Positions 1 through 32,213 of a stretch of 32,213 nucleotides of DNA are shown here, one piece after another. The stretch lies in NCBI GenBank assembly GCA_022827885.1, contig JAJEIP010000136.1, positions 1 through 32,213 of the forward strand. The letters are read 5' to 3'. The position numbers and the translations under genes are program-made. The stretch comes from Candidatus Poribacteria bacterium. GTDB lineage: Bacteria > Poribacteria > WGA-4E > WGA-3G. The notes beneath the pieces are model-generated. The model saw only the letters and a program-made list of their open reading frames with translations, was not told where the DNA came from and made no database searches. Every line of letters begins with the position of its first letter. The stretch's first letter is position 1.

Positions 1-565
<565 letters not shown>

Positions 566-570
566 AGTTT

Positions 571-652
571 TGAAGTACATCTTCAGAAAACTGAAGTGCA
601 CTCACAAGTATTGAAATGCATCTCCGAAAAATCGAAGTGCACTCACAAGCTA
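571..652 (-). repeat. two tandem 41-nt hairpin units in the 16S leader
   Basis: Copies at 571-611 and 612-652 are about 85% alike. Each folds, in the leftward transcript, into a hairpin with a UUUU loop: CUUCAG/CUGAAG in the copy nearer the 16S gene and CUUCGA/UCGGAG in the other. Both stems extend by five further pairs beyond a bulged A at the same place. Differences between the copies mostly keep pairing. The units lie directly between the boxA-like site and the mature 16S 5' end, so they belong to the pre-rRNA leader. A role in processing or folding is inference. Confidence 0.75.
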
Positions 653-682
653 TTAATAGGCACGTCACGTTCACTATTTAAC

Positions 683-694
683 TTTCAAAGAACA
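683..694 (-). promoter_or_regulatory. boxA-like antitermination site in rRNA leader
   Basis: The leftward transcript reads TGTTCTTTGAAA, close to the boxA element of bacterial rRNA leaders and spacers (NusB/S10 antitermination). It lies about 25 nt downstream of the predicted transcription start and upstream of the leader hairpins, which is the expected position. Confidence 0.65.
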
Positions 695-725
695 AATTCA
701 CCTTTCTTGTCAAAAGGTAATGTTA

Positions 726-754
726 ATTATACACCCTAACGAAAGGTTTGTCAA
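726..754 (-). promoter_or_regulatory. consensus sigma70-type rRNA promoter
   Basis: On the minus strand a perfect -35 TTGACA (749-754) and a perfect -10 TATAAT (726-731) are separated by exactly 17 bp. An A/T-rich stretch (755-785) upstream could act as an UP element. The predicted start is near 719, giving a leader of about 155 nt before the 16S gene. Confidence 0.9.
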
Positions 755-914
755 ATAAAATTGTAAAAAAAATGTATAATTTAACCCGAAAAGTCCATTT
801 TTATAACAATTTTATCTCTTTTTTCTATAAAAACGTCTCTTTTAGAGGTCTTCGGTAGTCTGGCGTAATTTTTACGCGATTTCGCGCTTCAGACGCACCC
901 TTTGTTCCATATAC
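755..914. other. non-coding gap between rRNA promoter and deacetylase fragment
   Basis: A/T-rich sequence with small palindromes: GCGTAA/TTACGC around TTT near 864-878, and CGCG-ATTT-CGCG just after it. A weak CTCT/AGAG stem followed by a T-run (about 828-848, leftward) could end transcription from the deacetylase fragment before the rRNA promoter. No gene is seen. Confidence 0.4.
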
Positions 915-1430
915 TCACCAGTATGTTATGCTTTTCCCAATTGTCTCCGATGCATCAACGTATTTAGCCAGATCGCGCAACGCAATAACAGTGCAACCCG
1001 TGTCACGAAGATAATCCATGTAGGTCTTAAACAGTTCGGGTGAGACATCGACCCACGGATGTTCAAGTGCAGGCACGCCGTGAAACGTCAGGACGGCGAT
1101 TTTTCCGTCCTTTGCCTGTTCAACCGCCCAGACTAAATCCTCGAATCCGTAGTTTGGGCCGGGAACACCTGTTGACGGAATGACCAACGGATGATGGACA
1201 TTCGGATCATAAATCGGTCCACGTCCACCCTCTGGATGAAATGGAAACTCCGGTCCAATGCCACGCCGCGCGAAACGGTACCCTTTTTCTGTCAGCACTT
1301 CTAACGCTTCGGGTCCGCGACAATCCGCAGGATAACCAAAGGTCTCAGGGATAGGAATACCGTATGCCTCGCATCGTTTATCAATGTGTATCAAGTCTGC
1401 CAGAAACTCTTCTTTCGACTGTGTAGTGGT
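915..1430 (-). pseudogene. polysaccharide deacetylase (NodB-like), C-terminal fragment
   Basis: From about codon 45 of the open frame the product reads like the second half of a polysaccharide deacetylase: ESK-type helix (QSKEEFLADL), a barrel strand with TFGYPADC, then VLTFHGVP, typical of the last catalytic strand with its histidine. The N-terminal half, which should hold the metal-binding Asp-Asp and HxxxH motifs, is absent. The first ~44 codons of the open frame are read from the tail of the neighbouring tnpB in another frame, so they are not native. The simplest reading is truncation by transposon insertion or an associated deletion. The missing half is not found upstream of the element in this window. 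The fragment is unlikely to be catalytic. Confidence 0.75.
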
Positions 1431-1500
1431 GTGTTTGTCAGTGTACCCCGTGCTAAAGCATTGGAGACCTGTTAAGAGGTTACCCCCAACAAGCCTGATG
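1425..1500 (-). ncRNA. probable 3' end of TnpB guide RNA (omega/reRNA) and element right end
   Basis: TnpB guide RNAs overlap the 3' end of tnpB and run through the right end into flanking DNA. Here the stop (1480) is followed leftward by a small palindrome TGCTAAAGCA (1451-1460) with flanking GGGG, and deacetylase-like codons resume near 1427. The guide would therefore be copied from the deacetylase side of about 1430-1450. The exact boundary cannot be set from one copy. Confidence 0.4.
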
Positions 1501-2691
1501 TAGCAAAGGATTTCTCGTTTCAGTGAGGATGGCATCCCATACCTCTCCACGAAGGGCACAAGCCGCCCTGTGTAAAATGTTCAACGCCGCGTTGTGGTCG
1601 CGATCAAGTTTCAAACCACACGATTTACAATCGAACAGACGCTCAGACAACTTCAGTTTGATAGCCGATTTCTGACAGCATTCCGAACACGTTTGACTTG
1701 TGTAGTGTGGTGGCACTTGATGGAAATGTTTACCATCGCGTTTTGCCACATAGTGACACCAATCAAAGAACATACCCCAAGACGCATCCGAAATAGATTT
1801 TGCAAGGTGTCTGTTCTTGACCATATTGATAGGTTTGAGTTTCTCCGCAACAACGGCATCAAACCCTTTGTGGTGAAAAAGTTTATAGATGGTCTTGGCA
1901 ATAAAGTCAAGACGTTGACACGCTATAATATCGTGTTGTTTTGCCAAAGCGTCTTTTGCTTTATACCAGCGTTTACTTCGGTATTGCTTACGCGAAAAGT
2001 CGCGATGCAAGCGTATCAACTTCTGTTCGGCTTGGCGATAAAAGCGAGGGTTCTCCTCTTTTTCACCGTCAGAAGTCGTCAGAAAGTCGTGTGTGCCAAC
2101 GTCTACACCACACGCAGATTTCGGAACACAAGGGACCGTATCAGGCACTTCGCAAACGATAAAGACATACCAGCCGCGCGCCGTCTTTTTCAGCGTGACC
2201 TCTTTCGGATCTCCGATGAACGGACGGTGCTGGCGGATTTTCACTTCACCTATTTTTGGCACTTTCAAACGGTTATACCGAGTGCCGGTTTCACGAATCG
2301 GAGTTTGACGAACACGGATACCCGTCTTGAGTTTGTGTTTTCGCAGACTCCACGTTAGAGAACGGACGGAACGCTTGAACTTCGGATACCCCTTCTTCTC
2401 CGCGCCTTCCCGGCAATGACGTTGAAAATGCTCATGTGCAGCGGTGACGCGTTTGATCGTGGAAACTTGCATATCCTGCGGATGTTCAGAATAGTGAGAA
2501 GTGGTCGCGCGGAGGTTCCTCAGATGGTTGATCTGGTCATACATCGACACAGACTTGCGACCATAGTCCCACATCTGATTCCGCATCTGGAGCATATAGT
2601 TCTGCAACTGCTTTTGATGGCGCAACTCCGCAAAGAGCCACTGCTCCTCTGTTTTCGTAGGATACGCACGATATTTAAAGGTTTGTTTCAT
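1480..2691 (-). CDS. tnpB: TnpB RNA-guided nuclease (OrfB of IS200/IS605 or IS607 type)
   Basis: A 403-residue protein of normal TnpB length. N-terminal OrfB helix-turn-helix region begins MKQTFKYRAYPT. The split RuvC nuclease is intact: Asp197 in GVDVG (motif I), Glu283 in VVAEKL (motif II), and Asp363/Asp365 in LDRDHNAALNIL (motif III). A four-cysteine zinc finger lies between them (Cys335, Cys338, Cys355, Cys358). TnpB proteins use an RNA from the transposon's right end to cut DNA next to a short target motif and so favour retention of the element. The start has a plausible promoter and a large hairpin upstream. The stop lies within 60 bp of the broken deacetylase. No TnpA of the Y1 type is present; a serine-recombinase remnant lies upstream. 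Catalytic residues suggest it could be active. Confidence 0.93.
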   Translation of the reverse strand: MKQTFKYRAYPTKTEEQWLFAELRHQKQLQNYMLQMRNQMWDYGRKSVSMYDQINHLRNLRATTSHYSEHPQDMQVSTIKRVTAAHEHFQRHCREGAEKKGYPKFKRSVRSLTWSLRKHKLKTGIRVRQTPIRETGTRYNRLKVPKIGEVKIRQHRPFIGDPKEVTLKKTARGWYVFIVCEVPDTVPCVPKSACGVDVGTHDFLTTSDGEKEENPRFYRQAEQKLIRLHRDFSRKQYRSKRWYKAKDALAKQHDIIACQRLDFIAKTIYKLFHHKGFDAVVAEKLKPINMVKNRHLAKSISDASWGMFFDWCHYVAKRDGKHFHQVPPHYTSQTCSECCQKSAIKLKLSERLFDCKSCGLKLDRDHNAALNILHRAACALRGEVWDAILTETRNPLLHQACWG

Positions 2692-2695
2692 GGGC

Positions 2696-2790
2696 TATCA
2701 CACATCACACTTTTAACCCCTTACGAGTGGGTAGGAAACCGACACGTAACCCTGCGGTTACGCTCGTAATGTCGGTTTCCAGTGTGATAC
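2696..2790 (-). repeat. large imperfect palindrome upstream of tnpB (left-end structure)
   Basis: An 11-bp perfect inverted repeat GGAAACCGACA (2734-2744) / TGTCGGTTTCC (2770-2780) encloses a second stem CGTAACC (2745-2751) / GGTTACG (2756-2762). Outside it, ATCACACT (2704-2711) pairs with AGTGTGAT (2781-2788). TTACGAG (2721-2727) can alternatively pair with CTCGTAA (2763-2769). Subterminal hairpins of this kind are typical of IS200/IS605 ends; here it may also act as a leader structure for tnpB. Confidence 0.7.
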
Positions 2791-2794
2791 ATAT

Positions 2795-2823
2795 ATTAAA
2801 CCACAATTTACTGAGACTGTCAA
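2795..2823 (-). promoter_or_regulatory. predicted promoter for tnpB
   Basis: Perfect -35 TTGACA (2818-2823), 17-bp spacer, -10 TTTAAT (2795-2800), reading leftward. Transcription would begin near 2788, so the palindrome would be in the 5' leader of the tnpB mRNA. Confidence 0.55.
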
Positions 2824-2841
2824 GTGTTTTTTCAAAAAACG

Positions 2842-3018
2842 CTATGGCCTAACAGACGAGGGTGGATTTTCCTCCCCCGAATGAATCCAGGGGTTTCCAA
2901 TCCGTAAACTTTGATGAGAACGGCTGCCATAGAGTTTCGCACAAAAGACAGTCATAATTTCCATGACGTCACCGGTGAGTTCTTCTTCAAAAGACGGTGG
3001 CTCACCTTCAGGCTTAAA
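2842..3018 (-). pseudogene. IS607-type serine recombinase (TnpA) C-terminal remnant
   Basis: An open stretch of 58 codons without a start codon, bounded upstream by a stop (3019-3021). It contains SFEEELTGDVMEIM followed by TVFCAKLYGSRSHQ, which resembles the C-terminal end of IS607-family serine recombinases (the '...EEELVEDxLxIIxVFsarLYGsR' helix). The catalytic serine domain and the DNA-binding domain are missing. The remnant lies upstream of tnpB in the same direction, the usual tnpA-tnpB order, but 150 bp away instead of adjacent. It may be the decayed partner of this TnpB or a relic of another element. Identification is by motif memory only. Confidence 0.55.
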
Positions 3019-3067
3019 TCAGAAAACACACGTGTCCGGTCAAAATGTTTTGAAAAGTTATAGAGGT

Positions 3068-3349
3068 TCAGTTAGAGGGTTCTGCGACACCGCCGCCGAT
3101 GGCAGGGAGGAAATGAATTTCTGCGTCCGCGTCAACGCGTTCGAGGAGGGATCCCCGACTCAGGAGACCGTTGATATATATGGCGATACCGGGCTTAAGA
3201 CGGTCTTCTTCACATAGCCGTGCTTTGATACCCGGATGGCGACTTTCCAAATTGTCAATCACTTCACGGACAGTCGCACCGGGGAGCGTAATGTTCGCTT
3301 CGCCGCCTGTAAACTTACGCATGAGGGGAGGAATAACTACGGTTGGCAT
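3068..3349 (-). CDS. ThiS/MoaD-family sulfur-carrier (ubiquitin-like) protein
   Basis: A 93-residue beta-grasp protein: TVVIPPLMRKFTGG start, TVREVIDNLESRHPGI helix, and a C-terminal FLPAIGGG. Such proteins carry sulfur as a thiocarboxylate on a terminal Gly-Gly for molybdopterin, thiamin, cysteine or other syntheses. It is last in the leftward molybdenum-hydroxylase operon, which suggests a role in molybdopterin supply or cofactor sulfuration. Unusually, six residues (VAEPSN) follow the glycines, so the Gly-Gly is not terminal; activation would need trimming, or the protein is non-canonical. No good Shine-Dalgarno precedes the ATG. A GC-rich hairpin separates it from the gene before it. Confidence 0.85.
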   Translation of the reverse strand: MPTVVIPPLMRKFTGGEANITLPGATVREVIDNLESRHPGIKARLCEEDRLKPGIAIYINGLLSRGSLLERVDADAEIHFLPAIGGGVAEPSN

Positions 3350-3391
3350 TTTTAGTGGTTATCGGTTATGGGTTGTCAGTTAAGAGAGAAA

Positions 3392-3412
3392 GGCGCGCTC
3401 GGAAAGCGCGCC
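3392..3412. repeat. GC-rich intergenic hairpin, attenuator-like
   Basis: Perfect 8-bp arms GGCGCGCT (3392-3399) and AGCGCGCC (3405-3412) around CGGAA. Read leftward it is followed by TTTCTCTC, a weak terminator tail. It lies between the molybdopterin subunit stop and the sulfur-carrier start, so it may reduce read-through. It also fits the hairpin family scattered over this window (loop GGAA). Confidence 0.6.
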
Positions 3413-3428
3413 TCCCCGTGTTTGAGTG

Positions 3429-5684
3429 TTAGATCTTGCCCATGGCTTTCAGAAGCCGATCAGGCGACATCGGGAGCTCTGTCATTCGAATGCCGATAGC
3501 GTCGTAGATAGCATTGGCGATGGCAGCCATCGGTGGCACAATGGGTACTTCACCGACCCCACGCACACCATACGGATGCCCCGGATTCGGGACTTCAACG
3601 ATGACGGCATCAATCATAGGTAAATCTAAGCAGGTTGGCATCCGGTAATCGAGGAAACTGGCGTTGGTCATAGTGCCTTCGTCATTGTAGATGTATTCCT
3701 CATTCAATGCCCATCCGATACCCTGAACAGCACCACCCTGTATTTGCCCTTCAACGTAGCTCGGATGGATGGCTCTTCCTGCGTCCTGGACTGCGGTATA
3801 ACGGAGGATCTCGACCTTACCCGTCTCCTCGTCCACTGCTACATCTACAATGTGCGTTGCGTAGGCACCTCCTGCACCACCGGGATTCACTGTTCCACTG
3901 CCTACCACCGGACCCCCAGTTTGACCGAGCCGTCCACAGAGGTCGCGGAAACTAATCTGCTCCTCTTTGCCGTTGATGCATGAAAATTCGCCATCTGCAA
4001 ACTGCACGTTGGCTTCGTCAACTTCCCAGAGTTTCGCGGCGCGTGCGATCATCTTCCGCTTGACATCCTGTGCGGCTTCATAAGCGGCGTAACCCGTTGC
4101 GTAGGTTGTGCGGCTACCGCCCGTTACAGCGGTGTAACCGACAGAATTGGTATCAACAACGCTTGGGTTGACCGACTCGGCGGGGATACCGAGGACTTCT
4201 GCCGCCTGCATAGCGATCGAAGAACGAGTACCACCGATATCTGTGGAACCTTCAATGAGGTTAATTGTGCCATCGGAGTTGACATTAATCGTAACGCTCG
4301 ACTCCAAGCCGATATTGAACCAGTAACCCGAAGCGACACCGCGCCCGTGGTGCTTCTGCCCATTCGGTGCGGTATAGTGGGGATGCGCTTTCGCGGTTTC
4401 AACTGTCTCAATACAGCCGATGCGGGGGTGAACGGGTCCATCTGCGCGTCGGTCGCCCTCTTTTGCTCCGTTGAGCAATCGGAATTCAAGCGGATCGATG
4501 CCGAGTTTCTCGGCGAGTTCGTCAACAACTGTCTCTGAACCGAAAGCGGCGTTTGGCGCTCCGGGGGCGCGATAGGGTGCGGTTTTCGGTTTATTGACAA
4601 CGACATCGTAGCCGTCAATGACGACGTTTTCAATGTTGTAGGGTGCAAAGATACACATTGCGCCGGGACCAACGGGGGCACCCGGGTACGCACCGCCTTC
4701 GAAAGCGAGATACGCTTCAGCGGCGGTTATCTTACCTTCTTTGGTCGCACCCATCTTGACCCGGACGTAGGAGGCAGGTGTCGGGCCTGTGCCTTCAAAT
4801 ACATCCGCACGGTTCATGAGCACCTTAACCGGCTTACCTGTTTTCTTTGCCAGCAACGCAGCGACCGGTTTGATGTAAACGCTAATCTTACCGCCAAACC
4901 CGCCGCCAATCTCCATCGGAACCACCTTAATTTTGGAAATAGGGTATTGGAGAATTTCGGCGACCTGTTCACGAACAGTAAACGCGCCCTGTGTGCTACA
5001 CCATATCGTGAGTTGACCATCTTGGTTAAAATGCGCCGTGGCGTTGTGAGGTTCAATATAACCTTGGTGAACAGTGCCTGTAACGAAATCACGTTCAACA
5101 ACGATATCGGCTTCGGCGAATCCTTTTTCAGGGTCACCCAACTGATGTTGGATATGACTTGCGACGTTGCTGGGTTCATCAGCCGTCTCGCCCATTGAGG
5201 TGGTTTTCAGGGTTTCGTGCAGGAGGGGTGCGTCTGCTTCCATTGCTTGGCGCACCTCTAAGACGGGTGGCAGCACCTCGTATTCGACATCAATGAGTGT
5301 GCACGCTTCTTCTGCGATATGCGGACTTGTCGCGGCGACAGCAGCAACGGCGTGTCCCTGGTATAGCACCTTATCGCTTGCCAAGATATTGTCGCAGAGA
5401 TACTTGAGATTGACTGCACCTTCGCCTAAGTCTGCGATTCTGTCCTCAGCGTCAGGCAAGTCCTGCGCGGTGGCAACGCCTTTAACGCCGGGATAGGCTT
5501 CGGCACGACTGGTGTCAATCGATACGATTCTCGCGTGGGCGTGTGGGCTCCGCAGGACCCTCCCATGCAGGAGTCCGGTCATTTGGAAATCTGCCCCGTA
5601 AAGTGCGCGACCGGTAACTTTGTCGACGCCGTCATGGCGGATGGGGCGGGTGCCGATGACTTTATATTCTTTCTTTTCAGTCAT
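3429..5684 (-). CDS. molybdenum hydroxylase (xanthine dehydrogenase family), molybdopterin subunit
   Basis: A 751-residue large subunit. N-terminal aldehyde oxidase/xanthine dehydrogenase a/b hammerhead domain starts KVIGTRPIRHDGVDKVTGRA; the molybdopterin-binding part has STQGAF (~230-235), GGGFGGK (260-266), PYRAPGAPNAAFG (370-382) and VRGVGE. Glu712 is the expected catalytic base. The position that is Glu in true xanthine dehydrogenases (after GGFGGK) is Ile267, while the Arg of the second substrate motif is kept (Arg372). It lacks the CoxL AYRCSFR loop, so it is not a form I CO dehydrogenase. Substrate is unknown: an N-heterocycle or aldehyde. Shine-Dalgarno GGAGG lies 10 nt before the ATG. 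The start lies 42 nt after the 2Fe-2S gene. Confidence 0.93.
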   Translation of the reverse strand: MTEKKEYKVIGTRPIRHDGVDKVTGRALYGADFQMTGLLHGRVLRSPHAHARIVSIDTSRAEAYPGVKGVATAQDLPDAEDRIADLGEGAVNLKYLCDNILASDKVLYQGHAVAAVAATSPHIAEEACTLIDVEYEVLPPVLEVRQAMEADAPLLHETLKTTSMGETADEPSNVASHIQHQLGDPEKGFAEADIVVERDFVTGTVHQGYIEPHNATAHFNQDGQLTIWCSTQGAFTVREQVAEILQYPISKIKVVPMEIGGGFGGKISVYIKPVAALLAKKTGKPVKVLMNRADVFEGTGPTPASYVRVKMGATKEGKITAAEAYLAFEGGAYPGAPVGPGAMCIFAPYNIENVVIDGYDVVVNKPKTAPYRAPGAPNAAFGSETVVDELAEKLGIDPLEFRLLNGAKEGDRRADGPVHPRIGCIETVETAKAHPHYTAPNGQKHHGRGVASGYWFNIGLESSVTINVNSDGTINLIEGSTDIGGTRSSIAMQAAEVLGIPAESVNPSVVDTNSVGYTAVTGGSRTTYATGYAAYEAAQDVKRKMIARAAKLWEVDEANVQFADGEFSCINGKEEQISFRDLCGRLGQTGGPVVGSGTVNPGGAGGAYATHIVDVAVDEETGKVEILRYTAVQDAGRAIHPSYVEGQIQGGAVQGIGWALNEEYIYNDEGTMTNASFLDYRMPTCLDLPMIDAVIVEVPNPGHPYGVRGVGEVPIVPPMAAIANAIYDAIGIRMTELPMSPDRLLKAMGKI

Positions 5685-5726
5685 TACGCATATACCTCCG
5701 ATTTATGAGATTGCGTTTGTATGAAC

Positions 5727-6203
5727 TTAAGCAGAGGTTTCCTTAGCGGCATCCATCACCGCTTTGACGATTTTATCATAGCCGGTACAGCGACACAGGT
5801 TCCCCGCTAACCAGTACCGAATTTCGTGTTCGGTTGGATTCGGGTTGCTATCCAGGAGCGCCTTGGCACTCATAATAAAGCCGGGTGTGCAAATACCGCA
5901 CTGGAGTGCAGCGTTTTCCAAGAATGCGTCTTGGATCGGGTGCAGCTTGTCGGGGTCCGCGAGACCTTCTATGGTTTCGACAGATTTGCCTTCAGTTTCT
6001 ACGCCGAGGACGAGACATGAATTGACGAGTCTGCCGTCGAGGATGACACTGCAAGCACCGCAATTTCCGTTGTTGCATCCCTCTTTAGCACCTGTAAGGT
6101 AGAGTTCATCCCTGAGAACTTCGAGGAGGCTTTGCCGGGATTCGCAGAGAAATTCTACTGTTTCGCCATTGATAGTGGTTTGAACGTGCGATTTTCTCGC
6201 CAT
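5727..6203 (-). CDS. molybdenum hydroxylase, 2Fe-2S subunit
   Basis: A 158-residue small subunit with both iron-sulfur clusters of the family. The N-terminal plant-type ferredoxin cluster uses Cys43, Cys48, Cys51 and Cys63 (CNNGNCGAC...NSC). The C-terminal helical domain cluster uses Cys102, Cys105, Cys137 and Cys139 (QCGICTPG...LCRCTGY). It passes electrons from the molybdenum site to FAD. Length is typical. The start has AAGGAA about 8 nt upstream and lies 21 nt after the FAD-subunit stop, so the genes are co-transcribed. Confidence 0.95.
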   Translation of the reverse strand: MARKSHVQTTINGETVEFLCESRQSLLEVLRDELYLTGAKEGCNNGNCGACSVILDGRLVNSCLVLGVETEGKSVETIEGLADPDKLHPIQDAFLENAALQCGICTPGFIMSAKALLDSNPNPTEHEIRYWLAGNLCRCTGYDKIVKAVMDAAKETSA

Positions 6204-6224
6204 AGTATGGTTCCTTTCATTTTT

Positions 6225-7097
6225 TTAATCTCGGATTCTCTGGATTGCGCCGTTGAGTGCGCGTCGCGTCAGCACACCGACGAGGTGTGTCCGCTGCTCG
6301 GCAGTCCCACGCATATCGCTAATCGGGCGTGCGATGGCTTGTGCAGCTTGTGCGGCATCATCAATCGCGGCATCAGAAACCTCGCGACCTGCGAGGAGTG
6401 TGCTGGCTTCCTCAGCAAAGAGCGGGGTGGGGGCGACAGCAGCGAGTGCGATACGTGCAGAGACGATTGTCTCTTTGGCATCATCAAGTGTCACAGAAGC
6501 ACCGGCACCGACGACAGCGATATCCATTTCATTGCGCGGGATAAACCGGAGATAGAAGGAACTGGAATTGCTTGCGGGTGCTGGTATCTTTAGAGAGACG
6601 AGCATCTCGCCGTTTTCCAGAGCGGTTTGCCCGGGGGCTGTACAGAACTGTTCGACGGGGAGTTCACGCTCGCCGTTTGGACCGGCAATGACACAGGTCG
6701 TATTCAGTACAATTAGCGGCGGTATGCAATCCGCAGCGGGTGAGGCATTACATAGATTACCTCCAACGCCGGCGCGTCCTTGGATGGCAGTGCCACCAAT
6801 AATTTTGGTTGCGTCGATTAAACCGGGATAGGCATCGCAGATGGCATCAACGGCATAAATTTTATAACATTCGACCGCGGCACCGAGCGTTAAGCCGGTG
6901 TTTGCATCGTAATCTAAGACGTTCACCTCAGGGACAGATTTGACATCAATCATCAAGTCAACGTCTCGACGTCCCTCTCGGACATTAACGATGAGGTCGG
7001 TGCCACCCGCCAAGATGCGCGCTTTTTCTCCGTTTTCATCAAGCAGGGCAACGGCTTCCGATAGCGTTTGCGCGGCAACATACGAAAAATCTTGCAT
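6225..7097 (-). CDS. molybdenum hydroxylase, FAD-binding subunit
   Basis: A 290-residue CoxM/XdhB-like middle subunit. FAD pyrophosphate motif AGGTDL (30-35) and the second motif GGNLCNASPAADC (112-124) are clear; the C-terminal CO-dehydrogenase flavoprotein domain follows. It accepts electrons from the 2Fe-2S subunit and passes them to NAD or another acceptor. It is first in the leftward operon, preceded by AAAGGAG and a good promoter about 130 bp upstream. Length and motifs are normal for the family. Confidence 0.94.
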   Translation of the reverse strand: MQDFSYVAAQTLSEAVALLDENGEKARILAGGTDLIVNVREGRRDVDLMIDVKSVPEVNVLDYDANTGLTLGAAVECYKIYAVDAICDAYPGLIDATKIIGGTAIQGRAGVGGNLCNASPAADCIPPLIVLNTTCVIAGPNGERELPVEQFCTAPGQTALENGEMLVSLKIPAPASNSSSFYLRFIPRNEMDIAVVGAGASVTLDDAKETIVSARIALAAVAPTPLFAEEASTLLAGREVSDAAIDDAAQAAQAIARPISDMRGTAEQRTHLVGVLTRRALNGAIQRIRD

Positions 7098-7157
7098 AAA
7101 CGGAATCTCCTTTCATTCCTATCAGTAATTTTATACTTCGTAAAAAGTCGGGACTGA

Positions 7158-7178
7158 GGCGCGGAAACCCCGCCACAG
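7158..7178. repeat. hairpin-family element in operon leader
   Basis: GGCGCGG (7158-7164) and CCCCGCC (7168-7174) pair with one mismatch around AAA and are followed by ACAGA. This resembles the other '...GGAAACC... + ACAG' hairpins of the window. It lies in the leader of the molybdenum-hydroxylase operon. Confidence 0.5.
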
Positions 7179-7226
7179 AAATTGGTATTTATAAGACAGG
7201 TTTTAGAAATATTTATTTTAAACGGT

Positions 7227-7255
7227 AGTATAGCAAAAATTCGGTTTTAAGGCAA
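7227..7255 (-). promoter_or_regulatory. predicted promoter of the molybdenum hydroxylase operon
   Basis: Leftward -35 TTGCCT (7250-7255), 17-bp spacer and -10 TATACT (7227-7232). Transcription would begin near 7220, leaving a 120-nt leader that contains the hairpin at 7158-7174. The promoter begins about 6 bp beyond the stop of the small open frame upstream. Confidence 0.55.
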
Positions 7256-7260
7256 GTTTT

Positions 7261-7416
7261 TTATGTCTTGGAGGGGCATATTTCAGCAATCAACGTATCC
7301 AAACTCATAAACTTAACTTGGATGCCGTTGTAGGTGTTTGTGAAAGCGCGATCTACATCGTGTGCCACGACGAAGTTTTCGCCATATAGTGTACTATTTG
7401 TCAAGTCCGTTTGCAT
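7261..7416 (-). CDS. small open frame, 51 residues, unrecognised
   Basis: Begins MQTDLTNSTLYGENFVVA and ends with a helical tail FMSLDTLIAEICPSKT. Amino-acid use looks protein-like (alternating strand and helix), and the end resembles the C-terminus of small PIN-like proteins, but this is only an impression. Its start lies inside a 32-bp tandem duplication, the other copy of which also has an ATG but a different frame. It could be a small gene or the surviving tail of a longer gene broken by the duplication. Confidence 0.35.
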   Translation of the reverse strand: MQTDLTNSTLYGENFVVAHDVDRAFTNTYNGIQVKFMSLDTLIAEICPSKT

Positions 7417-7450
7417 ATAGTTCTACTATTTGTCAAGTCCACTTGCATAT
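7389..7450. repeat. 32-bp tandem duplication
   Basis: The 17-bp core TACTATTTGTCAAGTCC occurs at 7392-7408 and 7424-7440, with flanking TTGCATAT also repeated, a period of 32 bp. It starts about 10 bp after the adenosine-deaminase-like stop. A third partial unit may follow. Since 32 is not a multiple of three it shifts any frame crossing it. Confidence 0.8.
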
Positions 7451-7459
7451 GGTAGCAAT

Positions 7460-8401
7460 TTAAGGATCGCCTTCGAGGGACCCGCGCCGAATATTGTCCA
7501 ATTCTTCAGCACTGAAGACACCCGCTTGATAGAGATTCCGATATTCCTCGGAGACGCTCTGACCGAATATCATCAGATCGTCTGTATTAATTGTCACGCG
7601 GACGCCGTTATCGAATAAGATGCGAATCGGATGTGAGGTGAGATTCGGCACAGCATCTAACATCACGTTGCTTGTTGGACACACGTTCAATTGTATCCGA
7701 TTCTCCGAAAGCCACCGCATGACTTCAACCGATTCTGCGGCACCAATGCCGTGTTGAACCTCGTTTAAGTCAAGGACTTCGACAGTCCGCCGGACTTCTT
7801 CTGCACCCCCAAACTCTCCAACGTGTGCCTTGAGCTTCATCCCCGCTTCGCGTGCCTTTTTGTACAAAGGCTTCACGGCTTCAGGAGCACACGCTTCTTC
7901 ATAACTATACAGGTCGATGGATTGAAATATACCCAATTCTACGGCTTCGTGTGCCAATGCCACCAACTTCGGATCGTCAGCATGTGTTCGAGGAAAACCG
8001 AGTTCTGGATGCAGACCAATCTGCGCCCCATATTCTTCAGCTAACGCCTCAAGAAACATCTGCGCTCCAACTAATGCATCTGGATAGTATTCAGCCATCC
8101 GAATGTCAAAACTCATCTCAAGCACAACAACGCCATCTTGTATTGCATCGCGCACGCCTGAGGATACGACAAACTTAAAACTCTCGGGGGTTATTATGTG
8201 ATGGGATAAGACTTCGTTTATGTATTCCATCATCCCCTCAAGTCCTTTCATCTTAGAAGGAGGGTGCTTTAGGGGCTGCCCCAGCCAGCGTTCCAGATTC
8301 TCCAATCGTGTACTTAAGAACGCATGGGAGTGAACGTCAGTTTTAGGGGCTGCTCTTATGGAGGTTAAGTTATCTGTAGAGAGTGCTTCAATGAAATCCA
8401 T
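7460..8401 (-). CDS. adenosine deaminase-like amidohydrolase
   Basis: About 313 residues from the ATG at 8401 (an upstream TTG is less likely). All metal and catalytic motifs of the adenosine/AMP deaminase family are present: DVHSHAF (His24, His26), KAHVGEFG (His193, Glu196), VQHGIGA (His217), CPTSNVML, and VTINTDDLMIFG (Asp274, Asp275). The enzyme would deaminate adenosine or a related aminopurine. It is slightly shorter than typical adenosine deaminases, ending RRGSLEGDP without the usual C-terminal helices. It is co-oriented with the downstream molybdenum hydroxylase genes, which suggests, but does not show, a purine-related pathway. Confidence 0.88.
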   Translation of the reverse strand: MDFIEALSTDNLTSIRAAPKTDVHSHAFLSTRLENLERWLGQPLKHPPSKMKGLEGMMEYINEVLSHHIITPESFKFVVSSGVRDAIQDGVVVLEMSFDIRMAEYYPDALVGAQMFLEALAEEYGAQIGLHPELGFPRTHADDPKLVALAHEAVELGIFQSIDLYSYEEACAPEAVKPLYKKAREAGMKLKAHVGEFGGAEEVRRTVEVLDLNEVQHGIGAAESVEVMRWLSENRIQLNVCPTSNVMLDAVPNLTSHPIRILFDNGVRVTINTDDLMIFGQSVSEEYRNLYQAGVFSAEELDNIRRGSLEGDP

Positions 8402-8459
8402 ATACAAACAGTACCTAACTATATTTTCTAAACCTTAGACAATTTTCAATAGACCGAGA

Positions 8460-8540
8460 CACATAGCACGCCGCTGGAGTGCGGGAGTTTGGGAACACCG
8501 ATTTCTATAGACATAGCACTCCGCTGGAGTGCGGGAGTTT
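8460..8540. repeat. duplicated 30-bp hairpin element
   Basis: Two near-identical 30-bp copies (8460-8489 and 8511-8540) read ACATAGCAC[G/T]CCGCTGG.... Each folds: in the second, GCACTCC (8516-8522) pairs perfectly with GGAGTGC (8526-8532) around GCT; the first has one mismatch. The rest of the gap to the isoleucyl-tRNA synthetase stop (8541-8692) shows no gene or clear signal. Confidence 0.75.
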
Positions 8541-8692
8541 TCTATGCGTTCGATCAGTGTATAAGACTCAAAGAAAAACAAATAGACGTTTGAAACTCAA
8601 CTTACACATGACACGAATTGCCCAAACTTTAGTATATCTGTGCCTATGCCCAGTAACGGGTGAGCCCTTTCGTCAATGGAGAAACGAGCCGA

Positions 8693-11600
8693 CTAAATCT
8701 GTTCAACGCTCAAGGTTGCGGGTTCGCCGTTCAGTTTTTGGGCAAGGGTGAAGGCGTTTTCACCCGGTGTATCTACGACTGCTGTCGTAAGGGTCTCGCG
8801 GAGGATATAGTCTCGATGTGCTTGAAACGCCTCATCCAGAAGTGGAGACGTATTACAGAGACTGAGTTTAATCCGATCGGAGACGTTAAAATCGGCATCC
8901 TTGCGCATATTCTGGATCTTATTGACGAACTCGCGCGCCAAGCCTTCCAACGTCAACGCGTGCGTCAATTCCGTTGACAATGCGACGAATTTCTTGGTGT
9001 CGGCTTCCACAAAGAAACCCTCCCGATTCTGGGTCTGCACATCAACCTCAGACGGCTCAAGGGTGTAAGTTTCTCCTGACGCTTCAACCTGTAAACTGCC
9101 CGCGGCTTCCAACTCTGCTTTCAAGGCGACTGCGTCTGCGGCGGCGAATGCTTTGGCGATGGCTTGCACACCCTTACCGTATTTGGGTCCCAATACCTTG
9201 AAGTTGGGTTTGAGTGTCACCTGTGCGAAAGCGTCCAAGCTCTCTGTGAAGTCGATCGTTTTGACGTTAAGCTCATCGTGGATGAGGTCTGCCAAACGTT
9301 TCACAGTCGCTTTCTCGGCGTCGGAGAGTCCACCGAGGGTGATCTCCGCCAAGGGTTGGCGCGTCTTAATGCCGGAACGGTTGCGAGCGGCATGTCCCAT
9401 GCTAATGACTTCGCGTGTGAAATCCATATCGGCTTCTAACTGGAGGTCTTTGCGTGCGGCATCCGCAACTGGATATTCCGCGAGGTGCACACTGAGGGGT
9501 GCCTTAGTATCCAGTGAACATACCAAGTTCCGATAGAGTTCATCCGCCAAAAACGGAACGAAGGGGGCGGCGAGTTTCGCAACGGTTACGAGTACCTCAT
9601 AAAGCGTGGCGTAGGCGGCATGCTTGTCGGGTCCGGCTTCTGCACCCCAGAAGCGGTCGCGGGAGCGGCGGACATACCAGTTGCTGAGGTCGTCCACAAA
9701 CGCCTCAATGGCGCGCGGTGCATTCGTGAGATGATAATTTTCCATCTCGTCGCGCACGCTGTCAGTGAGGGTGTGGAGACGAGACAAGATCCACCTGTCT
9801 ATCGTGGCGCGTTCTGAAACAGGCGGTGCGTCTTGTAAGACATCGATCTGCTCAAGGTTGGCATACATGACGAAGAAACTATAGACGTTCTGGAGCGTTC
9901 CCATGAACTTCTTCATTGCTTCATCAATGCCCTCTATTTTGAAAGCGCGGGGGGTCCACGGCGTGGTTGCGGTGAACATATACCAGCGCATCGCATCGGC
10001 GCCTTGTCCGTTCAGAATTGTCCACGGATCCACTGTGTTGCCTCGGCTCTTGCTCATCTTTTGGCCGTCGGGTCCCATAATTAACTCAAGACAGAGGCAG
10101 TTTTTGTAGGCGGGTTTGTCGTAGAGGAGTGTCCCTGTCGCTAAGAGACTGTAGAACCAGCCACGGGTCTGATCGATGGCTTCGGAGATGAAATCTGCCG
10201 GATACGCCTGCTCCAGCATCTCCTTATTCTCAAAAGGATAGTGCCACTGTGCAGTATGTGCACAACCCGAGTCGAACCAGCAATCAATGACATCTTGGAC
10301 GCGATGCATCGTGCCACCGCATTTCTCGCACGCGAGGACAACGTCGTCTACATAAGGACGGTGGAGTTCAATATCATCTGGCACATCCGTCCTGAGTTCC
10401 TGCAATTCGGCGATACTGCCGACACAGTGCGTATGTCCGCAGTCGTCACACACCCAGACCGGCAAGGGAGTGCCCCAATAGCGTTCACGACTCAATCCCC
10501 AGTCGATATTGTTTTCCAGCCAATTGCCGAAACGTCCGTCTTTGATATGCTCGGGATACCAGTTGATTTGCTGATTGTGCTGATGCATCTGATCCCGGAT
10601 GGCGGTCGTCTTGATGAACCACGATTCACGGGCATAGTAGAGCAAGGGGTTATCACACCGCCAACAGAACGGATATTGGTGCGTATACTCGGCAGCCTTA
10701 AATAAGAGTCCGCGTCCGTCCAAGTTTTCGATGATCTTTGGATCGGCGTCTTTGACGTATTCACCCGCCCACGCATCTTTAACTTCCGGGACAAACCTGC
10801 CGTCGGGACCGACCAATTGCACGAGCGGCAGCCCATATTTCTGTCCGATCTCGTAGTCGTCCTGTCCGAAAGCCGGAGCGATATGGACCAAGCCACTCCC
10901 TTCTGTCGTCGTCACGAAATCACCGGGGACAATGTAGTGGGATCTTTCCGGATGCTGTCCGCCATCGAACAAGGGTTCGTAGTCCCAGTCTTGGAGGTCC
11001 CTGCCTTTATAGTTTTCGACGATTTTCGGGGGATCCTCTCCGAATAAACTGGATATACACTCCTTTGCGAGAATGAGATGTCGTCCATCGGCTTCTTCAA
11101 CAGAAACGTAATCGTAATCCTCACCGACAGCGACAGCGACATTAGAGGGCAGCGTCCATGGGGTCGTCGTCCAGACGAGTAGGTAGGTATGCTCCCTGTT
11201 TTTCAGCGGGAAGCGGACGAAGATAGACGGGTCGGAGACTTCTTGGTAACCCTGCGCGACTTCGTGGCTCGCTAAGGTTGTGCCGCACCGATAGCAATAC
11301 GGTTGGACCTTATACCCTTGATACAGGAGTTCTTTATCCCACGCTTGTCGGAGGACCCACCAGACGCTTTCAATGTAATCGTTCGACAGCGTGATGTAAG
11401 CATCATCCAGATCAACCCAATATCCGATGCGTTCTGTCATCTGTCGCCAATCCTGTTCGTATTGGAAGACGTTCTCCTTACATTTTTCGATGAAGTTCTG
11501 AACGCCGTACGCCTCGAGTTCGGCTTTGTTTGTAATATTGAGTTGCTTTTCGACCTGATATTCAACGGGAAGTCCGTGTGTGTCCCAACCGGCTTTTCGG

Positions 11601-11839
11601 TGGACGTAATGCCCCGTCATCGTCTTGTAACGGCAGACGGCATCTTTCATGATACGTGCGAGGACGTGATGCACGCCGGGCGGTGCATTCGCAAACGGGG
11701 GTCCTTCGAGAAAAACAAACGGCGGCGCGTCTTTATACATCTCCATACTTTTCTGAAAGATGTCGTTTTCACGCCAGAATTCCAATATCTGTTTTTCCCT
11801 TTCAGCAAACGTGAATTGGGATGATACCTCTTCAAACAT
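8693..11839 (-). CDS. ileS: isoleucyl-tRNA synthetase
   Basis: 1048 residues, class I synthetase that charges tRNA-Ile. The HIGH motif appears in the variant GVHHVLAR (55-62), followed by KAGWDTHGLPVE; the KMSKS loop reads DGQKMSKSRGNTVDPW near residue 595. The CP1 editing domain is present (LLVWTTTPWTLPSN), as is the anticodon-binding domain. Features such as LSRERYWGTPLPVW and the length fit the eukaryote-like IleS2 group, which is generally little affected by mupirocin; that property is inferred. AGGAGG lies 12 nt before the ATG. It is preceded by a ~420-nt leader and a strong promoter. Confidence 0.97.
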   Translation of the reverse strand: MFEEVSSQFTFAEREKQILEFWRENDIFQKSMEMYKDAPPFVFLEGPPFANAPPGVHHVLARIMKDAVCRYKTMTGHYVHRKAGWDTHGLPVEYQVEKQLNITNKAELEAYGVQNFIEKCKENVFQYEQDWRQMTERIGYWVDLDDAYITLSNDYIESVWWVLRQAWDKELLYQGYKVQPYCYRCGTTLASHEVAQGYQEVSDPSIFVRFPLKNREHTYLLVWTTTPWTLPSNVAVAVGEDYDYVSVEEADGRHLILAKECISSLFGEDPPKIVENYKGRDLQDWDYEPLFDGGQHPERSHYIVPGDFVTTTEGSGLVHIAPAFGQDDYEIGQKYGLPLVQLVGPDGRFVPEVKDAWAGEYVKDADPKIIENLDGRGLLFKAAEYTHQYPFCWRCDNPLLYYARESWFIKTTAIRDQMHQHNQQINWYPEHIKDGRFGNWLENNIDWGLSRERYWGTPLPVWVCDDCGHTHCVGSIAELQELRTDVPDDIELHRPYVDDVVLACEKCGGTMHRVQDVIDCWFDSGCAHTAQWHYPFENKEMLEQAYPADFISEAIDQTRGWFYSLLATGTLLYDKPAYKNCLCLELIMGPDGQKMSKSRGNTVDPWTILNGQGADAMRWYMFTATTPWTPRAFKIEGIDEAMKKFMGTLQNVYSFFVMYANLEQIDVLQDAPPVSERATIDRWILSRLHTLTDSVRDEMENYHLTNAPRAIEAFVDDLSNWYVRRSRDRFWGAEAGPDKHAAYATLYEVLVTVAKLAAPFVPFLADELYRNLVCSLDTKAPLSVHLAEYPVADAARKDLQLEADMDFTREVISMGHAARNRSGIKTRQPLAEITLGGLSDAEKATVKRLADLIHDELNVKTIDFTESLDAFAQVTLKPNFKVLGPKYGKGVQAIAKAFAAADAVALKAELEAAGSLQVEASGETYTLEPSEVDVQTQNREGFFVEADTKKFVALSTELTHALTLEGLAREFVNKIQNMRKDADFNVSDRIKLSLCNTSPLLDEAFQAHRDYILRETLTTAVVDTPGENAFTLAQKLNGEPATLSVEQI

Positions 11840-12260
11840 TTTTTTACTATTCGCCTCCTGGACCTGTTTCGTTAGAATAATTTAGAAGTCGGGAATCGGA
11901 GTTCCCTCCTACAGAAAAGTTAAAGGTTCCGATCTGCTATCTCGTTAAAAAAGAAAACACCCTCACTGAAATCGTCTGCTTCAGCGATGGGCGTTGTAAT
12001 AGAAACTTCTTTTCTGCGCGTGATTAGCCCACCACAGCACGACGAATAGCAATAATAATAATGGATATGGCGCGCGAACCCGAGACAGCCCGAAGGTTGT
12101 CTTGGTGTGGGGCGTTGTAGCGCACAAGCTCCTTATATTGCAATGTCGGTGTCGTAAGCATTTTTCTGTCCGTGTCCGGTTTGAACGATGCCTGCTATTG
12201 TTGTAAATGCTATGCAAGTCTCGTCAAACTTGATTAAAACTTATTTTAGGGATTTACTTA
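11840..12260 (-). other. long leader of ileS, no gene recognised
   Basis: About 420 nt between the predicted promoter and the ileS start. It includes a hairpin-family element (GGGAA 11891-11895 / TTCCC 11902-11906, then TCCTACAG). It also has a stem with a UUCG loop, GACAACC/GGCTGTC, near 12090-12108. A 78-codon and a 45-codon open frame overlap here in different frames; neither has a convincing ribosome site or recognisable product. No T-box (GGGTGGNACC) is seen. It may be regulatory, or a decayed small gene. Confidence 0.4.
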
Positions 12261-12266
12261 TTAATT

Positions 12267-12295
12267 ATAATACCATATTGCACGGGGGATGTCAA
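12267..12295 (-). promoter_or_regulatory. predicted promoter for ileS
   Basis: Leftward perfect -35 TTGACA (12290-12295), 17-bp spacer, -10 TATTAT (12267-12272). Predicted start is near 12260, which gives the long ileS leader. Confidence 0.65.
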
Positions 12296-12391
12296 ATATT
12301 TCTTTACGCAGCGTGAGATTTGGTAGACAACCAATAGAGTAGAATTTTTACCGAAGATTCTTGAATCCCAGCGAAACAAAAGATATATAAC

Positions 12392-12419
12392 TTGCGATGG
12401 GATACTAATACACTATAGA
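12392..12419 (+). promoter_or_regulatory. predicted promoter for the protease-TPR-FGE gene
   Basis: Rightward TTGCGA (12392-12397), 16-bp spacer, TATAGA (12414-12419). The ~95-nt leader has G-rich and C-rich blocks (GGAGGAAAACCCCC, and ACCTC/GAGGT) that could form hairpins. Confidence 0.4.
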
Positions 12420-12518
12420 TCAACGAGGTTAGGAGGAAAACCCCCAAGCAACACCTCACCTATCGAGAGGTATTGTAACAAGTCTTTCGGTAGACACTGA
12501 ACTCAAGGATATGAATCT

Positions 12519-14927
12519 ATGCAACTGAATAGAAAAGGTTTACTCACGCTATTCACTGTGGTGCTCCTCTTCTCATGTGCGAAAACGGAGCAGCAGAACC
12601 TTTCGGAAAAACTTCCAACGCTCACAGCAGACCTCGTAACCCAGAAAGGAAAAGCGTCTGTCGTCCGTATTACAGGCGGTAGTCTGTTTACAGACGCAAG
12701 AAATTGGTTGAATATAGGGGCAGGGAGCGGTTTTTTTGTGGCGCCCGATAAGATTGTGACGAACATGCACGTTGTTTCAAGTCCCGGTATTATTTTCGCA
12801 AAACTCAGCGACAATGAAGCAATCTGGACTGTTGAAGGGGTCACCGCATTTGACATAGAAAACGATCTCGTCATTTTACAAATCGCGGGTGAAGGTGTAC
12901 CGCTCCGCCTTGGTAATAGTGGTGCTGTTACGAAAGGTGAGACTGTTTACGCCATAGGCTATCCGGGGGGTGGGGACTATAAACTAACGGAAGGGATTGT
13001 ATGGAACAGTCGATATAAAGATAGATGGATACAAACAACAGCAGACACTGCCAGAGGGAACAGCGGGGGACCTGTCCTAAACGATAGAGGCGAAGTCATC
13101 GGCATCAGTTCCCGCGTCGGTGACTTCTACAGTTACGCTGTTCCTTCAGACGCGCTTAAGGCACTGCTTTCTCAACCCGCCCAAAGTGAACCATTGGTGA
13201 AGTGGTATCAACAGAAACGGGTACGTGCCTATACCTATTACGCACGAGGCGAAAATAAATATCAAGACAATGACGATAGGGCCGCAATACTTGAACTCAA
13301 TAAGTCCATTGAATCGGACCCAGAGTTTGCTTATGCCTACAGAGTGCGCGGGTATGTGATGTCCCACTATGGTGAAGCTATCGGCAAGTACGAGCGGAAC
13401 ATCATTAAAGCTCGGAGACAGCATCAAGCCGCTATAAAGAACCATACCAAAGCCATCGAATTAGATTCTGAAAATGATGAAAACTACCACGGGCGCGGGC
13501 ATGCGCGGTCTCAATACGGTAAATATGAAGTCGAGCAAGCCAATGCAGCAGAAGCCCACAAACAGTATCAAGCGGCGATAGAGGATTATACCAAAGCCAT
13601 TAAGTTAGACCCGAACGATAGCATGAATTATAGCAGGCGTGGACAGGTAAAGCACCGTTTTGGACAATTGAACATGAAACAAGGGGAATTTAGTAAAGCC
13701 CGTAAACAGTATAAAACTGCGATAAAAGATTATACCAAAGCCATCAAGTTAGATCCGAACGATAGCTCACATTACAACGGACGCGGATGGACGCAATACC
13801 TTCTTGGTCAACTCAAAACGGAACAAGGGAAAATCTCTGAAGCGCAGAAACACTATTATGAAGCGATCTCGGACAGTGATAAAGCCATTCAACTAAAAAT
13901 AGATAACGCTTCCGCCTATCACACTCGCGGTGTTGCAAAGGCGGCACTTGCTGCGTATAACGGCGCAATAGAAGATTTTAATACAGCCATCGAACACAAC
14001 TCTGGTTTCACCGCAGCCTATGAGAGTCGTGGAAAAGCAAAAGAAGGACTCGGACACCATAAAGCAGCAGCCATAGACTTCACGCGCGCACTGCAGTCTT
14101 TAGGGCATGGCACTGTATCAGCACAGGAATTGGAAAAAGCTGCTACTGAAATGGTAAAGATTCCTGCAGGCGAGTTTCAGATGGGTAGCAAAGAACTCAT
14201 GTATGCAACGCCTATGCACACCGTTTATCTTGACGAGTTTTATATTGATGCTTATGAGGTAACTAACGCCCAATTCAAGGCGTTCATTGATGCGAACCCA
14301 GAGTGGAGCAAAGAAAACATCCCCGGCAAATACCATAACGGTAACTATCTTCAACTCTGGAATGGAAATGACTATCCCGATGAGAAAGCCAATCATCCGG
14401 TTGTCTATGTGAGTTGGTACGCAGCGATGGCTTATGCGAAGTGGAAAGGTAAGCGACTCCCAACGGAGGCGGAATGGGAGAAAGCGGCGCGCGGTGGTGT
14501 AGCAGGTAAACGCTATGTATGGGGCGATTCGCGAGATCCGAGTAAGGCAAACTACGGGTATTATGGACGACAGTCCTCGCCTGTCGGCAGTTATTTACCG
14601 AATGGATACGGCTTGTATGACATGGGTGGGAACGTATGGGAACACTGCTTGGACGAGTTTGACGAGGACTTTTATAGAAATTCTCCGAAGAAAAATCCGA
14701 TCGCTGGTGTTTCCGATATTGAGGCGTCGCTGGAAAACTTTACGAGTGTTGAGACGGCGCACGTGTCGCGTGGCGGTTCTTGGAATACACCTGGACCTGC
14801 CCATGTAGCAAGTCGCGGCAGCGATACCCCGATAAACACGAACAGTTGGCTCGGATTTCGCTGTGCAAGAAGTATTCCACCGAAACAGAATGCCCAAACA
14901 GTTACTATGCCCAACATCCCCGATTAG
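12519..14927 (+). CDS. lipoprotein: HtrA-like serine protease + TPR repeats + FGE-like domain
   Basis: 802 residues in three modules. (1) Lipoprotein signal with lipobox LFSC (Cys20), so anchored in the envelope. (2) Trypsin-like domain ~45-210 with a complete triad: His84 (TNMHVV), Asp116 (DIENDLVIL) and Ser182 (ARGNSGGP). (3) About 300 residues of TPR-type repeats, each with a YTKAI-LDPNDS-like core. (4) From ~544 a formylglycine-generating-enzyme/SUMF-like domain (MVKIPAGEFQMGS, RLPTEAEWEKAARGG, GNVWEH, RGGSW, LGFRCA). The RGGSW segment lacks the catalytic cysteine of true formylglycine enzymes, so a binding or structural role is likelier. AAGG lies ~10 nt before the ATG. Likely a surface or periplasmic quality-control or signalling protein; the exact job is unknown. 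Confidence 0.92.
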   Translation: MQLNRKGLLTLFTVVLLFSCAKTEQQNLSEKLPTLTADLVTQKGKASVVRITGGSLFTDARNWLNIGAGSGFFVAPDKIVTNMHVVSSPGIIFAKLSDNEAIWTVEGVTAFDIENDLVILQIAGEGVPLRLGNSGAVTKGETVYAIGYPGGGDYKLTEGIVWNSRYKDRWIQTTADTARGNSGGPVLNDRGEVIGISSRVGDFYSYAVPSDALKALLSQPAQSEPLVKWYQQKRVRAYTYYARGENKYQDNDDRAAILELNKSIESDPEFAYAYRVRGYVMSHYGEAIGKYERNIIKARRQHQAAIKNHTKAIELDSENDENYHGRGHARSQYGKYEVEQANAAEAHKQYQAAIEDYTKAIKLDPNDSMNYSRRGQVKHRFGQLNMKQGEFSKARKQYKTAIKDYTKAIKLDPNDSSHYNGRGWTQYLLGQLKTEQGKISEAQKHYYEAISDSDKAIQLKIDNASAYHTRGVAKAALAAYNGAIEDFNTAIEHNSGFTAAYESRGKAKEGLGHHKAAAIDFTRALQSLGHGTVSAQELEKAATEMVKIPAGEFQMGSKELMYATPMHTVYLDEFYIDAYEVTNAQFKAFIDANPEWSKENIPGKYHNGNYLQLWNGNDYPDEKANHPVVYVSWYAAMAYAKWKGKRLPTEAEWEKAARGGVAGKRYVWGDSRDPSKANYGYYGRQSSPVGSYLPNGYGLYDMGGNVWEHCLDEFDEDFYRNSPKKNPIAGVSDIEASLENFTSVETAHVSRGGSWNTPGPAHVASRGSDTPINTNSWLGFRCARSIPPKQNAQTVTMPNIPD

Positions 14928-15073
14928 AAAGTCTTATCCGTCATCGCTGTCCAAATTTATGAGATGAAAAGGTGTTCCGTCTGCTCTCGCCTTGGCATTC
15001 CTTTTATGAAACTCAAATACCTCGTTCTTGCATGAGATTAACACTATGAGATATTAATTAACACAAATCGTAT

Positions 15074-15099
15074 AAAATGTTACGTTTTTATAACATTTT
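15074..15099. terminator. probable transcription terminator
   Basis: Perfect 9-bp arms AAAATGTTA (15074-15082) and TAACATTTT (15091-15099) followed by T. It lies ~150 bp downstream of the protease-TPR-FGE stop and could work in either direction, though it is A/T-rich and therefore weak. Confidence 0.45.
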
Positions 15100-15117
15100 T
15101 AAATCGGAATTTCTGTA

Positions 15118-15137
15118 GGGTTTTCGGTTGTAAACCC
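15118..15137 (-). repeat. hairpin-family element, reversed orientation
   Basis: GGGTTT (15118-15123) pairs with AAACCC (15132-15137); read on the minus strand it ends in CTACAG, the same tail as other members. Confidence 0.5.
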
Positions 15138-15442
15138 AGTGGGGGCGTGGGGTTCTTGGGTGTTTCTCGGTTTCGATTCTTTGTTAGGAAAAAAAATAAT
15201 TTGGTGAAAAGTGTAACATTTTATTCGTGAACGCTAATTGTGCTTCTGATGATTCATTTGTGAACAGGTATAATACATTATAGCATTTTCGCTAACTGAT
15301 GTCAAGTAGAGAATCAATTTTTAGGGGAAGCCTAAGCCTTATTCACATTCAAAAGCGTTCAAATTTCTGTTACGGCCTATACATATATCCCCCGCTGGGA
15401 CTGCCGATCTATATATTTCGATGGATTCTTTGGGTATTGCTG

Positions 15443-15640
15443 GGTGCGGTTGGGAAACCGCACCTACCGCGGTTATGGATAAATCGAGGTTAGGAAACCT
15501 CGCCAGCAGAGAACGAGGACCACGCGTCGGTGGAAGAGAGTTTTGGATATCTATAGACCTGAGAGACGGGCAATGAATTGCCCTACTACAAACTCGGTTT
15601 ACTGTCCGTCTCAGGTGAAAAGTTGGGATTTGGAGATCCC
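15443..15640 (+). repeat. cluster of four hairpin-family elements
   Basis: Four stems in 200 bp: GGTGCGGTT/AACCGCACC around GGGA (15443-15464, then TACC); CGAGGTT/AACCTCG around AGGA (15485-15502); GGGCAAT/ATTGCCC (15568-15583, then TACTACA) nested inside an outer ACCTGAG...CTCAGGT arm pair (15557-15616); and GGGAT/ATCCC around TTGGAG (15625-15640). Arms differ completely, but architecture is shared. The last one lies 20 bp before the purB promoter. Confidence 0.7.
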
Positions 15641-15659
15641 TGTTATGGGAAACAAACGC

Positions 15660-15688
15660 TTTACATTCCGCTAAATCGCGTGTATAAT
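15660..15688 (+). promoter_or_regulatory. predicted purB promoter (fixes the start codon)
   Basis: -35 TTTACA (15660-15665), 17-bp spacer, perfect -10 TATAAT (15683-15688). The -10 overlaps the TTG that would open the longest frame, so translation must begin downstream, most simply at the ATG at 15745. Confidence 0.7.
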
Positions 15689-15744
15689 TGAAAAAAATAA
15701 CGATGAAGGGGTGGGGTTCTCTCCGCTCTCATGGAGAATATTTT

Positions 15745-17148
15745 ATGGAACTTTTTGAAGCCGTCAGTCCGCTGGATTTTAGGTACTATGGCGGTGATGA
15801 TACTTTTATGAAACGGTTGCTACCGTATGTCTCTGAGGCAGGATATGTTACATATCAGGCGAAGGTGGAGGCGGCGTTGGTGCGCACTTTGGCAAATTAT
15901 GGGGTGTGTTCTGCTGCGATCGCTGATGAAGTAGAGGCAGCTGTAGACAGGGTAACGGCGGAAGAGGTCTACGAGGAACAGTCGCGTATTCGACACAATA
16001 TCCGTTCACTCGTCAATGTGATTCGGCGGAACATTAGTCCGGAAGCGCGCCCGTATGTCCATCTGTTCGCGACTTCTGCGGACATTCTGGATACGGCTAC
16101 TGCTTTGCGGTTCAAAGCCCTCACGGAAAACGTCATCATTCCTGATTTGGTTGCGCTGGAACAGCAATTGATTGGTCTGGCGCGTGAGCACGCAGAGACG
16201 GTGCAAATCGGTAGGACACACGGTCAACACGCGGAGCCGACGACGTTCGGTTATGCACTGGCACTTTATGTGAGTCGTCTCGGCACCCGAATCGAAGAGA
16301 TTCACAGAGCAGGACAAAACCTTCGAGGTCAATTCTCGGGGGCGGTCGGGGCGTTCAACGGACTCACGCTGATCCATGAACATCCAGAGCAGATTGAGGC
16401 GGATTTTCTCGCACTGCTTGGTTTGAAACCGTCCGATACACATACGTCAACACAGTGTGTGGAGCCGGAGTTTATCTCGGATCTGGCGTATCAGATTACG
16501 GCGGCGTATACAGTGCTTGCGAACTTCGCAGACGATATGCGACACCTCTACCGGACTGAAATCGCTGAAGTGGGTAGGAAATACAATCCGCAGTTGGTCG
16601 GCTCCTCGACGATGCCGCATAAAGTGAATCCAGAGACATATGAGAACATCAAAAGTTTGTGGAAGGCGTTTGTGCCGCGTATGCAGACTGTCTTTATGGA
16701 TAGTATCTTGGAACATCAACGCGATTTGACGAATTCGGCATCAAGCCGTTTTGTGACGGAACTGTTCACGGCGTTCGATTACGCGATCTATCGACTCCGG
16801 CGTGCGTTGGAGGAGATGGACGTGAAAGCGGATAACATGCGGCGCAACCTCGCACTGAGTGCGGAGGATACGATTGCGGAACCTATCTATCTGTTGATGG
16901 CGTATTACGGGTTTCCCGATGCTTATGACCATACCCGGAAGTTGATCGGACAGGTGCATGAGACTGGAAAGAGTTTGACGCGGTTGTTGTGGGAAGATGA
17001 AACGTTTCGTCCGTTCCTTGATAAGTTGACGGAACCGCAGCGCGAAGCACTGGGTGATCCGACGAATTATATCGGCGCCTCGGTGCGGCGCACACACGCA
17101 ACCTGCGACGAATGGGAAAAACGGATTTCTAACTTACCTTGCGGTTAA
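15745..17148 (+). CDS. purB: adenylosuccinate lyase
   Basis: 467 residues from the ATG at 15745, which has GGAG 9 nt upstream; a longer frame from a TTG at 15688 is rejected because it overlaps the promoter. The product has the purB motifs QIGRTHGQHAEPTTFG (active-site His) and the fumarase/aspartase-superfamily signature GSSTMPHKVNP. It converts SAICAR to AICAR and adenylosuccinate to AMP in purine synthesis. C-terminal ASL-C-like region ends YIGASVRRTHATCDEW. Length is normal. It stands alone here, not in a pur operon. Confidence 0.95.
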   Translation: MELFEAVSPLDFRYYGGDDTFMKRLLPYVSEAGYVTYQAKVEAALVRTLANYGVCSAAIADEVEAAVDRVTAEEVYEEQSRIRHNIRSLVNVIRRNISPEARPYVHLFATSADILDTATALRFKALTENVIIPDLVALEQQLIGLAREHAETVQIGRTHGQHAEPTTFGYALALYVSRLGTRIEEIHRAGQNLRGQFSGAVGAFNGLTLIHEHPEQIEADFLALLGLKPSDTHTSTQCVEPEFISDLAYQITAAYTVLANFADDMRHLYRTEIAEVGRKYNPQLVGSSTMPHKVNPETYENIKSLWKAFVPRMQTVFMDSILEHQRDLTNSASSRFVTELFTAFDYAIYRLRRALEEMDVKADNMRRNLALSAEDTIAEPIYLLMAYYGFPDAYDHTRKLIGQVHETGKSLTRLLWEDETFRPFLDKLTEPQREALGDPTNYIGASVRRTHATCDEWEKRISNLPCG

Positions 17149-17545
17149 ACTTCGTGCGTTTAGACTTTTACGGGCGTTCCTTAAATCCGCACTCCACTTC
17201 GTTACGTGCTACGGGTTTTGAAGTTTTGTAGATAGGATTCACACAACATCACAGACTATTACCACGCGATGGGTCTTTCCTGGAAGCCACACCTACTCAG
17301 GCATTCTGTAAGTCCTATTTATTATCAGTGTTGGTCTTGAAGTAACACCTACATTATCCAACTTTTAAGGAATCTTCAACCTAATCGCGTAGTCCGTAAC
17401 GTAGTGGAGGTGTTTTTGCTTGGGGTGTTTTTGCTTGGGTATTTCTGCGTATTGATTGGGTGTTTCTGCGGATTTCCGCAGATATACGGAAATGAACGCC
17501 AAATCCCAGATCCCACCTCACCGAACCGCAAGGAATAATTAAAAA
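17149..17545. other. ~400-bp gap with a possible MITE and a palindrome
   Basis: Contains the inverted-repeat pair described separately (17192-17409), a short direct repeat of GGTGTTTTTGCTTGGG around 17408-17440, and a perfect 8-bp palindromic stem TCTGCGGA/TCCGCAGA (17465-17482). No gene or clear promoter is seen. Confidence 0.5.
17192..17409. mobile_element. possible MITE: 22-bp terminal inverted repeats, ~218 bp
   Basis: Left arm 17192-17213 and the reverse complement of the right arm 17388-17409 agree at 19 of 22 positions (CTCCACT.CGTTACG..CTACG). Weaker similarity continues inward (TTGAAG on both sides). The interior has no open frame. Size and structure suit a miniature inverted-repeat element; no target duplication was identified. 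Confidence 0.45.
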
Positions 17546-18898
17546 ATGTTTGATATTACGTATTTAGGGCGGCGGTGCTTCCGTTTTATCAGACGCTACC
17601 CACGCACGTGGACAATAATCGGCTTTTTGCTGATCTTCAGTATCGGGATTCGACTGGGGCAGACGGGATCCGTCAACAAAATAATCGATTACTTCCGCTC
17701 CTTTACGGATCGTGAGCGGATGGATGTAACAAAATCGGTTGCGCGGGGAATTGTGCATCGACAGATACAAGACAAGGGTATGTTAACGAACATCCTTGCG
17801 GTGTCGCCAGAGGCTGTAGACATCCGTCCATACCGAGCGTTGAGTGCGGGGATCGGGACGGAAACATTGGTGTCGCTTGCGCGACGGCACAAGGCACTCG
17901 CTGCAATAAACGGTGGTTTCTTTGAGATGGTGGGGACGTTCCGTGGTGAGTCCGTCGGGGCATTGAAGATTGACGGTGAATGGGTCAGTGAGCCGGAACA
18001 GGGCAGAGCGGTGATCGGGTTCCGAAGGGTTGACGGAAAAATCGAAGCTTACATCGACAGGATTGCGCTGCGGCAGGAACTCGTTCTACCGAGCGGAGAG
18101 GCGTTGCGAATTGACGGTATGAATCGGAACCGCGGTAGAAACGAATTGGTCCTTTACCGTCCACATTTCCACATCGTGACCTTGACGATGCCGGATGGCG
18201 TAGAAGTCGTTGTGAGAAATGGGGAAGTGGTCGGTATCCACGAGGGGCAAGGGAGTTTGCGGATTCCGGCGGACGGTTACGTTTTATCTGCAAGCGGTAA
18301 GAAACGTGGTGAACTCTTATCACATATCGCTGAAGGTGATGGCGTTCAAATTCGTGAGACAATCATTCCTGAACGCGTCGGGGATAGTAATTTATGGGCA
18401 AGTTTCGTGCATATTGTCGGCGGAGGTCCGTTACTGCTGCAGGACGGGACCACGTCTTCCACACAGGCATACGAGCGAGAGGGTTTCGATCGGGCATTTC
18501 ACAGTTTCTGGCATCCACGGACAGCCGTCGGTAAAAAGGCGGACGGCACCCTCCTTTTTGTGACGATAACGGCGGCAGAGGCAGGCGTTCGACGTGGTGT
18601 CATGTTGACACGGCTGGCGGAACTGTTTCTGGAATGGGGTGCGACGGATGCGCTGAATCTTGACGGCGGCAATTCATCGATGTTAGTTATCCGAGATGAG
18701 GTCGTGAGCGTCAAACAGAAAGCGGCTGCGTCTGATACCTCGCGTGATGCATCGGAAGGGGAAAAGACACAAGTAAAGAAAAAAGCGCGAGTAGAGAAGA
18801 ACGCGAAGACTGCCCGCGGGAATCGTCGGATACGTCCGATGCCGAGACAACAGGGACGCGCCATTTCGGATGCAATCTTGATTTTTTCACGTTTTTAA
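17546..18898 (+). CDS. membrane-anchored phosphodiester glycosidase (NAGPA-like) domain protein
   Basis: 450 residues. A single N-terminal membrane segment (~21-38, WTIIGFLLIFSIGIRLG) suggests export with retention. The body has the hallmarks of the phosphodiester glycosidase/NAGPA family: INGGFF (121-126), HPRTAVGKKADGTLLFVTI, and LNLDGGNSSMLV (~370-381). Relatives cleave N-acetylglucosamine-type phosphodiesters or act on exopolysaccharide; the substrate here is unknown. A Lys/Arg/Ala-rich low-complexity insert (~395-435) precedes the last strand (ISDAILIF), splitting the domain near its end. AAGGA lies ~10 nt before the ATG. The promoter of the next module begins inside its last codons. Confidence 0.87.
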   Translation: MFDITYLGRRCFRFIRRYPRTWTIIGFLLIFSIGIRLGQTGSVNKIIDYFRSFTDRERMDVTKSVARGIVHRQIQDKGMLTNILAVSPEAVDIRPYRALSAGIGTETLVSLARRHKALAAINGGFFEMVGTFRGESVGALKIDGEWVSEPEQGRAVIGFRRVDGKIEAYIDRIALRQELVLPSGEALRIDGMNRNRGRNELVLYRPHFHIVTLTMPDGVEVVVRNGEVVGIHEGQGSLRIPADGYVLSASGKKRGELLSHIAEGDGVQIRETIIPERVGDSNLWASFVHIVGGGPLLLQDGTTSSTQAYEREGFDRAFHSFWHPRTAVGKKADGTLLFVTITAAEAGVRRGVMLTRLAELFLEWGATDALNLDGGNSSMLVIRDEVVSVKQKAAASDTSRDASEGEKTQVKKKARVEKNAKTARGNRRIRPMPRQQGRAISDAILIFSRF

Positions 18899-18906
18899 GT
18901 TATAAT
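18878..18906 (+). promoter_or_regulatory. predicted promoter for the PIN/antitoxin pair
   Basis: -35 TTGATT (18878-18883) inside the preceding gene, 17-bp spacer, perfect -10 TATAAT (18901-18906). Predicted start near 18913, about 77 nt before the toxin start. Confidence 0.6.
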
Positions 18907-18989
18907 AGAGCAAAGAGATATCCTATAGCAGGTATCGGAAGAAACACACGTTACTTTAAGTCGAAAGAAACAAATCAGAGACGGAAGAC

Positions 18990-19481
18990 TTGCAAACTGA
19001 CACTCAATTCTGGAAAATCTATCTTGATACCTGCTGTTTGGGCCGCTTTTTTGACGATCAAACGCAAGACCGAGTTCGACGTGAAACTGAAGCCGTTGGT
19101 ACAATCCTTGAAACCTTTCGCCAAGGGGAATGGAGATGGCTCGTTAGTACAGTCTTAGAAATTGAAGTTAACAGGAACCTTAATTTTAGCCAACGTCTCC
19201 GAGTAAGATCCTTACTCGCGCGTGCTAACCAATTTATTTTACTCACGGAAGCAGAGATATCACGAGCCACTACGCTTGAATCCTTGGGTTTTAAATCCTT
19301 TGATGCCCTACATATTGCCTCCGCTGAAAGTGGTCCTGCAGATATTTTGTTGACAACTGACGACCGATTCGTGAGAAGAGCGAAACGTGTTTCTGAACAA
19401 CTTCATGTCCGAGTTGAAAATCCACACACGTGGTTACAGGAGATTATTAGAAATGGACGCTCACAAGATGACGGATCTTGA
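18990..19481 (+). CDS. PIN-domain toxin-like nuclease (VapC-like)
   Basis: 163 residues with a PIN fold and its acidic active site: Asp13 in YLDTCCLGR, Glu57/Glu59 in VLEIEVN, Asp105 in SFDALHIASAE, and Asp124/Asp125 in LLTTDDRFVRRA. PIN toxins are Mg-dependent ribonucleases that target tRNA or rRNA. The start is a TTG with GGAAG just upstream; no ATG fits. It overlaps the downstream gene by 29 nt, the tight coupling typical of toxin-antitoxin pairs, but with the toxin first. No VapB-like gene precedes it. Confidence 0.85.
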   Translation: MQTDTQFWKIYLDTCCLGRFFDDQTQDRVRRETEAVGTILETFRQGEWRWLVSTVLEIEVNRNLNFSQRLRVRSLLARANQFILLTEAEISRATTLESLGFKSFDALHIASAESGPADILLTTDDRFVRRAKRVSEQLHVRVENPHTWLQEIIRNGRSQDDGS

Positions 19482-19893
19482 GATCTATGAACTTGGCATT
19501 GAACTCCTTATTGATAAATTCGGTCCCACTGGAATGATGCGTTTTTTTTCAAAAGGTGATCTGGGTAAGGGTGATTATTCTGTAGATCGACACAAACTTC
19601 CCCAACCAGATATGGATACAATTGTAAAGGAGATTCAAAGTGCTCAAGGGGCAGAGCAGCCATGTATGAAAGCATGGGGAACCGCTCCCTGTCAAGTGGA
19701 TACCCAAAAAATGACAGATATTGAGGTTTATGAAGTTGGGGTTAAGTATCTTAAAGATGAACTCGGTCCGATTGGTTTTTCTCGGTTTCTTTCACAATGT
19801 GAACCTTTGGCTGGCGACTACTTTCCAGATCGGGACAAACGTTCAATGCCAAGTATTGATACAATCATTAAGGAAACTGAACAGGAAAATTAA
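19453..19893 (+). CDS. two-repeat antitoxin-like protein, partner of the PIN toxin
   Basis: 146 residues from the ATG at 19453 (AGGAG 10 nt upstream); a longer frame from 19387 lies inside the toxin gene and is less likely. The protein is two copies of one ~56-residue unit (6-61 and 87-142): MTD-EIYE-G---L-D--GP-G--RF-S----GDY--DR-K---P--DTI-KE, joined by a Cys-containing linker. Single-unit proteins with the GxxRF...GDYxxDR pattern occur, from memory, in cyanobacteria next to PIN toxins and act as probable antitoxins. The internal duplication makes this one unusual. Function is inferred from pattern and neighbour only. Confidence 0.75.
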   Translation: MDAHKMTDLEIYELGIELLIDKFGPTGMMRFFSKGDLGKGDYSVDRHKLPQPDMDTIVKEIQSAQGAEQPCMKAWGTAPCQVDTQKMTDIEVYEVGVKYLKDELGPIGFSRFLSQCEPLAGDYFPDRDKRSMPSIDTIIKETEQEN

Positions 19894-19967
19894 AATCCTA
19901 AATCCTGTCTCTGGCTACGAACACATCGAACAGTAAGAAAATAAGCGGAATGAGAGGAGGAAAGGTC

Positions 19968-20900
19968 ATGTCAAACATTAATAGACGCCCGGAACCTCGG
20001 AAGAGATCGGATGTTGATAACAAACACCGGGAACTTATATCCAGCGCAGCATCGAAACTGGAAACCAAAAGACTGTCGCGACGTTCCTTTTTCAAAGGTT
20101 CCGTTGGACTGGCTGCCGCTGCACTTGCCGCCGATACGTTGATTTTGCCAGCAGATGCCCAGTGGCGGTTCCGAGAATATCTCCCTTATGACGCAGCAGG
20201 AGATTATCACTACGGACGATACGGGCGGATTGAACATCACTATCCTGAGATGAATCCGACGGGTGAAAAGTTTACGTTTGTTCGACTCAAGTACCCCGGT
20301 GGCGATTGGTATACGAATATTGTCAATTACTATTACTGGCAATCGGATTTGCAATTTGCTAAGGTCCTCGCCGCCAATACAACAATCAATGTGGAGGTGC
20401 GTGAGCATCCGCAATATGTTGACATTGACGATGAAGGTTTATTCGCCTATCCGTTCCTCTATATGACAGGACATGTCGGGATTCGGCTTTCTCCGCAACA
20501 GGTCCGCAAGTTGCGGGAATATTTTGAACGGGGTGGTTTCCTCCACGTCGAAGATTGCGATGCACGCTTGAACAACTACCGCGGCGGCTTGCGTCCGCAT
20601 ATCTATGACATGATGCGGCAGGTCTATCCGGAAAAGAATTTTGAACGACTGGAGATGAGTCATCCGATTTACCATACCCTCTACGAGCACGATGAGTACC
20701 TCGGGGGTGACAAACTTATCCGTGATGTCTGCGACTATGACGAGGCAATCATGGACGATGACCGTGTGATTGCCTATTTCTCTCCGAGCGACCTGAATTG
20801 CGCATGGGAAGGTAGACCGTGTGAACCGGGTGGTGAGGAGCAGCGGAAGTGGGCATTTGAACAGGGGATGAACGTGGTTGCATACGCACTGACGCGATAA
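19968..20900 (+). CDS. Tat-exported DUF4159-like protein
   Basis: 310 residues from the ATG at 19968, chosen because AGGAGG lies just before it. The twin-arginine signal SRRSFFKGSVGLAAAALAA (from residue 37) directs folded export, ending near PADA. The mature part opens with FTFVRLKYPGGDWY and includes HVGIRLSPQQVRKLREYF and GGFLHVEDCDA, typical of DUF4159, a glutamine-amidotransferase-like fold of unknown role. Usual partners (MoxR ATPase, DUF58, BatA) are not adjacent. Ends normally (NVVAYALTR). Confidence 0.82.
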   Translation: MSNINRRPEPRKRSDVDNKHRELISSAASKLETKRLSRRSFFKGSVGLAAAALAADTLILPADAQWRFREYLPYDAAGDYHYGRYGRIEHHYPEMNPTGEKFTFVRLKYPGGDWYTNIVNYYYWQSDLQFAKVLAANTTINVEVREHPQYVDIDDEGLFAYPFLYMTGHVGIRLSPQQVRKLREYFERGGFLHVEDCDARLNNYRGGLRPHIYDMMRQVYPEKNFERLEMSHPIYHTLYEHDEYLGGDKLIRDVCDYDEAIMDDDRVIAYFSPSDLNCAWEGRPCEPGGEEQRKWAFEQGMNVVAYALTR

Positions 20901-20939
20901 TTTTTTAATTTACCTTGCGGTCAGCAGTTCAGAAGCGTC

Positions 20940-21028
20940 GCGAGCACAGCTCGCTCCTACAAATGGCATTTCTGTTCTCAGTGCCGTTATCCCTTCGCGC
21001 GCGTCGCGAGCACAGTTCGCTCCTACAG
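20940..21028 (+). repeat. pair of hairpin-family elements between converging genes
   Basis: GCGAGC/GCTCGC around ACA (20940-20954, then TCCTACA) and GCGAGC/GTTCGC around ACA (21006-21020, then TCCTACAG). The two are 66 bp apart, sharing CGTCGCGAGCACAG.TCGCTCCTACA. They lie between converging stop codons; the second overlaps the end of the oxidoreductase gene. Confidence 0.75.
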
Positions 21029-22255
21029 ATGGGAGAGTAGTTTTTCTCGGAGGCGTTCATAGGCAAGATTCGCGCCAGCGATGTTGCCTGAAGCCGGGCC
21101 GATTTGAAGTTGCGCGATGGTGCCAGATCCGAATAGGTTCTCAATCGGATGGAGTTGTAAATCGGTATCAAGTTGCGGGAGTCCGCAGACAAGCGGGATT
21201 TGGTGCTGCGCAAGTAATTCCGTTAAAAATCCGTAACGACGCAGATCAAATCTATACCCTGTGGCAAAGATGACACGAGACACATCCGTCATAACACTAC
21301 ACGTGGTTTCAACCCGCAGCCTTCGGGTAGGCAGACCTTCCTTTTCGGTCGTGATGTTATGGATACGGGTTTCGGGATAGATGTCAACCTTCGGCGTATT
21401 CAACAAAGCCGCCATAATATCGGGCGTGATGCTTCCTTCGCCTCTGTTCTGTTGAATTATCTCATAACGCCGCTGAAAATCTGTTTCGCTTGCAAATTTA
21501 GCGAGTGCTTTGGGACCTAACCATACCGGCGGAAAATCGAACTGCTCCGTCTTTAACCCCTTCCGAGCAATCAGTGCTACATCATGCCCGCGTTCACTGA
21601 GACTTTTTGCAAGTGTCCCTGCTGTCAATCCACCGCCAACGATAACGATTCGGCTTCCCTTATCGTCTCGCTTATCCGCACCATCCACCGAAAATTCGGA
21701 GGCGTGTAAAATCTGATCGGGGTATCGGCGTTGCCATTGGACCAACTCAGGTGGAACGTAAGCGCAGTCATCGCTCCCGATGGCGAGGACAACACAACCG
21801 CTCCGAAAGCCTTCACTGTTTGTCGAGATGAGTCGGAACGGAAATCTACCTGCCCCTTTGTCCCACCGCAATTTCGCCACATCAAACTGATAATACACCC
21901 GATGTTCTCTGAGTTCAGCGAGCGTACTTTTGCAGAAATCCCAAAAAAGTTGCGTGGAGGGTTGAGAATACGGAGGTGCCAACGCATTCGTTCGGTTGTG
22001 ACGTTCAGCGTATTCAACGATACCGAGCGCATCGGGTGTAATGTGATGAACAGCGGGAGAGCGGAGAAACGTCATGCCTTGGCGTTCGGTTTTAGACCGC
22101 CATTGGGTGAGGGGGTGTGAATGCCGATCGACAACCGCGAGGTGTTTCGCTGCTGCGGGTATATCGCGGAGCAGCCGGAGTGCGATAGACACACCGTGTA
22201 TCCCGCCACCGATGATGGTAATTGGGATATTCCGATGTGATAAGTAGCTATTCAT
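21023..22255 (-). CDS. FAD/NAD(P)-binding oxidoreductase (flavin monooxygenase-like)
   Basis: 410 residues with two dinucleotide-binding folds: ITIIGGGIHGVSIALRLL near the start for FAD, and RIVIVGGGLTAGTLAKSL near residue 205 for NAD(P). ATGYRFDL near residue 330 is the usual 'ATG' motif. The layout is that of N-hydroxylating or flavin-containing monooxygenases and related reductases; the substrate is not evident. It starts 11 nt after the stop of the upstream lipoprotein gene, so they are likely co-transcribed. C-terminus normal. Confidence 0.85.
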   Translation of the reverse strand: MNSYLSHRNIPITIIGGGIHGVSIALRLLRDIPAAAKHLAVVDRHSHPLTQWRSKTERQGMTFLRSPAVHHITPDALGIVEYAERHNRTNALAPPYSQPSTQLFWDFCKSTLAELREHRVYYQFDVAKLRWDKGAGRFPFRLISTNSEGFRSGCVVLAIGSDDCAYVPPELVQWQRRYPDQILHASEFSVDGADKRDDKGSRIVIVGGGLTAGTLAKSLSERGHDVALIARKGLKTEQFDFPPVWLGPKALAKFASETDFQRRYEIIQQNRGEGSITPDIMAALLNTPKVDIYPETRIHNITTEKEGLPTRRLRVETTCSVMTDVSRVIFATGYRFDLRRYGFLTELLAQHQIPLVCGLPQLDTDLQLHPIENLFGSGTIAQLQIGPASGNIAGANLAYERLREKLLSHL

Positions 22256-22266
22256 TTTTTGGAACC

Positions 22267-23109
22267 CTAATCCGCATTCGGTGCTGGCAGATGCACGCTC
22301 TTTAACGCGAAGGTTTGTGACAACGGTTCATCAACGGCACGATAGCGACTGTAACGATACTGGACGACCCCAACGGCGGGTGCGATCCAATAAATTGCGG
22401 GTGGACTAATTAAGAACACCGAGGGTTCTGGACTATCTCCGTAAACGACCTCTTCGTGAACGACATACGTTGTGTAACTACCAGCGGGAACGGTAACCCG
22501 CTCGTTGTCGCTCACTACATAGCGCGTGACTGTGACAGGTATTCCAGCGGTCTTCTCAAAAACCACCCACTCTTTCCCGACTTCCAATGGAAAATCCCAG
22601 AGACGGCGCGGCGGAAAATGCTTTCGGTGAGATATGCTCAGAAAACCCGGATTATCAAAATCTGGAAGGTACATGTCAAACGCGGATTCCGTCAACGCTC
22701 GATGGGTCTTAGAAAAATAGGTCGCAAAAATTGGGAACGAGAATCCGTCAAAAAATTCGGTTTCTATCCGCAAATAATACGCGTTCGCCGCTAAGTGGTC
22801 AACAGCCTCAACACTGAATTGGTCGGGTTCTCCGGTGGTCAGTTCACTGATGGTGAGTTGTCGATGCGTTGTGCCACTGATATCGCGTGTGCCTTCGACG
22901 CGCACGGTGAATTCCTGATTGGTGTCAACATTGCGGTATGTCCATGCGGAACCCGGAGCCGTTGGGAGATCGATAGCTTGGAAGCCTCTTGTTTCAGGGG
23001 GTGGGAGCGTCGTCTCGCCGTGGGGGTCAATGAGCCCTTCATCTCCACAACTACAGAGAAGCAGCAAAAAAAATATAATGGTTTTCGGTAAAAAGATCCT
23101 ACTGCGCAT
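22267..23109 (-). CDS. lipoprotein of unknown function
   Basis: 280 residues. Lipobox LCSC (Cys21) after a strong hydrophobic stretch (TIIFFLLLLCS) indicates a lipoprotein. The mature part is beta-rich: PGSAWTYRNVDTNQEFTVRV near the front and APAVGVVQYRY near the end, a pattern seen in secreted proteins that open with 'G..W.Y' and close with 'vGlvk'. GAGGAG lies 6 nt before the ATG. It is the middle gene of a three-gene leftward cluster, 28 nt after the metalloprotease. Confidence 0.8.
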   Translation of the reverse strand: MRSRIFLPKTIIFFLLLLCSCGDEGLIDPHGETTLPPPETRGFQAIDLPTAPGSAWTYRNVDTNQEFTVRVEGTRDISGTTHRQLTISELTTGEPDQFSVEAVDHLAANAYYLRIETEFFDGFSFPIFATYFSKTHRALTESAFDMYLPDFDNPGFLSISHRKHFPPRRLWDFPLEVGKEWVVFEKTAGIPVTVTRYVVSDNERVTVPAGSYTTYVVHEEVVYGDSPEPSVFLISPPAIYWIAPAVGVVQYRYSRYRAVDEPLSQTFALKSVHLPAPNAD

Positions 23110-23137
23110 CAGACTCCTCTTTAACTGACAACTTTTA

Positions 23138-25744
23138 TTACTTTATCACACTGAATTTGCCGGTGCTCTGGAATCCGTTTCCATCGGTTGCCCGGAAAAA
23201 GTATAATCCAGTGCAGACCATTTCGCCGCGTGCGTTCGTGCAGTCCCATTCGGAGGCACCCTCCAGCACTTTAATTAAGTTTCCCAAAGCATCGTAGATT
23301 TCAACGGTTAATCCCTTCGGATAGAAGGTGAGGTGTTTACCTTGTCCTGTGTAAAGCGGGTTCGGTGCGACGATGACATTTCGGTTCTGGCTGTTTGCGA
23401 CATAATTGAAGGTCCTGCCTTGCCAGATCCGAGTGCCTGTTACGCCAGCAGCGGTTTGCCCACGAATCTTATAGAGATAGATACCCGTTGCGGGAAATCC
23501 GTTTGTGCGGAGTGTTCCAAACCATCTCGTCTCGGTTGCTTGGGTCAAAAAGACGGTGTATTCATTTCTATTCGGACCCTCCACTATGAGGTGGGGTGCA
23601 GCCTGTAACGGGGATGTGCTTTGGACTTCAACATTCCACTCGCCTGTCCCGTGCGGCTGCGTCCGAATGAAGAAGGCAGGTGCTCCGCTCACGGTATCCA
23701 CACTCGGTGTGATACTGTTTGGAACGATGCTCGGTGTTCCCATAAGTCCCATCGCGTCAACAGGCACAACGGCATAGTAATAATGGAGGTCGTTCGGATC
23801 AAAGAATTCGTTGTTGACATCAATTCCGTCAAAGACGGTGGGGTCCGCGAACCGCGTTTGTGTAACATTAACACGTCCAACGATGGCTATATCGTCTTCG
23901 GGAATACCGTTGCCATCGCGGTCGGCAGCGGTGAGCACTTCATCAGGATTCTGAAAAGGCAACGGGACATCCGTTTCATTCTGTAAGATATGGCGTTTTC
24001 GCACGATTGCGATTTCTCGAATTCCCGACGGATCGTCAACAGTCCACGTCACAAGGGGTCCGTTAGAACCTTGGACGACCTGTGCATTTGAGAGCACGCC
24101 TACCGGTGGCGCGCCCGCCATATAACTGACAGAGCCCCCAAAACTCCCACCCGGAATTACGACGCGTTCAACATCGGGGTGCATATTAATTAAGATGAGC
24201 GCGATCTCCTGAATATCGCCGCCGAAATCTTTGAAGGTTATCTGTGCTTCTTGGGAACGGTGATAGGTAAACGCCTCCCTGAGTTCAGTGGTCCCATTTC
24301 GCTTCTTGACGATGAATTTGGCAGCCCATCCCCGCAAACCGGTGCCTGCGTGCCTTTGCAGTTCACTCTGAATGTTCTCCCGATCATCCGGTGCGAGGTG
24401 TTGGAGGCTGATCGGCGCGAGATCCGCACCATCGATTTTGACTGCGAATTCCGGCATAATACCTGTGGGTTGGAAAACGATATAACGTGCTGAGAAATGC
24501 TCTGGCATTGATTCCGAGTCGAAATCGGTACGAACTGGGTAACTGGCGTGGATATCGTTGGGATGAATAGCGATCGGTGGAAAGCGGTGTGCGTTTCTAT
24601 AGCCCGACATTCCGGTTGCTGTGTTCGCACGGGTATGCGTGAAATAGTTCCATACCGTGAAGGTCTTGAACGCCTCAGCCAGCGTAGTGCCGTTATTCGT
24701 AAAAACTTCGTAGAAATTGCCCATCTCGCGATAACTGCCATCGGTGGCATTCCGGTAAAATTGGCGGACGATGTCGTATCCGAACCGTTCTGACATATAC
24801 AATGCCCAGATAACGGAGCCGTATTCGTGGTCGCCGATGCGGCTATCGAGGGAAATATCGGGGATAAGAAACCAGCGGCGGAGTTGATGGATATAATAGT
24901 TATAGGAATTGGTTTCGTTGGGTTCATCGGGATCTGGGAGTGTATCGCCATCATCAATAACACCGCCATCGTAAGTCATGACTTCTATCCACGTCGCGGA
25001 CGCTTCCATGAACCATGTCGGCATGTAGGCATTATATCCGAACTGGACGCCGTGCAGGAATTCATGGGTGCAGGTTGTCTCAAGGTAACGGATCCCTTCG
25101 GCTTTTCCGACGTAATCGTAGATACGGGAGTTAATCATGAAATAGGGAGCGACGGTCAGTGCGGTGGATAAAACGCGTCCTTCAAACCAGTCTGCGGTCG
25201 TGATACCGAGTGCGGGAAAGGTAAAGAGGTAGACATCATATTTATGATTGCCCCCGTTTTGTGCTGCCCAAAAGTCGATGTAAGGGATTTTGAAGCCCAT
25301 CAGGTCGATTTGGACGTGATATGCCCGTTCCATCGCATCGGCACAGAGATCAATATAATCGGGAACGCCATTGCGCGGGTGGAAATCCTCAAGCGGTGGG
25401 GCATGCGGACCGATACGCGTGTAATGGAATCTAAAATGCGGTGTGTCGAATCTCTCTGGGAGTTCTATTTCACCGAAGAAACTCCCCGGAAGTCCGGGTC
25501 GAAGGAAAAGACCTTTCAGTTTCTGCCGATGCACAGAGGGCAAGTTTCGCCAATTCTTAGCGAGGGTGACAAAACTATCGGTTACACACTCGGTTATTTC
25601 GCTTGCGGTATATCTCGGTTTGAGATTGGCGAACTGTTGCGCCGTTTGGATCGCGCTTTGGAGTTCGGGATCCGGTGGCAGCGCGTGTGCGACAGGTAAG
25701 AATGCTATAAAGAGGGTAACGAGGGTTATAAACGATATTTTCAT
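23138..25744 (-). CDS. secreted HExxH metalloprotease with FlgD/T9SS-like C-terminal domain
   Basis: 868 residues from the ATG at 25744, chosen because a clean signal peptide begins there (MKISFITLVTLFIAFLPVAHA); the frame is open 30 codons further upstream, but there is no signal at that start. Zinc motif HEFLH (His227-His231), with FMEASATWIE (~246-254) supplying the likely third ligand; overall like the MXAN_6640-type metalloproteases. Mid-protein beta domains are followed by a C-terminal region (VIVAPNP..., VEIYDALGNLIKVL, GLYFFRATDGNG) of the FlgD-Ig/type-IX-sorting kind. It would be exported and perhaps surface-attached. First gene of the three-gene cluster. Confidence 0.85.
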   Translation of the reverse strand: MKISFITLVTLFIAFLPVAHALPPDPELQSAIQTAQQFANLKPRYTASEITECVTDSFVTLAKNWRNLPSVHRQKLKGLFLRPGLPGSFFGEIELPERFDTPHFRFHYTRIGPHAPPLEDFHPRNGVPDYIDLCADAMERAYHVQIDLMGFKIPYIDFWAAQNGGNHKYDVYLFTFPALGITTADWFEGRVLSTALTVAPYFMINSRIYDYVGKAEGIRYLETTCTHEFLHGVQFGYNAYMPTWFMEASATWIEVMTYDGGVIDDGDTLPDPDEPNETNSYNYYIHQLRRWFLIPDISLDSRIGDHEYGSVIWALYMSERFGYDIVRQFYRNATDGSYREMGNFYEVFTNNGTTLAEAFKTFTVWNYFTHTRANTATGMSGYRNAHRFPPIAIHPNDIHASYPVRTDFDSESMPEHFSARYIVFQPTGIMPEFAVKIDGADLAPISLQHLAPDDRENIQSELQRHAGTGLRGWAAKFIVKKRNGTTELREAFTYHRSQEAQITFKDFGGDIQEIALILINMHPDVERVVIPGGSFGGSVSYMAGAPPVGVLSNAQVVQGSNGPLVTWTVDDPSGIREIAIVRKRHILQNETDVPLPFQNPDEVLTAADRDGNGIPEDDIAIVGRVNVTQTRFADPTVFDGIDVNNEFFDPNDLHYYYAVVPVDAMGLMGTPSIVPNSITPSVDTVSGAPAFFIRTQPHGTGEWNVEVQSTSPLQAAPHLIVEGPNRNEYTVFLTQATETRWFGTLRTNGFPATGIYLYKIRGQTAAGVTGTRIWQGRTFNYVANSQNRNVIVAPNPLYTGQGKHLTFYPKGLTVEIYDALGNLIKVLEGASEWDCTNARGEMVCTGLYFFRATDGNGFQSTGKFSVIK

Positions 25745-25960
25745 ATTTTTAACGATTGGGTTTTCGATCGGTTTTTGCTGATGAACAGATACCCTCACCT
25801 CTTTAGATCGGTGCGGTTGGAATGCAGATCGCATGAATCAACGGTATGAAGGTTCTCCGTGTGGCATTCCAAATCAACGGTATGAAGCCCGTGTGGGCTT
25901 CACCGGGGGCGAGTACGCCGCAAAACCGCACCTACCTCGGTTGAGGATCGACCTAAGTTG
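25745..25960. repeat. intergenic gap with direct repeat and hairpins
   Basis: AATCAACGGTATGAAG occurs twice (about 25836-25851 and 25872-25887). A perfect 7-bp stem GAAGCCC/GGGCTTC around GTGT lies at 25884-25901, then GGCG/CGCC (25908-25919) and ACCGCACCTACC, the tail seen in the purB-upstream cluster. Confidence 0.65.
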
Positions 25961-26500
25961 CTAAGCGAAACGGGTTGGTTTTCCATCGAGGCTGGTGTGG
26001 TTGGTCTCTTTCCAATATGTTTTTACGCCGTCTTCGCCCTTTTTCGCTGCCCATGCGTTCAGTTGTTCCCGCTCACCGACATACTCATAAACCGGGACAG
26101 CCATCCCACACGAGGTTTGCACGAGGTCGACGTTGAGGTCAAAGATCTGCCTTGCCCCTGGGAGCGGCGTGAATAACCGGAAGAGCATTTGCCATTCGGC
26201 ATCGTCTTTGTGTATCGCCTTCGCAGTGCCGTAGAGTCGGAGGATCAGCGGATTATCCTGAAAGGCGGTAAACATGAGCGTCATTCGCGGGTTTTCTTGA
26301 ACATGTGCGGCGGTTTCATTTCCACTACCGGTTACATTTAACCAAGCGACGCGATTTGGCGCCAAGATCCGCAATGAATCCATACCTTTCGGGGACAGGT
26401 TGATTCTGCTATCGGCGGTTGCGGTTGCGACGAAGAAAATTTTTTGGTTTTCGATGAACGTCTGTAGTTTTTTCGGAATTTCAGTGTACAATTTTGCCAT
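25961..26500 (-). CDS. pyridoxamine 5'-phosphate oxidase-family (PPOX-fold) protein
   Basis: 179 residues with the split-barrel flavin-binding fold: QKIFFVATATADSRINLSPKG, VAWLNVTGSGNETAAHV, and PRMTLMFTAFQDNPLILRLYG. Relatives bind FMN or F420 and reduce or oxidise small substrates; the substrate is unknown. It lacks residues that would mark it as PdxH itself. Stands alone, leftward, 73 bp after the LamG gene with a hairpin between. Confidence 0.85.
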   Translation of the reverse strand: MAKLYTEIPKKLQTFIENQKIFFVATATADSRINLSPKGMDSLRILAPNRVAWLNVTGSGNETAAHVQENPRMTLMFTAFQDNPLILRLYGTAKAIHKDDAEWQMLFRLFTPLPGARQIFDLNVDLVQTSCGMAVPVYEYVGEREQLNAWAAKKGEDGVKTYWKETNHTSLDGKPTRFA

Positions 26501-26514
26501 AGTCTTAAATTTCC

Positions 26515-26560
26515 CCGCTTAGGAAAGCGGTCAGATATGAAATGTGATACATCCGACCGC
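26515..26560. repeat. hairpin-family element between LamG and PPOX genes
   Basis: CCGCTT (26515-26520) and AAGCGG (26525-26530) around AGGA, the same loop as the stem at 15485-15502. GCGGTC (26527-26532) can alternatively pair with GACCGC (26555-26560). Confidence 0.6.
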
Positions 26561-26573
26561 CCATCCAAAGAAT

Positions 26574-27356
26574 TTAGCGCGTTTTGAGGGCACCCCATGT
26601 GAGCGCGAGTTTCCCTGCCGGTTCAACATCAAAGGCGATCTGGTAATTTTCCATGACCTCTTTTTTATCTAAGGCACGATGATAGACAGCGACATCGTCA
26701 ATCAGGCCGTCAAAATAGAACGGTTTGATAAAGGCGTTACGGTCGTGTCCGACTGCAACAACAACATGGCTACGCGTGTCGCGACTGTTTATCTTTCCAT
26801 CCGCCTCGGCATCGAGTTCACCGTTGATATAGAGGAACTTTTTCTCGTCCGCACCTGCAGCAACAAACGTGACGTGCGTCCATTCGCCCGCTTCGACAGC
26901 CGTCTCGGTTTTGAAAACACCGAATCCATCGCCACCTCTCTGCGTCTGTATCGTGCCATCGGCTAAGAGTTCCAGCCACGAATCGCCACCCCCCTGTGGA
27001 TCATCGTCCCAGATAATAACTTTAGGGCCCTCCGGTAGGGCTGTGGGTTTAATCCACATTGCGTAGGTAAGATCTTGCCCTGTGGTAGCGGCGCCCATGA
27101 CAACATAATCTTCTTCACCGTTAAAACTGAGTGCGTCTCCGACAATGCCTTCTACAATTTTCGGGGCACCCTTAATCTCCCCATCGTTTTCACCGAGAGC
27201 ATCTTTAGCGATTTTGGCATCGGTATCAGCCTTATCAAAGGTCCAATGTCCGCCTAATCCGTCTTCAAGAGATTGTGCGTGTGCTACTTCTGTATACGCG
27301 GACGCGAAAACAATGACTGCCGCGCAGAAGAGCGTAAAGAATAAATCAAGTTTCAT
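26574..27356 (-). CDS. secreted LamG-domain protein with C-terminal KLATTW-type motif
   Basis: 260 residues from the ATG at 27356, chosen for AGGAGG 7 nt upstream and the signal peptide (MKLDLFFTLF...AHA). A concanavalin-like LamG/laminin G-3 domain fills most of it: GGHWTFDKADTDAKIAKDA, LSFNGEEDYVVMG, MWIKPTALPEG, and GLIDDVAVYHRALDKKEV. Such domains bind glycans or mediate adhesion. The last 18 residues include VEPAGKLALTWGALK, nearly the same ending as the neighbouring carbohydrate-binding protein. It has its own promoter. Confidence 0.9.
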   Translation of the reverse strand: MKLDLFFTLFCAAVIVFASAYTEVAHAQSLEDGLGGHWTFDKADTDAKIAKDALGENDGEIKGAPKIVEGIVGDALSFNGEEDYVVMGAATTGQDLTYAMWIKPTALPEGPKVIIWDDDPQGGGDSWLELLADGTIQTQRGGDGFGVFKTETAVEAGEWTHVTFVAAGADEKKFLYINGELDAEADGKINSRDTRSHVVVAVGHDRNAFIKPFYFDGLIDDVAVYHRALDKKEVMENYQIAFDVEPAGKLALTWGALKTR

Positions 27357-27449
27357 CGGTTCACCTCCTGGGTTTGTAAACCCATGATGTGCAATGTGTT
27401 CTTCTGGTAGAAGCAAAGTGCTTACCACTTTTATTTAACCCTGGCGTAT

Positions 27450-27478
27450 ATTATATATCGTTTTGGCGGTATATGCAA
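27450..27478 (-). promoter_or_regulatory. predicted promoter for the LamG gene
   Basis: Leftward -35 TTGCAT (27473-27478), 17-bp spacer, perfect -10 TATAAT (27450-27455). Transcription would begin about 90 nt before the ATG. Confidence 0.6.
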
Positions 27479-27563
27479 GGGAAACCTCTCTTTGGTCCAA
27501 AGCCTTTCAGTTACTGGAGATATGTCAGTGAAGAAGAGATACGTCACGATCAGAAGAGCGTTT

Positions 27564-28214
27564 CTACAAATCTTTGAGGGTTGCCCATGTGGTTGCCAAC
27601 TTATTGGTGGGTTCAACGGGGTGTGGTTCGGCACCTTCAATGTCGTTGACGAATTCGCCTTCATAAAGACGGATGTGGTCGAGCCAGACATCGACTTTTT
27701 GTCCGCCCATGATGATGCCGGCGCGCGAACTGACGTCATCTGCGGGCATTTTGAAGGTGATGAAGAATTCCGTCCACACCTCAGACAGATTGATTGTCTG
27801 CCGCGCGTATTCATTCCACGGGTCACCTTGATGTAGGATGCGCATGACGACAGTTCTCGGTTTTTCGCTCTTTGCCCACAAACTGTAGGTATAGGTGGTG
27901 CCTTTCTCCAGCGTGAAGGGTTGCTGGTAGAACTGGACGTGCCACACGGCATTACCTGCCTTACTGATTTTGACATAAACAACTTTTTTTCCGACGACCG
28001 GTTCGGCTTTTTTGCCCTCGATTTGGAAAAGCGTAGCGGCATCGGCGTGTGTCCAGTGGTGCCACCCTTCAAGATTGAGGTCGAAATCACCGTTGTTAAG
28101 AATGTTTTCAGGGGGTTTTGCTGCGTATGATAGGGTTGTAACCCCGAACAGCAATACTAATGTGAGGAGTGAAGTGTAATATCGTTCTGAGGTGTGATAT
28201 TGCATTAATTTCAT
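27564..28214 (-). CDS. secreted carbohydrate-binding (CBM4/9-like) protein with KLATTW-type C-terminus
   Basis: 216 residues. Signal peptide up to about residue 31 (LLTLVLLFGVTTLSYA). The mature part opens ENILNNGDFDLNLEGWHHW and continues with YTYSLWAKSEKPRTVVMRI and a closing VDVWLDHIRLYEGEF, the classic CBM4/9 beta-sandwich. It would bind polysaccharide outside the cell. The end VEPTNKLATTWATLK matches the LamG protein's end although the main domains are unrelated. AGAGG lies 7 nt before the ATG. Confidence 0.87.
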   Translation of the reverse strand: MKLMQYHTSERYYTSLLTLVLLFGVTTLSYAAKPPENILNNGDFDLNLEGWHHWTHADAATLFQIEGKKAEPVVGKKVVYVKISKAGNAVWHVQFYQQPFTLEKGTTYTYSLWAKSEKPRTVVMRILHQGDPWNEYARQTINLSEVWTEFFITFKMPADDVSSRAGIIMGGQKVDVWLDHIRLYEGEFVNDIEGAEPHPVEPTNKLATTWATLKDL

Positions 28215-28290
28215 AGATGTACCTCTTTTTGAAAGACAGGAACTGTAAAGTCTATTTTTTCAGAATCGGTTAAGGTCGGTATAGAAAAAA

Positions 28291-28314
28291 GGGAGCAATT
28301 GGTGTATTGCCCCC
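28291..28314 (-). terminator. Rho-independent terminator of the lipoprotein gene
   Basis: Leftward stem GGGGGCAAT/ATTGCTCCC (one G-U pair), arms at 28306-28314 and 28291-28299, followed by TTTTTTC. It lies about 20 bp after the lipoprotein stop at 28337. Confidence 0.8.
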
Positions 28315-28336
28315 TTTCCTCATCGAAGCGCTTGGC

Positions 28337-28891
28337 TTAATTACCGCCACCTTCAGGTCCTTCGCCGTCGGCACCTTGTCCGTGTTCGCCGCCTTCAGCA
28401 CCGGCTTCGGGTCCTTCAGCCCCACCTTCACCGCTGCCGCCACTCATTGGACCGACTTCGGGATGCGCCGTCCACATGTCAAAGGGTGGACCTTCTGCCA
28501 TCAGCACAATGGGGATTTGCTCACCGGGTGCGAGGTCGATTGGTGTTGTCGGTCCGAGTTCCGCTGTTGTAGCGTCGCCTTTTGATAAATGGATTTCGAC
28601 GCGAACTTGTGGTAAAATGGCATCGGTCGTATTTTTAACAGTGCCTTTAAAGGAATTGGTGGCTGCATCGTAGTTCAGAATCAGATGTGCACCGGCTCGG
28701 ATACTATCATAAGTATCGGTAAGGGCGAGTTGCACTGCCGATTCTTCGTCACCTGCGTCAACTGTGACTGGATTTGCTGTAGCGAGATGTTCTTCTGGTC
28801 CCTCGGACGTTTCATCGCTACCTGAACATCCGATCATACTGGCTATCAATACGGAAACAATTGCTATGAGGATTCCGCAATAGGGTTTCAT
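28337..28891 (-). CDS. lipoprotein with Gly/Glu-rich tail
   Basis: 184 residues. Hydrophobic signal and lipobox IGC (Cys22), then an acidic stretch. The middle (HLILNYDAATNSFKGTVKNTTDAILPQVRVEIHLS) resembles FxLYD-type domains that pack against partners or cell-wall polymers. The last ~35 residues are low-complexity Gly/Glu/Ala (EGGAEGPEAG...). Function unknown. AAAGGAG lies before the ATG; a terminator follows. It is the last protein gene before the 5S rRNA, separated by ~200 bp. Confidence 0.8.
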   Translation of the reverse strand: MKPYCGILIAIVSVLIASMIGCSGSDETSEGPEEHLATANPVTVDAGDEESAVQLALTDTYDSIRAGAHLILNYDAATNSFKGTVKNTTDAILPQVRVEIHLSKGDATTAELGPTTPIDLAPGEQIPIVLMAEGPPFDMWTAHPEVGPMSGGSGEGGAEGPEAGAEGGEHGQGADGEGPEGGGN

Positions 28892-29067
28892 GGGTGTGCT
28901 CCTTTTTGAAAAATATATGCTGTATAAGAGGATTATAATTGAAAACTGTAATTTTACGTGATTGCTTTTAGCCGTCTAACAATGGTTACATCGATTTTAT
29001 GCATCTGTCTAACGATGACTAACTAAATTTGGTTTACATTTTTTTCTCTTGGGAATAAAAAAGAAAA
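28892..29067. other. gap between lipoprotein gene and rRNA terminator
   Basis: A/T-rich sequence with a TATAAT-like -10 near 28934-28939 (leftward) but no matching -35, and two copies of GTCTAAC(A/G)ATG (28973-28983 and about 29009-29019). No gene is seen. Confidence 0.4.
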
Positions 29068-29090
29068 AAGGCAGGTGATGAACCTGCCTT
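29068..29090 (-). terminator. rRNA operon terminator
   Basis: Perfect 9-bp stem AAGGCAGGT/ACCTGCCTT (29068-29076 and 29082-29090) around a 5-nt loop, followed leftward by TTTTTTCTTTTTT. It lies about 10 bp downstream of the 5S rRNA end, as expected for the end of an rRNA operon. Confidence 0.92.
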
Positions 29091-29100
29091 TCGAGAGGAT

Positions 29101-29217
29101 TCCCGGCAACGACCTACTTTCCCGCGGGGTCGCCCCCGAAGTATCATCAGCGCTGAAGGGCTTAACTACCGTGTTCGGGATGGGTACGGGTGGGTCCCCT
29201 TCGCTATAGCCACCGGA
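29101..29217 (-). rRNA. rrf: 5S ribosomal RNA
   Basis: About 117 nt. The minus strand begins TCCGGTGGCTATAGCGAAGG and contains the conserved CCCGAACACGG and GGTAGTTAAGCCC loops; ends GGTCGTTGCCGGGA, which pairs with the start. It lies about 90 bp after the 23S gene in the standard 23S-5S order. Confidence 0.97.
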
Positions 29218-29308
29218 AAACTGTTTGTATGGCTCGGTGTGATGTCCGAGCCGTTACAAGAATATTTGACAATTGTATATGTATATGAGGGGTCGGTAGA
29301 GTAAGAAA

Positions 29309-32213
<2,905 letters not shown>

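Follow-up and report, generated by a model that had tools for sequence, protein, structure and literature searches.

A short C-terminal peptide on unrelated secreted proteins is probably a phylum-wide sorting tag of Poribacteria

Marine sponges harbour abundant symbionts of the uncultured phylum Poribacteria. In one Candidatus Poribacteria genome of 5.13 Mb, two neighbouring genes encode exported proteins whose main domains differ and whose last residues look alike, which raises the question of what such a shared ending might be for. The window, that is the whole stretch of 32,213 nucleotides analysed here, is contig C101 of this genome and contains the following features:

26574..27356, minus strand: secreted LamG (Laminin_G_3) protein, 260 aa from ATG, with signal peptide MKLDLFFTLFCAAVIVFASAYTEVAHA (Pfam, AlphaFold2 model)
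26583..26633, minus strand: C-terminal tag of the LamG protein, FDVEPAGKLALTWGALK, followed by TR and the stop (tag profile E 3e-8)
27564..28214, minus strand: secreted CBM_4_9 protein, 216 aa, with an N-terminal signal peptide (Pfam)
27573..27623, minus strand: C-terminal tag of the CBM_4_9 protein, HPVEPTNKLATTWATLK, followed by DL and the stop (tag profile E 4e-8)

The LamG protein ends in VEPAGKLALTWGALK-TR (stop at 26574) and the CBM_4_9 protein in VEPTNKLATTWATLK-DL (stop at 27564), and both endings pointed out by the sequence-only reading are real, each being the motif with two residues after it. The interval that it gave for the pair, 26574-27650, takes in the whole LamG gene, for which an alternative upstream GTG start at 27428 is possible, but no more than the final part of the CBM gene, which reaches 28214. 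Its statement that the main domains are unrelated is borne out by Pfam (Laminin_G_3, E 9e-23; CBM_4_9, E 8e-20) and by BLAST, which aligns the two proteins significantly over the 15-residue tag alone (10/15 identical, E 9e-4), the next match having E 0.06. Since nothing beyond these 15 residues is significantly similar, a full-length duplication of the two genes is ruled out. The window has two matches to the motif as compared with none in 100 dinucleotide shuffles; this, together with the absence of any match to the reversed pattern in the genome, rules out a chance origin of the shared ending. Both ends of the contig are formed by rRNA genes, with the 5′ part of a 16S gene at 1-565 and 5S and 23S genes at 29101-32213 (both minus strand), which suggests that the genome has two or more rRNA operons and that the assembly broke at these.

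Searching the source genome with the DNA pattern K-L-x-x-T-W-x-x-[LI]-K gave 93 matches (reversed control 0), while a profile of the 17-residue tag gave at least 150, and almost all of these fall in open frames some 250-300 codons long. The motif had been proposed as a protein ending, a proposal that would not survive its presence at internal positions or in cytosolic proteins; in all 90 distinct ORFs read it lies 1-12 residues ahead of the stop and is never internal. Alignment of these ends yields the consensus L-[AP]-V-[ED]-[PA]-x-G-K-L-[AT]-T-T-W-[GA]-x-[LI]-K-x(1-6), in which the invariance of K, T, W and K is by construction of the search pattern; the V lies outside that pattern and is nevertheless conserved in 85/90 aligned tags. 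Conservation begins abruptly at the first residue of the tag, L, with nothing conserved upstream of it, and the last Lys is followed by an R/Q/A-rich tail, 1-6 residues long in most tagged proteins. All four codons are used at the invariant Thr (ACG 27, ACA 28, ACT 21, ACC 14), which places the constraint on the protein and not on the DNA; going by these codons, the tag is under protein-level selection. Some tags end very short frames of 35-55 codons (L010, L015, L034, L080:6066-6125 and L087:15411-15470), which are possibly degraded genes, frameshifts or contig-edge truncations.

The tagged proteins are about 270 residues long and appear to be exported. The expectation that proteins ending in the motif have signal peptides holds, as 74 of the 83 full-length tagged proteins passed a signal-peptide script, admittedly a crude one, and the other nine show a signal peptide by eye, as against 113/365 control genes from the same stretches. 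No lipobox was found in any of 97 tagged proteins. In the window, lipoprotein-like genes near the tagged pair (22267-23109 and 28337-28891, minus strand) have a lipobox-like N-terminal Cys by eye and lack the tag, consistent with the absence of a lipobox in tagged proteins. Among the 83 proteins Pfam identified Laminin_G_3 in 45 and a 3-keto-disaccharide hydrolase domain in nine, followed by CBM9, ankyrin, beta-propeller and other domains; a Kelch protein with a variant tag was also found. Large tagged proteins are rare (885-1535 aa), namely L104:2611-7215 (+), L116:4993-7647 (-) and L049:2173-5064 (-), the last with a Lamin Tail Domain, and in these the tag has the variant setting R-L-[RK]-G-x-[IV]-x-A-A-G-K-L-T-x-T-W-G-[ED]-L-K.

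With the tag removed, the 97 proteins (the CBM_4_9 gene of the window, left out by the gene caller, is not among them) fall into 26 clusters without BLAST similarity to one another, or 28-34 under stricter rules, which rules out an artefact of one domain family. The preponderance of Laminin_G_3 could be taken to mean that the tag has no function and was simply carried along as one LamG gene family recently duplicated or underwent gene conversion, but this is barely credible given at least 26 unrelated domain clusters, the sharp tag boundary, free synonymous variation and the presence of the tag in all families of the phylum. At the level of sequence, what the source genome holds is a strictly C-terminal, discrete tag carried by small, soluble proteins, well over a hundred in number, with many unrelated folds and predicted Sec export.

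Structure prediction places the tag outside the folded domain. The AlphaFold2 model of the window LamG protein, made with 17 relatives, has a mean pLDDT of 81 and its sole segment with pLDDT below 50 is residues 244-260, exactly the tag, while in a model of a 3-keto-disaccharide hydrolase-like protein (L098) the tag residues 230-247 lie at pLDDT 33-37. With values of about 33-45 across the two models, the tag is predicted to be an appended flexible peptide. The description of the ending as an independent module can be upheld, given the 26 or more BLAST-unrelated mature domains, the abrupt start of conservation and the disorder in both models. Many tagged proteins are beta-sandwiches (LamG, CBM, 3-keto-disaccharide hydrolase-like) with the tag close behind the domain, as would suit a donor strand or oligomerisation peptide, in which case one tagged protein would insert its tail into the next to build a surface polymer. 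However, ankyrin, Kelch and beta-propeller proteins, which have no common acceptor groove, are tagged as well, and both modelled beta-sandwich domains fold confidently without the tag, making such a structural tail unlikely.

Tail-specific proteases are known to read non-polar tails, and a C-terminal, unstructured peptide on exported proteins could in principle serve as a periplasmic quality-control or degradation tag for an enzyme of this kind. It would be strange, though, for such a tag to be encoded in well over a hundred genes of the source genome and retained in orthologues throughout the phylum, and its conserved W and K are unlike the non-polar tails which these proteases recognise; a role in degradation is very unlikely.

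The tag had been suspected to be specific to this lineage, and its distribution agrees. A loose pattern is present in 85/85 Poribacteria (2-111 matches per genome, against at most 2-3 for the reversed pattern), and a stricter pattern is found in 85/85 Poribacteria and, outside the phylum, in 0/302 genomes. In the 84,980 species scanned, 47 stretches matched, all 47 from Candidatus Poribacteria, this being a valid but narrow sample as the scan pattern forced a TNA codon at the [LI] position. Poribacteria with few exact matches (G009, G011) carry more tags in variant form, such as KLASTWGQMK and KMAATWADVK.

The tag is not represented by any model among those listed for the 83 tagged proteins in Pfam (all 21 families at E up to 0.001) or in NCBIfam (the first 25 of 35 families at E up to 1), and these listings contain no match to TIGR04183 or PF18962, the models of the T9SS type A CTD. 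Five common tag strings were not found in the literature searched, nor was any paper joining Poribacteria with sorting signals.

The known signals LPXTG, PEP-CTERM, PGF-CTERM, GlyGly-CTERM and MYXO-CTERM are alike in combining a motif with a transmembrane helix and a basic tail (PMC11980579). The tag has no transmembrane helix and its consensus has no Cys. Like MYXO-CTERM, which is read by myxosortase in Myxococcota, it is universal in one phylum, C-terminal and found on many Sec-exported proteins per genome; MYXO-CTERM, however, combines an invariant Cys with a transmembrane helix and, in the cytoplasm, an Arg-rich tail (PMC11980579); of these the tag lacks the first two, and it mostly has just 1-6 residues past the last Lys. 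PEP-CTERM, the exosortase signal, is likewise short and C-terminal, a region of homology shared by dozens of exported proteins with differing domains (PMC1569441), but the tag, with its mostly 1-6 residues after the last Lys, has neither the PEP motif nor the helix. GlyGly-CTERM (rhombosortase) and LPXTG (sortase) are also C-terminal signals common to unrelated exported proteins, yet both require a transmembrane helix and then basic residues, which are missing here. Exosortase (PF09721) occurs in 3/83 Poribacteria genomes and not in the source genome; systems of the PEP-CTERM/exosortase and MYXO-CTERM types are ruled out by architecture and, for the former, by this scarcity.

The closest parallel is the T9SS type A CTD (TIGR04183/PF18962), which like the tag is C-terminal, lacks a transmembrane helix, has a conserved Lys near the C-terminus and occurs on Sec-exported carriers with many cargo domains. 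It is, however, a folded beta domain of 40-80 residues, whereas the tag consists of 17 residues plus 1-6, is predicted to be disordered, lacks the GxY motif and has an invariant Trp. Even the shortest known T9SS CTDs, those of Prevotella intermedia with 40-51 aa, still have the GxY motif and the beta-sheet (PMC11969387). Alignment of the tag with poribacterial type A CTDs by hhalign found no profile similarity (probability 0.8%), and homology between the two is not supported. The tag is probably an undescribed, phylum-specific element that acts like a C-terminal sorting tag and fits no known class.

Genuine type A CTDs do occur in these bacteria, one of them on a neighbour of the tagged pair in the window:

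23138..25834, minus strand: MXAN_6640-family putative metalloprotease, whose last ~75 residues match TIGR04183 (27.8 bits, cut-off 23)

Por sorting domains have been reported from poribacterial genomes by a study that did not find the Por structural genes there (Kamke et al., 2014; PMC3909097), and a later survey placed the T9SS in Bacteroidetes only (Abby et al., 2016; PMC4793230). In the present genomes type A CTDs, canonical by alignment, are found in 83/83. A SprA_N match is present in 77/83 genomes, above its cut-off in 30, and the SprA-like proteins of about 2200 aa score 139-182 bits with TIGR04189, below the equivalog cut-off of 200. PorV (PF19572) is found in 82/83 genomes, above its cut-off in 78 (controls 0/14). 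C25 peptidases (PF01364) are also present in 82/83, often three per genome and at about 300 bits, a result that denotes membership of the C25 (PorU) family and not PorU orthology; one of them has a Propeptide_C25 domain and a FlgD_ig end. GldM_4th, of the T9SS motor protein GldM, was found in 0/83 Poribacteria, the control genomes being silent too in the same search. Judging by these matches, Poribacteria carry a T9SS-like core of SprA-like protein, PorV, C25 peptidase and type A CTDs.

In the source genome the SprA-like gene (L142:8755-15540, +) lies on contig G000:C81, as does a C25 gene (L197:4957-11277, +) directly followed by an outer-membrane barrel gene (L197:11284-12405, +) whose 374-aa product has weak PorV similarity and which is situated about 24 kb from the sprA-like gene. 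Genes resembling gyrA, gyrB and recF lie between the sprA-like gene and the C25-barrel pair.

Could this machinery read the tag? Type A CTDs are carried by PorV, which is touched by an almost invariant Lys near the CTD end (PMC10994853), and other T9SS signals have shuttles of their own (PMC12618676). The two endings differ in the size of their carriers, with a median frame of 274 aa for the tag (source genome, 150 matches) and 918 aa for the type A CTD (phylum, best 150 matches; P ~1e-40), lists that were sampled differently and include non-independent frames from related genomes. The same division is seen within one family of PA14-like carbohydrate-binding domains (up to 46% identity), where small proteins have the tag and large ones the type A CTD. 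All 32 complete small ORFs of this family, at loci from 30 genomes and largely orthologues, carry the tag. Its large members with a type A CTD are found in L081 of the source genome and L245 of another genome, the former (L081:7164-9434, +) being a secreted protein with LRR, a PA14-like carbohydrate-binding domain, dockerin type I and the CTD. As the family has one or the other according to size, a single secreted domain family can end in either tag or CTD, a sequence pattern that fits, and does not prove, a common outer-membrane route.

On G000:C81 a tagged LamG gene (L142:7708-8544, -; variant tag VSPEGRLTTVWARVK) and the sprA-like gene are divergent and 0.2 kb apart, and in G079 a tagged LamG gene is about 1.7 kb away; no tagged gene was seen in the regions read around the sprA-like genes of G009, G023, G002 and G004. 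Such proximity is not diagnostic because there is about one tag per 30 kb. PorV-like neighbourhoods showed neither tag enrichment nor consistent linkage to tagged genes. On G000:C144 (L196:12525-14299, +), a second C25 peptidase gene has a pair of tagged genes some 2 kb downstream.

These genes without a fixed neighbourhood with sprA or porV, along with a tag that resembles no T9SS signal, would suit a stand-alone, Poribacteria-specific system in which small lectin-like proteins are fixed by a non-T9SS receptor or transpeptidase to the outer membrane, to a polysaccharide coat or to an S-layer-like structure. The phylum restriction has its parallel in MYXO-CTERM, likewise confined to one phylum and served by its own dedicated enzyme (PMC11980579). 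Against this, no candidate receptor or enzyme was found, and the same genomes already hold a surface-export machine; all 85 genomes carry the tag, which leaves phylogenetic profiling within the phylum without negatives. A separate system, though less likely than not, is a strong competitor of the T9SS route.

The T9SS-like machine is the most likely reader, a tentative choice that we would place somewhat short of an even chance, and the tag would then stand in, as a minimal signal, for the ~75-residue type A CTD. The link of the tag to the SprA-like/PorV/C25 machinery is our best guess and is put forward as a candidate. In the proposed mechanism, Sec export and signal-peptide cleavage would leave the mature domain to fold in the periplasm, where a single receptor would recognise the exposed tail through V, K-L, T-W and [LI]-K. 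This receptor would move the tagged protein over the outer membrane and/or tether it at the surface. The candidate reader would comprise the SprA-like translocon, a PorV-family shuttle and a C25/PorU-type peptidase, and there may be a division of labour whereby small proteins use the tag and large ones the CTD.

That the ending is a phylum-wide C-terminal sorting tag of Poribacteria is itself quite probable from the sequences, and the suggestion of the sequence-only reading, an independent tag of this lineage for sorting, anchoring or processing, is supported as regards independence, export, position and lineage. If so, a single profile marks out what is likely to be the surface or extracellular proteome of the entire phylum. 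The tagged proteins have mostly carbohydrate-binding folds and could face the sponge matrix. It is conceivable, although we would not yet call it probable, that the tag represents a third architecture among prokaryotic C-terminal sorting signals, a short linear peptide that is neither transmembrane-tripartite nor a folded domain, with a Poribacteria-specific receptor through which each cell of these sponge symbionts would display well over a hundred lectin-like proteins. The SprA-like, PorV and C25 genes in nearly all genomes reopen the question of the missing Por structural genes (PMC3909097). Should the T9SS-like machine read the tag, it would be shorter than the T9SS signals in the literature searched; should it not, there would be a new sorting system to be identified.
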